From NCBI GenBank assembly GCA_002256985.1, contig NCGO01000004.1, forward strand, positions 235,068-299,067: a stretch of DNA of 64,000 nt, given 5' to 3'. The stretch is from Novosphingobium sp. 28-62-57 (GTDB taxonomy: Bacteria; Pseudomonadota; Alphaproteobacteria; Sphingomonadales; Sphingomonadaceae). The position numbers were made by a program, and so were the translations under genes. A model generated the notes under the pieces. The model was not told where the DNA came from. It ran no database searches and saw only the letters and a list, made by a program, of their open reading frames with translations. Positions 1 to 64,000 of this stretch are shown here, piece after piece (the stretch's first letter is position 1; every line of letters begins with the position of its first letter).

Positions 1-1
1 C

Positions 2-1132
2 CTCCCGCGGGAAGGCGGATACCTCGTGCGGCTTTATGTCGAACTCGACCAACTGGCCGAGCATGAGCGCGTGGCCGATCGCGGCATGGGCGTGGATGAC
101 ATCATCGGCAAGGCCAAGCGGATCCTCGCGCCCTATAGCCTTGACGTGAAGGAAGTGGTCTGGTGGTCGATCTACGAGATCGGGCACCGCCTGACGGACC
201 GGTTTGACGATGTGCCTGCCGATCAGGCCGCCATACGATCACCGCGCGTCATGCTGGCAGGTGATGCGTGCCATACGCATAGTCCCAAGGCCGGGCAGGG
301 CATGAACGTATCGATGGGCGATGCGTTCAACCTTGGCTGGAAACTGCGGGCCGTGCTGACCGGGCGCGCCGCCCCTGCGCTGCTGCACAGCTATACCGCC
401 GAACGCCGCGCTGCCGCCAAGAGCCTTGTCGATTTCGACCATCGCTGGTCGCGCATGGTCGGAAGCCGGGCAGAGGATGACAGCGAAAACCCGATGCCGC
501 GGGTCCAGCGCGAATTCATCGCCAATGGCGAATTCACGGCCGGACTGACCGTCTGCTATGATCCTTCCGCCTTGATCGGTGCAGGGCAGCATCAGGCCTT
601 GGCACCGGGCTACCCCATCGGCATGCGGTTCCATTCCGCGCCGGTCATCCGGCTGGCTGATGCGATGCCGATGCAGCTTGGCCATGCCATCGATGCCGAT
701 GGGCGCTGGCGTGTCTTTGTGTTCGCCGGACAGGACGATAGGGGGCAACCCGATGCACCAACTGCCCGGCTTTGCCAGTTCCTGGAGACGGCTGAAGCCT
801 CGCCAGTGCGGCGCTTTACCCGGCCAGATGAAGATATCGATGCTGTGATCGATGTCCGCGCCGTGTTCCAGCAGGGCTTTCGCGATCTCGAATTCCCATC
901 GATGCCATCGCTGCTGCGGCCGCACAAAGGCCGGTATGGCCTGTGCGATTATGAGAAAGTGTTCTGCGCGGATCTGAAAAGCGGGGATGATATCTTTGCC
1001 ATGCGGGGGATCGACCGCAGTCAAGGCTGTGCGGTCGTGGTCCGCCCGGACCAATATGTCGCACATGTCCTGCCGCTCGGCGACCATGCTGGAATTGCAG
1101 ACTTTTTCATCGGCATCTTGATGCCTCAGTAA
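2..1132 (+). CDS. FAD-dependent aromatic hydroxylase, C-terminal part (phenol 2-monooxygenase / 3-hydroxybenzoate 4-monooxygenase type)
   Basis: The frame is open from base 2, so the 5' end lies outside the window. The visible part holds the substrate-domain motif PREGGYLVR at its start and the second FAD motif (LAGDACHTHSP, then GQGMNVSMGDAFNLGWKL), as in class A flavin hydroxylases that use NADPH and O2 to hydroxylate phenols. The last roughly 200 residues fit the thioredoxin-like C-terminal domain of the phenol 2-monooxygenase/MobA group. The divergent regulator and the fumarylacetoacetate hydrolase-like gene beyond it suggest an aromatic degradation cluster. The exact substrate cannot be read from the sequence. 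Confidence 0.88.
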   Translation, partial: LPREGGYLVRLYVELDQLAEHERVADRGMGVDDIIGKAKRILAPYSLDVKEVVWWSIYEIGHRLTDRFDDVPADQAAIRSPRVMLAGDACHTHSPKAGQGMNVSMGDAFNLGWKLRAVLTGRAAPALLHSYTAERRAAAKSLVDFDHRWSRMVGSRAEDDSENPMPRVQREFIANGEFTAGLTVCYDPSALIGAGQHQALAPGYPIGMRFHSAPVIRLADAMPMQLGHAIDADGRWRVFVFAGQDDRGQPDAPTARLCQFLETAEASPVRRFTRPDEDIDAVIDVRAVFQQGFRDLEFPSMPSLLRPHKGRYGLCDYEKVFCADLKSGDDIFAMRGIDRSQGCAVVVRPDQYVAHVLPLGDHAGIADFFIGILMPQ

Positions 1133-1160
1133 GCAGGCAGTGCAGTTCTGGGTAGGCAGG

Positions 1161-1886
1161 TCATTCGCCCAGCAGTGAAATACGCACCGCGATCAGATGG
1201 TCCCGGATCAGCCTTGCGGCCTTTTCGGGGTCGCGTTCGGCCAGCGCGTCGACGATCTCGCCGTGCTGGCGGTGATAGGCGGCCCGGCGATCATCGGTCA
1301 CGGTGCGCTGTTTAAGCTTCATCCATTCGGGTTGATGCCGGACGGTGTTGATGGCTTCATAAAGCCCGGCAAGAAGGCCGTTTTTCGCCGATGAAATGAT
1401 GGTCTGGTGCAACTCGCCATCCCATTTTTCGAACGTTGGCACGTCTGGCGCACCGGCGGCATGGGCAATGCAATCGCGCATTTGCATCAAATCGGCGGCG
1501 GTCGCCCGGGTTGCCGCCAGACCCGCTGCCCATGGTTCCAGCACCAGGCGAATCTCCATCACCTCGGACGGGCTCGATCCCAGAACCTGATTCAGCAGCG
1601 ACGTCATCACATTGTTTGACGTGGCAGGCTCAGCCACGAACGAACCGCGCCCGATCTGTCGTACAATCTTGCCATCTTCCTCAAGTTTCTTGAGGCTTTT
1701 GCGCAGCGTATTGCGCGCGACTCCAAGCCGGAGTTCGAGCTCGCGCTCGGTCGGCAAACGGAAACCGGGCTTCCACAGGCCCTGTTCGATATTGCTTTCG
1801 ATGGTTTCAATGATGGCTGCGACGGCATCCGACTTGCGCATTCGCGGGTTGGCGGAGGCGTCTGGCTGGCTAGATATTTGATCCAT
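1161..1886 (-). CDS. GntR-family (FadR subfamily) transcriptional regulator
   Basis: About 241 residues. The N-terminal winged helix-turn-helix (LPTERELELRLGVARNTLRK, then a wing ending GRGSFVAE) is followed by an all-helical FCD ligand domain with the motif EIRLVLEPWAAGLAA. A longer frame reaches 1922 but would start at TTG. I prefer the ATG at 1886, although neither start has a strong Shine-Dalgarno sequence. The gene is divergent from the fumarylacetoacetate hydrolase-like gene. FCD regulators usually repress a neighbouring catabolic operon until a carboxylic-acid ligand binds; that role here is inferred from position. AATGGATCA-type repeats in the intergenic region are candidate operators, one of them overlapping this start codon. 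Confidence 0.9.
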   Translation of the reverse strand: MDQISSQPDASANPRMRKSDAVAAIIETIESNIEQGLWKPGFRLPTERELELRLGVARNTLRKSLKKLEEDGKIVRQIGRGSFVAEPATSNNVMTSLLNQVLGSSPSEVMEIRLVLEPWAAGLAATRATAADLMQMRDCIAHAAGAPDVPTFEKWDGELHQTIISSAKNGLLAGLYEAINTVRHQPEWMKLKQRTVTDDRRAAYHRQHGEIVDALAERDPEKAARLIRDHLIAVRISLLGE

Positions 1887-2044
1887 TTTTAACCCAATAT
1901 GGTGTTTGGAGCGCAGATTCAACCCTAAAATCGTACAAAAGTGCAGAATGGATCACCATTGGAAAGAAAATTCTTGACCCAATTCACCCATAAGCTAGGG
2001 ATTGGGGCAAGCAAGACCGATATTGGATCAATAATGGATCAATA
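1879..2044. promoter_or_regulatory. Candidate operator region with repeated AATGGATCA-like boxes
   Basis: The divergent region contains AATGG-ATCA-CCATT, a perfect 5-bp dyad (1947-1960). It also has two tandem copies of (T/A)TGGATCAATA 11 bp apart (2023-2033 and 2034-2044), and a reverse-complement box TGATCCATT at 1879-1887 over the regulator's start codon. A TTGACC hexamer at 1974-1979 followed 16 bp later by TAGGGA is a weak candidate promoter for the rightward genes. The spacing suits one regulator controlling both directions. Binding by the GntR protein is an inference. Confidence 0.45.
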
Positions 2045-2065
2045 GTGGTTTAGGAGAGGCTGCAC

Positions 2066-2947
2066 ATGAAATTCGCTTCGGTGTCGATCAATGGACGCGT
2101 CGCAGTAGCGGCAATCGCGCCTGAGCAGGATATGGCGTGGCTGGTGGAAGATCTGGTGGGCCAGCCCGTCGGCAGCATGGTTGAACTGATCAAAGCCTAT
2201 GATGTGCTCAAGGATCAGATCACGCCCGGAGGTGATGCGCTGGCCCTGTCGTCCTTGCAGTTGCTGGCACCGATTCCGCTGCCGCCGCGCAACATCATGT
2301 GCGTTGGCAAGAATTACCGCGCGCATGCGCTGGAATTTACCGGAAGCGGGTTTGATTCGAGTGCGAGCAGCGCCGCAGATGCAATCCCCACCTCGCCGAT
2401 CATCTTTACCAAGGCACCCGAAACCGTGATCGCCAGCGGCGATGACATCCTCTACCCGACAGGCCTGAGTGACAGCATCGACTATGAAGCCGAACTCGGC
2501 GTCGTGATCGGCAAAGGCGGGCGCGGCATTTCGAAGGCCGACGTGTTCGATCACGTGTTCGGCTATACGATTATCAACGATATGACCGCGCGTGATTTGC
2601 AGTCGAAGCACAAGCAGTGGTTCATCGGCAAATCGATCGATACTTTCTGCCCCATGGGGCCGTGGCTGGTGACGGCTGACGAGGTCGATGTCACCAATCT
2701 TCAGGTCCAGTGCTGGATCAACGGCGAACTGCGCCAGAATGCGAACACGGCCGATCTGATATTCGATGTGCCGACGCTGATCGAAACGCTGTCGGCCGGT
2801 CTAACCCTGCAGCCGGGAGATGTCATTGCCACCGGCACGCCTGCCGGTGTGGGCATCGGCTTTGATCCGCCCAAATACCTTGCGCGCGGGGATGAGGTGG
2901 CGATTGAAATTACCGGCCTTGGCCGTCTTGTGAACCGGATTGCCTGA
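2066..2947 (+). CDS. Fumarylacetoacetate hydrolase family protein
   Basis: The protein has 293 residues; the ATG follows AGGAGAGG at good spacing. An N-terminal cap segment (about 1-75) precedes the catalytic FAH fold. Recognisable elements are CVGKNYRAHA, the metal-binding acidic residues in DYEAELGVVIGKGG, YTIINDMTARDLQ, and the late GDVIATGTPAGVG. The family hydrolyses or decarboxylates beta-diketo acids and hydrates or isomerises 2-oxo-dienoates in aromatic meta-cleavage and homogentisate pathways. It is the first gene of a tight rightward cluster, 2 bp before the alpha/beta hydrolase. The substrate is not determined, but the context points to cleavage products of a hydroxylated aromatic. 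Confidence 0.9.
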   Translation: MKFASVSINGRVAVAAIAPEQDMAWLVEDLVGQPVGSMVELIKAYDVLKDQITPGGDALALSSLQLLAPIPLPPRNIMCVGKNYRAHALEFTGSGFDSSASSAADAIPTSPIIFTKAPETVIASGDDILYPTGLSDSIDYEAELGVVIGKGGRGISKADVFDHVFGYTIINDMTARDLQSKHKQWFIGKSIDTFCPMGPWLVTADEVDVTNLQVQCWINGELRQNANTADLIFDVPTLIETLSAGLTLQPGDVIATGTPAGVGIGFDPPKYLARGDEVAIEITGLGRLVNRIA

Positions 2948-2949
2948 CC

Positions 2950-3723
2950 ATGGCCGACACACTCGCCTTTGAAATCAGCGGCGCCGGTGATCCGGTGCTG
3001 TTCATCCACGGACTGGGCGGCACGGGCAATGTGTTCGGGCCGCAAGTTGGAGTGCTGTCGCGCTTTTTCACCTGCGTGCGGTTTGATCTGCCCGGTGCGG
3101 GCCAGTCTGCGCTGGGGGCGGTGCGCACCATGGATGATCTGGTGCTGGCAACGCTCAGCGTGCTGGAGCAGGCAGGCATTGACCAGCCGGTTCACATCAT
3201 CGCCCATTCGATGGGGACAGTGGTGGCCCAGCATCTGGCTCTGCGCGCGCCAGAACGGGTGCGGAGCCTCTCGCTGATCGGCCCGGTCCATGCCCCGGCA
3301 GAGGCAGGCCGCAAGGGGCTGCAGGCCCGCGCGGCAACGGCCCGGAACGAGGGCTTGACCGGGATTGCCGATCAGATCGTGGCCGGTGGGACGTCTGCCG
3401 ATACCAAAGCGCATCGGCCCGAGATTGCGGCATTTGTGCGAGAACTGGTGATGCGCCAGCCCGCAGCAGGCTATGCGCAGCACTGCGAAGCGCTGGCGGG
3501 TGTTGAAGCTGCCGATGTCAGCCAGATTGGCGTTCCAGCGCTGCTGATCACAGGCGATGAAGACAACACCTCCCCATCGCCTGCCTGCGCGGCGCTGGCC
3601 AGCAAGTTTCCCGATGCCGAGCTGCTGATCCTTGATCGCACCGGCCACTGGACCACGCTTGAACGCCCCGGTGAAGTCAATCAGGCTCTGGTGAATTTCC
3701 TGTTCGGCCGTGCGTTGGGGTGA
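2950..3723 (+). CDS. Alpha/beta hydrolase (3-oxoadipate enol-lactonase-like)
   Basis: The protein has 257 residues and begins 2 bp after the preceding stop. It shows an HGLGGTG oxyanion segment, nucleophile elbow AHSMGT (Ser near residue 89), an acid in GDEDNTS and the His in RTGHWTT, so the catalytic triad is complete. Overall pattern and length match the PcaD/carboxylesterase group of alpha/beta hydrolases. Coupling to the FAH-like gene suggests consecutive hydrolytic steps in one pathway, with C-C, lactone or ester hydrolysis all possible. Confidence 0.88.
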   Translation: MADTLAFEISGAGDPVLFIHGLGGTGNVFGPQVGVLSRFFTCVRFDLPGAGQSALGAVRTMDDLVLATLSVLEQAGIDQPVHIIAHSMGTVVAQHLALRAPERVRSLSLIGPVHAPAEAGRKGLQARAATARNEGLTGIADQIVAGGTSADTKAHRPEIAAFVRELVMRQPAAGYAQHCEALAGVEAADVSQIGVPALLITGDEDNTSPSPACAALASKFPDAELLILDRTGHWTTLERPGEVNQALVNFLFGRALG

Positions 3724-3729
3724 GGGCTG

Positions 3730-4104
3730 ATGCACGTTTCGTCCCCCATCTGGCTCAAGGTTTGCGTAACCTGCGATCGCACGGTTCCGACCGGGCCGGG
3801 GCAAAAGGGCCACGGCGCGCAACTGGCGGATTGTATCGAGACTGTCCTGCAGGATCGGGCAGTGGCGGGGAATATCACAATGCGGCGTGTGCCGTGCCTT
3901 TCGGGTTGCAAGCACCCCGGTAACATCGCCGTAGGAGCGATGGGCCGGGCCACTATCCGGTTTCACAACCTCAGGCCGGAAAAGGCCAGGGTTGTTGTCG
4001 AAATGGCAGCGCGATTTCAGGCGCGCGGCGATGGCAGTTGGGACGAAAAGGCCATCCCTGAGGAGTTGAATGACCATTTGGCGGCAGTGATCCATGCGCA
4101 TTGA
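3730..4104 (+). CDS. DUF1636 family predicted metal-binding protein
   Basis: A small 124-residue cytoplasmic protein with CVTC near the N-terminus (residues 12-15) and a second pair, CLSGCKHP, around residues 60-64. This arrangement is characteristic of DUF1636 (COG5469), a thioredoxin-like-ferredoxin-type family thought to bind a metal or Fe-S cluster. It lies 6 bp after the alpha/beta hydrolase and 44 bp before the amidohydrolase, so it is almost certainly cotranscribed. Its role is unknown; supply of a metal to the amidohydrolase or electron transfer to the flavin hydroxylase are guesses. Confidence 0.8.
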   Translation: MHVSSPIWLKVCVTCDRTVPTGPGQKGHGAQLADCIETVLQDRAVAGNITMRRVPCLSGCKHPGNIAVGAMGRATIRFHNLRPEKARVVVEMAARFQARGDGSWDEKAIPEELNDHLAAVIHAH

Positions 4105-4148
4105 GTGAACGCAAACCGCCAAAGCGTCTGCGAGTTGGGAGAGGAAGT

Positions 4149-5426
4149 ATGACTACGACGCTGTTTACGAACGTGAACGTCTTCGATGGTTCGGGTGAGC
4201 ACCCCTATGCGGCCGACGTGCTGGTTGAGGGCAATCGCATTGCCGAAGTTGACCGCAACCCCGGATCGATCGGGCATGAGCCTCATCGTGTCGTCGATGG
4301 CGGCGGGGCCTTGCTCATGTCGGGCCTGTGCGATGCCCACACCCATTTCAGCTGGGTCGATCAACCAAGCCTTGATGCCATCGGCATGATGCCGGTTGAG
4401 GAGCACACGCTGGCTGCGGCCAATTCGGCGCGGATGTACCTCGATATGGGCTATACCATGTGCGTCGGCGCGGCCACGGCCAAGCCGCGCCTTGATGTGG
4501 TGATCCGCAATGCAATCAACGCCGGAACACTGCCCGGCCCGCGCTATCTGGCCGCCAGCTCGGAAATCGCCACCATCGGCGGGCTCGGCGATCTCAACCC
4601 CAGCCATATCGCGGCCTACACCTTTGTCGATGTGATCACCGGGCCGATGGAGATGCGGCGCAGCGTGCGTCGGTTCCTCAAAGAGGGCGTTGATAACATC
4701 AAGCTCAACCTTTCGGGCGAGAATATCACCGGCATGGAGGCCGAGCGTACGCCGATGGCCGATGACGAAGTTCTGGAGGCCGTGACCGAGGCCCGCCGCA
4801 AGCCGGGAACGCGCATCTGCGCCCACGCCCGCTCGGACGAGAGCGTGCTGCAGTGCCTGAAATTCGGCATCGATTTCATCTATCACGCCAGCTACGCCAG
4901 CGATGAGACCATCGCCAAGATTGCGGCGGCCAAGGACAAGCACTTCGTCGCCCCCGGCGTCGCCTGGCTATATCAGACCTGCTACAACGCCTCCGATTGG
5001 GGGATTACGCCCGAAGTCGCGCGCGGGATGGGCTATTTCCGCGAGCTTGATGCCTGCATTTCTGGCATCAAGAAAATGAAGGCCGCGGGCATCCGCGTGC
5101 TTCCGGGCGGCGACTATGGCTTTGCCTGGACCCCGCACGGCACTTACGCCAAGGATCTGGAATACTTCGTCGATCTGTTCGGCTTCACGCCCATGGAGGC
5201 GCTGCTGTCCGCAACCACGCAGGGTGGCGAGGCCATGGCCCGGCCGCACGACCTTGGCCGCATTGCCAAAGGCTATCTGGCCGACATGATCATCGTCGAT
5301 GGTGATCCGCTGGCGGATATCACGGTGCTTCAGGACCGCAATTGCATCGCTGCAGTGATGAAAGATGGCCAGTTCTTCCGGGAACTTGATCCGGCTCGCG
5401 CAATGAAGACGGCCATGGTCACTTAA
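4149..5426 (+). CDS. Metal-dependent amidohydrolase family protein
   Basis: The protein has 425 residues. A longer frame starts at TTG 4101, but the ATG at 4149 has GAGAGGAAGT immediately upstream. Amidohydrolase-superfamily features are the first metal motif DAHTHFSW, a probable bridging Lys in NIKLNLSGE, further His ligands (ICAHARSDE, DFIYHASYA), the Asp in LPGGDYGFAW, and a C-terminal strand resembling imidazolonepropionase/prolidase-like members (GYLADMIIVDGDPLADI). No signal peptide, so cytoplasmic. It probably hydrolyses an amide or cyclic imide/lactam produced in the cluster; the substrate is not predictable. Confidence 0.88.
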   Translation: MTTTLFTNVNVFDGSGEHPYAADVLVEGNRIAEVDRNPGSIGHEPHRVVDGGGALLMSGLCDAHTHFSWVDQPSLDAIGMMPVEEHTLAAANSARMYLDMGYTMCVGAATAKPRLDVVIRNAINAGTLPGPRYLAASSEIATIGGLGDLNPSHIAAYTFVDVITGPMEMRRSVRRFLKEGVDNIKLNLSGENITGMEAERTPMADDEVLEAVTEARRKPGTRICAHARSDESVLQCLKFGIDFIYHASYASDETIAKIAAAKDKHFVAPGVAWLYQTCYNASDWGITPEVARGMGYFRELDACISGIKKMKAAGIRVLPGGDYGFAWTPHGTYAKDLEYFVDLFGFTPMEALLSATTQGGEAMARPHDLGRIAKGYLADMIIVDGDPLADITVLQDRNCIAAVMKDGQFFRELDPARAMKTAMVT

Positions 5427-5472
5427 CGCACAGACCCACCACAAAAAGCTGAATTAATGGGAGGACGATATC

Positions 5473-7800
5473 ATGAAATCCAAAAGGATGGCGCTTGCCT
5501 GCGGCACAGCGATTTTTGCCATCAGCGCTCCGGCGCTGGCACAGGAAACACCCGCGGCGTCAGGTCCGGCAACGGAGGCACCGGTTGAGGAGGAACAGGG
5601 CGGAATTCAGGACATCGTTGTGACCGCACAACGCCGTGCTGAAAATCTTCAGAACGTGCCGGTCTCGGTCACGGCCTTCAGCGCCGATGCTGTTTCGACC
5701 GCGCGCATCCAGAACCTCAGCGATCTGGGTTCGCGCATTCCCGGCTTCAGCGTCAACACCTTCTCGCAATCGCGCGCCAACCCCGCCCTGCGCGGCGGGT
5801 CCTCGTCCTTGAGCGCACCGGGCGCTGAACAGGCGATCGGTCTGTTCATCGACGACGTCTATTTCGGCGGCAGCGGCGATTTTGAAGTCGATCTGTTCGA
5901 TGTTGAGCAGATCGAAGTGCTCAAAGGCCCGCAAGGAACGCTGTTTGGCCGCAACACGACCGGTGGCACGATCAACGTCGTGACCAAGACCCCGGATCAG
6001 ACGTTCGAGGCGCAAGGCGAAGTTACGCTCGGCAATTACAAGTATTTCCAGGTGCGCGGCTATGTTGCGGGCCCGTTGACCGATACGCTCGCCGCATCGC
6101 TTGCCTTTACCTCAAGCGACCGTGACGGCACTTCGCTCAACCTCACCACCGGCAATCGCGTCGATACCATCAACCGCGCCTCGTTGCGCGGCAAGCTGGC
6201 ATGGGATGCCAGCGATACCGTCAAAGTCGTGCTGGGCCTGGGCTATAGCCGCGCCAACGAAACGGCACCGGCCCGCGACACCATCTTCCCCAATGTGCCG
6301 GTAGAAAATCAGGCGCTGCTGGCCACCGGCTGGGTTCGCGACAATGATCCGCGCATCGTCCAGATGTGGAGCGATGGCAGCTACAAGTCGGAACAGTGGA
6401 CCGCGGCCTTGCGCATTTCCAAGCAGCTGGAAAACGCCGAGCTGCTGTCGCTCACGTCCTACCGCAAGCTCTCCACGCAGCAATCGCCGGTCCCGCTGAC
6501 GGGCACCCCGATCCCGATGTACGATTTTGGCGAACCGCGCGAGCTTGATGCGGTCAGCCAGGAGTTTCGCTACGTTTCGGACTATTCCGGCCCGTTCAAT
6601 TTCGTTGGCGGGGCGTTCTTCTACTACGCCGATGAATCGCGCGATATCAATGGTATTGCCCATTGGGAGCCCAATACCGCAGGCGCCCTGTTTCAGGCCG
6701 GCACCTTCTGCCCGTTGCAGGACCCCAACGATATCGTGGTAACGCCTGCGTGCCGCACCAACTTTGCCTCGCTGTTCGAGCCATCCAATTTCCGGGTCTT
6801 CCAGCGGACCAAGACCAAGAGCGGCTCGGCCTTCTTGCAAGGCACCTACGCGCTGGTGAACAGCCTCAACCTGACGCTTGGCGGCCGCTATACTTATGAC
6901 GAGAAGCGCGCGACCGGCTTCTCCTCGGGCGATCCGGAATTCTTCTGGCATCCGGCAGATATCCGCGTCGATGAGACCGAAGGCTGGGGCCAGTTCACCT
7001 ATCGCGCCGCGCTCGATTGGCAGGTGACCGATGACGTCATGCTCTTCGCCTCGCGCTCAACCGGCTTCCGTAGCGGCGCTTTCGAGCTGACGCAGAGCGA
7101 TCCGGCTCTGTCGAGCGCACCGGTGGGCCCAGAACAGGTCCTGAGCCACGAAATTGGCTTCAAGAGCCGCTTCTGGGATAACAAGATCCAGTTCAACGTC
7201 ACCGCGTTCCACGCCAAATATACCGACCTGCAGTTCTTCGTGAATACCGGCGGCGCAAGCGTCACAACCAACGCCGGTGAAGCGACGGTTAAGGGCATCG
7301 AAATCGATGCGATGGTGGCCCCGGTTGATGGCCTGACCCTGACCGCGGCCTATTCCTACCAGAAGGGCACTTCAAAGGGCATCCCGGCAGCCGCTGAGAT
7401 TGCCGAGGGCACGCCACCTGCCGGAACAATCCCGCACACCGTCGTTCTGGCGGCTGATTATTCGCATGAATTCGCCAATGGCGGCGTCTTCTCGATGCGC
7501 GGGGACTTCACGCACAAGAGCCGCTATGGCTTGGAATTCAACGACATTCCGCAATTTCAGAGCGGCATCCGGTCACTGGTCAACGGCAGCATCGCCTATC
7601 GCTTCCCCAACAAGATGGAAATCCGCGTGTGGGGCAAGAACCTGACCAATGAGAATATCGTGACTTACGGGCAGGACTTCTGGTTCATGTTCTACAGCCT
7701 GCCCACCGCGCTCGCCAATCCGGAGGTCATCACCGAAACCGCGCAGCCGCGCTATGCCGATCCGCGGACCTTCGGGGCCACGTTAAGCTTCAAATTCTGA
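5473..7800 (+). CDS. TonB-dependent outer-membrane receptor
   Basis: The protein has 775 residues; the ATG lies after GGGAGG. There is a signal peptide (cleavage after SAPALAQ), a TonB-box-like stretch near QDIVVTAQRR, a plug domain (NVPVSVTAFSADAV to EVLKGPQGTLFGRNTTGG) and a 22-strand-type barrel ending in a C-terminal Phe (FGATLSFKF), as needed for BAM recognition. Sphingomonads use such receptors for import of aromatic and other bulky substrates. It lies 46 bp downstream of the amidohydrolase, so it is probably the uptake component of that cluster. A hairpin at 7893-7922 may end the transcript. Confidence 0.93.
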   Translation: MKSKRMALACGTAIFAISAPALAQETPAASGPATEAPVEEEQGGIQDIVVTAQRRAENLQNVPVSVTAFSADAVSTARIQNLSDLGSRIPGFSVNTFSQSRANPALRGGSSSLSAPGAEQAIGLFIDDVYFGGSGDFEVDLFDVEQIEVLKGPQGTLFGRNTTGGTINVVTKTPDQTFEAQGEVTLGNYKYFQVRGYVAGPLTDTLAASLAFTSSDRDGTSLNLTTGNRVDTINRASLRGKLAWDASDTVKVVLGLGYSRANETAPARDTIFPNVPVENQALLATGWVRDNDPRIVQMWSDGSYKSEQWTAALRISKQLENAELLSLTSYRKLSTQQSPVPLTGTPIPMYDFGEPRELDAVSQEFRYVSDYSGPFNFVGGAFFYYADESRDINGIAHWEPNTAGALFQAGTFCPLQDPNDIVVTPACRTNFASLFEPSNFRVFQRTKTKSGSAFLQGTYALVNSLNLTLGGRYTYDEKRATGFSSGDPEFFWHPADIRVDETEGWGQFTYRAALDWQVTDDVMLFASRSTGFRSGAFELTQSDPALSSAPVGPEQVLSHEIGFKSRFWDNKIQFNVTAFHAKYTDLQFFVNTGGASVTTNAGEATVKGIEIDAMVAPVDGLTLTAAYSYQKGTSKGIPAAAEIAEGTPPAGTIPHTVVLAADYSHEFANGGVFSMRGDFTHKSRYGLEFNDIPQFQSGIRSLVNGSIAYRFPNKMEIRVWGKNLTNENIVTYGQDFWFMFYSLPTALANPEVITETAQPRYADPRTFGATLSFKF

Positions 7801-8111
7801 CAATCGCACACGGCATCAGCCGCGATTGGAGGGAGCGCTTCGGGTCTGGTCTGACGGTTTCTCCGTCTGATTCCGGAGGCGACTTGGGGGCGAGGGGGCG
7901 ATGCGCATGCGTCGCCCCCTTTGGCGTTCCTGCAATCCGGCGCCTGCGAAAAGGACTTCGCACCGCGAATAGGAAGTTGACTATCAGGAAAAAAAGTTAC
8001 CTCTTAAGATCATTCTGAAATCGTATTGCATTGAGGTTTTCGACGATCCGGCTGCGACACCTTGGGCGGTGCCATTAGCTTGATCGTGCCGGATGGGCTT
8101 GGGAGGAACTT
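7801..8111. other. Intergenic region with terminator and promoter of the PQQ dehydrogenase
   Basis: It holds the hairpin described separately, then a relatively AT-rich stretch (about 7975-8035) that probably carries the promoter of the following gene. TTGACT at 7977-7982 is the only good -35-like hexamer; no convincing -10 at standard spacing was seen. No small gene was found. Confidence 0.5.
7893..7922 (+). terminator. Probable transcription terminator hairpin
   Basis: AGGGGGCGA (7893-7901) and TCGCCCCCT (7912-7920) form a perfect 9-bp stem with a 10-nt loop and continue into TT. The U-tract is short, so efficiency is uncertain. The position after the TonB receptor gene is right for ending that operon. 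Confidence 0.6.
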
Positions 8112-10163
8112 GTGAACGCGATCCAAAGGATGATGCTGCAACCCGTCTTGCTTGGCGCAGCGCTTGTCACCGTTCCCTCGCTCGCATTCGGCCAGGCGGC
8201 CTCTGCGCCCGCGCCGGCAACTGCTGCAGAATGGCACGGCCAGGGCGGCAACAAGGCGATGCAGCGGTACAGTCCGCTGACCGAGGTCAACGCATCCACT
8301 TTCAAGAAGCTCAAATTGCTGTGGACGCGGCCTGCGATCGACAAGATCTATGCCGATGCCTTTCCAGACCTCACACCCTCCAACTACCTTCGGGGCACGC
8401 CGACGGTGGTCGATGGCATTGCCTATGTTTCAAACGGGATCGGCCTGATCGAGGCGTTTGACGCGGCAACGGGCGCCACCAAATGGGTGCAGACGCCGCT
8501 CCCGGTTGACCTTCGGCGGGCTGCTGCAGAAAGTGCGCGCAGCGTTGAATACTGGTCCGATGGCAAGGACAAGCGTGTGGTCACGATACGTGGCAAGTTT
8601 CTGAACGCGCTTGATGCCGAAACGGGCAAACCGGCGCCGGGATTTGGCGATAACGGTTCGGTCTACGTCGGATGGGCAACGCAGGAAGACTATAGCTACA
8701 GCGGCACGAATGGCCCGCTGATCGTGGGCGATGTGATCATCGTCGGCGGGCGCGGCGGCATCAAGGTGGGCGGCGGATCGGGCGATTCCGGCGACCGCTG
8801 GGAGGGACATTCGGATGACGTGCGCGGCTACGATGTTCGCACCGGGCACTTGCTCTGGACCTTCCACGTCATCCCGCAACCGGGCGAGGAGGGCTTCGAC
8901 AGCTGGCAAAGTGAAGCTTGGAAATCGTCCGGCGCACAAGGCGCATGGTCTCCGATGAGCGCGGATGAGGCGCTGGGGATGGTCTATATCCCGCTTTCAG
9001 CCCCACCGATGTATTATGGCGGCCACCGCAAGGGCGATAATCTCTTCGGCAGCAGCCTTGTGGCGCTTGATGCCAAAACCGGCAAACGGGTGTGGCATTA
9101 TCAGGTGGTTCATCATGACTTGTGGGATTACGATCTCGCCGCGCCACCCGTGCTGGCAGACCTCACGGTGGACGGGAAGCCGATAAAGTCGGTCATCCAG
9201 GCTGGGAAAACCGGGTTCCTCTATGTTTTTGATCGGGCCACGGGCAAACCGGTCTGGCCGATTGAAGAGCGGCCCGTGCCACAGTCCGATGTGCCGGGTG
9301 AATATACATCGCCGACCCAGCCATTCCCCTCCAAGCCGCCGCCTTTCGATCTGCAGGGCGTGACGATGGCAGACATCGCGAATTTCACCCCCGAAACGCA
9401 CAAGGAGGCGCTGGCGGTTGCCGCCAAGTATCGCCTGGGCCCCTTGTTTACCCCACCCTCGCTGATCACCCCCACATCGTTGGGGACGCTGGCATCGCCG
9501 GGTGTGTGGGGCTCTGGCAACTGGAATACGGGCGCATTCGATCCCGAAACGGGGCGCTACTATGCCGTGTCCAGAACGAAGCCGACGGTCTATGGCCTGA
9601 TCAAGGCGCCCGATCCGGCAGCAAGCACCGCCTATATCATTCCCAAGCCGGTCGTGCCGGGCAAAACGCCTCCTGCCGCCACGGGTGCTGCCAAGCCTGA
9701 TCCTTATGACCACGGCGGTTTGCCGCTGATCCCGCCAGTGGCTTCAGGCTTGCCCATCATCAAGGGCCCCTATGGCCGCATCACCGCCTATGACATGAAC
9801 AAGGGCGACAAACTGTGGACTATCGCCAATGGCGATGATCCGCAGATCAGGTCCAACCCGGCGTTGAAAGGCGCGAAGTTTCCCCCCACAGGCATCGCCT
9901 CGCGCGTCCCGCTCACCGTAACAAAGTCGCTGCTGCTGGTCCCTGATGGCAGCAGCGTGATCTGGGATACGGCAGGCTATGATGGTCCCGCCAAATTGAG
10001 CGCTTATGACAAGCGCACGGGCGCGCTGGTTGGTCAGGTGCCGATGCCCGCCGGGGCCACGACATCACCGGTCAGCTACCAGACGCCTGCCGGGCAACGC
10101 ATCGTGATGGCGGTTTCCAGCAGTGCCCAAGGGGCATCGTGGGTGGCCTATGGGCTGGAGTAA
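8112..10163 (+). CDS. PQQ-dependent dehydrogenase (quinoprotein, glucose/quinate dehydrogenase-like)
   Basis: The protein has 683 residues; the GTG start follows GGGAGGAAC. A signal peptide (cleaved near LAFGQA) places the enzyme in the periplasm. The entry motif WHGQGGNKAMQRYSPL, GGHRKGDNLFGSSLVALD and VVHHDLWDYDLAAPP are typical of eight-bladed PQQ enzymes of the glucose/quinate dehydrogenase group, but the N-terminal membrane helices of Gcd are missing. There is no CxxCH, so it is not a quinohaemoprotein and needs a separate electron acceptor (ubiquinone or a cytochrome). It oxidises an alcohol, polyol or aldehyde; the substrate is unknown. It overlaps the next gene by 14 bp. Confidence 0.9.
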   Translation: MNAIQRMMLQPVLLGAALVTVPSLAFGQAASAPAPATAAEWHGQGGNKAMQRYSPLTEVNASTFKKLKLLWTRPAIDKIYADAFPDLTPSNYLRGTPTVVDGIAYVSNGIGLIEAFDAATGATKWVQTPLPVDLRRAAAESARSVEYWSDGKDKRVVTIRGKFLNALDAETGKPAPGFGDNGSVYVGWATQEDYSYSGTNGPLIVGDVIIVGGRGGIKVGGGSGDSGDRWEGHSDDVRGYDVRTGHLLWTFHVIPQPGEEGFDSWQSEAWKSSGAQGAWSPMSADEALGMVYIPLSAPPMYYGGHRKGDNLFGSSLVALDAKTGKRVWHYQVVHHDLWDYDLAAPPVLADLTVDGKPIKSVIQAGKTGFLYVFDRATGKPVWPIEERPVPQSDVPGEYTSPTQPFPSKPPPFDLQGVTMADIANFTPETHKEALAVAAKYRLGPLFTPPSLITPTSLGTLASPGVWGSGNWNTGAFDPETGRYYAVSRTKPTVYGLIKAPDPAASTAYIIPKPVVPGKTPPAATGAAKPDPYDHGGLPLIPPVASGLPIIKGPYGRITAYDMNKGDKLWTIANGDDPQIRSNPALKGAKFPPTGIASRVPLTVTKSLLLVPDGSSVIWDTAGYDGPAKLSAYDKRTGALVGQVPMPAGATTSPVSYQTPAGQRIVMAVSSSAQGASWVAYGLE

Positions 10164-10680
10164 GCCTCACCGACTTGCAGTGCATCTGGCCGGGCTGACG
10201 CTGTCTCTGGCAACCGTGACTTCGGCGGCACCTCTGGCGTCCGCAGCAAAGCCGGCCGAAACTTCGGTGCAGACCCGCGCGCGTGCCGATGTGGAAGCAC
10301 TCGTCCGGCAGGTTGCAGCGGCTTACTCCCGCAATGATCTGCAGGCCTATTTTTCCTATTTTGATGATGACATCATGATCTGGAACGGCCCCAATGCCCG
10401 CTGGGTAAAGCAGGACTATGTCACCCGCTGGACGAAAGTGGTGGGTGAGGGCGGCGGCGTGTCATCCTTGACGGTCGAGGACCTGCAACTGCGCGTCTCG
10501 CCAAAGGGCGATGCGGTGATCGCCACGTTTGCCATGCCGGTAATTGGCCGGAAAAACGGCATGCCAGCCGCTGCCGAGCCCACGGTGATCTACCATATGA
10601 CCGAGGCGTGGTTTAAGCAGGGCAGTCGCTGGTCGATGGCCCACATGCACTGGAGCGCGCGCACACCGGCAAAGCCGTAA
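10150..10680 (+). CDS. Exported SnoaL-like/DUF4440 family protein
   Basis: The ATG at 10150 lies inside the end of the dehydrogenase gene and gives 176 residues with an N-terminal signal peptide (about 30 residues, ending near LASAA). A longer frame from 10123 would lack a proper signal start. The body has the NTF2-like pattern (helix ALVRQVAAAYSRNDLQAYFSYFDDD, C-terminal strand SRWSMAHMHWS). Such cone-shaped proteins are small isomerases/hydrolases or binding proteins. Translational overlap with the PQQ enzyme suggests a shared periplasmic pathway. Confidence 0.75.
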   Translation: MGWSKPHRLAVHLAGLTLSLATVTSAAPLASAAKPAETSVQTRARADVEALVRQVAAAYSRNDLQAYFSYFDDDIMIWNGPNARWVKQDYVTRWTKVVGEGGGVSSLTVEDLQLRVSPKGDAVIATFAMPVIGRKNGMPAAAEPTVIYHMTEAWFKQGSRWSMAHMHWSARTPAKP

Positions 10681-10803
10681 GGCCTTCACGTGCCGGAACT
10701 CGCGTATTTTTCCACACCGGGTTTTTGAGATTTCGGGGGGTTTGTAGCTTTCTGGCCCTGCCGCTGCCATGGTGCGGGCAAGGCTCGGCAATGTGGAAAG
10801 ACC

Positions 10804-11463
10804 ATGGCAAAAAAACCTGATCCAGCAGATATCGCGCCAGATCAGGACGAGGCTTACGCCACAGGGTCAAGCGCGCCGGTGGCTGATCCGCGCAAGCTGG
10901 AAAAAGCGCTCGGCGCGCAGATCCGGCTGTTGCGGCGCAAGCTGGATTTCTCGGTGTCCGATCTGGCCAGCGCATCGGGCATTTCGCCGGGCATGGTCTC
11001 GAAGATCGAGAACGGCCAGATTTCCGCGTCGCTGACCACGCTGCAATCCTTGGCGAGCGTGTTGTGCGTGCCGATGTCTTCGCTGTTCATCTCGGTCGAA
11101 GACCGGCTCGATTGCTCGTTCGTGCCATCAGGTTCGGGGGTGAGCATTGAACGGCGGGGCACCAAGGCGGGGCACAATTATCAGTTGCTGGGCCATTTGC
11201 TGCGGGGCGATGTGGTGGTTGAGCCCTATCTGATCACGTTGCACGACAATGCCCAGACCTACACCAGTTTCAGCCATTTGGGGACCGAACTGATTTACAT
11301 GCTGGCGGGCGAACTGCGCTATCGCCATGGCGGTGAGGTTTATGATCTGCGCCCCGGCGATACCTTGATGTTTGATTCTGGCGCACAGCATGGCCCGGAA
11401 AAACTGCTCTCGTTTCCGATCCGCTATCTGTCGATCATCGTCTATCCGCGCGCCACAATCTAA
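10804..11463 (+). CDS. XRE-family regulator with C-terminal cupin domain
   Basis: The protein has 219 residues. The helix-turn-helix at about 35-95 (IRLLRRKLDFSVSDLASASG, then ISPGMVSKIENGQIS) is followed by a cupin (GTELIYMLAGELRYR, LRPGDTLMFDSGAQHGP) at about 145-215. This architecture is common in regulators of amine and amino-acid catabolism (PuuR-like). It lies directly upstream of the N-methylglutamate synthase genes on the same strand. A TAAGAA-N7-TTCTTA dyad beside the probable promoter (11481-11532) is a candidate binding site. Confidence 0.88.
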   Translation: MAKKPDPADIAPDQDEAYATGSSAPVADPRKLEKALGAQIRLLRRKLDFSVSDLASASGISPGMVSKIENGQISASLTTLQSLASVLCVPMSSLFISVEDRLDCSFVPSGSGVSIERRGTKAGHNYQLLGHLLRGDVVVEPYLITLHDNAQTYTSFSHLGTELIYMLAGELRYRHGGEVYDLRPGDTLMFDSGAQHGPEKLLSFPIRYLSIIVYPRATI

Positions 11464-11480
11464 CCGCATAAATTTCTCCG

Positions 11481-11532
11481 TAAGAAAAATTTGTTCTTAG
11501 AGGTTGACGGGTTCCGTCGCCCTGCCATAGTT
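11481..11532 (+). promoter_or_regulatory. Candidate operator and promoter of the N-methylglutamate synthase operon
   Basis: TAAGAA (11481-11486) and TTCTTA (11494-11499) form a dyad with a 7-bp centre. It abuts a sigma70-like pair, TTGACG (11504-11509), 17 bp, ATAGTT (11527-11532). The start codon follows 30 bp later at 11563. This layout suits repression or activation by the XRE-cupin protein encoded just upstream. Confidence 0.42.
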
Positions 11533-11562
11533 TTCTGCGAGCAGGAAAAGGGCAGGACCCCG

Positions 11563-12450
11563 ATGTGCGGCATTGTAGGGTTGTTTCTCAAAAACAAGGC
11601 GATGGAGCCACAGTTCGGGCCGCTCCTGGCCGAAATGCTGGGCGTGATGACCGATCGTGGGCCCGATAGCGCGGGCTTTGCGGTCTATGGGGAAAAGGCC
11701 CCCGGTTCCTGGAAGATGACGGTCCGCCATGATCATGCGGCCAGTGTGGCAGCGGCCTTGGCACAGGCCATTGGCGCACCTGTTACGGTGACCGCCCGCG
11801 ATTCCCACAGCGTGCTCACTCTGCCGGAAACGCATCAGGCCCTGGCGCGCGAATGGCTGGCTGCCAATTGTCCTGAGATGACCATTTGCGGCGATGGCCG
11901 CAGCATCGAATTGTACAAGGAAATCGGCCTGCCAGCGCAAGTGGCGGACCGGTTTGGCTTGCGCGCCATGGCGGGCAGCCACGGCATTGGCCATACCCGA
12001 ATGGCCACCGAATCCGCGGTGACCACTGCGGGCGCTCATCCTTTCTCGACAGGGCCGGACCAGTGCCTCGTTCACAACGGCTCGCTGTCCAATCACGCCA
12101 GTTTGCGCCGGATGCTGATCCGCGAAGGCATGCACTTTTCGACAGACAATGACAGCGAAGTGGCCGCAGGATACCTCACGTGGAAGATGGCGGGCGGGGC
12201 CACGCTGGCGCAAGCCCTGGAGGCGGCGCTCACCGATCTCGATGGGTTTTACACCTTTGTCGTCGGTACAGAGACCGGGTTCGCCGTGGTTCGTGATCCC
12301 ATTTCCTGCAAGCCTGCCGTCATGGCGGAAACGGATGATCTCGTCGCCTTTGCTTCGGAATACCGGGCGCTCACCGGGCTTCCGGGGATCGCCGGTGCCA
12401 GCATTTTTGAGCCTGAGCCAGCGCGCGTCTATGCCTGGGAGCATGCGTGA
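11563..12450 (+). CDS. mgsA (glxB-like): Class II glutamine amidotransferase; N-methylglutamate synthase subunit A (GlxB-like)
   Basis: The protein has 295 residues starting MCGIVGLF, so Cys2 becomes the N-terminal nucleophile after Met removal. A longer frame from 11491 would bury that Cys, so ATG 11563 is chosen. Ntn features include TDRGPDSAGFAVYG, GHTRMATES and HNGSLSNH. It resembles the amidotransferase domain of glutamate synthase. In the N-methylglutamate pathway MgsA acts with MgsB and MgsC to transfer methylamine to 2-oxoglutarate. The stop overlaps the next start (TGATG), indicating translational coupling. Confidence 0.88.
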   Translation: MCGIVGLFLKNKAMEPQFGPLLAEMLGVMTDRGPDSAGFAVYGEKAPGSWKMTVRHDHAASVAAALAQAIGAPVTVTARDSHSVLTLPETHQALAREWLAANCPEMTICGDGRSIELYKEIGLPAQVADRFGLRAMAGSHGIGHTRMATESAVTTAGAHPFSTGPDQCLVHNGSLSNHASLRRMLIREGMHFSTDNDSEVAAGYLTWKMAGGATLAQALEAALTDLDGFYTFVVGTETGFAVVRDPISCKPAVMAETDDLVAFASEYRALTGLPGIAGASIFEPEPARVYAWEHA

Positions 12451-13136
12451 TGGAAGTTGTCGACCTGAGCGTGACCGGCAAGACCGCTCTGAACCAGCGT
12501 CTGCATCACTTGGCGCATCACCCCGGCGAAGCCCACTGGCGTGTGCTCAATCCCGATGGCCAGCATTCCTTGGCGGTGGGGCTTGATGCCCCGATCACGG
12601 TCGAGATTGCCGGGCATGCTGGCTATTACTGTGCGGGCATGAACAAGCAGGCCACGGTTATCGTCGAAGGCAATGTCGGGGTTGGCGTTGCCGAAAACAT
12701 GATGTCGGGCACGGTCCACGTGCGCGGCGATGCCAGCCAGGCAGCGGGCGCGACGGCGCATGGCGGTTTGCTGATTATCGATGGCAATGCCTCGGCCCGT
12801 TGCGGCATTTCGATGAAGGGCATCAACATCGTCGTCAAAGGCTCGATCGGCCATATGAGCGCCTTCATGGCCCAGGCAGGCACGCTGGTGGTCCTGGGTG
12901 ATGCCGGTGATGCCTTGGGCGATTCCATCTATGAAGCGCGCATTTATGTGCGGGGGCAGGTGCAAAGCCAGGGCGCTGATTGCATCGCCAAAGAGCTGCG
13001 TGACGAGCATCGGGCGGAGCTGGCAAGCCTGTTGAGCCAGGCAGGCGTTACTGGCGTCGCGGTCGATGAGTTCCGCCGATATGGCTCTGCCCGCAACTTA
13101 TACAGTTTCCACGTCGACAACGCGTCGCAGTATTAA
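12450..13136 (+). CDS. mgsB (glxC-like): Glutamate synthase domain 3 (GXGXG) protein; N-methylglutamate synthase subunit B (GlxC-like)
   Basis: The protein has 228 residues and begins at the ATG sharing one base with the previous stop. It is a right-handed beta-helix with regular Gly repeats (GNVGVGVAENMMSGTVHVRG, GDASQAAGATAHGGLLIIDG, VVLGDAGDALGDSIYEARIY) equivalent to the C-terminal GXGXG domain of the glutamate synthase large subunit. It is structural, linking the amidotransferase and synthase subunits. The order amidotransferase, GXGXG, FMN synthase domain, GMA synthetase is that of mgsABC-gmaS. Confidence 0.87.
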   Translation: MEVVDLSVTGKTALNQRLHHLAHHPGEAHWRVLNPDGQHSLAVGLDAPITVEIAGHAGYYCAGMNKQATVIVEGNVGVGVAENMMSGTVHVRGDASQAAGATAHGGLLIIDGNASARCGISMKGINIVVKGSIGHMSAFMAQAGTLVVLGDAGDALGDSIYEARIYVRGQVQSQGADCIAKELRDEHRAELASLLSQAGVTGVAVDEFRRYGSARNLYSFHVDNASQY

Positions 13137-13149
13137 GGAGACGGCGAAG

Positions 13150-14478
13150 ATGGACGTGTCCAATGTTCCCAAGACGCTGCCCCGCTACTCGGCCACTTTC
13201 GATCCGCACACTTTGTCGGAAATCCGCCGCGCGGCTGCCACCGGCATTTACGATATTCGCGGCGCGGGGGCCAAGCGCGCGTTGCCGCATTTTGATGACC
13301 TGCTGTTTCTCGGCGCTTCGATGTCGCGCTATCCGCTTGAGGGGTATCGCGAGAAATGTGACACCGATGTTTGGCTTGGCACGCGGTTTGCCAAAAAGCC
13401 GATCCACCTGACGATCCCTGTAACCATTGCGGGGATGAGCTTTGGATCGCTGTCAGCGCAGGCCAAAGAGGCGCTTGGCCGCGGGGCAACAATCGCCGGA
13501 ACCTCGACAACCACCGGCGATGGCGGGATGACAGCGGAAGAACGCGGCCAGTCCTCCATTCTGGTCTATCAGTATCTGCCGTCGCGCTATGGGATGAACC
13601 CTGATGATCTGCGCAAGGCCGATGCGATTGAAGTGGTCATCGGTCAGGGCGCAAAGCCGGGTGGCGGGGGCATGTTGCTCGGCCAGAAGATTTCGGACCG
13701 CGTGGCAGAAATGCGGACCCTGCCCAAAGGCATCGACCAACGCTCAGCCTGCCGACACCCCGATTGGACCGGCCCTGATGACCTGACCATCAAGATCGAC
13801 GAGCTGCGCGAGATTACCGACCATGAAAAGCCGATCTACGTCAAAGTCGGCGCCACGCGGCCTTACTATGATGTGGCGCTGGCGGTGAAATCAGGCGCGG
13901 ATGTGGTCGTGCTCGATGGCATGCAGGGCGGAACGGCTGCCACGCAGGACGTGTTCATCGAACACGTGGGCATTCCCCTGCTCGCTGCGATCCGCCCCGC
14001 CGTGCAGGCGCTGCAGGATCTGGGCATGCACCGCAAAGTGCAGCTGATTGTCTCAGGCGGCATTCGCAACGGGGCCGATGTGGCCAAGGCTCTGGCCTTG
14101 GGGGCCGATGCTGTCTCGGTGGGAACCGCGGCACTGGTGGCGTTGGGCGATAATGATCCGGCGCTCGAAGAGGAATACCGCGCGCTGGGCACAACCGCAG
14201 GCGCCTATGATGATTGGCAGGACGGACGCGACCCCGCCGGGATCACCACGCAGGATCCGCTCCTGGCCGCAAGGCTTGATCCGGTGGCGGCGGGGCGTCG
14301 GCTCGCCAACTATCTGTCGGTGCTGACGCTGGAGGCGCAAACCATCGCGCGCGCTTGCGGCAAAAGCCACCTGCACAATCTGGAACCTGAAGATCTGGTC
14401 GCACTGACGATCGAGGCAGCGGCCATGGCCAGAGTGCCGCTGGCAGGGACCGACTGGATTCCGGGGCACGTTTTTTGA
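13150..14478 (+). CDS. mgsC (glxD-like): FMN-binding glutamate synthase domain 2 protein; N-methylglutamate synthase subunit C (GlxD-like)
   Basis: The protein has 442 residues; the ATG at 13150 follows AAGGAGACG (a longer frame from 13066 overlaps the previous gene). It carries the FMN (beta/alpha)8 barrel of glutamate synthase: MSFGSLSAQAKEALGRGA, GTSTTTGDGGM, PIYVKVGATRPYYDVALAVK, VVLDGMQGGTAATQDVF, VSGGIRNGADVAKALALGAD. It performs the reductive transfer to 2-oxoglutarate. With MgsA and MgsB it is predicted to form N-methylglutamate from gamma-glutamylmethylamide. A GlxD-like role in another amine pathway cannot be excluded. Confidence 0.87.
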   Translation: MDVSNVPKTLPRYSATFDPHTLSEIRRAAATGIYDIRGAGAKRALPHFDDLLFLGASMSRYPLEGYREKCDTDVWLGTRFAKKPIHLTIPVTIAGMSFGSLSAQAKEALGRGATIAGTSTTTGDGGMTAEERGQSSILVYQYLPSRYGMNPDDLRKADAIEVVIGQGAKPGGGGMLLGQKISDRVAEMRTLPKGIDQRSACRHPDWTGPDDLTIKIDELREITDHEKPIYVKVGATRPYYDVALAVKSGADVVVLDGMQGGTAATQDVFIEHVGIPLLAAIRPAVQALQDLGMHRKVQLIVSGGIRNGADVAKALALGADAVSVGTAALVALGDNDPALEEEYRALGTTAGAYDDWQDGRDPAGITTQDPLLAARLDPVAAGRRLANYLSVLTLEAQTIARACGKSHLHNLEPEDLVALTIEAAAMARVPLAGTDWIPGHVF

Positions 14479-14532
14479 TGCGATGACGCGGTCAGGATCT
14501 TGGCGCGCCAAGGTTATGCGAGGGAGCACACC

Positions 14533-15831
14533 ATGTCGGCAAACTTGGCGGAAATCGCTGCAGAGCGTGGGATCAAATACTTCCTGATCTCCTACACCGA
14601 CCTGTTCGGAAACCAGCGCGCCAAGCTTGTTCCGGCGGCGGCCATTGCCGGGATGCAAAAGGCAGGGGCCGGTTTTGCAGGTTTTGCCACATGGCTCGAT
14701 ATGACCCCGGCTGACCCTGATCTGTTTGCCCGGCCCGATCCGGCCAGCCTGATCCAACTGCCGTGGAAGCCCGATGTGGCGTGGTTGGCAGCGGATCTGT
14801 GGATGAGCGGCCAGCCGGTCGATCACGGTCCGCGCAATGCCCTGAAACAGCAGATTGCCAAAGCCGCCGCACTGGGGCTGCAACTGAAGACCGGGGTGGA
14901 ATGCGAGTTTTTTCTGATCACGCCGGATGGCAATTGCATCGCGGATTCAGCCGATACGCAATCGAAACCCTGTTACGATCAACAGGCGCTGATGCGGCGC
15001 TATGATGTCATCACCGAAATCTGTGACGCGATGTTGAGCCTGGGCTGGGCTCCCTATCAAAACGATCATGAGGATGCCAACGGCCAGTTCGAGATGAACT
15101 GGCACTATGATGATGCGCTGGTCACCGCAGACCGCCACGCCTTCTTCAAATTCATGGTCAAATCCATTGCCGAAAAGCACGGCCTGCGCGCAACATTCAT
15201 GCCCAAACCCTTTACCAATCTCACGGGCAATGGCTGTCACATGCACGTGTCGCTGTGGCAGGGTGAGGCCAACGTGTTCGTTGGGCCCGACACCGAAACA
15301 GGACTTTCGCCGCTCGCTCTCAACTTTATCGGCGGCATCATCAACGCTGCCGATGCGCTTGCGGCCATTCTCAATCCCTCGGTCAACAGCTACAAACGGA
15401 TCAATGCGCCCCGCACGGTTTCAGGGGCAACATGGGCACCCAATGCGGTCACGTGGACGGGCAATAACCGCACCCACATGATCCGTGTGCCCGAACCTGA
15501 TCGGTTCGAACTGCGGCTGGCGGACGGGGCGGTCAATCCCTACCTGATGCCCGCGGCGGTGCTGGCCGCCGGGCTGGATGGCATGGCGGAAAAGCGCGAT
15601 CCGGGGCCACGGCTCGATATCAATATGTATACCCACGGCCATCTGGTCGAGGATGTCAAGAAGCTGCCGCTCAATCTGCTGGATGCCTTGCGCGCGCTGG
15701 AAAACTGCGCACCGCTCAAAGCTGCGCTGGGTGATGTCGTGCCATCCTACCTGAAGCTGAAGCAACAGGAGTGGAACGATTACGCGGCCCATCTGACACA
15801 GTGGGAAAGGGAGCATACTCTTGATTGCTGA
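14533..15831 (+). CDS. gmaS: Gamma-glutamylmethylamide synthetase (glutamine synthetase type III family, GlnT/GmaS)
   Basis: The protein has 432 residues; ATG 14533 follows AGGGAG. It shows the glutamine-synthetase fold with GVECEFFLI (metal-binding Glu), NDHEDANGQFEMNW, TFMPKPFTNLTGNGCHMHV and a C-terminal RFELRLADGAVNPYLMPA. Length and motifs fit GmaS/GlnT-type ligases that join an amine to the gamma-carboxyl of glutamate using ATP. Placement directly after mgsABC-like genes makes methylamine the best guess. Related enzymes act on isopropylamine (IpuC) or putrescine (PuuA), so another small amine is possible. Confidence 0.87.
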   Translation: MSANLAEIAAERGIKYFLISYTDLFGNQRAKLVPAAAIAGMQKAGAGFAGFATWLDMTPADPDLFARPDPASLIQLPWKPDVAWLAADLWMSGQPVDHGPRNALKQQIAKAAALGLQLKTGVECEFFLITPDGNCIADSADTQSKPCYDQQALMRRYDVITEICDAMLSLGWAPYQNDHEDANGQFEMNWHYDDALVTADRHAFFKFMVKSIAEKHGLRATFMPKPFTNLTGNGCHMHVSLWQGEANVFVGPDTETGLSPLALNFIGGIINAADALAAILNPSVNSYKRINAPRTVSGATWAPNAVTWTGNNRTHMIRVPEPDRFELRLADGAVNPYLMPAAVLAAGLDGMAEKRDPGPRLDINMYTHGHLVEDVKKLPLNLLDALRALENCAPLKAALGDVVPSYLKLKQQEWNDYAAHLTQWEREHTLDC

Positions 15832-15879
15832 TCGTGTTATGCTGCCACATCGCATGGCAAATGGGATGACGAGGGCGAG

Positions 15880-16296
15880 ATGAGGGGTTTCGTGCTGGCA
15901 GCGTTGGGCATCGCGATGGCCTCGGCCACGGCTGGGGCGACACCAGATGTGGTGCAGACCCCGGCCATGTTCTCGGCCGAACAGGTGGAGGACGGCCGCA
16001 GGCTGTTTGCGGACACTTGCGCAACCTGCCACGGCCCAAACCTCGAAGGGGCCGTGGCACCCAGCCTGACCGTGCCCGCATTCCGATCGAACTACAGCAG
16101 CAAGCCGGTGCGCGCCCTGTATAGCAAAATCATCTCGACGATGCCGGTCGGGCAGCCGGGCACGCTATCGGAAACCCAAGTGCTTAAACTGACCGCGCTG
16201 ATCTATGCCAGCAACGGCCTGCCGGTTGGCGATGCGCCAGTTGCCTCGGCCAGCGAACTGAGCGCGCGCAAGTTTCCGGAAGCGTCCAAGTGGTAA
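15880..16296 (+). CDS. Periplasmic c-type cytochrome
   Basis: The protein has 138 residues with a signal peptide (cleaved near TAGA) and one haem motif, CATCH, around residues 45-49. The axial Met is probably in STMPVGQPG. The fold matches small class I cytochromes that pair with dehydrogenases. It lies 48 bp after gmaS, and is convergent with the dehydrogenase subunits. It could accept electrons from the N-methylglutamate dehydrogenase (biochemical work on methylotroph NMG dehydrogenases reports cytochrome c linkage) or from the PQQ enzyme at 8.1 kb. Confidence 0.88.
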   Translation: MRGFVLAALGIAMASATAGATPDVVQTPAMFSAEQVEDGRRLFADTCATCHGPNLEGAVAPSLTVPAFRSNYSSKPVRALYSKIISTMPVGQPGTLSETQVLKLTALIYASNGLPVGDAPVASASELSARKFPEASKW

Positions 16297-16326
16297 CATG
16301 ATGCCGCGCTGCAGTGACGAGCGGGT

Positions 16327-16830
16327 TTACAGCGATGCGGCGACGGTCCTGAACCAATGCTCAAAACTTGCGGCGTAACTGCGAAAGACCGCAAGGTTGA
16401 AGGCATCGTCGGCATCGTCTTGCCACAAAACCACACCGATGTGGGCGATCACGGTGGTTGCCGCACTGCCTTGCGGGAAAGCGGCAGGATGCAGATCAAT
16501 CGGGACGCCGCGCTGCAAAAGCTTGCGCGCCTTTGCGCCACTGATCTTGAAAATCACATAGCCGCTGGATTGATCGGAAACCGAAGCCTTGCCCGCCAGC
16601 GCGTTGGCCAGATCGGCGGCAAACTGGCTCTCACCACTGGCGGCAAAAGCCAGCCAGGCGCGCGGCCCGATGCTGATCGTTGTCAAACCGGTATCGCCGG
16701 TGCATCGGCCCGGCGCTGCAAAGGGAATGCCGGGCAGCGCTGCCAGATCGGCGTCTGTGGCGCATTTGCGCGCCATGACTGTGGCCAGACCAAAGCCGCT
16801 TTGCGTTTCAAGGGTGACGGCATCATCCAC
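16327..16830 (-). CDS. mgdD (soxG-like): Sarcosine oxidase gamma-subunit-like; N-methylglutamate dehydrogenase subunit D
   Basis: The protein has 167 residues, starting at a GTG that overlaps the end of the alpha subunit gene by 8 bp. It has no cofactor motif; the SoxG family is a small aminomethyltransferase-like subunit of the heterotetramer, recognised here by GLTTISIGPRAWLAFA and by the late segment DDAFNLAVFRSYAASFEHW. It is last in the leftward soxB-soxD-soxA-soxG order, which is the usual order of both sarcosine oxidase and MgdABCD. Confidence 0.85.
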   Translation of the reverse strand: MDDAVTLETQSGFGLATVMARKCATDADLAALPGIPFAAPGRCTGDTGLTTISIGPRAWLAFAASGESQFAADLANALAGKASVSDQSSGYVIFKISGAKARKLLQRGVPIDLHPAAFPQGSAATTVIAHIGVVLWQDDADDAFNLAVFRSYAASFEHWFRTVAASL

Positions 16831-19828
16831 GCAGCCGCTCTCCTGCAGGGTCGAGGAACACAGGGCTTGTCACCGTGGCGGTGATATCGCGTCCGCGCAC
16901 CGGATCGTGCACAACCACCACTTCGCCATGACGGTTGGGACCATGGGCAAGCAGGGCCAGCGCGATAGAGTGGCCCAGCGTTGGTGAATAGGCCGCCGAG
17001 GTCACATATCCCTGATCGTTGGCCGCCACAGGTGCGGCGTTGAGCGGCAGCAAATGGGCTCCGGCGCGGATCGTCTCTGCCGCATGGCAAGGGATGAGGC
17101 CGACCAAAGCCGGGCGGGCGGGATCGACCAGACCGGGGCGTGCTGCCATGACCCGCCCGATGAAGTCCTTCCTGGTCGACATCATGCGGCCCAGCCCAAG
17201 ATCGGCGGCGGTCGTCTGCCCGTTCAATTCGTTGCCGGCGGAATGGCCCTTCTCAATGCGCATCACGCCCAGGGCCTCGGTCCCATAGGGGACCACCCCA
17301 TATGTGTTGCCTGCCTCCATCAGATGCAGCCACAGGGCAAGGCCATGGGTGGCAGGCACGCTCACCTCAAAGGCCAGTTCGCCCGAAAACGAAAGACGAT
17401 AAAGGCGCAAAGGCCGCGTGCCCCAGGCATATTGCCCCGCGCCCATATAGGGCATGGCCGCGTTCGACAGATCGATGTGGGGAAACGCCAGCATCAGCAG
17501 CGCCCGGGAATGCGGGCCCGCCACGGCAAAAGTCGCCCAGTTTTCGGTGACCGACGTGGCCTGCACATCAAGCTCAGGCCACAGCACCTGCCTTGCAAAA
17601 TCAATGTGCTGCATCACCCGCGCCGCGTTTGCCGTGGTTGCGGTGACGAAGAAGTGGTCATCGGCAAAGCGCGTGACCGTGCCATCATCCATCACAAAGC
17701 CATCTTCGCGCAGCATGACGCCATAGCGCGCCTTGTTGATGGGCAGCGACGACATCGTGTTGATATACAATCGATCCAGCAGTTGCCCCGCATCCGGCCC
17801 CTGCACGTCGATCTTGCCCAGCGTGGAGATATCGCAGATGCCAACGCCGGTGCGGGTCGCTGTTACCTCGCGGATGACGGTATCCTGCCACCCCTTGTCT
17901 TGCGGCAGCGCAAACCATTGCGCCCGCTTCCACTGCCCCGCATCGACAAAGGCTGCGCCACGATCCTGCGCCCAGCCATGCGTGGGGGTAAGCCGGGCCG
18001 GCCGGAAATGTTCACCGCGATGGTGCCCGGCCATGACGCCGATGGCCACCGGGTGATAGGGCGGGCGCGCACGGATCGTCCCGGCCTCGGCAATGCTGCG
18101 TCCGGTGTGATCGGCCAGCATCGCGTGGCCGTGCAACTGGCTGATCCGGCCTTGATCGGTGGCCATGCCCAGCGTGGTATAGCGTTTGAGGTGTTCGATG
18201 CTGCGATAGCCTTCGCGCACCGCAAGGCCGATATCATCGGCGGTGACATCATGCTGGAAATCCACAAAAGTCTTGCCGCTGCTCCACGGATTGCTCCACG
18301 CTGCGCCAACGCCTGAAAGCTCCTCCGATGCCATGGGCGGGGCTGGCAGCACGCTGTCAAAGCCAAGATCGGCGCCCACAGCCAAGGCCGCGTTATGGCC
18401 CGAGGCCAGCGCCGCGCGCGTCGTGAATTCGCCATTGGCAGCGCCTGCTGCGACAAGGCCCGGTGGAGCGCACCCCATCACGAAACTTTCAATCGCCGCA
18501 GACCACACCGGCTTTCCGCCCAGATGGCTGGCAAGGCCGATGGCGGGATTCCAGCCGCCAGACATGGCCACCAGATCACAGTCCAGCACGTGGAATTGGC
18601 CGCTTTCATCGCGCACCGTCACGCCCGTTACCTGGCGACCGCGCACTGTGGTGATGGCCGCATGGTGGAACACGCGCACGCTGTTGCGGATAGGCGCGAA
18701 CTGCGGGGATTGCTGCGCACAATTTTGCGCAGCAGGGCGCGTATCGACAATGGCGCAGACATCGATGCCGCGGTTCACAAGATCGGCCGCGCACGCCCAT
18801 CCGCTATCGCAAGCGGTGGTGATTACGGCCCGCGCACCGGGCTTGGCGGCATAGCGGTTCAGGTATGTCGACACCGCCGATGCCATCATCACGCCGGGAC
18901 GATCATTGTTGCCGAACATCATCGGGCGTTCGATTGCGCCTGTGGCCATGATCGCGCGTTTGGCCACGATCTTCCACAGCCGCTGCCGGGGCATGCCGGC
19001 AGCGGGCACCGGCAGATGATCCGATACGCGCTCAACACCGCCATACGTCTGGCCATCGTAGATGCCAAAAATGCTGGTGCGCAAAAGCATGGTGACATTG
19101 GGGAATGCGGCCAGCTCGCGCTGGGCCGCTGCGGCCCAATAGGGCGCTGGTTGATCTGCAATGTCCCGTGTGGAGGAGAGCAGGGCCCCGCCAAGCATGG
19201 TATCGTCGGTCGCGATAATCACCCGCAGTCCCAGCCGCGCCGCTGCCAGAGCTGCGGCAATGCCGCTTGCACCGCCGCCAATGATCAGCAGATCGCAGAA
19301 CGCATGATCACGGTCATAGCTGTCGGGATCGGGCAAGCCTGACAAGGCGCCAAGCCCTGCGGCGCGGCGGATTGCAGGTTCGTACAGCCGCTCCCAAAAC
19401 TTCGCAGGCCACATGAAGGTCTTGTAGTAAAATCCCGCAACGAACAGCGGCGCAAACAGCTGGTTGGCGGCCATGATATCGAAGCCCAGCGAAGGCCAGC
19501 GATTTTGGCTCTGCGCGGCCAGTCCTTCGAACAACGGGATGGTGGTGGCAGGCGTATTGGGTTCGGCCCGCGCGCCGGTGCGCAAGGTCACCAGGGCATT
19601 GGGCTCGTCTGCGCCCGCTGTCAGAATCCCGCGTGGCCGATGGTATTTGAAAGACCGGCCCACCAGCCGCACGGCATTCGCCACAAGTGCGGATGCCAGC
19701 GTATCACCCGCAAATCCGGTCATCGCTTTGCCATCGAACGTGAAATTGATCGGCCGGGACCGGTCGATCAGGCCACCTTCGGGCAATCGGGCCCTATTTG
19801 TATCAGCGAGTTTGCCCGGCGGTTTCAT
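16823..19828 (-). CDS. mgdC (soxA-like): Sarcosine oxidase alpha-subunit-like; N-methylglutamate dehydrogenase subunit C
   Basis: The protein has 1001 residues, the usual SoxA length. The N-terminal 2Fe-2S-ferredoxin-like segment (GDTLASALVANAVRLVGRSF, then KYHRPRGI) lacks the cluster cysteines, as in SoxA. The dinucleotide domain has LLIIGGGASGIAAALAAARLG and GGWNPAIGLASHLGG. The C-terminal 400 residues are a GcvT-like folate-binding domain (AAFVDAGQWKRAQWF onwards). In SoxA this channel transfers the released one-carbon unit to tetrahydrofolate. It overlaps soxD by 4 bp and soxG by 8 bp. Confidence 0.92.
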   Translation of the reverse strand: MKPPGKLADTNRARLPEGGLIDRSRPINFTFDGKAMTGFAGDTLASALVANAVRLVGRSFKYHRPRGILTAGADEPNALVTLRTGARAEPNTPATTIPLFEGLAAQSQNRWPSLGFDIMAANQLFAPLFVAGFYYKTFMWPAKFWERLYEPAIRRAAGLGALSGLPDPDSYDRDHAFCDLLIIGGGASGIAAALAAARLGLRVIIATDDTMLGGALLSSTRDIADQPAPYWAAAAQRELAAFPNVTMLLRTSIFGIYDGQTYGGVERVSDHLPVPAAGMPRQRLWKIVAKRAIMATGAIERPMMFGNNDRPGVMMASAVSTYLNRYAAKPGARAVITTACDSGWACAADLVNRGIDVCAIVDTRPAAQNCAQQSPQFAPIRNSVRVFHHAAITTVRGRQVTGVTVRDESGQFHVLDCDLVAMSGGWNPAIGLASHLGGKPVWSAAIESFVMGCAPPGLVAAGAANGEFTTRAALASGHNAALAVGADLGFDSVLPAPPMASEELSGVGAAWSNPWSSGKTFVDFQHDVTADDIGLAVREGYRSIEHLKRYTTLGMATDQGRISQLHGHAMLADHTGRSIAEAGTIRARPPYHPVAIGVMAGHHRGEHFRPARLTPTHGWAQDRGAAFVDAGQWKRAQWFALPQDKGWQDTVIREVTATRTGVGICDISTLGKIDVQGPDAGQLLDRLYINTMSSLPINKARYGVMLREDGFVMDDGTVTRFADDHFFVTATTANAARVMQHIDFARQVLWPELDVQATSVTENWATFAVAGPHSRALLMLAFPHIDLSNAAMPYMGAGQYAWGTRPLRLYRLSFSGELAFEVSVPATHGLALWLHLMEAGNTYGVVPYGTEALGVMRIEKGHSAGNELNGQTTAADLGLGRMMSTRKDFIGRVMAARPGLVDPARPALVGLIPCHAAETIRAGAHLLPLNAAPVAANDQGYVTSAAYSPTLGHSIALALLAHGPNRHGEVVVVHDPVRGRDITATVTSPVFLDPAGERLRG

Positions 19829-20082
19829 GCGCTTGTCCCGCAGGCCAAGGCACTCTCAGCAATCTCATGCGTCACCGTATTGCGCGTTACCACGATCCAG
19901 TTGCGGCAGCCCTGCGCATGATACCAGTGTTCCCGGATCATCCCGGCAGGGTTATCGCGCAGATAGACGTAAGCGTAGACCGCCTCAGCCTCCACTTCGG
20001 CCGGACGGCGCGGCGTCGCATCTCCGCGATAGACAAATTCGCTGCTGTCGCGCGGGCCGCAATGTGGGCAGGGGATGTGCAC
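19825..20082 (-). CDS. mgdB (soxD-like): Sarcosine oxidase delta-subunit-like; N-methylglutamate dehydrogenase subunit B
   Basis: A small 85-residue zinc-binding subunit starting at GTG 20082. CPHCGPRDSSEF at the N-terminus supplies two Cys ligands; further ligands are probably His in EHWYHAQGCRNW and its Cys. These motifs are diagnostic for SoxD. The gene overlaps the alpha-subunit gene by 4 bp and follows the beta-subunit gene by 26 bp, so all four subunits are made from one transcript. Confidence 0.93.
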   Translation of the reverse strand: MHIPCPHCGPRDSSEFVYRGDATPRRPAEVEAEAVYAYVYLRDNPAGMIREHWYHAQGCRNWIVVTRNTVTHEIAESALACGTSA

Positions 20083-20108
20083 AGATCAGCCTTTCGCAAT
20101 GCGCAGAG

Positions 20109-21365
20109 TCAATGGAGGTTGGGTTGAGCGCCCACGCCCTTTTCGTCGATCAGATGGCCGGTGCGGAACCGGTCAAGGCGGTAGGCTGCAGCCACTTCAT
20201 GCGCAGCATCGGTGGCAAGCAGGTGCGCAAAGCACCACCCCGAAGCGGGCGTGGCCTTGAAGCCGCCATAGCACCACCCGGCGTTCAGATAGAGCCCGTC
20301 CACCGGTGACCGGTCGATGATCGGTGATCCGTCCATCGTCATGTCCATGATCCCGCCCCAACTGCGCAAGATGCGCGCCCGGCCAATCATCGGCATCAAG
20401 GCCATGCCGCCTTCGCACACATCCTCGGCGGTGGGCAGATTGCCGCGCTGGGCATAGCTGTTGTACCCATCGATATCGCCACCAAACACCAGCCCGCCCT
20501 TGTTCGATTGGCTGATATAGAAATGGCCTGCGCCAAACGTGATTACGCCGGGGATCACCGGCTTGAGGCCTTCGCTGACAAACGCCTGCAGCACGTGGCT
20601 TTCAATCGGCAAGCGGATGCCGGCAAGTTGGGCAACTTGCGAGGAATGGCCCGCAACCGCGATGCCGACTTTGCCTGCGGCTATCGGTCCGCGCGCAGTC
20701 TCAACCCCGCACACCGCGCCCGATTGGTCGCGCAAAAAGCCCAGAACCTCACAGTTTTGAATGATATCAACGCCCAGCGCCGATGCAGCCCGCGCATAGC
20801 CCCACACCACCGCGTCATGCCGCGCAGTGCCTCCCCGCGCCTGATACAGCCCGCCCATGATCGGAAAGCGGGCATTGTCGTAATCAAGAAAGGGCACCAT
20901 TTGCCTCAGCCGCGCACGGTCCAGCAGTTCGGCATCAACGCCGTGCAGCCGCATCGCATTGCCCCGCCGGGCATAGCCATCGCGCTGCGCATCGGAATGG
21001 TAGAGGTTGAGCACGCCGCGCTGGCTCACCATCGCGTTGTAATTGAGCGCCTGCTCTAGCCCCTCCCACAGCTTCATCGACCATTCGTAGAACGGTTCAT
21101 TGCCGGCAAGGCCATAGTTGGACCGGATGATCGTGGTGTTGCGGCCCGCATTGCCACCGCCGATCCATCCCTTTTCCACCACTGCAATGCGCGTAAGACC
21201 ATGCACTTTGGCGAGGTAGAACGCCGTGGCCAGGCCATGCCCACCGCCGCCGACGATGACGATATCATAGCCGGATTTGGGCGCGGCATCCCGCCACGCG
21301 GGCTGCCATCCCCGATGCTTGCTCAAAGCCTGCTTTGCCAGTTCAAAGATGGAAAACGGCTGCAT
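20109..21365 (-). CDS. mgdA (soxB-like): Sarcosine oxidase beta-subunit-like FAD protein; N-methylglutamate dehydrogenase subunit A
   Basis: The protein has 418 residues. The longest frame begins at TTG 21398; ATG 21365 gives the standard SoxB start MQPFSIFELAKQALS. The FAD motif is DIVIVGGGGHGLATAFYLAK followed by GGGNAGRNTTIIRSNY, as in SoxB. The substrate is oxidatively demethylated here. Together with the other subunits and the convergent mgs/gma genes, N-methylglutamate is the likeliest substrate, yielding formaldehyde or methylene-tetrahydrofolate plus glutamate. True sarcosine oxidase is the alternative. Confidence 0.92.
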   Translation of the reverse strand: MQPFSIFELAKQALSKHRGWQPAWRDAAPKSGYDIVIVGGGGHGLATAFYLAKVHGLTRIAVVEKGWIGGGNAGRNTTIIRSNYGLAGNEPFYEWSMKLWEGLEQALNYNAMVSQRGVLNLYHSDAQRDGYARRGNAMRLHGVDAELLDRARLRQMVPFLDYDNARFPIMGGLYQARGGTARHDAVVWGYARAASALGVDIIQNCEVLGFLRDQSGAVCGVETARGPIAAGKVGIAVAGHSSQVAQLAGIRLPIESHVLQAFVSEGLKPVIPGVITFGAGHFYISQSNKGGLVFGGDIDGYNSYAQRGNLPTAEDVCEGGMALMPMIGRARILRSWGGIMDMTMDGSPIIDRSPVDGLYLNAGWCYGGFKATPASGWCFAHLLATDAAHEVAAAYRLDRFRTGHLIDEKGVGAQPNLH

Positions 21366-21424
21366 CGGTGCTTTTCTGAAAGACGTTGAGTTGCACAAGG
21401 TTACCAGTCATGACAGGCAGTGCT

Positions 21425-21460
21425 TGTCCCTAAGCGACATGTCTTTGCCCAATGAGGACA
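21425..21460. promoter_or_regulatory. Candidate operator between soxB-like gene and GlxA-type regulator
   Basis: TGTC (21425-21428) with GACA (21436-21439), the palindrome GACATGTC (21436-21443) and a last GACA (21457-21460) give interleaved TGTC/GACA half-sites in the 96-bp divergent gap. AraC-type regulators often bind such spaced half-sites. This is a pattern seen by eye only. Confidence 0.35.
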
Positions 21461-21461
21461 T

Positions 21462-22418
21462 ATGCCCGAAGCTTTGCAGCAGCGTCTGGCGTTTCTGCTG
21501 GTCGATCAGTTTTCGCTGATGTCCTATGCCGCAGTGATTGAGCCGTTTCGCGCGGCCAATGCCTTGGCGGGCCGGGACCTCTACGTCTGGCAGCATGTCG
21601 GTTTGGGGGGAAAGCAGGTCTCGGCGTCCAGCGGGATCACGTTCATGCCCGATAGCGGGCTGGACGCGGCCCTGCCTGCAGATACGCTGTTCGTCTTTGC
21701 CGCCGGGGCGCTGCGCCCGGCTGTCAAACGGCCCTTTGCCTCATGGCTGCGCAAGCTCGGGCGTTCGGGAACCGTGGTGGCAGGGGTTTCTGCCGGGCCC
21801 TATATCATCGCCGATGCCGGCTTGCTCGATGGCTATCGGGCGACCATTCACTGGGATCACCGCGAAGACTTTGAAGAGCGATATCCGGCCATCGTTCACG
21901 AAGAAGCGCTGTTCGTGATTGACCGGAACCGGATCACCTGCGCTGGCGGCATGGCGGGGATGGATCTGGCGATAGAACTGATCCGGCGCGATCATGGGCA
22001 TGATCTTGCCGCCCGGTTGAGCGACTGGTTCATCCGGCCCGATCCCCGCACCGCAGACCGGCCGCAGCGGGCCGGGGTTGGCACGCGCTATGGCGTCAAG
22101 GACAGCCGCCTGCTGCAAGCTCTTGCGGTGATGGAAGACCGCATGGAATTCCCGGCATCACGCGCCGAGCTTGCCCAGAGCGCTGGCCTGTCTGTCCGCC
22201 AGCTCGAGCGCGTGTTCAGCAAAGAGCTTGGCACCACGATCGCCGGCCAATATCGCGCGATCCGTCTGGAAAAGGCCGCGCACTTGCTCAGAACCACCAC
22301 ACGGCCTGCCACAGACATCGCGCTTTCCTGCGGATTTGCGAGCAACAGCCACTTCGCCCGTTCCTTCCGGCAGGCCTATCGGACAACCCCCGGGCGGTAT
22401 CGGGGGCTGCTCGCGTGA
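21462..22418 (+). CDS. GlxA-family transcriptional regulator (DJ-1/PfpI domain plus AraC HTH)
   Basis: The protein has 318 residues. The N-terminal DJ-1/PfpI-like amidotransferase-fold domain (about 8-185) carries Ser (AGVSAGPYIIADAGLL) where many relatives have the nucleophile-elbow Cys, followed by ATIHWDH. The C-terminal AraC pair of helix-turn-helices covers about 215-315 (LSVRQLERVFSKELGTT, DIALSCGFASNSHFARSFRQ). Family members such as GbdR and SouR regulate choline, glycine betaine and sarcosine catabolism. Divergence from the soxB-like gene indicates control of that operon, probably as activator. The domain may sense an amine-derived ligand. Confidence 0.9.
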   Translation: MPEALQQRLAFLLVDQFSLMSYAAVIEPFRAANALAGRDLYVWQHVGLGGKQVSASSGITFMPDSGLDAALPADTLFVFAAGALRPAVKRPFASWLRKLGRSGTVVAGVSAGPYIIADAGLLDGYRATIHWDHREDFEERYPAIVHEEALFVIDRNRITCAGGMAGMDLAIELIRRDHGHDLAARLSDWFIRPDPRTADRPQRAGVGTRYGVKDSRLLQALAVMEDRMEFPASRAELAQSAGLSVRQLERVFSKELGTTIAGQYRAIRLEKAAHLLRTTTRPATDIALSCGFASNSHFARSFRQAYRTTPGRYRGLLA

Positions 22419-22443
22419 TGGCGCGTGGAGGAACTGCTGCGGA

Positions 22444-23943
22444 TTACTTCATCGCAACAAACACCGGATTGCCATAGAACCACAGGTCGTCCCACGGGTT
22501 CTCACCCTTGGGATCGGTGATGGGTTCGGCTTGCCCGGTATTGGTGCCGCGCACGCGCAGATAGATCGGCCCGCGCACCGCGCGCAATGTGTGGCGCATG
22601 GTCAGAACCTCTCCCGCCTTCGTCCAATCGGCGGCGGTGAAGCGCTTTTCCACCCGCGTGGTGGCGTTCTTGTCGGTGGTGCGGTCGGCCACGGGGCCGG
22701 TCACATCGCCCACGATCAGATCGACCCGGGCGACATCGGGCGTAAACCCGCCGTGGTTGGCTCCAGCCGGATCGCGCAGGCGGATCACCACATCGATGTC
22801 ATCGCCGGGCTTGGCCATGATCATCCCGCCCATCATCGCGGCCTGCTTGCCACCATGGACCTGCACGCTCACGTCCAGTTCGCTGATCAGATCGCCGGTC
22901 GTCACGAACACCCGCCCGTTGCGCAGGCCATCAAGCACATCGCCATGATCGCGGCGGGCGTGGACATAGGTCTTGGAATATTCGCCCGGCCAGAAATCGC
23001 TGCCGCCATCGCGCCAGTTGGAGTGCGAATCCGATGTGGCGGTGATCCACCAGCGGCGGCCTTCGCCCAGCATCGAATCCCAGAACCCGCCCAGCCGCGC
23101 GGTCATCTGATCGAACCCGCCCAGTGTCGGCGAATTGCGATAGCCACCACGCGCGCCTTCGGGGTCATTGCTGCCATCGGGCTTCAAGGCTCCGGCCTGA
23201 TGCCCGGGCGCTCCTTCCATGCCGACCGATACGGTGGGCGCGGTATCATTCCAGTTGCGAAATTCGGCAGGCGTATACTGACCATAAACGCCCACGTCCT
23301 TGGCCGAGCGCGAGGGATGATTGGCAATCACCACCGGCTGGCGCGGCTGCGCCTTCATATAGCGCAAGGCCTCGATCATCTTGGGCTCGGTATCGCGCGC
23401 GGGATCGGTGGGAAATGCCTCCCGCTTCGAAAAGCGCGATTCAATGTCGCGCAATTGCGCGCGTTCGCCTTTAGTGAAAGGGATGATCATGCTGCTGTGA
23501 TCGCCGGCGGGGGTATCGAATTCCATGCCGTAGAAAATCAGGATCTGCGGCACGGTTTTGCGCGCAACCAGCAGTTCCGGATAGGCCTGTTCAAAGTTCA
23601 GCCGCGAATGCAGTGGCCCGCCGTGATCGGTCGAAACCATCCAGTTCAGGCCATAACTCGCCCCCATCTGGGCATTGCGCGAAATCGTGTAGCGCCCGTC
23701 CTTGCCCAGAAGCGGCTTGGGCGCTGCGTTGGGATTGGCGGGATCGACCTCGTAATCGGCGCTGAATTCGCTGTGAATATGGTGATCACCTGCCAGCCAC
23801 TTGCGGCCCTTGGCAGCCTTGGCAGAGGACGCGCGGCCCGCGGCTTTCGCTTCTGTAAGGCCGCCATGGTTGTCATGGGCCAGTGCGGGCATGGTCGGCA
23901 AGAGCAGACCTGCCAACGCCACGCCCGTCAAAAATGCTTTCAT
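22444..23943 (-). CDS. Exported DUF3604 family PHP-type metallohydrolase (CehA/McbA-like)
   Basis: About 499 residues from the third of three consecutive ATG codons, which stands 7 nt after AAGGA; starts at 23946, 23949 or GTG 23958 are possible. The signal peptide ends at MPALAHD. The metal-binding motif DHHIHSEFSAD, VSTDHGGPLHS and SDSHSNWRDGG identify the PHP fold with its His/Asp ligands. DUF3604 proteins are predicted periplasmic phosphoesterases or hydrolases and include carbaryl hydrolase relatives. It converges on the GlxA-type regulator with a 25-bp gap. The substrate is unknown. Confidence 0.85.
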   Translation of the reverse strand: MKAFLTGVALAGLLLPTMPALAHDNHGGLTEAKAAGRASSAKAAKGRKWLAGDHHIHSEFSADYEVDPANPNAAPKPLLGKDGRYTISRNAQMGASYGLNWMVSTDHGGPLHSRLNFEQAYPELLVARKTVPQILIFYGMEFDTPAGDHSSMIIPFTKGERAQLRDIESRFSKREAFPTDPARDTEPKMIEALRYMKAQPRQPVVIANHPSRSAKDVGVYGQYTPAEFRNWNDTAPTVSVGMEGAPGHQAGALKPDGSNDPEGARGGYRNSPTLGGFDQMTARLGGFWDSMLGEGRRWWITATSDSHSNWRDGGSDFWPGEYSKTYVHARRDHGDVLDGLRNGRVFVTTGDLISELDVSVQVHGGKQAAMMGGMIMAKPGDDIDVVIRLRDPAGANHGGFTPDVARVDLIVGDVTGPVADRTTDKNATTRVEKRFTAADWTKAGEVLTMRHTLRAVRGPIYLRVRGTNTGQAEPITDPKGENPWDDLWFYGNPVFVAMK

Positions 23944-24167
23944 CATCATATCCTTCACGCCTTGGGCAGGCCCTACCGCTGGATTGCGTCTTTTTTATTT
24001 AGAGTATGGTTCAAGGTTCTGTCCCGTATCGCCGCGCTCATGCTCTAGGCGCAACCACGTAGCGCGCATGCCCGATTTCCTTGGCAATTGCGGTTAATAT
24101 CGCAGGTCTGAAGATGCTCGCGTGATTGAGCGGAAGGAGTTGTCTCGGCAGGAAGCAGTCAAGTCAG

Positions 24168-26309
24168 ATGAAGAATAAGCCTATTTCAAAGCTTGAGCTG
24201 ACCGATCCCCGGATCATGTCCACCATTCTTGAGGCAGCCGATGACGCTATCGTCATTGCCGCTGCGTCGGATGCGCCGGACGGTGCGTTGCGGATCGTCT
24301 ATGCGAACGAGGCTTATACGCGGATGACCGGCTTCAAGCTGGAAGACCTGCTGGGCCGGGTCCCCCGGTCGGCTGACGAATGGAAGTTTGACCCGGTGCA
24401 GTCGGCGCGGATCAAAGCGGGCATGGCGGCGCATCAGCCCATGCGCGAAGATCTGCTGGTCAAACGCAAGGACGGCAGCCCGCTGTGGATCGATTTCAGC
24501 CTGCGCCCGCTGTTCAACGCACAACGCAAGCTCACCCATTGGATTTCGGTTCAGCGCGATATCACCGAACACAAGACCGCGCTCGATGCCTTGGCGCGCC
24601 ATGCCCATGCACTGGAAGAGACCCAGACCCTGGCCAAGATCGGCAGCTGGCGCTGGCAGGTGGGTGCCGATGGAATCGATTGTTCGGCCGAGACTTGCGC
24701 GATGGTGGGAATGCCCCGGGTGCAGAGCTTTGTTCCCTTTGCCGCGCTCAAGACCGTCACCGACCCCAAGGATTTCCGCGTCATCCACACGGTCCTGCAA
24801 AACACCGTCGTGTTCGAACGCAGCGAGACTTTTGAATATCCGATCAAGACGGCGCAGGCCGGCACGCGCACGATCTGGGCCAGAACCTATCCCGAACGCG
24901 ATGGCAATGGCCGGATCGTTGCTGTCAGCGGGCTCAATCAGGATGTCACCGACCGTCTGCGGGTGGAACAGACCCTGCGCTGGAACGCCACGCATGACCG
25001 GCTGACCGGGCTGCTCAATATGGCCGCCCTGCACGAACGCGCCGCAACCGTGCTGGCCACGGCCAAGGCAGACCGGTCACGGGTGGTGCTGGCGCTGATC
25101 GATCTCGATCACCTGAAGCTGGTCAACGATACGCTTGGCCACGCGGTGGGCGATGCGATGATCAAGGAGGCCGCGTCCCGTTTGCTCGAAATGCTCGGCG
25201 CCTATGGCTATGTCGCTCGGCTGGGGGGCGATGAATATGTGTTTCTGGGAAGCTGGAAGAAATCGCGCGAAGAGCTTGATGAACAGCTCCGGGCCGTAGT
25301 CCAGCGGCTCAAGCAGCCCTTTGCCTATCAGGGACGCCAGCTCGATTGCGCGGCCAGCATCGGGGCGGTGATGACTCAGCCGCGCACGGCGAAAATCGAT
25401 ACGCTGCTGCGCAATGCCGACATGGCCATGTACCGCGCCAAGGAGACGGGCCGCGGCAGCTTCTGTTTCTTTTCCAATGACATGCAGGAAACCGTTGATC
25501 GCCGTCTGGCCCAGTCTGATCTGGCCAAGCTGGTGGTCGCCAGCAAATTGGCGGTGCCCTATTTCCAACCCCAATATTCGCTCCAGCAAGACCGGGTCGT
25601 GGGTTACGAGGCACTCCTGCGGATCGCCGTGGGGGATCGCCTGCTGCTGCCCGAAGCGGTCGAATGCGCGTTCGAAAATGCCGAGCTGGCGACCAAACTG
25701 GGCGATGAAATGCTGCGCAAGGTGCTGGAACAGATGCGGCACTGGCGGCAGCAGGGCTTTGCCTTTGGTCGCATCGCAATCAATGCCTCGGGCATGGAAC
25801 TCTTGAGTGCAGGCTATGCGCAGCGTATCCTTGATGCCCTGCACCGGGCCGGGGTTTCGCCCGCCGCTCTTGAGATCGAAGTGACCGAAAATGTGCTGAT
25901 CGGGCGCGGGGCAGAGCGTTTGATCGAAACCCTCCAATTGCTGCGCAGCGCCGGGGTCAGCGTCGCGTTGGACGATTTCGGCACCGGCTATGCCTCGCTG
26001 ATCCATCTGAAGGCCCTGCCGATCAATCGCATCAAGATCGACAAGAGCTTCGTGCGCGATATCACGCTGGATCGTGAAGACGCCGCCATCGTATCGGCCA
26101 CGGTCGGCCTTGCCCATGCGCTCTCGCTGGATGTCGTGGCCGAGGGGGTGGAGACCCACGATCAGGCGGCATTCCTGCGCAATTGCGGGTGCGATGTGGT
26201 TCAAGGTTACCTGTTTGGGCACCCGTTGGCCGCTGAAACGATCGATGGCGCCATCGCTTCAGGCGAGGATTCCGCTGTGGCTGTCAAGGCACGGCGCAGG
26301 GCAAGCTAG
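24168..26309 (+). CDS. PAS-PAS-GGDEF-EAL cyclic-di-GMP signalling protein
   Basis: The protein has 713 residues from ATG 24168 (a longer frame starts at TTG). Two PAS domains (about 20-145 and 155-280) precede GGDEF (about 290-450) with active-site LGGDEYV, and EAL (about 465-705). The EAL catalytic set is present: YEALLR, INASGMEL, EIEVTEN, LDDFGTG, IKIDKSF, AEGVET and VQGYLFG. Both diguanylate cyclase and phosphodiesterase activity are therefore possible. No membrane segments, so a cytosolic sensor; the first PAS lacks the LOV cysteine motif. No obvious functional tie to either neighbour. Confidence 0.92.
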   Translation: MKNKPISKLELTDPRIMSTILEAADDAIVIAAASDAPDGALRIVYANEAYTRMTGFKLEDLLGRVPRSADEWKFDPVQSARIKAGMAAHQPMREDLLVKRKDGSPLWIDFSLRPLFNAQRKLTHWISVQRDITEHKTALDALARHAHALEETQTLAKIGSWRWQVGADGIDCSAETCAMVGMPRVQSFVPFAALKTVTDPKDFRVIHTVLQNTVVFERSETFEYPIKTAQAGTRTIWARTYPERDGNGRIVAVSGLNQDVTDRLRVEQTLRWNATHDRLTGLLNMAALHERAATVLATAKADRSRVVLALIDLDHLKLVNDTLGHAVGDAMIKEAASRLLEMLGAYGYVARLGGDEYVFLGSWKKSREELDEQLRAVVQRLKQPFAYQGRQLDCAASIGAVMTQPRTAKIDTLLRNADMAMYRAKETGRGSFCFFSNDMQETVDRRLAQSDLAKLVVASKLAVPYFQPQYSLQQDRVVGYEALLRIAVGDRLLLPEAVECAFENAELATKLGDEMLRKVLEQMRHWRQQGFAFGRIAINASGMELLSAGYAQRILDALHRAGVSPAALEIEVTENVLIGRGAERLIETLQLLRSAGVSVALDDFGTGYASLIHLKALPINRIKIDKSFVRDITLDREDAAIVSATVGLAHALSLDVVAEGVETHDQAAFLRNCGCDVVQGYLFGHPLAAETIDGAIASGEDSAVAVKARRRAS

Positions 26310-26558
26310 CGGTTGCTTAGCCTACGCCGGAGCGTCTGGCCGACAGGCCATCTCTCCCAATACCCATGCGAAAAACGCAGCGTCCGTTTTCGCGAAGCAG
26401 CGTCGCCGCCGCTTCACCCTCTTTGCTGCTTCTGCGCGAAACGCCGTATCTGCTAACTCTTAGACCTGCTTGCACTAAGCCGCCCGCACCGGTTACGCTC
26501 CCTTAAGTCCGGGCCGCTAATGTCCGGCCCTTGCCGCCAGTTCGAGTGGGAATAGCCG

Positions 26559-27740
26559 ATGCACGATGATCAGCGCCAACGCTTGCTGGAACCGCTGGCC
26601 TATCATCGCGATGTCGTGGCCTATCTGAATCAACACGAACGCCATGCCTGGGAATGGTCCGCTTCCGGCGCGCAAGCGCAAGAGGCCGATGAGGTGCGCG
26701 AGACCATGCTGCGTGGCACTTATCGGCTTGAACCGGCTGGCCACGCCGCGGTGTTCGAAGCCTGCCAGACCGCGATGGCACGGCTTGGCATCGCAGCGCC
26801 GTGCACTCTCTATCAGGCCAACGATGGCAGCATGAACGCCTCGCTCGTCTACGTTCCAGGCGAAATTCACCTCGTATTCTTCGGCCCCATTCTGGAAAAG
26901 CTTGGGCCTGAAGAACTGCTGGCGCTGATGGGTCACGAGTTGTCGCACTATCTGCTGTGGTCGATGGGGGAGGGCGATCACTACCGCGCCAGCCGCCTGT
27001 TCGATCATGCACTGTCCTACCCCGATGCCAAGCCCTCGCACCGCGAAACCGCTCGGCTGTTGAGCCTCAATACCGAACTCTTCGCCGATCGCGGCGCTGC
27101 CATCGCAGCAGGCGCGATGGAGCCTGCGGTCGCCGTGCTGGTCAAAGTGATGACTGGCCTTACCACTGTCGATCCGCAAGCCTATCTGCGCCAAGCGCAA
27201 GAGGCCGAGGCCAAGGGCGGCAAATCGCAAGGGCAATCGCACCCCGAAATCTACCTGCGCGCCCGCGCTCTGCAATTGTGGTGGGAGGAAAGCCCCGATC
27301 TGGCAGACTGGCTGGACCGGCACTTGCAAGGGCCGCTGTCGATTGAATCGCTCGATCTGATGGGGCAGGTGCGCCTGACCCGGCTGACCCGCGCGTTCCT
27401 TGCCCGCTTCATCGTCGATATCGCAGGCGGCAGCAACGAGATCGTCACGCAAGTGCGCGCGGTATTCCCCGACTTTGGGCAGGAGGAAGAAGCCCGGATT
27501 ACCCTTGCCGAGATCGGCATTGAGCGGATTGACGATGCCACGCGTGATTACTTCGTGGCGCTGATGTTCGATCTGGCCATGGCAGACCCGGACGCGACCG
27601 ATATGGTCATGCTTGCCGCCGCCAAGACCGCCGCTGAAATCGGCGCGACCGAACGGCTGACAGGCGCGCTGCGGCGCGACCTCAAATGGACCAAGGCGCG
27701 CACCGACAAACTGGTGGCAAAGGCGGCAAAGGCAGCATGA
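26559..27740 (+). CDS. Soluble M48-like zinc metallopeptidase
   Basis: The protein has 393 residues, without signal peptide or membrane helices. The zinc motif is MGHELSHYLL (HExxH near residue 129) and the third ligand is probably the Glu of TELFADRGAA (near 172), as in M48 peptidases. The C-terminal half is helical and shows no known domain (a tellurite-resistance TerB-like helical bundle is conceivable but unproven). Its stop overlaps the start of the giant helicase (ATGA), so the two are translationally coupled and presumably act together. Cytosolic placement and coupling to a nucleic-acid enzyme are unlike HtpX or Oma1. Confidence 0.82.
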   Translation: MHDDQRQRLLEPLAYHRDVVAYLNQHERHAWEWSASGAQAQEADEVRETMLRGTYRLEPAGHAAVFEACQTAMARLGIAAPCTLYQANDGSMNASLVYVPGEIHLVFFGPILEKLGPEELLALMGHELSHYLLWSMGEGDHYRASRLFDHALSYPDAKPSHRETARLLSLNTELFADRGAAIAAGAMEPAVAVLVKVMTGLTTVDPQAYLRQAQEAEAKGGKSQGQSHPEIYLRARALQLWWEESPDLADWLDRHLQGPLSIESLDLMGQVRLTRLTRAFLARFIVDIAGGSNEIVTQVRAVFPDFGQEEEARITLAEIGIERIDDATRDYFVALMFDLAMADPDATDMVMLAAAKTAAEIGATERLTGALRRDLKWTKARTDKLVAKAAKAA

Positions 27741-30700
27741 CCGACGATAGCGCCCACAGCCCTCAAGCTACCGCCGCCACCGCGAACCGCCTGTTACGGG
27801 CGGTGCTGGAAGACCAGAAGCTCCTGCCCGCCGATGATCTGGTCCATACTATGCTGGGCCTGATGCGGCAAGTGGCAGCCCTGCACGCGCAGGGCCGCGT
27901 CGCCCGGATCGCGCTCGATTCCGTGGTGGAACTGGACGACGGCCAACTGGCCCTGATTGACCCTGCAGGCATCGCCCCTGCGGCCAATCTCAAGGCCATC
28001 CGTGAAGTGCAGCCCCACGCCTCCAGTGCGCTCAAACTTGTTGGCAATTACCGCGTCACGCAAGATGAGGAACGCGGGACCAAGGTTGATGACCTCTCGG
28101 TGCTGGGCGATGATGAGGTCACGATCACCGGCCCCGTCTACATCACCCGGCTGCGCAACTGGGAGCTGGAGCTGGGCCATCACGATGAAATCACTGATGT
28201 TTTCCAGCTGGGCATGGTCATGGCCGCGCTCGCCTGCGGGCTTGATCCGGCCGAGTTTGACGATGTCGAACGCTTCTCGCTCAACCGCGACAATCTGTTC
28301 GCCATCGCCCCCCGGCTCCACCCGGTCATCGCCTCGCTGATCCTCGAAGCGACAGAACTCAATCGCCATGACCGCGCCACCAGCGTCGCTGAACTGGCGC
28401 GCAGGCTCGATACCTGGCGCGATCAGCCGGTCGGGATCGAAGTGCAGCGTGTGCTGGCTCAGGCACAAGGCGTGCCCGGCCGCCGCACCGCCGTGCTGGC
28501 CCATCTGCGCGATCGCTTGTTCGATCTGTCACGCCGCAACCGGCTGATCCACTTTCGCGCAACGCAAAGCTCGATCAACTTCACCGATGCCAGCATCCCG
28601 CTCGTCATGCGCATCGAAAGCATCCGAGCCGACGCGCTGTGCACGTGGAAAGGCATGTTTGCCTCAAATCTGCTGGGCGGCAAGCCCGTGCCGCTCAACC
28701 ACTGGCTGCGCTTTGAAGATCAGCCGCAGATCCCCTCGCAGCTTGACCGGATCATTCAGGAAAACGTCCGCAACCGTAACGAATACGGCTTTTCCAGCCT
28801 GCGCCTGACAGTCGCCTTCCTGCACTGGCACAACTTGCGCGAAGCGCCCGAGGAACGCATCAGTTCGCCCCTGCTGTGGCTGCCGGTGGAAGTCATCCGG
28901 CGCAAGGGCGTGCGCGATCAGTATGTGATGACCTGCAAGGGCTCGGTCGCCGAATTCAATCCTGCCCTGCGCCACATGCTGCGCCAGCTTTACGCCATCG
29001 AACTGCCCGAAACGGTCGACCTTGCCGAAACCCCGATCGAGGCGATCCACGAAGCGATCCGCACCCAAATCCACGCCAGCGAACCCGGCGTGCGGCTGGA
29101 CTTGCAGGAACGCCCAGCCATCCGCCTGATCCTTCAGCGCGCGATCCAGCGGGTCAACCACTTCAACCGCCGCCGTTCGGGCCGCAAGGAAACGATCAGC
29201 GCCAAGGCCGATTTCAACTACGCTCGCGATGATTATCGCCCGCTGGGCCTCGCGCTGTTCCAAAAGTTCGTAAAGCCCGATCCCCTGCCGCAACGGCTTG
29301 CCGCAGGCGGTGGTTCGGGGCCGAAGCAGCAGTTCGCCGTCGCCCAGACCGAAGCCTTGGCCTATGGCAAGGCCGGGGGTGAGGGGCACAAGTTTGCGTG
29401 GGACATCGATCTCACGCAAGTCACGTTGGCCAATTTCAACTACCAAAAGATGTCGCTCGTGCGCGATTACAACGCGCTGATCGATACGACCGTGACGCAG
29501 CCAGCCTTCGATCAAGTGTTCTCCATCGATCCGCGCTCTTTTGCCAGCGATGCCCCGCCGCCGATCCCGCCTGCGGAACAATGGGGCGTGGTGCCCAGCG
29601 ACGCCACGCAGGATCAGGCGGTGGCCTTTGCCCGCAGCGGACGCAGCTTCATCATTCAGGGGCCGCCGGGCACCGGCAAATCGCAGACGATCACCAATCT
29701 GATCGCCGACTTTGCGGGCCAAGGCAAACGCGTGCTCTTCGTCTGCGAAAAGCGCGCCGCGCTCGATGTGGTGTTCCACCGGCTGGGGCAGGCGGGCCTC
29801 GATGGCCTTGCCACGATCATCCACGATTCGCAGGACGACAAAAAGGCCTTCATCGCCGATCTGCGCGATCACTATGAACGCTGGGGCCGCACTGCTGACG
29901 GGCTGGAAGATGCCATCGCCACCCGCGCACAGACCGTGGCCACGCTGCAGGACCAACTATCGCAAATCGCCGCGTTCGAAAAGGCCGTGGGCCACACGGC
30001 CAGCGATGGCGAACATCCCTTGCGCGATTTGGTGCGCCGCGCCGCCGCTTTGCCCGCTGTGCCTCCCGGCATAGGCATCGCCGCGCGTGAGGCTTTGCCT
30101 GCCGTCGCCCTTTGGGACCGCCATCGCGATATGGCCGCGCGCGTGTTCCGCGCGATGCACGAGATTGTCGGCACGCCCAGCCTTGCCGCCCATCCGCTGG
30201 CCCGCCTGAACGGACAGGTCCTGCGCGAAGACCGTCCCTACGCCAACATTTCCGCCGCGGCTGACAGTGCCGAAGCGCACCTGCAACGCCTTGATCCGCT
30301 GCTGGAAGACACCGCGCTGCCGCTGACCGGCAACACCACGCTTGTAGAAGCAATGGCGCTGGCCGAATGCGCCGAACGCATGGTCGCCACCGGTCTTGCC
30401 CGCACCCCCGGCCTGCTCGATCCACTCTCGCCGGATTCACGAGCCCTGCAGGCTGATCTTGCAAACCTCGCCACGCTGAAAGGCGCCGAAGTCATCGCCG
30501 CCAGCGCCGCGCAAGGCTGGCACGATCCGCTCGACCCGGCAGACACCGCCGCCGCGCTCGAACTGGCGCGGGCCAAGGAGGGCTCGTTCCTCGCCTTCCT
30601 CAGCGGCCCATGGCGCGCGCTGAAAGCCACGGTGCAGGCCCGCTATGATTTCGCCTCGCACGCGGTGAAGCCCAAAGTCGCTGCGGTGCTTGAACTCCTG

Positions 30701-33214
30701 TCTGCGCTCCACGAAGCCCGCGCGAAACGCACTGCCGCCAGTGCCTCGCTCGAACAGCGGCTTGGCACGCCCGATCTGGCCGCATTGCTGGACTTGCGTT
30801 CGCAACTGGCTGACACCGCACAAGGCAATGCCCAGCAGCCGCTGCTAGCGCTGGCCCGGTCCGCTTATGGAGCCACCGCGCTGGCCCGCACCGCCCAAGC
30901 CGCCCCCACATTGCGCGCGCTGGAGCAGACGCTTGCGCCCGTAGTGCAAAGCCCAGGCGCAATGTCGCTCGATGCCTTGGCCGAATGGCTGCGCGACTTG
31001 CGCGAGAGCCTTGATGATCTGCCCGATCTCCTGCCGCACCTTGCCGAAGTCCACGCCGCCGATCCAGCGGTCGCGGCCATGCTCACCACGCTGCCCATGC
31101 CGCTTCCGGCCATCGAAGCTTTGGTGGTGGACGAAGCCATCGCTCGGCGGGAACGCGCCAACCCCGATATCCGCCGCTTCGATATCGACCGCCTGATTGC
31201 CATCTCCCGCCGCGCCGCTGCTGCGCGCGATCTGCTGCGCGATCAGAACTCGGTCGCCATCCGCGCCAACTTGCACCGCAAATTCCGCGACAATGTGCGC
31301 AAGTCCGAAACCTCGGTCACCCAGCTCGACAGCGCCGGTCGTGCCTTCAAAAAGGTCTACGCCACCGGGCGGCGCGAGCTGGAGCACGAATTCGGCAAAT
31401 CGATGCGCTACAAATCCATCCGCGAACTGGCGAGTGGTGACACGGGCCGCGTGGTCAACGATCTGAAGCCCGTCTGGCTGATGAGCCCGCTGTCCGTATC
31501 CGATACCCTGCCGCTGGAACCCGATCTGTTCGACGTGGTGATCTTCGACGAAGCCAGCCAGATCCCCACCGAAGACGCCGTGCCCGCGCTGTGCCGCTCG
31601 CGCCAGGTCGTGATCGTGGGCGATGAAATGCAATTGCCGCCCACCAGCTTCTTCTCCTCCGCGCAATCGGAAGAGGACATGGAGGTGACCGCCGAGGAGG
31701 ATGGTGAGCGCGTGTCCATCGTGCTTGATGCCGATAGCCTGCTCAGCCAGGCCGCGCGCAATCTGCCCGCCACGCTGCTGGCATGGCATTACCGCAGCCG
31801 CTTCGAAGCGCTGATCAGCTTTTCCAACGCAGCGTTCTATGCGGGTGAACTGGTGACGATCCCGGACCGCTCCTTGCGCCAGCGCCATGATGGTGCGCAG
31901 CCCGTGCAATCGGTCAGCGAGGAAGCATGGGCAACCGGGGTTGACCGCCTGCTGTCCGCGCCCATCACCACGCACCGCATGGCCGATGGCGTCTATGATC
32001 GCCGCGCCAACCTGCCCGAGGCGCGCTATATCGCCGGGCTGGTGCGCGAATTGCTGGCCCGCAAGTCTGGCCAGAGCATCGGCATCGTCGCCTTTTCCGA
32101 AGCGCAACAGTCCGAAATCGAAGACGCGCTGGAACGGCTCGCCGCGCAGGACGAGGCCTTTGCCGCAGCGCTGACGCGCGAGGTGGAGCGCGAGGACGAT
32201 GGCCAGTTCAACGGCCTGTTCGTCAAGAATCTGGAGAACGTGCAGGGCGACGAACGCGACATCATCCTGATGAGCGTCTGCTACGCGCCCGGCCCCGAAG
32301 GGCGCATGGCGATGAACTTCGGCCCGATCAACCAGCGCGGCGGGGAAAAGCGGCTTAACGTGATCTTCAGCCGCGCCCGCCTGCACATGGCCATCGTCTC
32401 GTCGATCCCGCCCGAGGCGATTACCAACATCCACAACGATGGCGCCCGCGCGCTGCGCAGCTTCCTCGCCTTTGCCGAAGCGCAATCGGCAGGCGCGCAG
32501 GACAATGCGCAGGCCGTGCTGGCCACGCTCAACCCCGATGCCGCGCGCACGTTTGATGCCGCGCTGCCGCCCGATCCGGTGCGCAGCGCCATGGCGCAGG
32601 CCTTGCGCGCCAAGGGGCACGAGGTGCACGAACATGTCGGCGGCGCCAGTTTCCGCTGCGATCTGGCCATCGTTGATCCCGCAGGCGGCGGCTATGCGCT
32701 GGGCGTGCTGCTCGATCGTGCGGCCACCGCCGATACCGCCATCGAAGAACGCTTCGTCTTCCGCCCCTGCATCCTGCGCGCCTTTGGTTGGCGCGTGATC
32801 GATGTCCCGGCCAGCAGCTGGCTGCGCGCCAAATCGGCCGTGATCGAACGCATCGAACAGGAACTGCAGCGCTCAAGCTGGGACCTCGCCACCGCCAGCC
32901 TCCCGCCCGCGCCGGAACTGGCCCCCACGCCCGATCCGCTGGCACCCACCCCCGAAGCCAGCGATAGCGCGAACCCTGCAGACGCAGAGCCCGCGCCCGA
33001 AAGCAGCCTGACCGAATACCGCCTCGTCGCCGGAGCCTCGAACAAGTTCTGGCGTGTGGGCGTCGAAGGCAACAACCTGATCGTCGAATTCGGCCGCGTC
33101 GGCACCAAGGGCCAACGCATGGTCAAAACCTTCGAAGACCCAGACCGCGCCCGCCGCGAAGCCAACAAGCTGACGCTGGAAAAGACTGGGAAGGGCTATA
33201 CCGAACATGGGTAG
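27737..33214 (+). CDS. Giant multidomain helicase: kinase C-lobe-like segment, DUF4011, split SF1 helicase, nuclease-like domain, WGR
   Basis: The protein has 1825 residues from the ATG overlapping the peptidase stop; an upstream start at 27686 is less likely. Residues 30-228 resemble a Ser/Thr-kinase C-lobe: ALHAQGRVARIALD at the catalytic loop without the HRD aspartate, IDP for DFG, DVFQLGMVM for subdomain IX. The glycine loop and VAIK lysine are absent. DUF4011 starts near 255 (LRDRLFDLSRRNRLIHFR). Walker A GPPGTGKS is at 642-649 and DEAS at 1271-1274, separated by a 620-residue insert; later motifs are WHYRSRFEALI, NVQGDERDIILMS and RLNVIFSRAR. A Vsr/MTES_1575-like domain (about 1610-1715, CDLAIVDP then LGVLLD) appears to lack catalytic residues. 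A C-terminal WGR-type domain (about 1755-1825) reads FGRVGTKGQ. ATP-dependent RNA or DNA remodelling is likely; defence or repair is inference. Confidence 0.88.
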   Translation: MTDDSAHSPQATAATANRLLRAVLEDQKLLPADDLVHTMLGLMRQVAALHAQGRVARIALDSVVELDDGQLALIDPAGIAPAANLKAIREVQPHASSALKLVGNYRVTQDEERGTKVDDLSVLGDDEVTITGPVYITRLRNWELELGHHDEITDVFQLGMVMAALACGLDPAEFDDVERFSLNRDNLFAIAPRLHPVIASLILEATELNRHDRATSVAELARRLDTWRDQPVGIEVQRVLAQAQGVPGRRTAVLAHLRDRLFDLSRRNRLIHFRATQSSINFTDASIPLVMRIESIRADALCTWKGMFASNLLGGKPVPLNHWLRFEDQPQIPSQLDRIIQENVRNRNEYGFSSLRLTVAFLHWHNLREAPEERISSPLLWLPVEVIRRKGVRDQYVMTCKGSVAEFNPALRHMLRQLYAIELPETVDLAETPIEAIHEAIRTQIHASEPGVRLDLQERPAIRLILQRAIQRVNHFNRRRSGRKETISAKADFNYARDDYRPLGLALFQKFVKPDPLPQRLAAGGGSGPKQQFAVAQTEALAYGKAGGEGHKFAWDIDLTQVTLANFNYQKMSLVRDYNALIDTTVTQPAFDQVFSIDPRSFASDAPPPIPPAEQWGVVPSDATQDQAVAFARSGRSFIIQGPPGTGKSQTITNLIADFAGQGKRVLFVCEKRAALDVVFHRLGQAGLDGLATIIHDSQDDKKAFIADLRDHYERWGRTADGLEDAIATRAQTVATLQDQLSQIAAFEKAVGHTASDGEHPLRDLVRRAAALPAVPPGIGIAAREALPAVALWDRHRDMAARVFRAMHEIVGTPSLAAHPLARLNGQVLREDRPYANISAAADSAEAHLQRLDPLLEDTALPLTGNTTLVEAMALAECAERMVATGLARTPGLLDPLSPDSRALQADLANLATLKGAEVIAASAAQGWHDPLDPADTAAALELARAKEGSFLAFLSGPWRALKATVQARYDFASHAVKPKVAAVLELLSALHEARAKRTAASASLEQRLGTPDLAALLDLRSQLADTAQGNAQQPLLALARSAYGATALARTAQAAPTLRALEQTLAPVVQSPGAMSLDALAEWLRDLRESLDDLPDLLPHLAEVHAADPAVAAMLTTLPMPLPAIEALVVDEAIARRERANPDIRRFDIDRLIAISRRAAAARDLLRDQNSVAIRANLHRKFRDNVRKSETSVTQLDSAGRAFKKVYATGRRELEHEFGKSMRYKSIRELASGDTGRVVNDLKPVWLMSPLSVSDTLPLEPDLFDVVIFDEASQIPTEDAVPALCRSRQVVIVGDEMQLPPTSFFSSAQSEEDMEVTAEEDGERVSIVLDADSLLSQAARNLPATLLAWHYRSRFEALISFSNAAFYAGELVTIPDRSLRQRHDGAQPVQSVSEEAWATGVDRLLSAPITTHRMADGVYDRRANLPEARYIAGLVRELLARKSGQSIGIVAFSEAQQSEIEDALERLAAQDEAFAAALTREVEREDDGQFNGLFVKNLENVQGDERDIILMSVCYAPGPEGRMAMNFGPINQRGGEKRLNVIFSRARLHMAIVSSIPPEAITNIHNDGARALRSFLAFAEAQSAGAQDNAQAVLATLNPDAARTFDAALPPDPVRSAMAQALRAKGHEVHEHVGGASFRCDLAIVDPAGGGYALGVLLDRAATADTAIEERFVFRPCILRAFGWRVIDVPASSWLRAKSAVIERIEQELQRSSWDLATASLPPAPELAPTPDPLAPTPEASDSANPADAEPAPESSLTEYRLVAGASNKFWRVGVEGNNLIVEFGRVGTKGQRMVKTFEDPDRARREANKLTLEKTGKGYTEHG

Positions 33215-33272
33215 GCGGCGTGGACGCAGGTAAACCGACGTTGGAAAGCCGCCCCCTGAAACCACCCGTACT

Positions 33273-33338
33273 CCCGTTCGTGTCGAGCGAAGTCGAGACA
33301 CACAGCGCGGTGTCTCGACTTCGCTCGACACGAACGGG
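33273..33338. repeat. REP-like palindromic element, copy 1
   Basis: Two perfectly complementary 29-nt arms (33273-33301 and 33310-33338) enclose an 8-nt loop. The arm contains GTGTCGAGCGAAGTCGAGAC, itself an imperfect palindrome. A near-identical element is at 36574-36639, differing only in the outermost bases and loop. It follows the helicase gene and may also terminate transcription from either side. Confidence 0.85.
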
Positions 33339-33394
33339 ACTTACTGTGAAGTGATCCTTACCCAGCGAAGCCAGCGCCCCGAAAGGCAGCCAAG

Positions 33395-33413
33395 CCCCGT
33401 GTCGAGCACGGGG
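33395..33413. repeat. Short hairpin CCCCGTG-N5-CACGGGG, copy 1
   Basis: A 7-bp GC-rich stem within a longer stretch that recurs at 35980-35998 with one change (TCGAG versus TCAAG in the loop; flanks AAG and CGAC shared). It is probably another dispersed intergenic hairpin family. Confidence 0.6.
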
Positions 33414-33591
33414 CGACGAAGATGTTGGGTCTATGTTTTACGCAACATCCGCAATGGCTTCATACCCTGCCAGGCGGCTACTCGGTACAGATCACTTAGC
33501 AGCAGACGTTCGCATTCCATCGAGATCAACGGCTGATATCTGGGTTTTGTAGATTGCGGTCCAATGGCAGAAATTGGGTGGGGAGCGGCAA

Positions 33592-33852
33592 TTACGACCT
33601 GACTTCGTCCCCGAGTGTATATTGGGGGAGTTCCGCCAATGCAGCTTCAAATCCCTCACGAATTTGGGTTTGAGTGAAACCACGGTCCCAGAGTTCAGTC
33701 ATGAGATAGGCCATCGCCTGTGGCAAAATAGGTATGTTGGGCCAAGGATTGCTTCGGTGAAGCCCTCGAAGCTCACCGGCAAATGATTGGACTGCGGCCA
33801 GGCCTGCATCCTGCCAAGCAGCATCGGAGTCTTCTTCAGTTATTCCGCTCAT
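33592..33852 (-). CDS. Hypothetical protein (86 aa)
   Basis: ATG 33852 to 33592. An acidic N-terminus (MSGITEEDSDAAWQDAG) is followed by an amphipathic region (MAYLMTELWDRGFTQTQIRE, then GFEAALAELP). Composition is that of a normal soluble protein with codon third positions less GC-biased than neighbours. The Shine-Dalgarno sequence is weak. No recognised family. It stands alone between hairpin repeats, convergent with the helicase gene. It could be a real small protein or a remnant. Confidence 0.5.
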   Translation of the reverse strand: MSGITEEDSDAAWQDAGLAAVQSFAGELRGLHRSNPWPNIPILPQAMAYLMTELWDRGFTQTQIREGFEAALAELPQYTLGDEVRS

Positions 33853-33972
33853 TTACCGAACTTACCTACTGGACCAAAGGTCTGCAACGGCGTCGTTTCC
33901 TGAAACGCAGCTTCTGTCGAACACCAACTCAAAGCCGCCATCGCACCAACACCCAGAAAGCCCCCCCGCAGC

Positions 33973-35826
33973 CTAACCCCCACCATTCAAATACTTGAAC
34001 AGCGGCGGGTTGATCGTGCAGTTGTCGATGGTCTTGGAAAGCCGCAGCACCGCCTGATCGATATCGCTGCCGCCCTTGGCGCCCCCCATCGCGATCAGCG
34101 TGGCAATCGCCGCATTTGCCACGATCGTTGACCGCATGCCTTCCTCGCCCGTCCACATATAGGTCGCCGCCGTCTGTGCCACATCGGCCAGCGCAGTGAT
34201 CGCCCGCGCGCGGTCTGGCATCAGGGGCAGCAGCCACACGGCCCCGCGCAGGAATTCCTCGTTCTCCACGCTCACCCGCATCGCGCTGGCCATCGTGTAG
34301 TAACTGCCGTGGCCTTCGATCCGCTGGTATTGCGGCTTGGTCAGCCCCAGCACGCCATTTGTCACGCGCGTGTTCTTGTAGACATGATCGTCCAGCCGGA
34401 TCAGTTGCGTATGCAGTGCGTTGCAGATCGCTTTGCCATCGCCACTGGCCAGCTTCATCGCCACCGCGCGCCCCAGCGCCACGGTCTGCCCGCCATGGCG
34501 CACCGGCCATTCGGGATGGTCCGCTTCCAGCCGGTCGATGGCCGAGGCAAAGCGCTCTCCATTGCAGACATCGGTGAAGACGCCCATGTCCAGCAGCGGA
34601 TCGTGGAACAGCGCCAGCCAATCGTGCAGCCGTGCCTCCACCGTGGCAAGGCCGATGGGCTGGCACAGCGCCAGCGCTTCCTTCTGCCACGCCGCCGTCG
34701 CCTTTGTCGCGCGGCGCTGCGTGATCAGGTGCTCCACCAGCGCGGTCCACGCCGGGTTTTCCAGATCAGCCAGCACCTCAAGCCCCGGAATCTGATCGCT
34801 CATCCAGTTATAGCGCGAATGCGCCTCGGCCAGCGCAATCGTTCCCGGCAGGCGGCGATAGGCTTGCGGATCGGCAAAGCCGCTGCGCTTGCCGTTGTGC
34901 TGGCTCAGCGCCGCAAATGGTTTGTCCACGCTGTTCCACGCGCCAAACTGCGGCGCAACATCCCCGCACGCGGGCCACGTTTCGGCAAAGGCGGTGGCAT
35001 CGCGCATCCATGCGGGCTTGGTGCTGCCCTTGGTGTCGGCGCGGATGGCTTCGAGTGCCACGGTCACCTCGGCAAACAGATCAGCCCAGAACTGGGCGTT
35101 GGGGCGCTCTTTCGGAACAATCGCCCACGGATTGTCTGCGCCCTCGCAGCGCTGCATCAGCAAGTCCCCGCCGCTCACTTCCACGCCCGCCAGCTTCTCG
35201 ATCCGCTCGGCCCGCGCGATCATCTTCTTGGTATCGGCCTTGCGATAGGATTTGCGACCGCTGCGAATGTCGCTGGCCATCTGCGCCAGCGCCTCGCAAT
35301 CTCCGCTGGAAAGATAGGCCCCCTGCTTGATCGCGCTGCTGATCAGGCTCAATAAGGTGTCGAGGGGTTTTTCGTAGTAGGTCTTGGTGCGGAAGTCCTT
35401 GTTGCCTGTCAGCATCGTCAGTAGCGGCCCCAGATGCTCTGCCCGCACGGCAATTTCGGTCTGCCAGATGGCCTGCATCGTGTGATAGGCGATCAGCTCC
35501 TGCGGCGATTTGTCCTGAAGGAAGCCATCGTAAAGCCCGGGGCGGCCGACCATATCGACCAGCAATTCGCCCCGCTCTTCGGCTGACAGGTCTTTCAGGG
35601 CCGGTAGGCAACCTGACGCGGGATAGCGCGCATCGCGCACATGGCTTTGCGCGTGCGCAAAGTGGCGATCAAACGCAGATGTGCCCGCACTTGCGCGGCG
35701 ATTGCCGAAGATGCGGCCTGACGGCGGGGCTTCAGGCGGTGCCGCGCCGGTCTGGTCCGACTGCAGACCTTTGCGCCCAAATCCCGTCTGCCCCACGCCC
35801 TTGCGGCCAAACCCGAACAAGCCCAC
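33973..35826 (-). CDS. Uncharacterised 617-aa protein, HEAT-like, possibly related to the DUF4132/MolR group
   Basis: A GTG at 35826 with GGGGAGA upstream is preferred; the longest frame (645 aa) starts at 35910 without a ribosome site. The N-terminus has a doubled GFGRKG motif (residues 4-20) and a polar, Pro/Ala-rich linker to about residue 70. The rest is alpha-helical with Trp-rich segments. The C-terminal 100 residues (RAITALADVAQTAATYMWTG, then IVANAAIATLIAMGG and VLRLSKTIDNCTINPP) recall helical repeats of DUF4132/MolR proteins, which are often joined to WGR domains. No catalytic motif seen. It converges on the WGR helicase region, so cooperation is possible but unproven. Confidence 0.75.
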   Translation of the reverse strand: MGLFGFGRKGVGQTGFGRKGLQSDQTGAAPPEAPPSGRIFGNRRASAGTSAFDRHFAHAQSHVRDARYPASGCLPALKDLSAEERGELLVDMVGRPGLYDGFLQDKSPQELIAYHTMQAIWQTEIAVRAEHLGPLLTMLTGNKDFRTKTYYEKPLDTLLSLISSAIKQGAYLSSGDCEALAQMASDIRSGRKSYRKADTKKMIARAERIEKLAGVEVSGGDLLMQRCEGADNPWAIVPKERPNAQFWADLFAEVTVALEAIRADTKGSTKPAWMRDATAFAETWPACGDVAPQFGAWNSVDKPFAALSQHNGKRSGFADPQAYRRLPGTIALAEAHSRYNWMSDQIPGLEVLADLENPAWTALVEHLITQRRATKATAAWQKEALALCQPIGLATVEARLHDWLALFHDPLLDMGVFTDVCNGERFASAIDRLEADHPEWPVRHGGQTVALGRAVAMKLASGDGKAICNALHTQLIRLDDHVYKNTRVTNGVLGLTKPQYQRIEGHGSYYTMASAMRVSVENEEFLRGAVWLLPLMPDRARAITALADVAQTAATYMWTGEEGMRSTIVANAAIATLIAMGGAKGGSDIDQAVLRLSKTIDNCTINPPLFKYLNGGG

Positions 35827-35979
35827 GCTCTGTCTCCCCGATCCCGCCCCGTCGGATCGTCGTCGCCTTATAGGTTGGGCGAAGTTGAGAATGCTTGAAT
35901 GCCGCGCCATTCCACAAGACGTCGTCGGCCCATGCTTGACACGGGCCTTGGCTTTAATTGTCGGCCAAGGCTAGCCAAG

Positions 35980-35998
35980 CCCCGTGTCAAGCACGGGG
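35980..35998. repeat. Short hairpin CCCCGTG-N5-CACGGGG, copy 2
   Basis: The same stem as at 33395-33413, including flanking bases (AAG before, CGAC after). It lies in the divergent gap between the 617-aa protein and trmL. Confidence 0.6.
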
Positions 35999-36090
35999 CG
36001 ACTGGGAGGTGTCATGCAACTCACTTCAGCCCCAGATGACTGGGCACGAACAGACTTGCGCCAAGCGCCGCCTGCCGCCACTCAGCGCCG

Positions 36091-36543
36091 ATGCGTATAG
36101 CCCTTTATGAACCCGAAATCGCCGGAAATGTCGGCGCTGTCCTGCGGCTTGGTGCGTGCTTCGGCACACCGGTGGACCTGATTGAGCCGATGGGCTTTGT
36201 CTGGGACGATCGGCGCGTGCGGCGCACCGCCATGGACTATATCGATCACGTCGATGTCACGCGCCACGCCGATTTCGCGGCCTTCCGCGCCAGCCTCGGC
36301 CCGCAGCGGGTGATCCTGTTCACCACCAAGGGCAGTGAGCCTCTGCATGACTTTGCCTTCCAACCCGATGATGTGCTGCTGTTCGGCAAGGAAAGTGCAG
36401 GGGTGCCCGCTGCTGTAGCACAAAGCTGCGATGCGCGGGTGCTGATCCCGATCCGGCCGGAAGTGCGCTCGCTCAATCTGGCCATCGCCAGCGCTGTCGC
36501 GCTGGGCGAAGCGCTGCGCCAGACCGGCACCTGGCCAGAATAG
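36091..36543 (+). CDS. trmL: tRNA (cytidine(34)-2'-O)-methyltransferase TrmL
   Basis: The protein has 150 residues, the standard TrmL/YibK length. SPOUT features are the start MRIALYEPEIAGNVGAVLRL, LLFGKESAGVP and RSLNLAIASAVALGEALRQ, forming the knotted SAM-binding site. It 2'-O-methylates the wobble base of tRNA-Leu isoacceptors as a dimer. It is a single gene flanked by intergenic repeats, followed by the second REP-like element. Confidence 0.93.
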   Translation: MRIALYEPEIAGNVGAVLRLGACFGTPVDLIEPMGFVWDDRRVRRTAMDYIDHVDVTRHADFAAFRASLGPQRVILFTTKGSEPLHDFAFQPDDVLLFGKESAGVPAAVAQSCDARVLIPIRPEVRSLNLAIASAVALGEALRQTGTWPE

Positions 36544-36573
36544 ATCCCTCTGTTTTCGCACCGAAACAAAAAA

Positions 36574-36639
36574 TCCGTTCGTGTCGAGCGAAGTCGAGAC
36601 ACTTGGCGGGGTGTCTCGACTTCGCTCGACACGAACGGA
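36574..36639. repeat. REP-like palindromic element, copy 2
   Basis: Arms of 29 nt (36574-36602 and 36611-36639) around an 8-nt loop, nearly identical to the element at 33273-33338. It lies between convergent trmL and the RidA-like gene, where it may serve as a bidirectional terminator. Confidence 0.85.
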
Positions 36640-36689
36640 AGGTGGTGTGATCTTAAGGTCTTAGCTTCCGCGCAGCGCTCGAGCCTCGA

Positions 36690-37232
36690 TTACTTCTTCT
36701 TGCGCATCGGCGCGGCCGGAACCTTGGCCGCCGTTGCTTCGATTTCGATCAGGAACTGCGGCCCGGCCAGCGCCGCGACTTGCACGGTCGAGCGTGCGAC
36801 GAGGTTGGGATTGGCCGCCGTGCCGAAGAATTCGCGATATCCGGCGTTGAACCCGGCAAAGTCCATCTTGCCGCCCAGCTTGGGATCACCGACCACAAAC
36901 ACCGTCAGCTTGACCACGTCAGACATCGCATAGCCCTGCTTGGCAAGGGCAGCTTCGATCTTCTTGAACGTGCTGACCGTCTGCGTCTTGGTGTCGCCAT
37001 AGGCTTCCATGCCTTCGGTCTTGGCCGGATCGATCGGGCTGGCCAGCTGGCCGCTCAGCATCAGCCATTCGGCATCGGCCGGCACGGTCACGCCGTTCAG
37101 GATGATCGCCGGGCCCGGATTGGTGTGGCGCACAATCGTGCCTGCATGGGCCGCCGATGCGCCCAGCCCAGCGGCCAGCACCGATGCGGTCAGCAGCGTT
37201 GCAGCCTGCAAGGTTTTGGGGAGTTTAATCAT
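36690..37232 (-). CDS. Exported RidA/YjgF-family protein
   Basis: The protein has 180 residues from ATG 37232, which follows GAGGAT; the longer frame to 37511 overlaps the cytochrome gene. A signal peptide (MIKLPKTLQAATLLTASVLA to SAAHA) is unusual for this family, which is mostly cytosolic. The RidA domain has LNGVTVPADAEWLMLSGQLA, VVKLTVFVVGD and ARSTVQVAALAGPQFLIEIE, keeping the Arg that binds the imine/enamine carboxylate in RidA. RidA proteins hydrolyse reactive imines. It is the last gene of the TonB receptor-amine oxidase-cytochrome operon, a logical place for clearing imine products in the periplasm. Confidence 0.87.
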   Translation of the reverse strand: MIKLPKTLQAATLLTASVLAAGLGASAAHAGTIVRHTNPGPAIILNGVTVPADAEWLMLSGQLASPIDPAKTEGMEAYGDTKTQTVSTFKKIEAALAKQGYAMSDVVKLTVFVVGDPKLGGKMDFAGFNAGYREFFGTAANPNLVARSTVQVAALAGPQFLIEIEATAAKVPAAPMRKKK

Positions 37233-37264
37233 GGTCGTATCCTCTTCTTCTGGGCTGGTCTTGC

Positions 37265-37720
37265 TCAGCGCACCGCGCTCACTTGGGCCGCGGTCACTTT
37301 GTCGCGGTATTTGTTGCCAAAACTGGTGCGCACATAGTTCACGACATCGGCCACTTGCGCGTCGGTCATCATGCGGCCAACGCCGGGCATACCGTGCATG
37401 CCCTTGACCACAACATAAACCACATAATCGCCCGATGCGACGTTTTCGTTGCCCGCCAGCGCCGGATAGAAGCCAGCGCCCTTTGCGCCCTTGCCATCGG
37501 GCATGTGGCACCCGGCGCAGACCCGGCGATACATCTTTTCGCCATCAGGCTCGCCAAAGCTGAAAGGTGATTGGAATGCGCCATCGGCATCACCGGCAAA
37601 AGCGGCACCCGGCTTGGCCCGCCCCGCAGCGTCCGCCGCCGTCTGCGCCACTGCCGATGCTGCCATGCAGCCCAGCGCCAGCGCCGCTGCCGCGCCCAGA
37701 ACCATCGATCCCTGCTTCAT
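37265..37720 (-). CDS. Periplasmic c-type cytochrome
   Basis: The protein has 151 residues; ATG 37720 follows AAGGGGC. The signal peptide ends at SAVAQT. There is one haem site, CAGCH, near residue 70, and a candidate axial Met in MHGMPGVGRMM. It belongs to the small monohaem (cbb3 subunit III-like) group. It sits between the flavin amine oxidase (12 bp upstream) and the RidA gene. By analogy with CycN and NicA2 of nicotine-degrading Pseudomonas it probably takes electrons from the amine oxidase in place of O2. Confidence 0.88.
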   Translation of the reverse strand: MKQGSMVLGAAAALALGCMAASAVAQTAADAAGRAKPGAAFAGDADGAFQSPFSFGEPDGEKMYRRVCAGCHMPDGKGAKGAGFYPALAGNENVASGDYVVYVVVKGMHGMPGVGRMMTDAQVADVVNYVRTSFGNKYRDKVTAAQVSAVR

Positions 37721-37732
37721 CGTAAAGCCCCT

Positions 37733-39325
37733 TTAACCCGCCATGACCCGCTGGTGCAGCCGCCCGATCGTATCGAGCGCCGAGAGTATCCCGCCTTCCT
37801 GCCAGGCCGGAATGTACGAGGCATGTTCGCCCGCCAGCATGATGCGCCCGTCGATCTGGCACAGGTTCTTGTAATGCTCGGCGCGCATTTCGTCGGTCCA
37901 CTGGCCAAAGCAGCCTTGCGTCCACGGCACGCGGTGCCAGCCCACAGCAATGCCGTTGAGGAATTCTTCCTTGTATTGCGGATGGATGCGGCTGCCCCAT
38001 TCCACCGTGCGCGCCACCCGCTCTGCCGGGGGTAGCGAGGTGAATTCGAACGCAAACGCACCAAAGCCATAGGCCCCCAGCAACGATGCCGGCCCTGCCG
38101 AGCCATATTTGCTACTGGGATAGCTGATCTGGCCAATCGGCAGGTCGGTCATCGTGATGCCGCCATAGATCTGCTCGTCCTGCTCCCAGAACCGGCGCTT
38201 GAACTCCAGCCCGACTTTCAGCGATGCGGCATAGGGCACCGCGCCAATGGCCGCTGCCATATCCGCGCCCACGTTCATTTCGATCTGGCTCAGGATCGAA
38301 AGCGGGATCGTGCAAATGCACCAGTCGGCCTGCGCGGTCAGCTTCTCGCCGGTCTTCGTGTCCACATAGCTCGCGGTCACGCCCTTTTCGTCCTGCTTGA
38401 TCGCCGTAACCTTGCTGTTCAGTCGCACGACGTCGCCGACCTTCTTGGCAAAGGCGCGGGGGATCATATCCATGCCGCCCACCGGCTGGAAGATCGCCGT
38501 GTGGTGGGTCGTGTCCATGCTGTCGGTGATGTGGCTCCACATGCCCGACCGCAGCACGCTTTCAAACGTCATCGGCTCTGATGCAATTGGTTCGGCCGTC
38601 AGCCCGCCGCCCGGACCTTTGGCCCAGCCACGCCGCACGCTCGAAGCGGGCCCGGTGACATAGCGGAAGTCCTTGTCGAGCGCGCCGATCTCGCGCAGCG
38701 CCTCCAGCAGGATTTCGCCGTCTTCCTTGGTCACCGTATCGGCCAATGCATCCTTCTTCACCGCCTTGACCAGCAGCTCGCTGACATGGCCCATGAAGTC
38801 TGCCTGAATGTGCCGAAACCGCTGCGGCTTGCCGTCAAAGGCTTTCGAGGAATGGATATAGGCGTTGTAATTCAGCTGCATGAACGGTTCGAGCGCGACG
38901 CCCAGTTCATGGCAGTAATGCATGATTGCATAGTGGTTGTGCGGAATGCGCCACGGGCCGGGATTGATGTAGTTGCCTTCCGCAAAACCGCAGTTCTGCA
39001 CCGCGCCGCCCAGTTCGGTGTAGGTGTCACCCCCGCGCAGCGTCCATGACCGGCCACCAACCTTGTCGTTGTATTCCAGCACCTGCACTTTGTATCCGGC
39101 GCGGCGCAGTTCATAGGCGGCGGTGAGGCCTGCCACCCCTGCGCCCAGGATCAGGACCGAGGCGCCCTTGGCCCCGCCATCCAGCACCGGCACGCCTTTG
39201 AAGGGGGATGCATGGGCCTGGCCAAGATTGGACATGGCGAAATACATCGCCGCAGCGCCCCCAGTACGACCGATGAGGGCAAGAAGATCGCGCTTGCTCA
39301 TCGGCAGCGCTGCATCAAGTGTCAT
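37733..39325 (-). CDS. Flavin-containing amine oxidase/dehydrogenase, probably exported
   Basis: The protein has 530 residues from ATG 39325, 8 nt after AGAGGAC (a longer frame from 39460 is unlikely). The N-terminus MTLDAALPMSKRDLLALIGR resembles a Tat signal with KR in place of RR. FAD binding is shown by VLILGAGVAGLTAAYELRRAG and VGGRSWTLRGG, and at the C-terminus by GRIMLAGEHASYIPAWQEG. It belongs to the monoamine oxidase/L-amino-acid oxidase superfamily. The position next to a cytochrome c and an exported RidA argues for a periplasmic amine dehydrogenase like NicA2. The substrate amine is unknown. Confidence 0.88.
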   Translation of the reverse strand: MTLDAALPMSKRDLLALIGRTGGAAAMYFAMSNLGQAHASPFKGVPVLDGGAKGASVLILGAGVAGLTAAYELRRAGYKVQVLEYNDKVGGRSWTLRGGDTYTELGGAVQNCGFAEGNYINPGPWRIPHNHYAIMHYCHELGVALEPFMQLNYNAYIHSSKAFDGKPQRFRHIQADFMGHVSELLVKAVKKDALADTVTKEDGEILLEALREIGALDKDFRYVTGPASSVRRGWAKGPGGGLTAEPIASEPMTFESVLRSGMWSHITDSMDTTHHTAIFQPVGGMDMIPRAFAKKVGDVVRLNSKVTAIKQDEKGVTASYVDTKTGEKLTAQADWCICTIPLSILSQIEMNVGADMAAAIGAVPYAASLKVGLEFKRRFWEQDEQIYGGITMTDLPIGQISYPSSKYGSAGPASLLGAYGFGAFAFEFTSLPPAERVARTVEWGSRIHPQYKEEFLNGIAVGWHRVPWTQGCFGQWTDEMRAEHYKNLCQIDGRIMLAGEHASYIPAWQEGGILSALDTIGRLHQRVMAG

Positions 39326-39508
39326 CCAATAGTCCTCTGGACTGGAAATCGGGCGTCTTGGTCCCGGAAGCATTCTCATTGGGCGCTTGTGTGCCGCTGG
39401 CGAATACGGTGATCGGCGCACTCTGCCCCGAAGGGTATGCCTGATGGAGAGATCGCACAAGGAACCGGGTGGAGAGAGGCACTCCCCACCCGGCCATTCC
39501 TTGATCGA

Positions 39509-42295
39509 TCAGAAGCGTGCCGAAGCGCGCACGTACCAGAAACCGCCCTGCTGGCCGATCGGTGCCGTATCCGGATAGATCGAACCGTTCAGCGCTCCAC
39601 CCGTGGTCGGGTAGATGTTGCGCGTTTCGCGGGCCGGATAAGTGTTCAGCAGGTTCTGCGCACCCACCGCCATCCGGTACTTCTCGGCAAAGGTCATGCC
39701 CACTTCCAGATCGACGCTGGCCTGTGCGCCGAACTTCTTCGACCAGTTGGTTGCAGGATAGAGCGCTGCCGCCTCAGCCGCCGTCACACCCGGCGTTGCG
39801 CCGATGCCGGAGGTTACCGGATCGAAGAACGTCGTGTAGCTGCCGAAGTAGTTGACTCGCGCCGTGGCATCGAACGTGCCGTCGGTCCAGCTGGAGGACA
39901 GCACCGCACGCCAGCGTGGCTGTGACAGCTCGATGTTGCCCACGCGCACGTCGTCCACCGGCGAGAGCGTGATCGTGCGGCCACTGGCCAGAGCGCCGGT
40001 GATCGTCCGGCGCTCAAGCACCTTGGTGTTGTTGTAGTTGACGGCAAGGCTGCTGTTGAAGCGGCCGATGCCGGTGTTGGCGCGGTGCGACAGCACCATG
40101 TCAACGCCCTGTGTGCGGGTCTTGAAGGCATTGGTGAAGTACCGGACTGCGCCCAATTCTGCCGCCTCAGGAATGCCCTGCGCCAGCAGGAAAGCCACGT
40201 CAGCTGCCGGGTTGATATTGCCGGTAATCCCGATGCGGTCCTTCACGGTGATGTTGTAGTAGTCGAGCGTCAGGTTGAACCCGCTGCCCGGCGTCAACAC
40301 CAGGCCGCCCGAGAAGCTGGTCGACTTTTCCGGCTTCAGCGGCTGGGCCAGGTAGAACTGGCCGATGGCGCTGTCAGGCCGTGCGGTCAGAATGCCCAAT
40401 GGCACCACCGAGTTGAACGGGAAGCCGGTGGTCAGGTTCTGGGTGTTCTGCTGGCCCGGCGTCGGTGCGCGGAAGCCGGTCGATGCCGCACCGCGCAGGG
40501 CGATCATGTCGTTCACTTCCCAGCGCGCGCTGAACTTGCCGTTCACCGTGTCGCCGAAATCGTCGAAGTAGTCGTAACGACCGGCAAGGCCGATATCGAG
40601 CCCTTCGACCAGAGTGGCTCCAAGATCGAGATAGCCCGAGTAGTTGTTGCGGCCGCTTTCACCCACTGAACCCGGACCAAAGCCCTGGAAGCCGTTCGAT
40701 CCGGGCAGGCCAGTGGCAATGCGCAGGAACGCAGGTGCCGATGCGCCCGGCGTTGAGCAGGCGACCGGCGCACCAGCCAACGTGCACTGCACCAGCCGCT
40801 GCGAAGCGTAAGGTCCAACCTGCCACGAAGCCTGATCGCCAAGACCCGTTTCAAACGATTCGCGGCGTACTTCCACACCCCAGGCGATGAACAGCGGCTC
40901 GGCCAGACCGATCTCCGCCTTGGTCTTGAAATCACCGTTGAAGTTGAATTCGCGCTGCTGGACCTTGCCCATGTAGAAGCTGGTCGGCGTTTGCGGCCCA
41001 AGCGACACGTTGAGTGTATCGGACATGAAGTAGCGGATCGTGTTGATGCCGTACATCATCGACAGGTCGTAATCGATGCCGAACTCGGTGCCCTTGAAGC
41101 CGCCGACAAGGCCCAGATCCTCGTTCGTTGCTTCGAAGAACGGTACGAAGCCGTTCTGGAAGGTCGGGATGGTGAACACGTCAAACGTCGCGCCATTGGC
41201 ATCCCACTGCGGACGGCCCAGCGAATCCACACCAACTTGTGTCAGGAACACGGGGTTGACCGAACGGCTGATAGTGGCCGTGCCGGGGCGCCCGGGGATC
41301 GGCGCAACCGTTACCGTGCGCGGGTGACGCAGGTTGAAGTCGTTGCCCTGCCGCTGCTTGCCATAGTTGCCGAACGCATAGAACGTGGTGTCGCCTGCCG
41401 GGATTTCCATGTTGACCACGGCGCGATAGGCGCGGTTTTCCGGGCCGCCCAGACGGTTGCCGGTGGGGTAATCCGTAATAATCGCCGGGTTGAGAGCGGC
41501 CAGTGCAGGCACGACCGGGCGCGGCACCGAGCGGTCCCACACGTTCTGGTCGATGAATTCACCGGTGATGTTCACAAAACCGCCATCGCTGCCAATGGGC
41601 CGCGCGATGAAGGCGGAAAGCTGCGTGTCCTGCCCATCGCCTTCATAGGTCTGGCCATAACGGGCGGCCACTTCGAACGCGTTCGTGTCCTTGCGCAGGC
41701 CAAGGTTGATCACGCCGGCAATGGCGTCCGAGCCATATTGTGCCGCAGCACCATCACGCAGCACTTCGATACGGCCAATGGCAGGGGCGGAAATCTGCGA
41801 AAGGTCAGCGCCCTGTGCGCCAGCGTTCAGCGCGCCTGCAGCCACCTGCACCAGCGCCGAGCGGTGCATGCGCTTGCCGTTGATAAGCACGAGGATCTGG
41901 TCAGATGGCAGGCCGCGCAGCGTCGGCGGGCGGACAAAGGCCGAAGCATCGCCCAGCAGGTTGCGCTGCTGGTTGAACGAAGGGACCAGCGTTTGCAGGA
42001 TCGTCTGCAATTGCGGTGCGGGCTGTGCCTTGAAATCATCGGCGCTGAACACGTCAACCGGAACCGCGCTTTCCAGCACAGTGCGGTCGTTACGGCGCGT
42101 GCCGGTGACAACGATGGTCGAACCATCGGGGCCGGTGGTGGCTTCTGCCTGCGGTTCTGGTGCGGATGCTTCTGCTTGCGCGAAGGCCTGTGGTGCCATG
42201 GCACCGGCAATGGCCAGCGCAAGAATGGAGGCCGTAAAGCGCGTGCTGCGCACACCTGCTTTTGCGTGGCCCGTTATAGTATTGCGTGGTGTCAC
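39509..42295 (-). CDS. TonB-dependent outer-membrane receptor (large, 928 aa)
   Basis: GTG start at 42295 after AGGGGG. The signal peptide ends at AFAQAEA, followed by a TonB-box-like STIVVTGTRR and a plug (SAVPVDVFSADDFKAQPAPQ, then GLPSDQILVLINGKRMHRSA). The barrel ends in Phe (YVRASARF). The plug resembles the subgroup of sphingomonad and xanthomonad receptors for peptides, sugars and aromatics. It is first in the leftward operon with the amine oxidase, cytochrome and RidA genes (183-bp gap), so it probably imports the amine substrate across the outer membrane. Confidence 0.93.
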   Translation of the reverse strand: MTPRNTITGHAKAGVRSTRFTASILALAIAGAMAPQAFAQAEASAPEPQAEATTGPDGSTIVVTGTRRNDRTVLESAVPVDVFSADDFKAQPAPQLQTILQTLVPSFNQQRNLLGDASAFVRPPTLRGLPSDQILVLINGKRMHRSALVQVAAGALNAGAQGADLSQISAPAIGRIEVLRDGAAAQYGSDAIAGVINLGLRKDTNAFEVAARYGQTYEGDGQDTQLSAFIARPIGSDGGFVNITGEFIDQNVWDRSVPRPVVPALAALNPAIITDYPTGNRLGGPENRAYRAVVNMEIPAGDTTFYAFGNYGKQRQGNDFNLRHPRTVTVAPIPGRPGTATISRSVNPVFLTQVGVDSLGRPQWDANGATFDVFTIPTFQNGFVPFFEATNEDLGLVGGFKGTEFGIDYDLSMMYGINTIRYFMSDTLNVSLGPQTPTSFYMGKVQQREFNFNGDFKTKAEIGLAEPLFIAWGVEVRRESFETGLGDQASWQVGPYASQRLVQCTLAGAPVACSTPGASAPAFLRIATGLPGSNGFQGFGPGSVGESGRNNYSGYLDLGATLVEGLDIGLAGRYDYFDDFGDTVNGKFSARWEVNDMIALRGAASTGFRAPTPGQQNTQNLTTGFPFNSVVPLGILTARPDSAIGQFYLAQPLKPEKSTSFSGGLVLTPGSGFNLTLDYYNITVKDRIGITGNINPAADVAFLLAQGIPEAAELGAVRYFTNAFKTRTQGVDMVLSHRANTGIGRFNSSLAVNYNNTKVLERRTITGALASGRTITLSPVDDVRVGNIELSQPRWRAVLSSSWTDGTFDATARVNYFGSYTTFFDPVTSGIGATPGVTAAEAAALYPATNWSKKFGAQASVDLEVGMTFAEKYRMAVGAQNLLNTYPARETRNIYPTTGGALNGSIYPDTAPIGQQGGFWYVRASARF

Positions 42296-42315
42296 GATAA
42301 ACCCCCTGAAGTGGC

Positions 42316-42336
42316 CACTCCTGAAATTTCAGTGAG
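42316..42336. promoter_or_regulatory. Candidate operator upstream of the TonB receptor-amine oxidase operon
   Basis: The perfect palindrome CTGAAATTTCAG (42320-42331) is extended by ACTC on the left and GAGT on the right with one unpaired base. It lies 20-40 bp upstream of the receptor GTG, overlapping where the leader or promoter should be. No regulator gene is adjacent, so the binding protein is unknown. Confidence 0.4.
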
Positions 42337-42522
42337 TTACGGCTCTGTTGTCCTGTTAAGCCCTCATCCCGACACCGTAGTGCCTGCATCAGGAGAGAGG
42401 ACAGAGGGGCAAACCGGGGAATACGCAATTCGCGCAGAATTATTGGATCACGCAGCTTCTGTGGCGTAATTGATACAATCGTTTGACACGAGAATCTGTC
42501 GGTAGATGTTTCTGATATGTTT

Positions 42523-43080
42523 CTACAGAGTCTTGAACATCTGCACAAAGCCAACTTTAATTCCCCCACAATCAATGCTTACCGCATCTCCGGGGCAATA
42601 TCCGTGCGCTGTGTAAAAGGGCTCGCCGGGCAATGTGGCCATCAGTTCGGTGCGTGAAAAGCCCGCAGACTTCGCCGCTTCTTCACAGGCAAACAGCAAA
42701 GCTGCGCCTATGCCCTTTCGGGCAGCATAAGGAGCCACAAAGAAGGCGCGAATTTTTGCCGCATCGGTCTTCGGGTCCAACAGGCCCGATTGCCGTCCAG
42801 CGAATCGATCTCCGCCAAACAGCGTGGCGCGTTTGCTCCAGCCGCCGCAGCCCAGAATTCTGTGGTCAGGGGCCGCATCGCTCGTCTGCGCCTCTTCGGC
42901 CACCAGATAGGTCCCGTCGGCCACCAATTCGCTATCCACACCAAACACATGGGCAATCGCCGCCTCGGTCTCTTCGGGCGTATAGAACCCGGCGCTCAGC
43001 ATGCGGGCCGATGCGGCGATAATCTGTTCAAGCGCGGGAAGTTCCTCGGGCCGGGCAGGGCGCAACGTAATCTCGGTCAT
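42523..43080 (-). CDS. GNAT-family N-acetyltransferase
   Basis: The protein has 185 residues from ATG 43080, which follows GGGAGG; the longer frame from 43263 adds a non-conserved leader. GNAT motif A is KIRAFFVAPYAARKGIGAAL (acetyl-CoA pyrophosphate loop), with earlier LGCGGWSKR as beta-4 and GFSRTELMATLPGEPFYTAHGY as the C-terminal part. The acceptor is unknown; proteins of this type acetylate small amines or protein N-termini. It is a single gene. Confidence 0.87.
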   Translation of the reverse strand: MTEITLRPARPEELPALEQIIAASARMLSAGFYTPEETEAAIAHVFGVDSELVADGTYLVAEEAQTSDAAPDHRILGCGGWSKRATLFGGDRFAGRQSGLLDPKTDAAKIRAFFVAPYAARKGIGAALLFACEEAAKSAGFSRTELMATLPGEPFYTAHGYCPGDAVSIDCGGIKVGFVQMFKTL

Positions 43081-43703
43081 GCCCTCCCATGCCAAGCCCA
43101 CCGCCGCTTTGTCCAAGCCCTTTTGCAAAGGCGATTGCGTCACTGGCAAACCCGTCCATTTGGCGAACGCATCAATCTTGCCGTCAGGCCCAAGCCGAGA
43201 AGGCGTTTCGCGCAGAGACCGCCATGAACGCAAAGATCGCAAAGAGACTGGAGCAACGGCCAAGCCGTCTCATGAAGCCCGATGCAGCGGCCCTCACAAA
43301 GCCATGGGCGTGAAAGAAGCTGCGCTCCCACGCTCCATCTCTGCGTCCTTTGCGCCCTCTGCGCGAACCCCTTTTTCTTTCGTGATTAAGTCTCTTGCAG
43401 ACACGTTCCCTTTTGCTTCGTCATTGCGAGCGCAGCGAAGCAATCCAGAGCGGCTCTGCGCGACTCTAGATTGCTTCGCTGCGCTCGCAATGACGAGGCT
43501 TTGTTTGCAAAGGACCCAATCGCCTTTTCTTTTATGAAGCCACGCTTGCCATGTGCAAATTGGCCCGCTGACCATGCCCGTTCTGACACGAGGCGCGCCG
43601 ATCCCATGTGCCATGTTTCCCAATCGGCAAAGTTCGGCCATGGGCACACTGCTCCGGCGTTTGGGCCACAGGGGCAGGTCACCGACCGACTGGAGCGATC
43701 CCG
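43081..43703. other. Long intergenic region between the GNAT and S41 peptidase genes
   Basis: The first 300 bases hold short GCAAAG-containing repeats (for example around 43221-43253) and no convincing gene. A REP-like hairpin occupies 43418-43496. The final 200 bases should contain the leader of the S41 peptidase gene; no clear sigma70 pair was recognised. Several short frames exist but none has ribosome-site or family support. Confidence 0.5.
43418..43496. repeat. REP-like palindromic element (second family)
   Basis: Complementary 28-nt arms (43418-43445 and 43469-43496) around a 23-nt centre. The arm core is ATTGCGAGCGCAGCGAAGCA. This type is widespread in intergenic DNA of alphaproteobacteria and other bacteria. 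It is unrelated in sequence to the elements at 33.3 and 36.6 kb. Confidence 0.85.
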
Positions 43704-45686
43704 ATGAAGCACTTTACCCTTGCCGCTGCGGCGCTCCTCGCCCTGCCGTTTTCGGTTTCTCCGGCCACCGCCCAACCGGCCGAACAGGCCGCAGACGCTG
43801 CGCGCTACACGCCGCGCCTGCTTACCGCGCAAGAGGCCACCCGCGATGTCGCGCTGCTGCGCCGCGCGCTGGAGACGGTGCATCCGGGCCTCTATCGTTA
43901 TAGCGCCAAGACCGCGATCGATGCGGCCTTCGCGCGGGTTGAGGCCGCCGCCGCCGCACCGATCACCGATCTTGCGCTCCATGCCGAGGTCGCCCGCCTG
44001 CTGGCCGCGATCCATTGCGATCATACCAAGGCCGAAATGCCCGATGCGATCTCCGCATTCCGCACCGCCAACCCCACACACTTGCCCTTGCGCTTCCAAC
44101 TGATCGAGGGGCGGATGATCGTGGTCGCCAGTGATGCTCAGGCAGGCGCGCCGCCGGTGGGGAGCGAAATCGTCTCGATCAACGGCAGCGCCGTGCCCGC
44201 CCTGCTTTTGAAACTCGCGCCGCTGGTATCCTATGATGGCACCACCGATCACGCGATTGCCGCAAAGCTGGCCGACGACAGCGATCTGATGGGCGATGAT
44301 TTCAACGAGAATTACCCCGCGCTCTTCGGTTTTCCCGAAAGCTGGCAGATTGCGTGGAAGCCGGTTGGCGGCACCGTCACCACCATCGCCAACCTCAAAC
44401 CCATCCGCTTTGCGCAATGGACTGCTCTCGCCGCCCCCGGCGCGAAGTATCGCAGCGAATTTTACAACAGCACAATCTGGCGGCTGAACGGCAAAGTTGC
44501 GCGGTTGGGGATCGATACGTTCGTCAATTATCGCAACCCGGTGCAGGCCACCGCCTTCCTCAGCGGGTTCTTTGCCGCCATGAAAGAGGCGGGGACCGAA
44601 CACCTGATCCTCGATCTGCGCCGCAATGGCGGCGGGTCAGAGGATGTGCCGCTGGCGCTCGGGCGCTATCTGATCAACACGCCGTTCCTCTGGGCCAAGC
44701 CGCAACGGTTGAAAGCGGTGCGCTATGGCGATCTGCCGCAATTTATCAGCGCGTGGGGCGATACCGACGCGCTGTTCAACGCGCCGCTCAACCAGTTCAC
44801 CCGCACGCCTGATGGCTGGTATGATCGCATCCCTGTGATGAGCGGTGCCAAGCTCAGCGATTCAGACACCCGCTTCGAACAGCAACCGGTCGGCGAAAAC
44901 CGCTTTGCCGGGCGCCTGACCATCCTCAGCGGCCCACGCGCGGGATCGGCCACGACCATGGCTATCGCGCAGCTTAAGGAGAAAGCTGGAGCGACCGTGA
45001 TCGGTGAGGACAGCGGCGGCAGCGCCGAAGGGCCGACCGCGGGCCGCATCTTCCTGCTGAAACTCCCCGCCAGCGGCATCAAGGTGCGCGTGCCCGAAGC
45101 GTGGAACCGCACCGCCATCGCCAGCTTCACATCCGGCAAGGGCATTGCCGCCGACCAGTTGGTCGTGCCCACGCTGGCCGATTATCAGGCCGGACGGGAC
45201 CGCGCCGTGGGCGTGGCCCAAGGTCTGCTCTCGGTCCCGGCCAATCCCGCAGCAGTGGTGGCAAAGGCGCTGGCGGGGGACTGGGCTGGAACGCTCGACT
45301 ACCGCGATTTCCGCAAGGACACGCGCGAAACCCTGCCAACGCTGATGCAAAGCGATGGCAATGTGCTCTCGTGGACCTTTGATGATGGCCCCGGCAAAAT
45401 TGTGCGCTCGGCCGAGACATGGGCCTTCGATCCCACCGGCCAGACGCTCGCCACCACCAGCGGCAAGAACGCGCCCGATCAGTGGCGCGTGGCCGAAGCG
45501 CGCGTCTCTGCTGATGGCGCGGCGCTCACCGTCGTGCTCGATGGCGTGGGGCAAGAAGGCGGACGCCCCGTCATCACGCGCAAGATCCTGACGCGCGACG
45601 GCAACCGCCTGCGCATCACCAAGCAGACCCGCGTGGCGGGCGAGCCCTTCCTGATGCGGCAAAGCTACGAACTGCAACAGCGCTGA
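43704..45686 (+). CDS. Exported S41-family (C-terminal processing-type) peptidase
   Basis: The protein has 660 residues; ATG 43704 follows GGAG (a longer frame from 43608 has no signal start). The signal peptide ends at SPATAQP. The S41 core includes EHLILDLRRNGGGSEDVP and the nucleophile region LSGPRAGSATTMAIAQL (Ser around residue 415), then EDSGGSAEGPTAG. An N-terminal helical domain with a degenerate PDZ-like segment (APPVGSEIVSINGSAVP) precedes it. The last 100 residues form an extra beta-rich domain. Probably a periplasmic protease; no partner gene is evident. Confidence 0.87.
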   Translation: MKHFTLAAAALLALPFSVSPATAQPAEQAADAARYTPRLLTAQEATRDVALLRRALETVHPGLYRYSAKTAIDAAFARVEAAAAAPITDLALHAEVARLLAAIHCDHTKAEMPDAISAFRTANPTHLPLRFQLIEGRMIVVASDAQAGAPPVGSEIVSINGSAVPALLLKLAPLVSYDGTTDHAIAAKLADDSDLMGDDFNENYPALFGFPESWQIAWKPVGGTVTTIANLKPIRFAQWTALAAPGAKYRSEFYNSTIWRLNGKVARLGIDTFVNYRNPVQATAFLSGFFAAMKEAGTEHLILDLRRNGGGSEDVPLALGRYLINTPFLWAKPQRLKAVRYGDLPQFISAWGDTDALFNAPLNQFTRTPDGWYDRIPVMSGAKLSDSDTRFEQQPVGENRFAGRLTILSGPRAGSATTMAIAQLKEKAGATVIGEDSGGSAEGPTAGRIFLLKLPASGIKVRVPEAWNRTAIASFTSGKGIAADQLVVPTLADYQAGRDRAVGVAQGLLSVPANPAAVVAKALAGDWAGTLDYRDFRKDTRETLPTLMQSDGNVLSWTFDDGPGKIVRSAETWAFDPTGQTLATTSGKNAPDQWRVAEARVSADGAALTVVLDGVGQEGGRPVITRKILTRDGNRLRITKQTRVAGEPFLMRQSYELQQR

Positions 45687-45738
45687 GGCAGGCCTCTGCC
45701 GCTGTGGCAGGTCCAGTGGCAGTGGTTTATGGGAAAGC

Positions 45739-45813
45739 TGGCTGGGGCGGCAGGATTCGAACCTGCGAATGGCGGCATCAAAAGCCGCTGCCTTACCACT
45801 TGGCGACGCCCCA
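45739..45813 (-). tRNA. tRNA-Gln (anticodon TTG)
   Basis: A 75-nt cloverleaf with encoded CCA: acceptor TGGGGCG pairs with CGCCCCA (discriminator G), the T-loop reads GTTCGAATC, and the anticodon arm is CGGCTTTTGATGCCG with anticodon TTG. The sequence closely follows bacterial tRNA-Gln. It is a single tRNA gene between the S41 peptidase and the glutathione S-transferase, with no integrated element beside it. Confidence 0.95.
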
Positions 45814-45902
45814 GCAGAGCGCGCGCTTATAACGCGGCGCGCGCAGATGCCAAGGGGCAAGAGCGGGGTTTCCCGCGTTTCCTCCCACCCCTTTCAAACA
45901 GG

Positions 45903-46769
45903 TCAGAATCCCTTGACGATGCCTTTCAGTGTCTCGGGCGGCAGCATGTCGAAATCGCTGGCGTCGTGGCGCTCGGACAGGCCCTTGCTCGAATTGACCA
46001 GGCGCCCGCGCAACACGCCGGGGCGCGCGTCGATCTCGCCCACCCAGCGGCCGACATGTTCGTATTCGTGCATGGAAAGGAACGTGGCGGCATCGCCATA
46101 AGCCTCGCCGCGGTAGATATTGCCGAACCACGTATACGTCGCGATGTCGGCAATCGTGTAATCTTCGCCCGCCAGATAGCGGCTTTCGGCCAGGCGGCGG
46201 TTGGCCACATCGAACAGGCGCTTGGTCTCCATCGCATAGCGATCAATCGCGTATTCGATCTTGAACGGCGCATAGTTGTAAAAATGGCCAAAGCCGCCGC
46301 CGATGAACGGGGCGCTGCCCACTTGCCAGAACAGCCATGACAGGCACTCCGCACGTGCGGCACCCGCTGTGGGCAGGAACGCGCCGAACTTTTCAGCAAG
46401 GTGCATCAAAATCGCGCCCGATTCGAACACGCGGATCGGCTCGGGCCCGGAACGGTCCACCATCGCGGGAATCTTGGAATTGGGGTTGATATCGACAAAG
46501 CCGCTGGTGAACTGGTCGCCCTCAAAAATCTTGATCAGCCACGCATCGTATTCAGCCTCGGCAATGCCCAGCTGCAGCAGCTCTTCCAGCATGATCGTGG
46601 CCTTCTGGCCATTGGGCGTGCCGAGCGAATAGATCTGGAACGGATGCTTGCCCACCGGCAATTCGCGCGTGCTGGTGGGGCCTGCCACGGGGCGGTTGAC
46701 GCTGGCAAAAGCGCCGCCATTGGCCTTGTCCCAGGTCCAGACTTTGGGGGGAACATAGTCTTCAGACAT
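45903..46769 (-). CDS. yghU-like: Glutathione S-transferase, YghU/disulfide-bond reductase type
   Basis: The protein has 288 residues from ATG 46769, which follows GGAGAG; a longer frame begins upstream at 46859. The N-terminal leader (YVPPKVWTWDKANGG) and the thioredoxin-like domain with SLGTPNGQKATIMLEEL and NPNSKIPAMVDRSG are typical of the Nu-class YghU/YfcG group. These use glutathione or glutathionyl-spermidine to reduce disulfides and peroxides. The C-terminal helical domain contains YLAGEDYTIADIATYTWFG. It is a single gene. Confidence 0.9.
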   Translation of the reverse strand: MSEDYVPPKVWTWDKANGGAFASVNRPVAGPTSTRELPVGKHPFQIYSLGTPNGQKATIMLEELLQLGIAEAEYDAWLIKIFEGDQFTSGFVDINPNSKIPAMVDRSGPEPIRVFESGAILMHLAEKFGAFLPTAGAARAECLSWLFWQVGSAPFIGGGFGHFYNYAPFKIEYAIDRYAMETKRLFDVANRRLAESRYLAGEDYTIADIATYTWFGNIYRGEAYGDAATFLSMHEYEHVGRWVGEIDARPGVLRGRLVNSSKGLSERHDASDFDMLPPETLKGIVKGF

Positions 46770-46878
46770 GGCGCAGCTCTCCGATAGATCGTTAGTGTTG
46801 CTTACTATATTGCCGACACAGGCCGTCCAGCGCAAGCGCAACCGCACCCCATCATCCACCGGCCGTTGGCAGCACCTG

Positions 46879-48237
46879 TCAGTTGTATTCGATCACCGCA
46901 TCGCGCCGAAGATCGCGCAGATAGGTCTGTGCGCGTTTGTTCACGCGGTCATCTTCGATCTGGGCCATCATCTCGTCAAAGTTGGGGCCATTGGCCACTT
47001 GTGGATCATCGCGCCCGCACAGCATCAGCACGCGCACGCCTTCCTCGATCGATCCGAACGGCGGCGTGGTCTGGCCCACGGGCAGGTTCAGCAGCGTTTC
47101 CTGCAAAGCGCCGGGCAGGTCGCGCGCCTTGATCTGGTCGTTGGCCACAACCGTTGCGCCGATCTTGGAGGCCTGCGTTTCGGCATCGCCGCAACCCTTG
47201 ATCGCCTTGACCATCGTGGCAAAGTTTGCCGCCACTTTGGTGGCCTGATCGTTGGTCGTGCCCTTGGGGAAATCGATCGAAATCTGCTTGAGGCTGAGCA
47301 GCGCATCGCGCGGATCGGCGGTCAGCACCTGGCGCTTGTCGATCAGGTAGAGGATCGAAAATCCGCCGGGAATCGCCACAGGTCCGGCCAGTTGCCCCGG
47401 TGCCATGCTGCTGGCAGCCGTGGCCAGTTCGGTCGGCAATTGCGCCAGCCGGATCCAGCCCAGATCGCCGCCTACTGCGGCGGTTGAGGCTTGCGAATAT
47501 TGCCGGGCATAGGCGACGAAGCTACCGCCCTCTTTCAGCTGTTCGACGATCTTTTCCGCATTGGCAAAGATTTGCGCCTGATTGACATCGGTGGCGGCCA
47601 GGAAGATTTCGCCGATGCGGTATTCCTCGGTGCCCTTTTCGGCCTGCAGCCGCTGCAGCCGCTCCTGCACTTCGCCTTCGGAAACGTTGACGAAGGGCTG
47701 CACATTGCGCCGCAGCAGGTTCTGCCACGCCAGTTCGCCGCGGATCTGCCGCTTCAGCGATGCCGGAGACGATCCGACGCGTTCCAGATACTTGGCCATG
47801 GCTTCGGGCGATTGGCCAAAGTTCTGCGTGGCCACGCGTTCATATGTGGCTTCGACTTGCGCATCTTCGGCCGGCACATCCGATGCCTTGGCCTCTTGAA
47901 TCTGCAGCGTCTCGTCAATCAGGTTGCGCAGCACCTGCATGCGCAGGCGCTCTTTTTCTTCTGCGTCGATCTTGTTGCCATTGGCCGAAATGATCAGCGC
48001 CAACCGGTGCTCCACATCGGTGCCGGTCACGATTTCGCCATTGATGATCGCCGTGGCGCGCCGCACGTTGGGATCATTCTTGCCGAAGATCACGGGGTTT
48101 TCCGGGATATTGAGCGGCGCATTGGCACCCTGCGCCAGCACCGACGATGCGCACAGCGTCAGCACGGCAGCAGACATGGTCGAAGATCCGATCACACGCT
48201 TCAGTGTTTTGCGGGAAATGGTCAGCTTTGACATCAT
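46879..48237 (-). CDS. surA: Periplasmic peptidyl-prolyl isomerase/chaperone SurA
   Basis: About 452 residues from ATG 48237 (48234 is equally possible; a longer frame starts at 48309). A signal peptide is followed by the SurA N-terminal helical chaperone module (IINGEIVTGTDVEHRLALII, then LRNLIDETLQIQEAK). One clear parvulin domain follows (about 230-330: YRIGEIFLAATD, GGDLGWIRLAQLP, PGGFSILYLID), with a second degenerate one after it. SurA escorts outer-membrane proteins, LptD among them, to the BAM complex. It is 126 bp downstream of lptD on the same strand. Confidence 0.9.
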   Translation of the reverse strand: MMSKLTISRKTLKRVIGSSTMSAAVLTLCASSVLAQGANAPLNIPENPVIFGKNDPNVRRATAIINGEIVTGTDVEHRLALIISANGNKIDAEEKERLRMQVLRNLIDETLQIQEAKASDVPAEDAQVEATYERVATQNFGQSPEAMAKYLERVGSSPASLKRQIRGELAWQNLLRRNVQPFVNVSEGEVQERLQRLQAEKGTEEYRIGEIFLAATDVNQAQIFANAEKIVEQLKEGGSFVAYARQYSQASTAAVGGDLGWIRLAQLPTELATAASSMAPGQLAGPVAIPGGFSILYLIDKRQVLTADPRDALLSLKQISIDFPKGTTNDQATKVAANFATMVKAIKGCGDAETQASKIGATVVANDQIKARDLPGALQETLLNLPVGQTTPPFGSIEEGVRVLMLCGRDDPQVANGPNFDEMMAQIEDDRVNKRAQTYLRDLRRDAVIEYN

Positions 48238-48363
48238 GCGTGGGGTAGGTCCTGTCGAACGGGCGCGTGTGGTGCAGCCTCTGGCAATTCCGGCCTTGTG
48301 GTGCGGCACGGCTTAACGCAGGCTGAGTGGCGCATCAGACACGAAAGGGCAAGATGTCACCCC

Positions 48364-50640
48364 TTATTTCACACCAAGGTTTCTCAGCGAGAGCGAAATC
48401 TGGAACGAATTGCCCCGCACCGCATCGCCGATATTCACATAGTCGCGCCGCCAGGTGAACGACAGGTCAAGGCAATCGTCGGTCCACGCCATGCCCAATC
48501 GGTGCCGCAACATCTGATAGCCGTCCGAAGTCCGCGTCGGGTCTTCATCGCGATTGGTCAGGTTGATGATCGTCGATCCGAACACCGAAAAGTTCCGCGT
48601 GATCGGCGTGCGCGCGGCAAAGCGCAGCTCTTCACGGTCCTGCAAGTCCTCGAACGTGCTCACGATATTGCGGTTGAGCTTCAGATAGCCCGCTTCGATA
48701 TAGCGGCGGTGATTGCCAACCGTTGCGTCAAACTCGTTGCGGCGCAGCGCGAAGCTGTCCTTGTCCAGCCGGAACCGGTGCGTAAACTTCACCACATCGG
48801 CAAAGCGCACCACGGTGCGGCCCACATAGTCCGAAGCCCGGTTGGTCAGGCCCGTGCCATCGGGCAGGAGCGCGTTCTGGTTGGACAGGCGATAGCTCTG
48901 CCCCACCGTGGTCATCACTTTCAGCCCCGGCCGCTGGAACGTCCAGTCAAAGCCATAGGCCACGCGCACCCCGTCTTCGATCCGGTCGTACCCCGGAAAG
49001 CGGTTGAGCGAAAACAGGTTGGTATCTTCCAGATCGACCGAGCGCGAATCCTCGTTCGGAATCTCGAAATTGCGCACACCCGGCGTTGCCACAATCTGCA
49101 CGCGCGGGCTTAGCACCTGATTGCCGCCAAAGAATGTGCCCATGAAGGGCCACTTTACATCAATCGCTGCGGTGGCAATCCCGCGCGTCTGCCATCCGGG
49201 CAGGCCGCGATAGGTGTCGGTCACGGTCAGCGCGTTATCCGAGCTGTGATACACATCGCCGCGCACCAGCCCGGTCAGCGTCACTTCCTGCCCCAGCCCG
49301 GTAATCGTGCGCATGTCCCACTGCGCCTTGGCAAAGGCGCGCTGGCTGTCCTGCCCGGCGGTGCGTACGATGGCTAGGCTGTTGGCCTGCAATTCCAACC
49401 GCCCCGGTATCCCGTCCACGGTGATCCGGCGGCGGTAGTCAATCAGCGGCAGCGCCAGCGGCACCAGCCCCTGCGGATCGTTCACGCGCACTGTCTGCGT
49501 CACCCATCCGGCCAGCGAGAAATAGCTGTCATCATCAATCCGCTCCAGATTGATCGAAGAGCGCAGCCGGTCATCCCGGCTGATATCATAGCGGCGCAGG
49601 AACGTGCGGTCCGAGGCCAGACGGCCATAGCCGGTCAGGCTCCATTCGGGCGAAAACTGCAGTTTGCCGTTGGATTCGATGTAACCGCGAAAGCGTTGTT
49701 CACCCACCGGCACAGTATTGATCGGCGCGCCCAACGGGATCAGCCCGGACCGGGTGGCATAGCCGGTGATCTGGAACGCGCCCAGATTGGTCAGATGCCG
49801 GTACTTGGCCGTCAGCATCGGCAGCGATCCGGTATAGAACGTGCCCGTCACCGACAGATCGCGGTTGTCGGCAATGCGCCAGTACCAGGTCTCGCTGATT
49901 TCAGCCCCGTTGGCCGCGCCCAGCCGGAAGTCCGGGATCAGCAGGCCGGTTTCCGCGCGGAAATCCGACGTATGGCCAAGCCCGGGCAGCGGCAGCACCG
50001 GAATGCCGAACATCCGCAGCGTTGCGCCGCGATATTTCACGCGCTTTTCCTTCGCGTCGAAATAAACGCGCGCCGCAGTCACTTCCCAGCTTGGCTTATT
50101 CGAACAGCCCTTTTCGTCTTCCACTGCGCAGCCGGAATAGGCCGCGTAGTCCAGCGTCATGTTGCCGTTTTCGTCGCGCGTGCCGCGTTCTGCCGCCAGC
50201 CTGCCGCCGGTGCGCAGCACCACCAGCAGATCCTCGATGGCACCGGCCTTGAACTTGTCGGTCAACTCAACCTGATCGGTATAGACGATATTGCCGTCAT
50301 CATCGACGAAGCGAATATTGCCGCTGGCAAGAATCTGGCCGCTCTCGCGGTCCCACGTCACATTGTCGGCGCGCACCGTCTGCGTATCGCGGCGCAAAAC
50401 CACATTGCCATCGGCAAAGACCTTCTCGCCCTTGCTGTCATAACGGACCTTGTCCGCCTCGAACCGCATCACATCGTCAACCGAAGGCTCTTCCCCGGGC
50501 GCCGAGGCCATAGGGGCATCTTGCGCAAGCGCAGGACATGCCGACAGTGTCAGCGCCGCAATGAAGGAGGCAGCGGGCATGTGCGCTAGGCGCAAGCGTC
50601 GATAAGGGGCTTGCGGCTGCGGCCGCCGGGCGGGTTGCAT
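48364..50640 (-). CDS. lptD: LPS-assembly protein LptD
   Basis: The protein has 758 residues from ATG 50640; the 842-residue frame extends into the region upstream of pepA and lacks a signal start. The N-terminal beta-jellyroll OstA domain (FEADKVRYDSKGEKVFADG, then NVVLRRDTQTVRADNV) is followed by the 26-strand barrel domain. The segment SGCAVEDEKGCSNKPSW has a Cys pair that could form a disulfide. LptD with LptE inserts LPS/glycolipid in the outer leaflet. The lptD-surA order is conserved in proteobacteria. Confidence 0.92.
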   Translation of the reverse strand: MQPARRPQPQAPYRRLRLAHMPAASFIAALTLSACPALAQDAPMASAPGEEPSVDDVMRFEADKVRYDSKGEKVFADGNVVLRRDTQTVRADNVTWDRESGQILASGNIRFVDDDGNIVYTDQVELTDKFKAGAIEDLLVVLRTGGRLAAERGTRDENGNMTLDYAAYSGCAVEDEKGCSNKPSWEVTAARVYFDAKEKRVKYRGATLRMFGIPVLPLPGLGHTSDFRAETGLLIPDFRLGAANGAEISETWYWRIADNRDLSVTGTFYTGSLPMLTAKYRHLTNLGAFQITGYATRSGLIPLGAPINTVPVGEQRFRGYIESNGKLQFSPEWSLTGYGRLASDRTFLRRYDISRDDRLRSSINLERIDDDSYFSLAGWVTQTVRVNDPQGLVPLALPLIDYRRRITVDGIPGRLELQANSLAIVRTAGQDSQRAFAKAQWDMRTITGLGQEVTLTGLVRGDVYHSSDNALTVTDTYRGLPGWQTRGIATAAIDVKWPFMGTFFGGNQVLSPRVQIVATPGVRNFEIPNEDSRSVDLEDTNLFSLNRFPGYDRIEDGVRVAYGFDWTFQRPGLKVMTTVGQSYRLSNQNALLPDGTGLTNRASDYVGRTVVRFADVVKFTHRFRLDKDSFALRRNEFDATVGNHRRYIEAGYLKLNRNIVSTFEDLQDREELRFAARTPITRNFSVFGSTIINLTNRDEDPTRTSDGYQMLRHRLGMAWTDDCLDLSFTWRRDYVNIGDAVRGNSFQISLSLRNLGVK

Positions 50641-50742
50641 GCGCTTGCCTATCGCACCAGTGCACCCTAACTGCAATTCCACATTTTCTGCTTCATGGCA
50701 CCTTGCGTCGAAGCGTTGCACGATTACCCACAGGAGTTCTGA

Positions 50743-52203
50743 ATGAAGGTCGTTTTCCGCACCGCCGATGCCCCGCAGCCCCGCCTCATCGCGCGACTCG
50801 TTGCGCAAGATGCGCTGCCGGCCGATCTTGACGCGGTGGTGCGTGAAGGCGCAGGCGCTGCGCGCTTTACGGGCAAGGCCGGACAAACGCATGAGGCCTT
50901 CCTCGCCGCAGACGGCGGCGTAAAGCGCCTTGCTCTGGCCGGAACGGGCCGCGCCGATGCAGGCAGTGATCGCACCGCCAACCTTGAAAAAGCAGGCGCG
51001 GCGCTCACCGCCAAGTATCTGACCTCGGGCGAGGCCGCACTCGCCATCGATTTTACCGGCTCTGGCCTGACCGGCACGGAAGCTGCCTCAGTCCTGTTCG
51101 GCGCACGCCTGCGCGGCTGGCGGCACGATGTCTATCGCACCAAACTGACCGATGATCAGAAGCCCTCGCTTACCGAAGTGATCGCTGTTGCTGCACCCGA
51201 AGGCACCGCTGCTGCGTGGGAGGCCGAATCGGCGCTGGCTGAAGGCATCGAATTCACGCGCGAACTCGTCGCCGAACCGGCCAACGTGATCTACCCCGAA
51301 AGCTTCGTCGAACGCTGCAAGGCCCGCCTCGTGGGCACCGGCGTCGAAATCCTCGTCCTCGGCCTGAAAGAAATGACCGACCTTGGCATGGGCGCGTTGC
51401 TTGGCGTGGCCCAGGGCTCGGTGCGCGAACCCAAGCTGCTCGCCATGCGCTGGAAGGGTGCCGAAGCGGCCCAGCCCACCGCATTTGTGGGCAAGGGCGT
51501 GACGTTCGATACCGGCGGCATTTCGATCAAGCCGGCTGCGGGCATGGAGGACATGAAGTGGGACATGGGCGGGGCAGGGGCCGTGGCTGGCACCATGCTC
51601 GCCCTCGCCCTGCGCAAGGCCAAGGCCGATGTGATCGGCGTCTGCGGGCTGGTTGAAAACATGCCCGATGGCAATGCCCAGCGCCCCGGCGATGTCGTCA
51701 CGTCGATGTCGGGCCAGACGGTCGAAGTCATCAACACCGATGCCGAAGGCCGCCTTGTGCTGTGCGATGCGCTCACCTGGGTGCAAAAGGAATATGCTCC
51801 CAAAACCATCATCGATCTGGCCACGCTCACCGGCGCAATCATCGTCTCGCTGGGCAACGAATACGGCGGCATGTTCGCCAATGACGATGGCCTTGCAGCA
51901 AAGCTTGATGCCGCAGGCAAGGCCAGCGGCGACAAACTGTGGCGCTTCCCCTTGGGCCCGGCTTACGACAAGCTGATCGACAGCCCCATCGCCGACATGA
52001 AGAACGTCGGCCCCCGCTACGGCGGCTCGATCACCGCCGCCCAGTTCCTGCAGCGCTACATCGACAAGGGCGTCGCGTGGGCCCACCTCGACATTGCGGG
52101 CATGGTCTGGGCCGACAAGCCCGGCCAGACTTGGGACAAAGGCGCGACGGGCTACGGCGTGCGGCTGTTGGACCAGTACGTGCGCACCGTGCTTGAGGCG
52201 TAG
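50743..52203 (+). CDS. pepA: Leucyl aminopeptidase (cytosol aminopeptidase PepA)
   Basis: The protein has 486 residues; ATG follows ACAGGAG. The M17 signature NTDAEGRLVLCD and the metal/lysine segment VGKGVTFDTGGISIKPAAGM are intact, so both metal sites and the catalytic Lys are present. The N-terminal macro-like domain covers about 1-165. It forms hexamers that remove N-terminal residues from peptides. It is divergent from lptD across 102 bp and upstream of the holC pair, a combination common in proteobacteria. Confidence 0.94.
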   Translation: MKVVFRTADAPQPRLIARLVAQDALPADLDAVVREGAGAARFTGKAGQTHEAFLAADGGVKRLALAGTGRADAGSDRTANLEKAGAALTAKYLTSGEAALAIDFTGSGLTGTEAASVLFGARLRGWRHDVYRTKLTDDQKPSLTEVIAVAAPEGTAAAWEAESALAEGIEFTRELVAEPANVIYPESFVERCKARLVGTGVEILVLGLKEMTDLGMGALLGVAQGSVREPKLLAMRWKGAEAAQPTAFVGKGVTFDTGGISIKPAAGMEDMKWDMGGAGAVAGTMLALALRKAKADVIGVCGLVENMPDGNAQRPGDVVTSMSGQTVEVINTDAEGRLVLCDALTWVQKEYAPKTIIDLATLTGAIIVSLGNEYGGMFANDDGLAAKLDAAGKASGDKLWRFPLGPAYDKLIDSPIADMKNVGPRYGGSITAAQFLQRYIDKGVAWAHLDIAGMVWADKPGQTWDKGATGYGVRLLDQYVRTVLEA

Positions 52204-52555
52204 CGCTTCTGCCCACTCTCTTTCCCCGTCATGCTGAACTTGTTTCAGCATCCATTTCTGATCACACACCGCCGCGCGTGATGAGAGATGGACCCTGAAA
52301 CAACTTGGCGATTATCCCGTTCGCATACGGTCTTCCGATCTTCGTCACCCCGGACTTGATCCGGGGTCCATTTCTCAACCGAGAGCCTTGGTTTGATTGG
52401 CGAAATGGATCCTGAGCCGAAGGCCAGCGCAGCTAAACAAGTTCAGGATGACGATAATGTAGATACGTTGCCGAGCGGGATATTCGCCAAACAAGTTCAG
52501 GGCGACGATGAAGTTGGGATATTTGCGGTTCTGACCTGCTGGGGATCATTCAAAA
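52204..52555. other. Intergenic region after pepA with short hairpins
   Basis: It contains ATGCTGAA-N5-TTCAGCAT (52231-52251) and CCCCGGA-N5-TCCGGGG (52348-52366), the latter inside a stretch resembling the hairpin at 53177-53258. Two copies of AACAAGTTCAG (52437-52447 and 52490-52500) are also present. These look like degraded intergenic repeats. The promoter of the DUF2256-holC pair must lie in the last 100 bases, but none stands out. Confidence 0.5.
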
Positions 52556-52720
52556 ATGCCCAAAATGCGCCGTAAGTCTGACCTGCCAACCAAGACTTGC
52601 GCCGCCTGCGGCCTGCCTTTCACCTGGCGCAAGAAGTGGGAGCGGGATTGGGACAACGTGAAGTTCTGTTCCGACCGCTGCCGCAGCGGGAAGGGCAAAG
52701 CAAAGGGGGAAGGGGGCTGA
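52556..52720 (+). CDS. DUF2256 family zinc-finger-like small protein
   Basis: A 54-residue protein found by reading the sequence. It has [20 protein letters not shown] followed by VKFCSDRC, four Cys (CxxC and CxxxC) with a basic tail rich in Lys and Gly. This matches DUF2256, a short family of basic zinc-binding proteins of unknown function. The stop overlaps the next start (TGATG), coupling it to holC. Size and overlap leave little doubt that it is expressed. Confidence 0.85.
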
Positions 52721-53151
52721 TGCGCGTCGATTTCTATCAACTCACCAACGACCCCGCCGAACAGGTCCTGCCCCTGATCGCCCGCAATACGCTTGGCGCA
52801 AATCAGCGTCTGCTCGTCGTCTCCGAGGACTCCGCCCAGCGCCAACGCATCGGCGAAGCGCTGTGGACGCGCCTGCCCGAAACCTTCCTCGCCAACGGTC
52901 ACGCCGATCAACCCCACGCCGCGCGTCAGCCCATCCTGCTCTCTGCGCAAGCCGAACCCGCCAACGGCGCCAAGTATCTCGCGCTTGCCGATGGCGTCTG
53001 GCGCGATGGCGATTTCGACCGCGTGTTCCTGCTCTTCCCCCCCGCCCGGATCGACGACGCCCGCGGCTGCTGGCGAATGCTCGGCACCCGCGAAGGCGTC
53101 GAACGCCACTACTGGCGGCAGGAAGGCGGCAAGTGGAAAGAGGGGCCGTAG
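52720..53151 (+). CDS. holC: DNA polymerase III chi subunit (HolC)
   Basis: The protein has 143 residues, start overlapping the DUF2256 stop; longer frames from 52597 run through that gene. The pattern [28 protein letters not shown] and DRVFLLFPPARIDDARGCWR is typical of chi, which joins the clamp loader to SSB. The pepA-holC proximity is a conserved arrangement. A long hairpin follows. Confidence 0.9.
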   Translation: MRVDFYQLTNDPAEQVLPLIARNTLGANQRLLVVSEDSAQRQRIGEALWTRLPETFLANGHADQPHAARQPILLSAQAEPANGAKYLALADGVWRDGDFDRVFLLFPPARIDDARGCWRMLGTREGVERHYWRQEGGKWKEGP

Positions 53152-53176
53152 GCACCTAAATCCCCAACCCTTCTTT

Positions 53177-53258
53177 CGTCACCCCGGGCTTGACCCGGGG
53201 TCCCGCTTTCTTGCGACCTAGGAAAAAAGCGGGATCCCGGGTCAAGCCCGGGATGACG
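53177..53258. repeat. Long palindromic intergenic element
   Basis: An 82-nt imperfect palindrome: GTCACCCCGGGCTTGACCCG and its complement near 53230-53258, with inner arms TCCCGC and GCGGGA around a short loop. It probably ends the holC transcript. Partial relatives occur at 52345-52370 and 58061-58090, so it is a dispersed repeat. Confidence 0.75.
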
Positions 53259-53360
53259 GCGGTATGATGATCTTCACCACCGTCTTACCCGCCCGAGCAG
53301 GGCTTGACTCCCACCCCTTAATCAAACGATTAACGCTCCAAAGGGAAGAGGAGCCCCCCC

Positions 53361-54248
53361 ATGACAGACCTGCAGCGCGTCACACTCGCGAACGGCATCG
53401 AACTCGATGTCTGGGACAGCGGCCCAAAGGACGCACCCGTCCTGATCTTCCTCCACGGCTTCCCCGAAAGCCACCGCACCTGGCGCCACCAGATCGCGCA
53501 CTTGTCCACCCGCTTCCGCTGCATCGCGCCCGATCAGCGCGGCTATCGCGGCTCGTCCAAGCCTGAAGGTGCGGAAAACTACACGCCCGACAAACTGGTC
53601 GGCGACGTTTTCCAACTGGCCGATGCGCTCGGTGTCGGGCAGTTCACGATCCTCGGCCACGATTGGGGCGGCGCACTCGCATGGGGCGTGGCGTTGCTGG
53701 GGCAGGGGACACGCGTGAATCGCGCGGTCATCGCCAACGCCCCGCACCCGGTCATCTTCCCCCGCCTGCTCTGGACCGACCCGCAACAGCGCGAAGCCAG
53801 CCAGTACATGCGTGCCTTCCGCGATCCCGCCAACGATGCCTTGGTCCGCGAACACGGCCTCGGCGCGCTTTTGCTCAAGGCGCTAAACTGGAACCGCTCC
53901 CCCGCGCTCGAAGATGCCGAACGCGATGCCCTGTTCAAGGACTGGTCCAACCCTGAAGCCGCCATCGCCATGCTCAACTGGTACCGCGCGAGCCCGATGG
54001 CCGTCCCCCCGATGGACGCCCCGTTTGCACTCCCCGCAGGCTACACCGACGCCCCGCTCCCACCGCTGCAAATCCCCACGCTGGTGATCTGGGCAATGGA
54101 CGACATGGCCCTGCCGCCCTGCAATCTCGATGGCATGGACAAGCTGGTCACCCACCTAACCATCGAACCGATCCACGATTGCGGCCACTTCGTCCCCTGG
54201 GAAGCCCCGGACAAGGTCAACGCCGCGCTCGACCGTTTTCTCGCCTGA
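53361..54248 (+). CDS. Alpha/beta hydrolase, epoxide hydrolase/haloalkane dehalogenase-like
   Basis: The protein has 295 residues; ATG follows AGAGGAG. It shows HGFPESHRTWRHQI (oxyanion HGFP) and the nucleophile elbow GHDWGGALAW with Asp, which separates epoxide hydrolases and dehalogenases from serine esterases. The acid is probably in VIWAMDDMALPP and the base in IHDCGHFVPWEAP. A cap domain occupies about 130-215, and contains candidate ring-opening Tyr residues. It is cytoplasmic and monocistronic; the natural substrate is unknown. Confidence 0.88.
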   Translation: MTDLQRVTLANGIELDVWDSGPKDAPVLIFLHGFPESHRTWRHQIAHLSTRFRCIAPDQRGYRGSSKPEGAENYTPDKLVGDVFQLADALGVGQFTILGHDWGGALAWGVALLGQGTRVNRAVIANAPHPVIFPRLLWTDPQQREASQYMRAFRDPANDALVREHGLGALLLKALNWNRSPALEDAERDALFKDWSNPEAAIAMLNWYRASPMAVPPMDAPFALPAGYTDAPLPPLQIPTLVIWAMDDMALPPCNLDGMDKLVTHLTIEPIHDCGHFVPWEAPDKVNAALDRFLA

Positions 54249-54340
54249 CACTGCCCCGGCCACTTTTCGATGCACCCGATCTCCATGATCGGGTTCATTC
54301 GGTTGCCCTTTCCGGCGCTCTGCCATAAGGGCGGCGGGTT

Positions 54341-55012
54341 ATGACCACCGCCGCACCGCTCGTCTTCGCCCTGCCCAAGGGCCGCATCCTCGAAGAGGCC
54401 CTGCCTCTGCTTGAGAAGGCCGGTATCGTGCCCGAGGCCGATTTCTTCAACAAATCCTCGCGCGCCCTGTCGTTTGCCACCAATCGGCCTGATGTAAAGA
54501 TCATCCGCGTCCGCGCGTTTGATGTGGCAACGTTCGTCGCCCACGGTGCCGCGCATGCCGGCGTAGTGGGCTCGGACGTGATCGACGAATTCGACTACGC
54601 CGACCTTTATGCGCCCGTAGACCTCAACATCGGCCACTGCCGCCTCTCGGTCGCAGAACCGGTCAGCATGGTCGAATCCGGTGCCAATGCCCGCGAAAGC
54701 CACGCGCGCGTCGCCACGAAATATCCGAACCTCACCCGCCGCCACTTCGAAAAGCTGGGCGTGCAGGCCGAGGTCGTGAAGCTCAACGGCGCGATGGAAC
54801 TCGCCCCTTCGCTGGGCCTTGCCAGCCGCATCGTCGATCTCGTCTCCACCGGCCGCACGCTCAAGGAGAACGGTCTGGTGGAAACCAGCCAGATCCTGCC
54901 CGTATCGGCCCGTCTGATCGTAAACCGCGCCGCCTTGAAGACCGACAGCGCCCGCCTCGGCGCGCTGGTCGATGCCTTCCGTGCGCTCGTCGCGGAAAAG
55001 GAAGCCGCCTGA
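54341..55012 (+). CDS. hisG: ATP phosphoribosyltransferase, short form (HisG)
   Basis: The protein has 223 residues, the short HisG form lacking the C-terminal ACT-like regulatory domain. Motifs are [40 protein letters not shown] and [14 protein letters not shown]. It catalyses the first step of histidine synthesis. Short HisG needs the HisRS-like HisZ subunit, which is not in this window. The stop overlaps the hisD start by one base (TGATG). Confidence 0.95.
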
Positions 55013-56301
55013 TGCTCCGCCTCAAATCCAGCGACGCTGATTTCGCCCGCGATTTCGCCCGCCTCGTCAAAGACCGCCGCGAAAGCGATGAAGGTGTCGC
55101 CCGCGATGTCCAGACCATCATCGAAGACGTGCGCCTGCGCGGCGATGAGGCTTTGGCCGAATATACCGCCAAGTTCGATGGCCACAGCCCTGCGCAAGAT
55201 GCATGGCGCATCAGCCCCGAAGACTGCCGCGAAGCCTTCGACGCGCTCAAGCCCGATCTGCGCGCCGCCTTGGAACTCGCCGCCCAGCGCATCCGAGATT
55301 ACCACGCTGCCCAGTTGCCCGAAGACCGCGACTATACCGACGAGACCGGCATGCGCCTCGGCGCACGCTGGACCCCGGTCGATGGCGCTGGCCTCTATGT
55401 CCCCGGTGGCCGCGCGGCCTATCCCTCGTCGCTGCTGATGAACGCCATCCCCGCCAAGGTTGCGGGCGTCGGCCGCCTCGTCGTCGTCACCCCCACGCCC
55501 AAGGGGGAGGCCAACCCGCTGGTCCTCGCCGCCGCGCACCTTGCCGGTGCTGACGAGGTATGGCGTGTCGGCGGCGCACAGGCAGTGGCCGCGCTCGCCT
55601 ATGGCACCAACCGCATCAAGCCCGTCGATGTCATCACCGGCCCTGGCAACGCCTGGGTGGCCGAGGCCAAGCGCCAGCTCTTCGGCGTGGTCGGGATCGA
55701 TATGGTCGCAGGCCCGTCGGAAATCCTCGTGATCGCCGATGCCAGGAACGACCCCCAGTGGATCGCCGCCGACCTGCTCAGCCAGGCCGAACACGATCCC
55801 GTGGCGCAGTCGATCCTGATCACCGATGATGCGGCCTTTGCCGATCAGGTGGCAGACATGATCGGCGTCGAAATCGCCATGCTGCCCACCGCGCGCGTCG
55901 CCAAGGCCAGTTGGGACAACCACGGCGTGATCATCGTCGTCGATTCGCTGGAGGAAGCCCCCGCGCTCGCCAATGCGCTGGCTGCCGAACACGTCGAAAT
56001 CGCCACGGACGATCCGCAAGTCCTGTTCGACCGGATTCGCCACGCCGGCTCGGTTTTCCTCGGCCGCATGACCCCCGAAGCCGTCGGTGATTACATCGCC
56101 GGGCCAAACCACGTCCTGCCCACCGGGCGCCGCGCGCGCTTCTCCTCGGGCCTTTCCGTTCTGGATTTCATGAAACGCACCAGCTTTATCGCGGCCTCCG
56201 ATGCGGCGCTCGCCGCGGTCGGCCCCGCCGCCATCGCCCTGGCCGAGGCCGAAGGCCTTGCCGCCCACGCCCGCTCGATCGAACTGAGGCTGGGCCTGTG
56301 A
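55012..56301 (+). CDS. hisD: Histidinol dehydrogenase (HisD)
   Basis: The protein has 429 residues. Characteristic blocks are GLYVPGGRAAYPSSLLMNA, GTNRIKPVDVITGPGNAWVA, MVAGPSEILVIAD, LLSQAEHDPVAQ and GPNHVLPTGRRARFSS, giving the zinc and substrate residues. It makes histidine by two NAD-dependent oxidations of histidinol. It is coupled to hisG upstream and overlaps nusB downstream by 4 bp, a hisG-hisD-nusB order seen in many sphingomonads. Confidence 0.96.
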   Translation: MLRLKSSDADFARDFARLVKDRRESDEGVARDVQTIIEDVRLRGDEALAEYTAKFDGHSPAQDAWRISPEDCREAFDALKPDLRAALELAAQRIRDYHAAQLPEDRDYTDETGMRLGARWTPVDGAGLYVPGGRAAYPSSLLMNAIPAKVAGVGRLVVVTPTPKGEANPLVLAAAHLAGADEVWRVGGAQAVAALAYGTNRIKPVDVITGPGNAWVAEAKRQLFGVVGIDMVAGPSEILVIADARNDPQWIAADLLSQAEHDPVAQSILITDDAAFADQVADMIGVEIAMLPTARVAKASWDNHGVIIVVDSLEEAPALANALAAEHVEIATDDPQVLFDRIRHAGSVFLGRMTPEAVGDYIAGPNHVLPTGRRARFSSGLSVLDFMKRTSFIAASDAALAAVGPAAIALAEAEGLAAHARSIELRLGL

Positions 56302-56744
56302 CCGCCATCTCGGGAAAAGCGCGCGCCGCCTCGCGCCTTGCCGCCGTGCAGGCGCTCTATCAGTCGGACATGGAGCAGACGAAACTCTATCTGCTGCTCG
56401 ATGAATTCCACCAGCACCGTCTGGGCGCAGAAATCGAGGACGTCGAATACGCCAAGGCCGACGTCCCCTTTTTCGACGACCTCGTCAAAGGCGTCGATGC
56501 TCGCCGCAACGAGATCGACCTGCTGCTCTCGGCCAAGTTGGCCAAAGGCTGGTCGCTCGCCCGCCTCGACAAGACCATGCTGCAAATCCTGCGCGCAGGT
56601 TCGTATGAACTGCTGGCCCGCAAGGACGTGCCCATCGCCACCGTCATCACCGAATACGTCGACGTCGCCCACGCCTTCTTCGAAGAACGCGAGGCCAAAT
56701 TCGTCAACGGCGTGTTGGATGCGGTTGCCAAGGACGTGCGTTAA
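56298..56744 (+). CDS. nusB: Transcription antitermination factor NusB
   Basis: The protein has 148 residues starting at a GTG within the hisD stop (GTGA). The all-helical fold shows RAASRLAAVQALYQSDMEQT, FFDDLVKGVDARRNEID, LDKTMLQILRAGSYELLARK and VITEYVDVAHAFFEEREAKFV, diagnostic of NusB. With NusE (S10) it binds boxA RNA in rRNA antitermination. It is cotranscribed with the his genes and probably precedes the BLUF gene by 29 bp on the same mRNA. Confidence 0.95.
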   Translation: MTAISGKARAASRLAAVQALYQSDMEQTKLYLLLDEFHQHRLGAEIEDVEYAKADVPFFDDLVKGVDARRNEIDLLLSAKLAKGWSLARLDKTMLQILRAGSYELLARKDVPIATVITEYVDVAHAFFEEREAKFVNGVLDAVAKDVR

Positions 56745-56773
56745 CGACCTCCCACAACAAGGCGAGCTGACCT

Positions 56774-57247
56774 ATGTTCGATGAATATGGTTTCCCGGGC
56801 GCAGAAGGCTCGGGCCATGCCGAGCAGACGCTCGAAATGTTCGTCTATTGCAGCCGCGCCGCCGAAGGTGTCGATGATGCCGAAGTCGGTCGCATCATCA
56901 CATTTTCACAAGCCCGCAATGTCGCGCGCGGCATCACCGGCGTGCTGGTGTTCGGCAGCGGCGTGTTCTTCCAATGGGTCGAAGGTCCACCCGCCGAAGT
57001 GGAAATCCTGATCGCAGACCTCCACCGCGACACGCGCCACTTCGATATCGTCACCCTCGACCGCAGCATAGAACAGCGCGAGCGTCTCTACCCGAACTGG
57101 GAAATGGAACTGGTCGAAGCCGACGACATCCGCGCCGTGCTGCAAGACGCGCTCGACAGCGCCGAAGACGAAAACAACGCCGCCGCGCTCAAGCGCATTC
57201 TGGCGCACATCGATTCAGCGCCACTGCCTTTGCTTGGAAGAGGCTGA
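56774..57247 (+). CDS. BLUF-domain blue-light photoreceptor
   Basis: The protein has 157 residues. The BLUF fold covers about 20-115, with the flavin-switch Tyr in MFVYCSRA, Asn in SQARNVARGITGVLVF, Gln in FFQWVEGPP, and the Trp/Met pair in YPNWEMEL; all residues needed for the photocycle are present. It is a short stand-alone BLUF protein with a helical C-terminal extension, so output is by protein contact. Only 29 bp separates it from nusB. Its partner is unknown. Confidence 0.92.
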   Translation: MFDEYGFPGAEGSGHAEQTLEMFVYCSRAAEGVDDAEVGRIITFSQARNVARGITGVLVFGSGVFFQWVEGPPAEVEILIADLHRDTRHFDIVTLDRSIEQRERLYPNWEMELVEADDIRAVLQDALDSAEDENNAAALKRILAHIDSAPLPLLGRG

Positions 57248-57389
57248 TCAGTTCAGGTTGGTTTAAATTCTCAAGTGCAGGTTGCCGCCAAAAACTAGCC
57301 GCATTTCAGCGCAGCCTCACGTGGTAGTGGGGCAACCTGGTGCTTTCGACCTGCCCGATCAATTCTGGTCGGGAACGCCGGCTTGTTAC

Positions 57390-57917
57390 TCAGGCCAGAC
57401 CTTTGATTGACAGACGCGCAAGCAGGTCTTCGTCTGCACAAGTTTCAAGTTCGAGCAACGCCTGATAAGGATCGCCCGCGAGGCCGAGTACGGCTGCAAA
57501 GGCTGGCTCGGTCTTCAGTCCCGCGCGGCGCCGCGCCATGACCGCATTGCGAAACGCTGCGCTGCCCAATGCCAGCAGCCTCCGTTCCACCAGCAAGTGC
57601 CGCCATCCATATTGCTTGGGCACAGGAATGGCTTGCCCGAACAGTTCGATGGTCCACCCGCCGTGGGCAAAACGGGCAACAACCGGCCGGTCATGTCCAA
57701 TTCTCTGCACAATGTGGAACTCTGGAAGGACTTCGAAGGCCTTCCAGACCGCACGCACAAACAGCTCTGGATCAGGTGCGAAGCACAGAATGTCGATATC
57801 GCTTGTAGGTAGATCCAGTCCCAGTGGCAGCGTGCCTGCAACATGGGGGTCGAAAGCTGCCAACTGTGACAAGATATCAGCTTCATCTAGCGCCACGAGG
57901 TAATCCAGCTTGTCCAT
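57390..57917 (-). CDS. DUF4269-like nucleotidyltransferase-fold protein
   Basis: The protein has 175 residues; ATG 57917 is preceded by a full AAGGAGGT. GTLPLGLDLPTSDIDILCFA has the nucleotidyltransferase pattern G-T-x(n)-D-x-D with both metal-binding aspartates, and GGWTIELFGQAIPVPKQYGW fits DUF4269 proteins. Function unknown; relatives resemble minimal nucleotidyltransferases and antitoxin/toxin MNT proteins. No HEPN partner lies beside it. It is an isolated gene between nusB-BLUF and the thioesterase. Confidence 0.82.
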   Translation of the reverse strand: MDKLDYLVALDEADILSQLAAFDPHVAGTLPLGLDLPTSDIDILCFAPDPELFVRAVWKAFEVLPEFHIVQRIGHDRPVVARFAHGGWTIELFGQAIPVPKQYGWRHLLVERRLLALGSAAFRNAVMARRRAGLKTEPAFAAVLGLAGDPYQALLELETCADEDLLARLSIKGLA

Positions 57918-58120
57918 CAATACCTCCTTACGGTGCTAAAGAGAGCCAAGGAAATTGCGCAACACGCTTCGTGATCCCTCAACCGCTCAAGCTGCCGTTC
58001 GCCAATCCCCCCATCAGCCACCATCCCAACCCCTGAACCCTCTACGCAAAACCAGCCGTCACCCCAGCCTTGGCCCGGAGTCCCGCTTCCTCAAACCTAA
58101 CCTGATTAACCCCCGCCCAA

Positions 58121-58597
58121 TCAATGCGAAGTGCGCTTCGCCCGCTTGATCGTGCCGGAAAAGCTCAGCACCGGCTCTTCCGCCCCATCTGTCCCCACGC
58201 GCAGGATCGTGCCGCGTGCAAAGACCAGGCTTCCGCCTGCGCGCACGCATTCGCCGCGTGCGGTCAGCAGATCGCCCGCCTGCGCGCCGCTCACGAATTC
58301 GCAGTTCATCGTCACGGTCACGCCGAACACTTCGTCGCCGCCCGATGCGGCCACCATGAACAGCGAGAAATCGGCAAAAGTCATCAGCGATCCGCCATGG
58401 ACGATGCCGTGACCGTTCAGGTTCTTCGCCTCGGGCCGGAACCCCGTCACGATCCCGCGTTCGTCACGCTTCACAAAGAACGGGCCGGTGCCATCCTCGA
58501 ACGGATCGTTCCCGGCCCACTTCCACCAGCCGGACCAAGGCCCTTGGCCAACTTGTTCGAAACCGCCCCGGATCGGGGCCTCGTCTGCATTGCTCAT
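58121..58597 (-). CDS. PaaI-family hotdog-fold thioesterase
   Basis: The protein has 158 residues. The hotdog signature NLNGHGIVHGGSLMTFADFS is followed by the strand pairs FGVTVTMNCEFVSGAQAGD and GGSLVFARGTIL. Members hydrolyse acyl- or phenylacetyl-type CoA thioesters. The roughly 40-residue N-terminal extension with Trp residues (GPWSGWWKWAG) is as in the sphingomonad branch of the family. It is 42 bp downstream of the renalase-like gene on the same strand, so probably cotranscribed. Confidence 0.87.
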   Translation of the reverse strand: MSNADEAPIRGGFEQVGQGPWSGWWKWAGNDPFEDGTGPFFVKRDERGIVTGFRPEAKNLNGHGIVHGGSLMTFADFSLFMVAASGGDEVFGVTVTMNCEFVSGAQAGDLLTARGECVRAGGSLVFARGTILRVGTDGAEEPVLSFSGTIKRAKRTSH

Positions 58598-58639
58598 GCT
58601 GCGGCTTTAGGCGCAGGTTTGTGCTGCTGTCGAGAGCGC

Positions 58640-59608
58640 TCAGGCCACCTTCTCGTGCGTCACGGCGACCATCTGCATCGCCAGCGTGCGGCCTGAAATC
58701 CACGCATTTTCCACGCGCGGGCCCAGCATCCAGTCGCCGCAAATGCCGATCCGCGAATTGGCGCTCCACAGTGCGCCCAGATTGCTGCCGGTCGACATCG
58801 CATAACGCCAGCGGTGCGCCGTTGCGACCACGGCGGTCGGCATGCCCACGCCCAGCGCCTTGCTCAAGGCCGCCAGCAGCGCCTGTGCCACGTCATCGGT
58901 GCTGTCCTCAATATGCTGCGCGGACCAATGCGGGCTGGCCTGAACCACCCACGTCTCTGGCCCCTTGCGCCCGGGCTTTGCCGCATTGCGCGCGGCCCAG
59001 CTGATGATGCCGCTATCGCGCACCGTATCGGCCTTGCTGGCGACTTTGTCGTCAAAGGCAAACATGCCGGTCCAGCACGGCTGCGAACGCGCGGCCAGCG
59101 CGGTGGATGCCAGCGAAAGATCGTGCAGCGCCACGATGGCAGCGGCTTGTTCGGGCGGGAGCGAGATAACCACCGCGTCGAACGGCCCCGCGCTCTGCCG
59201 CTCACCATCGCTGGTCTCGCCCGAAAGGTGCCAGGCATTGTCACGCCGCACCAGCCCGCGCACGTGCCAGCCAAATGTCACATCCTGCTGGTCGGCCATA
59301 TCCTTGACCACCGAATTCATCGTCGGCACGCCTACCCATGCGCCCGTGCCTGCTGCGGGCCACGGCGATGCGACGCCGCTCGCAGACCAGCGCGCCACTT
59401 GCGACATGAAGGCCGGGTCGCGCACTGTGAAGTACTGTGCGCCATGGTCGAAATGCGCCTCGCCCAGCGGGGTGGCCATGCGGCGGGTCGACATGCGCCC
59501 GCCGGGGCCGCGCCCCTTGTCGAACAGCGAGACCTGATGTCCGGAGCGAACGAGTTGGGCCGCGCACGAGAGACCGGACATCCCCGCGCCGATGATGGCA
59601 ACTTTCAT
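58640..59608 (-). CDS. Renalase-like FAD/NAD(P)-binding oxidoreductase
   Basis: About 322 residues from ATG 59608, whose upstream CAGGTC is 7 nt away; starts at 59614 or GTG 59638 are possible. It shows an N-terminal FAD motif VAIIGAGMSGLSCAAQLVRS, followed by GGRMSTRR, FDHGAQYFTVRDP and a C-terminal RIGICGDWMLGPRVENAWIS. This is COG3380, the bacterial renalase group, which oxidises isomeric dihydro-NAD(P)H forms to NAD(P). It is 22 bp downstream of folE. Confidence 0.85.
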   Translation of the reverse strand: MKVAIIGAGMSGLSCAAQLVRSGHQVSLFDKGRGPGGRMSTRRMATPLGEAHFDHGAQYFTVRDPAFMSQVARWSASGVASPWPAAGTGAWVGVPTMNSVVKDMADQQDVTFGWHVRGLVRRDNAWHLSGETSDGERQSAGPFDAVVISLPPEQAAAIVALHDLSLASTALAARSQPCWTGMFAFDDKVASKADTVRDSGIISWAARNAAKPGRKGPETWVVQASPHWSAQHIEDSTDDVAQALLAALSKALGVGMPTAVVATAHRWRYAMSTGSNLGALWSANSRIGICGDWMLGPRVENAWISGRTLAMQMVAVTHEKVA

Positions 59609-59630
59609 TTTCATGACCTGTTTCGGGGCG

Positions 59631-60266
59631 TTAGCCACGTCCCATCAACGCCAGCACTTCTTTACGGCTGCTCGGATCGTCGAGGAAGCATCCCAGCATG
59701 CGGCTGGTCACCATGCCCACGCCATGGGTGCGCACACCGCGCCCGGTCATGCAGCCGTGCTGCGCCTCGATCACAACGGCCACACCCTGCGGCTGCAGAT
59801 GCTCCCAGATCGCCTGCGCCACTTCGGCGGTCAGCCGCTCCTGCACTTGCAGGCGGCGGGCATAGCCGTGCAGCACGCGCGCCAGCTTTGAAATGCCGAC
59901 CACGCGGTCACGCGGCAAATAGGCGATGGAGGCTGTGCCGGTGATCGGGGCCATATGGTGTTCGCAGTGGCTCTGGAACGGAATGTCCTTCAGCAGCACG
60001 ACCTCATCATAGCCGCCCACTTCCTTGAACGTGCGCGAGAGGTGCACGCCCGGGTCTTCGGCATACCCGCCGCAGTATTCGCGCCATGCGCGGGCGACGC
60101 GCTTGGGGGTATCCATCAGGCCTTCGCGGCTCGGCTCGTCGCCTGACCAGCGGATCAGCGTGCGGATCGCCTCCTGCACTTCATCAGGCACAATGACCTT
60201 GCCATCTTCGCCGATCACGTCGGCCATGCCGGTCGCTGCGGCGATGGTGGGGGAATAGACGTTCAT
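59631..60266 (-). CDS. folE: GTP cyclohydrolase I (FolE)
   Basis: The protein has 211 residues. Zinc ligands occur in FQSHCEHHMAPITG (Cys and His) and QHGCMTGRGVRTHGVG (Cys), with GISKLARVLHGYARRLQVQE between. It makes dihydroneopterin triphosphate for folate. Promoter position is in the 143-bp gap shared with the divergent LOV gene. The downstream flavoprotein and thioesterase may belong to the same transcript. Confidence 0.95.
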   Translation of the reverse strand: MNVYSPTIAAATGMADVIGEDGKVIVPDEVQEAIRTLIRWSGDEPSREGLMDTPKRVARAWREYCGGYAEDPGVHLSRTFKEVGGYDEVVLLKDIPFQSHCEHHMAPITGTASIAYLPRDRVVGISKLARVLHGYARRLQVQERLTAEVAQAIWEHLQPQGVAVVIEAQHGCMTGRGVRTHGVGMVTSRMLGCFLDDPSSRKEVLALMGRG

Positions 60267-60409
60267 CAGCGGTTCCGGTCCTTTTCGGCATCACGCCAGA
60301 GGCACGATTATTGCGGGATGGTGACCGGATGCGCTGCGGCCCGGTCAGGAACAACACGGACCAAAGGGCACGGACTGGAAACGCGCCGAAAGCTGCGTAT
60401 ATATGCCCT

Positions 60410-61000
60410 ATGTCCATAGCCGAAATGATCAGCTCCAGCCCGACGGCCGCCGTCATCAGCAATCCGCGTTTGCCGGATAACCCGATCATTGCGTGCAATG
60501 ATGCGTTCGTCGAACTGACGGGTTACAGCCGCGAGGAGATCATCGGCCGCAACTGCCGCTTCCTGCGCGGCCCGACGACTGAGGATGACAAGGCCCGCAT
60601 CCTGCGCGAAGGCATCTGGCGCAAGCAGCCGGTCATGGTCGAAATCCTGAACTACAAGAAGGACGGCACTCGCTTCCGCAACGCCGTCATGGTTGCCCCC
60701 ATCTTCGATGCCGCGGGTGAAGTGGAATACTACCTCGGCTCGCAAGTCGAAATCACCGAAGATCTGGGCCAGGCCAACGATGTGCGCCGCAATGAAGCGG
60801 CAGACCGGGTGGAGCGCCTCAGCCGCCGCCAGAAGGAAATCCTCGTCCTGATGGCTGCCGGCAAACTGAACAAGCAGATCGCCTACGAACTCGGCCTCAG
60901 CGAACGCACGGTCAAGATGCACCGATCCGCCGTGCTCAAAGGGCTGGACGTAAAGACCAGCGCCGATGCCATCCGCGTGGCCATCGAAGCCGGCTTCTGA
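60410..61000 (+). CDS. LOV-HTH blue-light-responsive transcription factor (EL222-like)
   Basis: The protein has 196 residues from ATG 60410 (the longer frame from 60311 is unlikely). The LOV domain (about 10-125) has the canonical GRNCRFLRGP with the adduct-forming Cys, NDAFVELTGYSREEIIG and the final YYLGSQVEITED. A Jalpha-like helix leads to a LuxR-type helix-turn-helix (about 140-195: LSRRQKEILVLMAAGKLNKQ, IAYELGLSERTVKMHRS). This is the layout of EL222 of Erythrobacter litoralis, which dimerises and binds DNA in blue light. The stop is back-to-back with the histidine kinase stop. Confidence 0.93.
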   Translation: MSIAEMISSSPTAAVISNPRLPDNPIIACNDAFVELTGYSREEIIGRNCRFLRGPTTEDDKARILREGIWRKQPVMVEILNYKKDGTRFRNAVMVAPIFDAAGEVEYYLGSQVEITEDLGQANDVRRNEAADRVERLSRRQKEILVLMAAGKLNKQIAYELGLSERTVKMHRSAVLKGLDVKTSADAIRVAIEAGF

Positions 61001-61996
61001 TCACGCGGCAGGCTGGACCGCACCCTCGATCCTGATTTCGCACCACACTCCCGCCGGATCAAAGCACAGCTCCACGCCTTCAAGCCCCGGCTGAGGCGCG
61101 AGCAGTTTTGTGCCAAGGCCAGAGCGTTCCGGCCTTGGATCAACCAGTGGGCCGCTCCGCTCGGTCCACAGCACGAACAGCGTCGTGTGATCCGCGCCGA
61201 TAAACCACGTCAGATCGACCCACCCCTCAGCGTTTGAAAGCGCACCATGGCGCACCGCGTTGGTGCATAATTCGTGCAGCGCCATGATCAGCGGAATGCA
61301 GCTGTTCGGCGGGACGGTGCAGGGCTCTCCGCTCAGGCGGATGCGGGTGCTCTGGTCGAATGGCGCAATCGTCTGGCGGGCCAATTGCGGAAGGCGGCCT
61401 TCTGCTTCGGCACCAATCTGCAGCAAATCGCTGGCCGCTGCCAATCCATCAAGCCGCTGGCTGAACTCCTTGTAGAAGTCCATCGGCGATGTCGCTTTCG
61501 GCCCGCGCGAGGCCAGCGCTTGAATCAGCGAGAGCATGTTGCGCACGCGATGCCGCAGTTCCCGGTTGAAAGTCGCCTGCTGCGCATTCACTTCGGCCAG
61601 CGCCCGCACCAGCTTGCGCAGAAACGTGCCGGCCATCAGGATCACCACGGCCGAAAAACCGAACAGGCCAAAAAACGCAAAGCGCGCCGGTGTCAGTTCG
61701 CTGAACCACGCGCCTCCGCCAAACAGCCGCTGCGAAAGCACCGCCGCAATGAACGCGAATGTTGCAGCATAGCGCAACCGCAGCAACACCGCAGCCAGCA
61801 TCAGGCTTGGCCAATAGGTGATGAAAGGCAGGCCCAGCCCGCCTGCATCCATCGTGGCGCGCAAGGTTGTTGGAATCACCAGCAGGCCGATAATCCAGCC
61901 GATGGATTCAGCAACCGACTTGTCCCGCTCCACAAGCCCGCGCACGAAACGCTCACTCGCGCGATCTTGCGAACCCAACCACTTTCTCCGTTGCAT
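61001..61996 (-). CDS. Membrane-bound HWE/HisKA_2-type sensor histidine kinase
   Basis: The protein has 331 residues from ATG 61996; the longer frame to 62185 is doubtful. Four transmembrane helices (about 25-145) lack a large periplasmic domain. The dimerisation helix holds the phospho-acceptor in FNRELRHRVRNMLSLIQALA, and the ATPase has HELCTNAVRHGAL as its N-box with an abbreviated G-box (RSGLGTKLL). Such kinases feed the PhyR-NepR-EcfG general stress response in alphaproteobacteria, or act with single-domain regulators. It converges exactly on the LOV-HTH gene. Confidence 0.88.
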   Translation of the reverse strand: MQRRKWLGSQDRASERFVRGLVERDKSVAESIGWIIGLLVIPTTLRATMDAGGLGLPFITYWPSLMLAAVLLRLRYAATFAFIAAVLSQRLFGGGAWFSELTPARFAFFGLFGFSAVVILMAGTFLRKLVRALAEVNAQQATFNRELRHRVRNMLSLIQALASRGPKATSPMDFYKEFSQRLDGLAAASDLLQIGAEAEGRLPQLARQTIAPFDQSTRIRLSGEPCTVPPNSCIPLIMALHELCTNAVRHGALSNAEGWVDLTWFIGADHTTLFVLWTERSGPLVDPRPERSGLGTKLLAPQPGLEGVELCFDPAGVWCEIRIEGAVQPAA

Positions 61997-62250
61997 GCGG
62001 AATGCAGCGGTATCACACCGCCATCCCGAGCGCCTATATCTAAAGGTAACATGCACTAAAGGGCAATGCTGCCAAAAAGATTTATTGAAGGCGCGAATCG
62101 GCGAACGGTCAGGTGGGTCTCGCGGTCCGATTCGGATGTAACCAGGCCTGCTGACCAAGCATGCAAAAGCTGAGGCGACCGGCACTGGTCTGCCAGTGCT
62201 CCGGTCGGCCGAGCGGGGGGTGCAATTCCGCCCGGCCTTCCGGGGAAGGG

Positions 62251-62766
62251 TTATTCCGGCGGCGTTGGCGCACCGGATGAAGCTGTGGGCTTGCGCTCGT
62301 TGAAGCTGTTGATGGACTTGTCCAGCATGGCCAGCGTCCGGTCCATCGCGTCAATCCCGTGGCGCGTCAGCCGCACGAATGTCCGGCGGCCATCGCGGCC
62401 ATCGTCCTCACGCTCGATCAGGCCGCGCGTTTCCAGAATGCGCAACCATCGCAGGGCCGTCGTCGGCGGCACATGCGCGCCGATGCAGGCACTTGTGGTT
62501 GGCACACGCCGATCCTCACGCATCGCAATATACAGATCGAGCAGGATATCCCACGTGGGTTCGCCAAACAGATCGGCTGGCAAGGCTTTGTGCCGCCGCC
62601 GCCGCGCGGCATAGACCTCACGCGCAATCGCGGCGTGTCTGGCAAGCGTTTCTGGATCGAACGTCTCGCGCGGGACGGTAGGTTCAACCAGGCGGGGCTG
62701 GCCGCGGCGGCCAACGTCTCCCTCGCTTGCGTTGCCAGTCATGGCACGCATGGAACGTACAGTCAT
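62251..62766 (-). CDS. MarR-like winged-helix transcriptional regulator
   Basis: The protein has 171 residues from ATG 62766, which follows GGGGAAG at 8 nt. An N-terminal disordered part (about 1-55) precedes a winged helix: TSACIGAHVPPTTALRWLRI as recognition region and GLIEREDDGRDGRRTFVRLT as the wing. The family is common in sphingomonads. It has no adjacent divergent operon, so the target is unknown. Confidence 0.85.
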   Translation of the reverse strand: MTVRSMRAMTGNASEGDVGRRGQPRLVEPTVPRETFDPETLARHAAIAREVYAARRRRHKALPADLFGEPTWDILLDLYIAMREDRRVPTTSACIGAHVPPTTALRWLRILETRGLIEREDDGRDGRRTFVRLTRHGIDAMDRTLAMLDKSINSFNERKPTASSGAPTPPE

Positions 62767-63027
62767 AGATTTGCTTCCCCTAGAAATTCAAACGCTTCGG
62801 ATTTTCGCAAAGCCCGAAAGCGCAAAGGACATGCCGACCGGCTTGATGAAACAAGCGCTCAGGCCTCGTGCTGTCGAAAACAGCGCTGAACGCAGGCTCA
62901 ACCGGCAATCGGAATCTCAGGCGTCCCCTGCTAAAGACCTTCCCCAAGGTCCCCAGCCCATCGGGCTTGAAGCGACAGCCAGAGGTATTCAGCCAGAGTC
63001 ATTCCGGCAGTTATTCAGGCAACCTTT

Positions 63028-63474
63028 TCAGGTAAGCCGCCATGCGTGATAGCGTCCGATCCGTTCCGATCTGCGGGAATGGGCTATGGTGCCCAGCAGC
63101 AGCGCCGTGGTCTGAATGGGCAGGGGCAACTGCGCCATCGCAAAGTAACCATACCGCACCAGCGACAGTTCGGTGAGCTTGGCAACGTGCGACAGAACAA
63201 CGATTATCTGTGCCGCACAAACCCACATCGGCCAGGCGCGATTTGCCCGCAGCGCAATCCACAGCATTGCCAGCAGCGACCAGGAATCAATCACGATGTG
63301 ACCGGGATTGACCGCGAAGAACGTCGGATCACCAAACATCAGGTGATTGATAACGTCCAGCACGCCCGCAGCGATCATCAGCGCTGCGACCAGCCGCTCC
63401 GGCTCTTCCCCCTTGCGCAGGGCGAAGAGCAGGATGGCAAAGAACAGAAATCTGTACATCCAGATCAGATGCAT
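63028..63474 (-). CDS. Small multi-pass membrane protein of unknown function
   Basis: The protein has 148 residues with about four hydrophobic helices (MYRFLFFAILLFAL, LVAALMIAAGVLDVI, IVIDSWSLLAMLWIAL, WVCAAQIIVVL) and a basic C-terminus. The ribosome site is weak for ATG 63474 and for the alternative ATG 63459. Family not recognised. Hydrophobic pattern and codon usage support a real gene. Confidence 0.7.
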   Translation of the reverse strand: MHLIWMYRFLFFAILLFALRKGEEPERLVAALMIAAGVLDVINHLMFGDPTFFAVNPGHIVIDSWSLLAMLWIALRANRAWPMWVCAAQIIVVLSHVAKLTELSLVRYGYFAMAQLPLPIQTTALLLGTIAHSRRSERIGRYHAWRLT

Positions 63475-63517
63475 CGTTCAACACCAGTCATGCAAAATTG
63501 GCAGGTCTGGTGATTGA

Positions 63518-63892
63518 TCAGGCGGCCTGAACCAGCCCGAGTGCTGAATCGTCCTGATCCAGCGATCCGGCGGGCGGGCAGTCATCGGCAATGCCGGCGT
63601 TCACTTCGTGGCCCACGTCGATCAGCTTGCCGTGCACACGGGCAAGCTCTCCGCTGGCCTGCAGGATCGCCTTCTGGCTTGCTGCCAGCCGCAGCAGCAC
63701 GTCTTGTCCGGTAAACGGCCCGACTGCCGTCTCGCGGCGTGCGCGGACCATCGTGGCCAGCAGATTTGCCTGCCGGATCAAGGCTTCATCCAGCGCAGCT
63801 TCGGCTTCGTGCAGATCACGGGTGATCCGCATGCCATGGACCAGCACGGCATTGTTCTGGGTGGCATTGTTCTGGGCGGCTGCGTTGGTCAC
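63518..63892 (-). CDS. Small helical protein of unknown function (124 aa)
   Basis: Starts at GTG 63892. A short Asn/Gln/Ala-rich leader (NAAAQNNATQNNA) precedes a predicted helical bundle (MRITRDLHEAEAALDEALIR, then LLRLAASQKAILQASGELAR) with coiled-coil character. It resembles small hypothetical proteins of sphingomonads without assigned function. It is 43 bp upstream of the membrane protein gene on the same strand, so the two may form an operon. Confidence 0.72.
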   Translation of the reverse strand: MTNAAAQNNATQNNAVLVHGMRITRDLHEAEAALDEALIRQANLLATMVRARRETAVGPFTGQDVLLRLAASQKAILQASGELARVHGKLIDVGHEVNAGIADDCPPAGSLDQDDSALGLVQAA

Positions 63893-64000
63893 ACCCAGAT
63901 TTGTGGATCGGCGTGCAAAAAGGACCCCGTTAGCGGGGTGATCGGCGTCTAAAAGGGACCCCTCATTTCGATGGTTTAAGCAGCTGGCTGGATTTTCAGG

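What the first reader, a model, noticed from the sequence alone, without database searches (positions are those of the whole stretch)
26559..33214. Peptidase coupled to a kinase-like/DUF4011/SF1/WGR giant: candidate defence or repair module
Seen: a soluble HExxH peptidase shares ATGA with an 1825-aa protein combining a kinase C-lobe-like segment without catalytic residues, DUF4011, a helicase split by about 620 residues, a nuclease-like domain and WGR. Known: Mokosh anti-phage systems use COG1112-type helicases with a Ser/Thr kinase domain, with a PLD nuclease as partner or fused domain. Inference: this is a related but distinct module in which an M48-like peptidase and a WGR domain replace the PLD part. 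I know of no described system with this composition.
Basis: partly seen in the sequence, partly recalled or inferred. Interest (0 to 1): 0.85.

Follow-up and report, generated by a model that had tools for sequence, protein, structure and literature searches.

The report
Mobile helicase-linked peptidase module
Two genes that stay together across many bacteria encode a protein-cutting enzyme and a giant DNA- or RNA-motor protein whose kinase-like and nuclease-like parts look inactive, which suggests the cutting enzyme is the working weapon or tool; anti-phage defence is the leading guess but is untested.

Summary
Window 26559-27740 encodes a 393-aa soluble M48-type HExxH peptidase; 27737-33214 encodes an 1825-aa protein with a kinase C-lobe, DUF4011, an SF1 helicase, a Vsr/MTES_1575-like nuclease fold and WGR. 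The genes overlap by ATGA. The pair is conserved: 36 of 37 foreign loci carry the peptidase directly upstream, and in 397 family genomes both genes have strong hits in the same 5. Flanks mostly differ, so the unit moves. New here: (1) the N-terminus models as a kinase C-lobe without N-lobe or conserved catalytic residues; (2) the nuclease's expected catalytic Glu is Leu/Ile in 38 of 38 orthologues but Glu in 12 of 13 compared relatives, leaving the peptidase as the only intact-looking effector site; (3) a third, convergent gene (33973-35910) accompanies this and nine other alphaproteobacterial copies. Against simple defence: few defence genes nearby and no near full-length copy on plasmids, phages or viral contigs. 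The giant is related to ProA and Hhe but below their cut-offs. Best reading: a helicase-gated peptidase, probably immune; rivals are crosslink repair or a regulatory peptidase.

The parts
26559..27740 (+). Soluble M48-family zinc peptidase, 393 aa; HELSH at H126-H130, third-ligand motif at E173, HPE motif at 228-230
   Evidence: no clear transmembrane stretch (19-aa hydropathy maximum 1.69)
27737..33214 (+). Giant SF1 helicase protein, 1825 aa, start overlaps the peptidase stop (ATGA)
27755..28438 (+). Kinase C-lobe-like domain (about residues 7-234), no N-lobe, no conserved HRD or DFG aspartate; GHHDEITD motif highly conserved
28514..28981 (+). DUF4011 domain (residues 260-415)
   Evidence: Pfam 1.5e-13
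29594..32401 (+). SF1 helicase core (about 620-1555), Walker A GPPGTGKS at 642-649 and DEAS at 1271-1274, with a long insertion between them
32588..32866 (+). Vsr/MTES_1575-like restriction-endonuclease fold (1618-1710) with the expected catalytic Glu replaced by Leu 1658
   Evidence: Pfam 3.7e-13; alignment
33026..33208 (+). WGR domain (1764-1824)
   Evidence: Pfam 2.7e-17; region aligned in 35 of 38 orthologues
33973..35910 (-). Third gene, 645 aa, helical protein of unknown family, convergent with the giant; beside the pair in 9 of 37 foreign loci and in the window

Best explanation
A helicase-gated peptidase module, most likely an anti-phage or anti-invader system. The giant binds and moves along nucleic acid with its SF1 motor (shown: conserved motifs; inferred: activity), helped by WGR and a nuclease fold that now only binds (inferred). 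The kinase C-lobe serves as a protein docking or switch domain (inferred). On meeting foreign or aberrant nucleic acid the giant docks or releases the co-translated M48 peptidase, which cuts phage or essential host proteins (inferred). In short, proteolysis has taken over the effector role that the C-terminal nuclease would have in ProA/Hhe-type relatives.
For: Peptidase directly upstream in 36 of 37 foreign loci, HExxH readable in 35 of these 36 (L023 is cut by the contig end); stop/start overlap of 4 nt in 22 of 38 loci and 13 nt in 11. In 397 family genomes the giant (E<=1e-100) and strong peptidase hits fall in the same 5 genomes. Peptidase and giant distances correlate at r 0.98 over 35 loci, 0 of 2000 permutations reach it (shared ancestry contributes). 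Zinc site conserved. Nuclease Glu position: Leu 37, Ile 1, Glu 0 of 38; Glu in 12 of 13 compared relatives. Helicase motifs conserved. Giant related to families that NCBIfam names as anti-phage, ProA (683 bits) and Hhe (437 bits), and to PADLOC candidate PDC-S37 (659 bits). Patchy and mobile: full-length giant in 2 of 119 genus genomes and 5 of 397 family genomes; flanks unrelated in nearly all loci; the Rhizobium rhizogenes giant is 77% identical while that of the same genus (L039) is 65%.
Against: No clear defence-island signal: of 112 neighbouring proteins scanned, 13 PADLOC models were each hit by one member only at 1e-10 (no control set run). No near-full-length copy in 72,556 plasmids or 50,697 phages, none in a pattern scan of viral contigs that finds close relatives only, and no peptidase hit on plasmids, although related giants are plasmid-borne. 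No activity is shown for any part. One of 37 loci (L032) has the giant without a recognisable peptidase. The catalytic role of the lost Glu is taken from family knowledge, not tested here; one compared relative (L088) also lacks it.
Confidence: 0.42

Rival explanations
1. DNA-protein crosslink or stalled-complex repair: the helicase unwinds and exposes a protein stuck on DNA, WGR senses the lesion or end, and the HExxH peptidase digests the adduct, as SPRTN-type proteases do with helicase help in eukaryotes (recalled).
For: HExxH peptidase plus SF1 motor plus WGR in one operon; a dead nuclease would fit a non-cutting role; few defence neighbours and no near-full-length copy on plasmids, phages or viral contigs.
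Against: Very patchy distribution (5 of 397 family genomes) and movement between genera are unusual for core repair; the giant's nearest named relatives are called anti-phage proteins; SprT similarity of the peptidase is only E 0.017.
Confidence: 0.2
2. The peptidase is a regulator, not the effector: it trims or degrades the giant, or a repressor, to keep the system quiet or to switch it on, like ShdB in Shield or CapP in CBASS.
For: Metallopeptidase regulators of defence proteins are reported: ShdB likely degrades ShdA (passages of PMC10270631); CapP degrades CapH (passage of PMC12255303). Distant kin of the peptidase show weak capP matches (4.6e-5 to 0.004). Overlapping genes could fix a ratio.
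Against: No repressor gene was recognised in the unit; the giant would then need its own effector, and its nuclease and kinase sites look dead.
Confidence: 0.2
3. A stress or protein-quality module: the peptidase works with an ATP-driven machine, here a helicase, elsewhere an Hsp70, to remove aberrant complexes such as stalled ribonucleoproteins.
For: Distant kin of the peptidase lie beside Hsp70-like and TerB genes: Pfam shows Hsp70, TerB and M48 in a row in L126 and L130 and TerB with M48 in L127; L129 and the Hsp70-like end in L127 were judged by eye only. Homology of the L130 peptidase by hhalign E 4.5e-10.
Against: The function of those operons is not known to me either; only 4 of 10 weak hits were examined; the giant resembles proteins named anti-phage rather than chaperone partners.
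Confidence: 0.12
4. The C-terminal nuclease is still active through other residues and remains the effector, the peptidase being accessory.
For: The fold is recognised by Pfam and two acidic positions persist (36 of 38 and 38 of 38).
Against: The expected Glu is absent in 38 of 38 and the YH..ARDRD-like segment of most compared relatives is not retained.
Confidence: 0.06

Closest known systems
ProA anti-phage protein (NCBIfam NF058533) and PADLOC candidate PDC-S37
   Same: SF1 helicase with the long insertion and a C-terminal nuclease-fold region; 683 and 659 bits, best stretch starting at residue 554 and reaching 1746 and 1721
   Different: Below the NF058533 cut-off of 1500 in 6 of 6 tested members; this family has a kinase C-lobe, WGR, a peptidase partner and a nuclease without the Glu. 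No paper on ProA was found.
Hhe (NCBIfam NF042953)
   Same: DUF4011 anti-phage protein by its NCBIfam name; 437 bits, best stretch 1205-1712
   Different: Cut-off 2000 not reached in 6 of 6 tested members; Hhe is a single-protein system (recalled).
Mokosh (MkoA/MkoC)
   Same: SF1 COG1112-type helicase with a kinase domain (recalled); helicase part matches MkoA at 126 bits
   Different: Here the kinase part is a C-lobe only without conserved catalytic residues, and no PLD domain was found; far weaker match than to ProA.
Hsp70-TerB-M48 gene rows
   Same: Peptidase of L130 homologous over residues 52-247, hhalign E 4.5e-10, with shared K..(S/T)G, LRQ and HP..R..AL motifs
   Different: Partners are an Hsp70-like ATPase and a TerB protein, not a helicase; no TerB similarity was found in this peptidase.
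Defence systems with metallopeptidases: Shield ShdB, CapP/CapH, RRDM M48
   Same: A zinc peptidase encoded with a defence protein (passages)
   Different: ShdB is M15-like and regulates ShdA; CapP is M78/IrrE-like (recalled); the RRDM M48 sits in an island with a type I restriction system and DarTG, and its role is not described in the passages read.

Membership tests
M48 metallopeptidase family | Pfam PF01435 above its gathering score | tested here: met
   29.1 bits against 20.3; also two orthologues, 30.4 and 23.6 bits
M48 metallopeptidase family | HExxH plus downstream Glu ligand and HP..R motif (motif roles recalled) | tested here: met
   H126, E127, H130, E173 nearly invariant and H228, P229, E230, R234 invariant in alignment A5 of 36 rows
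M48 metallopeptidase family | Proteolytic activity | not testable with these tools
   needs biochemistry
ProA anti-phage (NF058533) | Score at or above the equivalog cut-off 1500 | tested here: not met
   674.8 to 695.8 bits in 6 of 6 members tested
Hhe anti-phage (NF042953) | Score at or above the equivalog cut-off 2000 | tested here: not met
   433.8 to 478.3 bits in 6 of 6 members tested
Mokosh | Ser/Thr kinase domain with catalytic residues (definition recalled and from the finding) | tested here: not met
   C-lobe only in the model; DFG-position Asp in 10 of 38, no conserved acid at the HRD-like position
Mokosh | PLD nuclease as partner or fused domain | tested here: not met
   No PLD family in the Pfam matches of the two proteins, of the third gene or of ten window neighbours
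PDC-S37 (PADLOC candidate) | Full-length match to the PADLOC profile | tested here: inconclusive
   659 bits, best stretch covers profile 217-1349 of 1550; no cut-off given
Protein kinase fold | C-lobe fold | tested here: met
Active PD-(D/E)XK/Vsr-type nuclease | Acidic Glu of the ExD motif (role recalled) | tested here: not met
   Leu 37, Ile 1 of 38
Anti-phage defence system | Protection against phage | not testable with these tools
   needs experiment
Anti-phage defence system | Enrichment beside known defence genes | tested here: inconclusive
   13 PADLOC models, one member each, in 112 neighbours; no control set

The most novel reading that the evidence does not exclude
A defence giant in which evolution swapped the effector: the built-in nuclease and a kinase remnant have died and a co-translated M48 peptidase has become the weapon, so that a nucleic-acid-sensing helicase triggers proteolysis. 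With the Hsp70-TerB-M48 kin this would define a broader class in which one soluble M48 peptidase type is wired to different ATP-driven machines.
Probability: 0.33. Interest if true: 0.83.

Novelty: new variant of a known kind. Interest (0 to 1): 0.66.

Why it matters
Relatives of this giant keep the nuclease Glu in 12 of 13 compared proteins. A widespread branch with an apparently dead nuclease and an almost obligatory peptidase makes a clear, testable prediction that helicase sensing is coupled to protein cutting. It would add a proteolytic arm to this group of defence proteins, or reveal a bacterial helicase-protease crosslink repair pair.

Tried and rejected

Literature: ProA not found (1 paper, 20 of 171 listed, 25 of 94 listed). 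DUF4011 occurs in 3 papers of the library. Two of DUF4011, WGR and helicase: 25 of 120 papers listed, no matching system. M48 or metallopeptidase with defence terms: 23 papers, 5 papers, 25 of 1,071 listed; these led to RRDM and Shield. Searches (5 papers; 3 papers) gave nothing fitting. The library lacks most subscription papers, so absence in print is not shown.

Full report
What is there. Two overlapping ORFs, 26559-27740 (393 aa) and 27737-33214 (1825 aa), are as described. Pfam finds M48 in the first and DUF4011, AAA_11/AAA_12 helicase, MTES_1575 REase and WGR in the second. Both genes show strong codon-position bias of conservation against five orthologues each (position 3 at 0.44-0.53, position 2 at 0.85-0.89).

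Conservation. A pattern scan of genome contigs found 37 loci outside this genome: Alpha-, Beta- and Gammaproteobacteria, one Verrucomicrobia MAG and one Chitinophaga. In 36 of 37 a peptidase homologue lies directly upstream; the exception is Chitinophaga L032. HExxH is readable in 35 of the 36; L023 is cut by the contig end. L029 looks interrupted in both genes. Over the 38 loci with both genes, own locus and L039 included, the spacing is a 4-nt overlap in 22, a 13-nt overlap in 11, +3 in 2 and other overlaps in 3. In 397 family genomes the giant at E<=1e-100 occurs in 5 and the peptidase in the same 5, plus one weak hit at 2.5e-4. In 119 genus genomes 2 have the full-length giant; 13 others have only partial matches to related helicases. 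In 240 class genomes a peptidase profile finds 2 strong matches, own and G546, and 10 weak ones; the G546 copy again has the giant behind it.

Mobility. Flanking genes differ between nearly all loci; exceptions are L003/L019 and L012/L016/L037 and the third gene. The Rhizobium rhizogenes giant is 77% identical to the window while the same-genus L039 is 65%, which indicates transfer. Yet no record of 72,556 plasmids or 50,697 phages covers 80% of the giant, the 425 plasmid hits being partial (those listed are DUF3320/DUF4011 proteins); the peptidase has no plasmid hit, and a pattern scan of viral contigs gave no relative. The 25 of 106 Pfam families shown for the neighbours are mostly metabolic, transport and signalling. 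In 112 neighbours 13 PADLOC models are hit by one member each: 8 are DpdF models, the others TnsB, SngC, BrxH, PsyrT and DrmD.

Third gene. A 606-650-aa protein (773 aa as the longest ORF in L008) lies convergent behind the giant in 9 foreign loci and in the window, mostly within 25 bp, at 410 and 455 bp in L003 and L005 and 758 bp in the window. In 397 family genomes it has 4 strong hits, all in pair carriers; G458 has the pair but not this gene; 2 further hits are weak. It is a helical protein (pLDDT 76) with no recognised family. It was not found in the beta- and gammaproteobacterial flanks, nor in those of close alphaproteobacterial copies such as L010 and L031, so it is an accessory, not a fixed part. 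Some loci have short flanks (L022 none, L039 1.5 kb), so absence there is not shown.

Peptidase relatives. Of the ten weak class-level hits I fetched four. Pfam shows Hsp70, TerB and M48 in a row in L126 and L130, and TerB with M48 in L127; L129 looks alike by eye. One, L130, compared by hhalign aligns at E 4.5e-10. The other six weak hits were not examined.

Mechanism. Shown: the genes, their linkage, co-occurrence, predicted fold of the N-terminus, conservation of zinc and ATPase motifs, loss of the nuclease Glu. Inferred: nucleic-acid translocation, docking by the kinase lobe, peptidase as effector, and immunity. The inference rests on homology to ProA and Hhe, patchiness and mobility; the absence of an island and plasmid context weighs against it, so repair and regulatory rivals keep real weight.

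Comparison. Not Mokosh by the features tested, not within the ProA or Hhe cut-offs. I place it as a new variant of the DUF4011/SF1 giants. Literature: listings; passages of PMC12255303, PMC10250203 and PMC10270631. No described system with this composition turned up in those listings and passages.

Noticed in passing
window 33388-33417 and 35973-36002: A 30-nt direct repeat, 97% identical, flanks the third gene; one copy is also part of a palindrome. I take it for an interspersed repeat rather than a transposon end, untested.
   Followed up: partly
window 33272-33339: Perfect 30-nt inverted repeat with an 8-nt loop just behind the giant, a possible terminator or interspersed palindrome.
   Followed up: no
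L126 4536-8362, L129 4412-7755, L130 3461-7278: Gene rows Hsp70-like, TerB-domain protein, M48 peptidase in other alphaproteobacteria, the peptidase homologous to the window's; L129 judged by eye only.
   Followed up: partly
L089 4594-10285 (Paracoccus yeei plasmid): A DUF3320 giant overlaps a small convergent WGR-domain gene, an independent link of WGR with this giant class.
   Followed up: no
L012 398-1006, L016 7893-8537, L037 15434-16075: A thymidylate-kinase-like gene lies before the pair in two Pseudomonas loci and behind it in a third with the same further neighbours.
   Followed up: partly
L010 16863-19726 and L038 3048-6118: The same neighbouring DNA lies behind the pair in Brevundimonas and before it, inverted, in Caulobacter, hinting at repeated insertion near one spot.
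   Followed up: no
L029 8839-15458: The Pseudomonas sp. KNUC1026 copy looks interrupted in the peptidase and in the giant.
   Followed up: no
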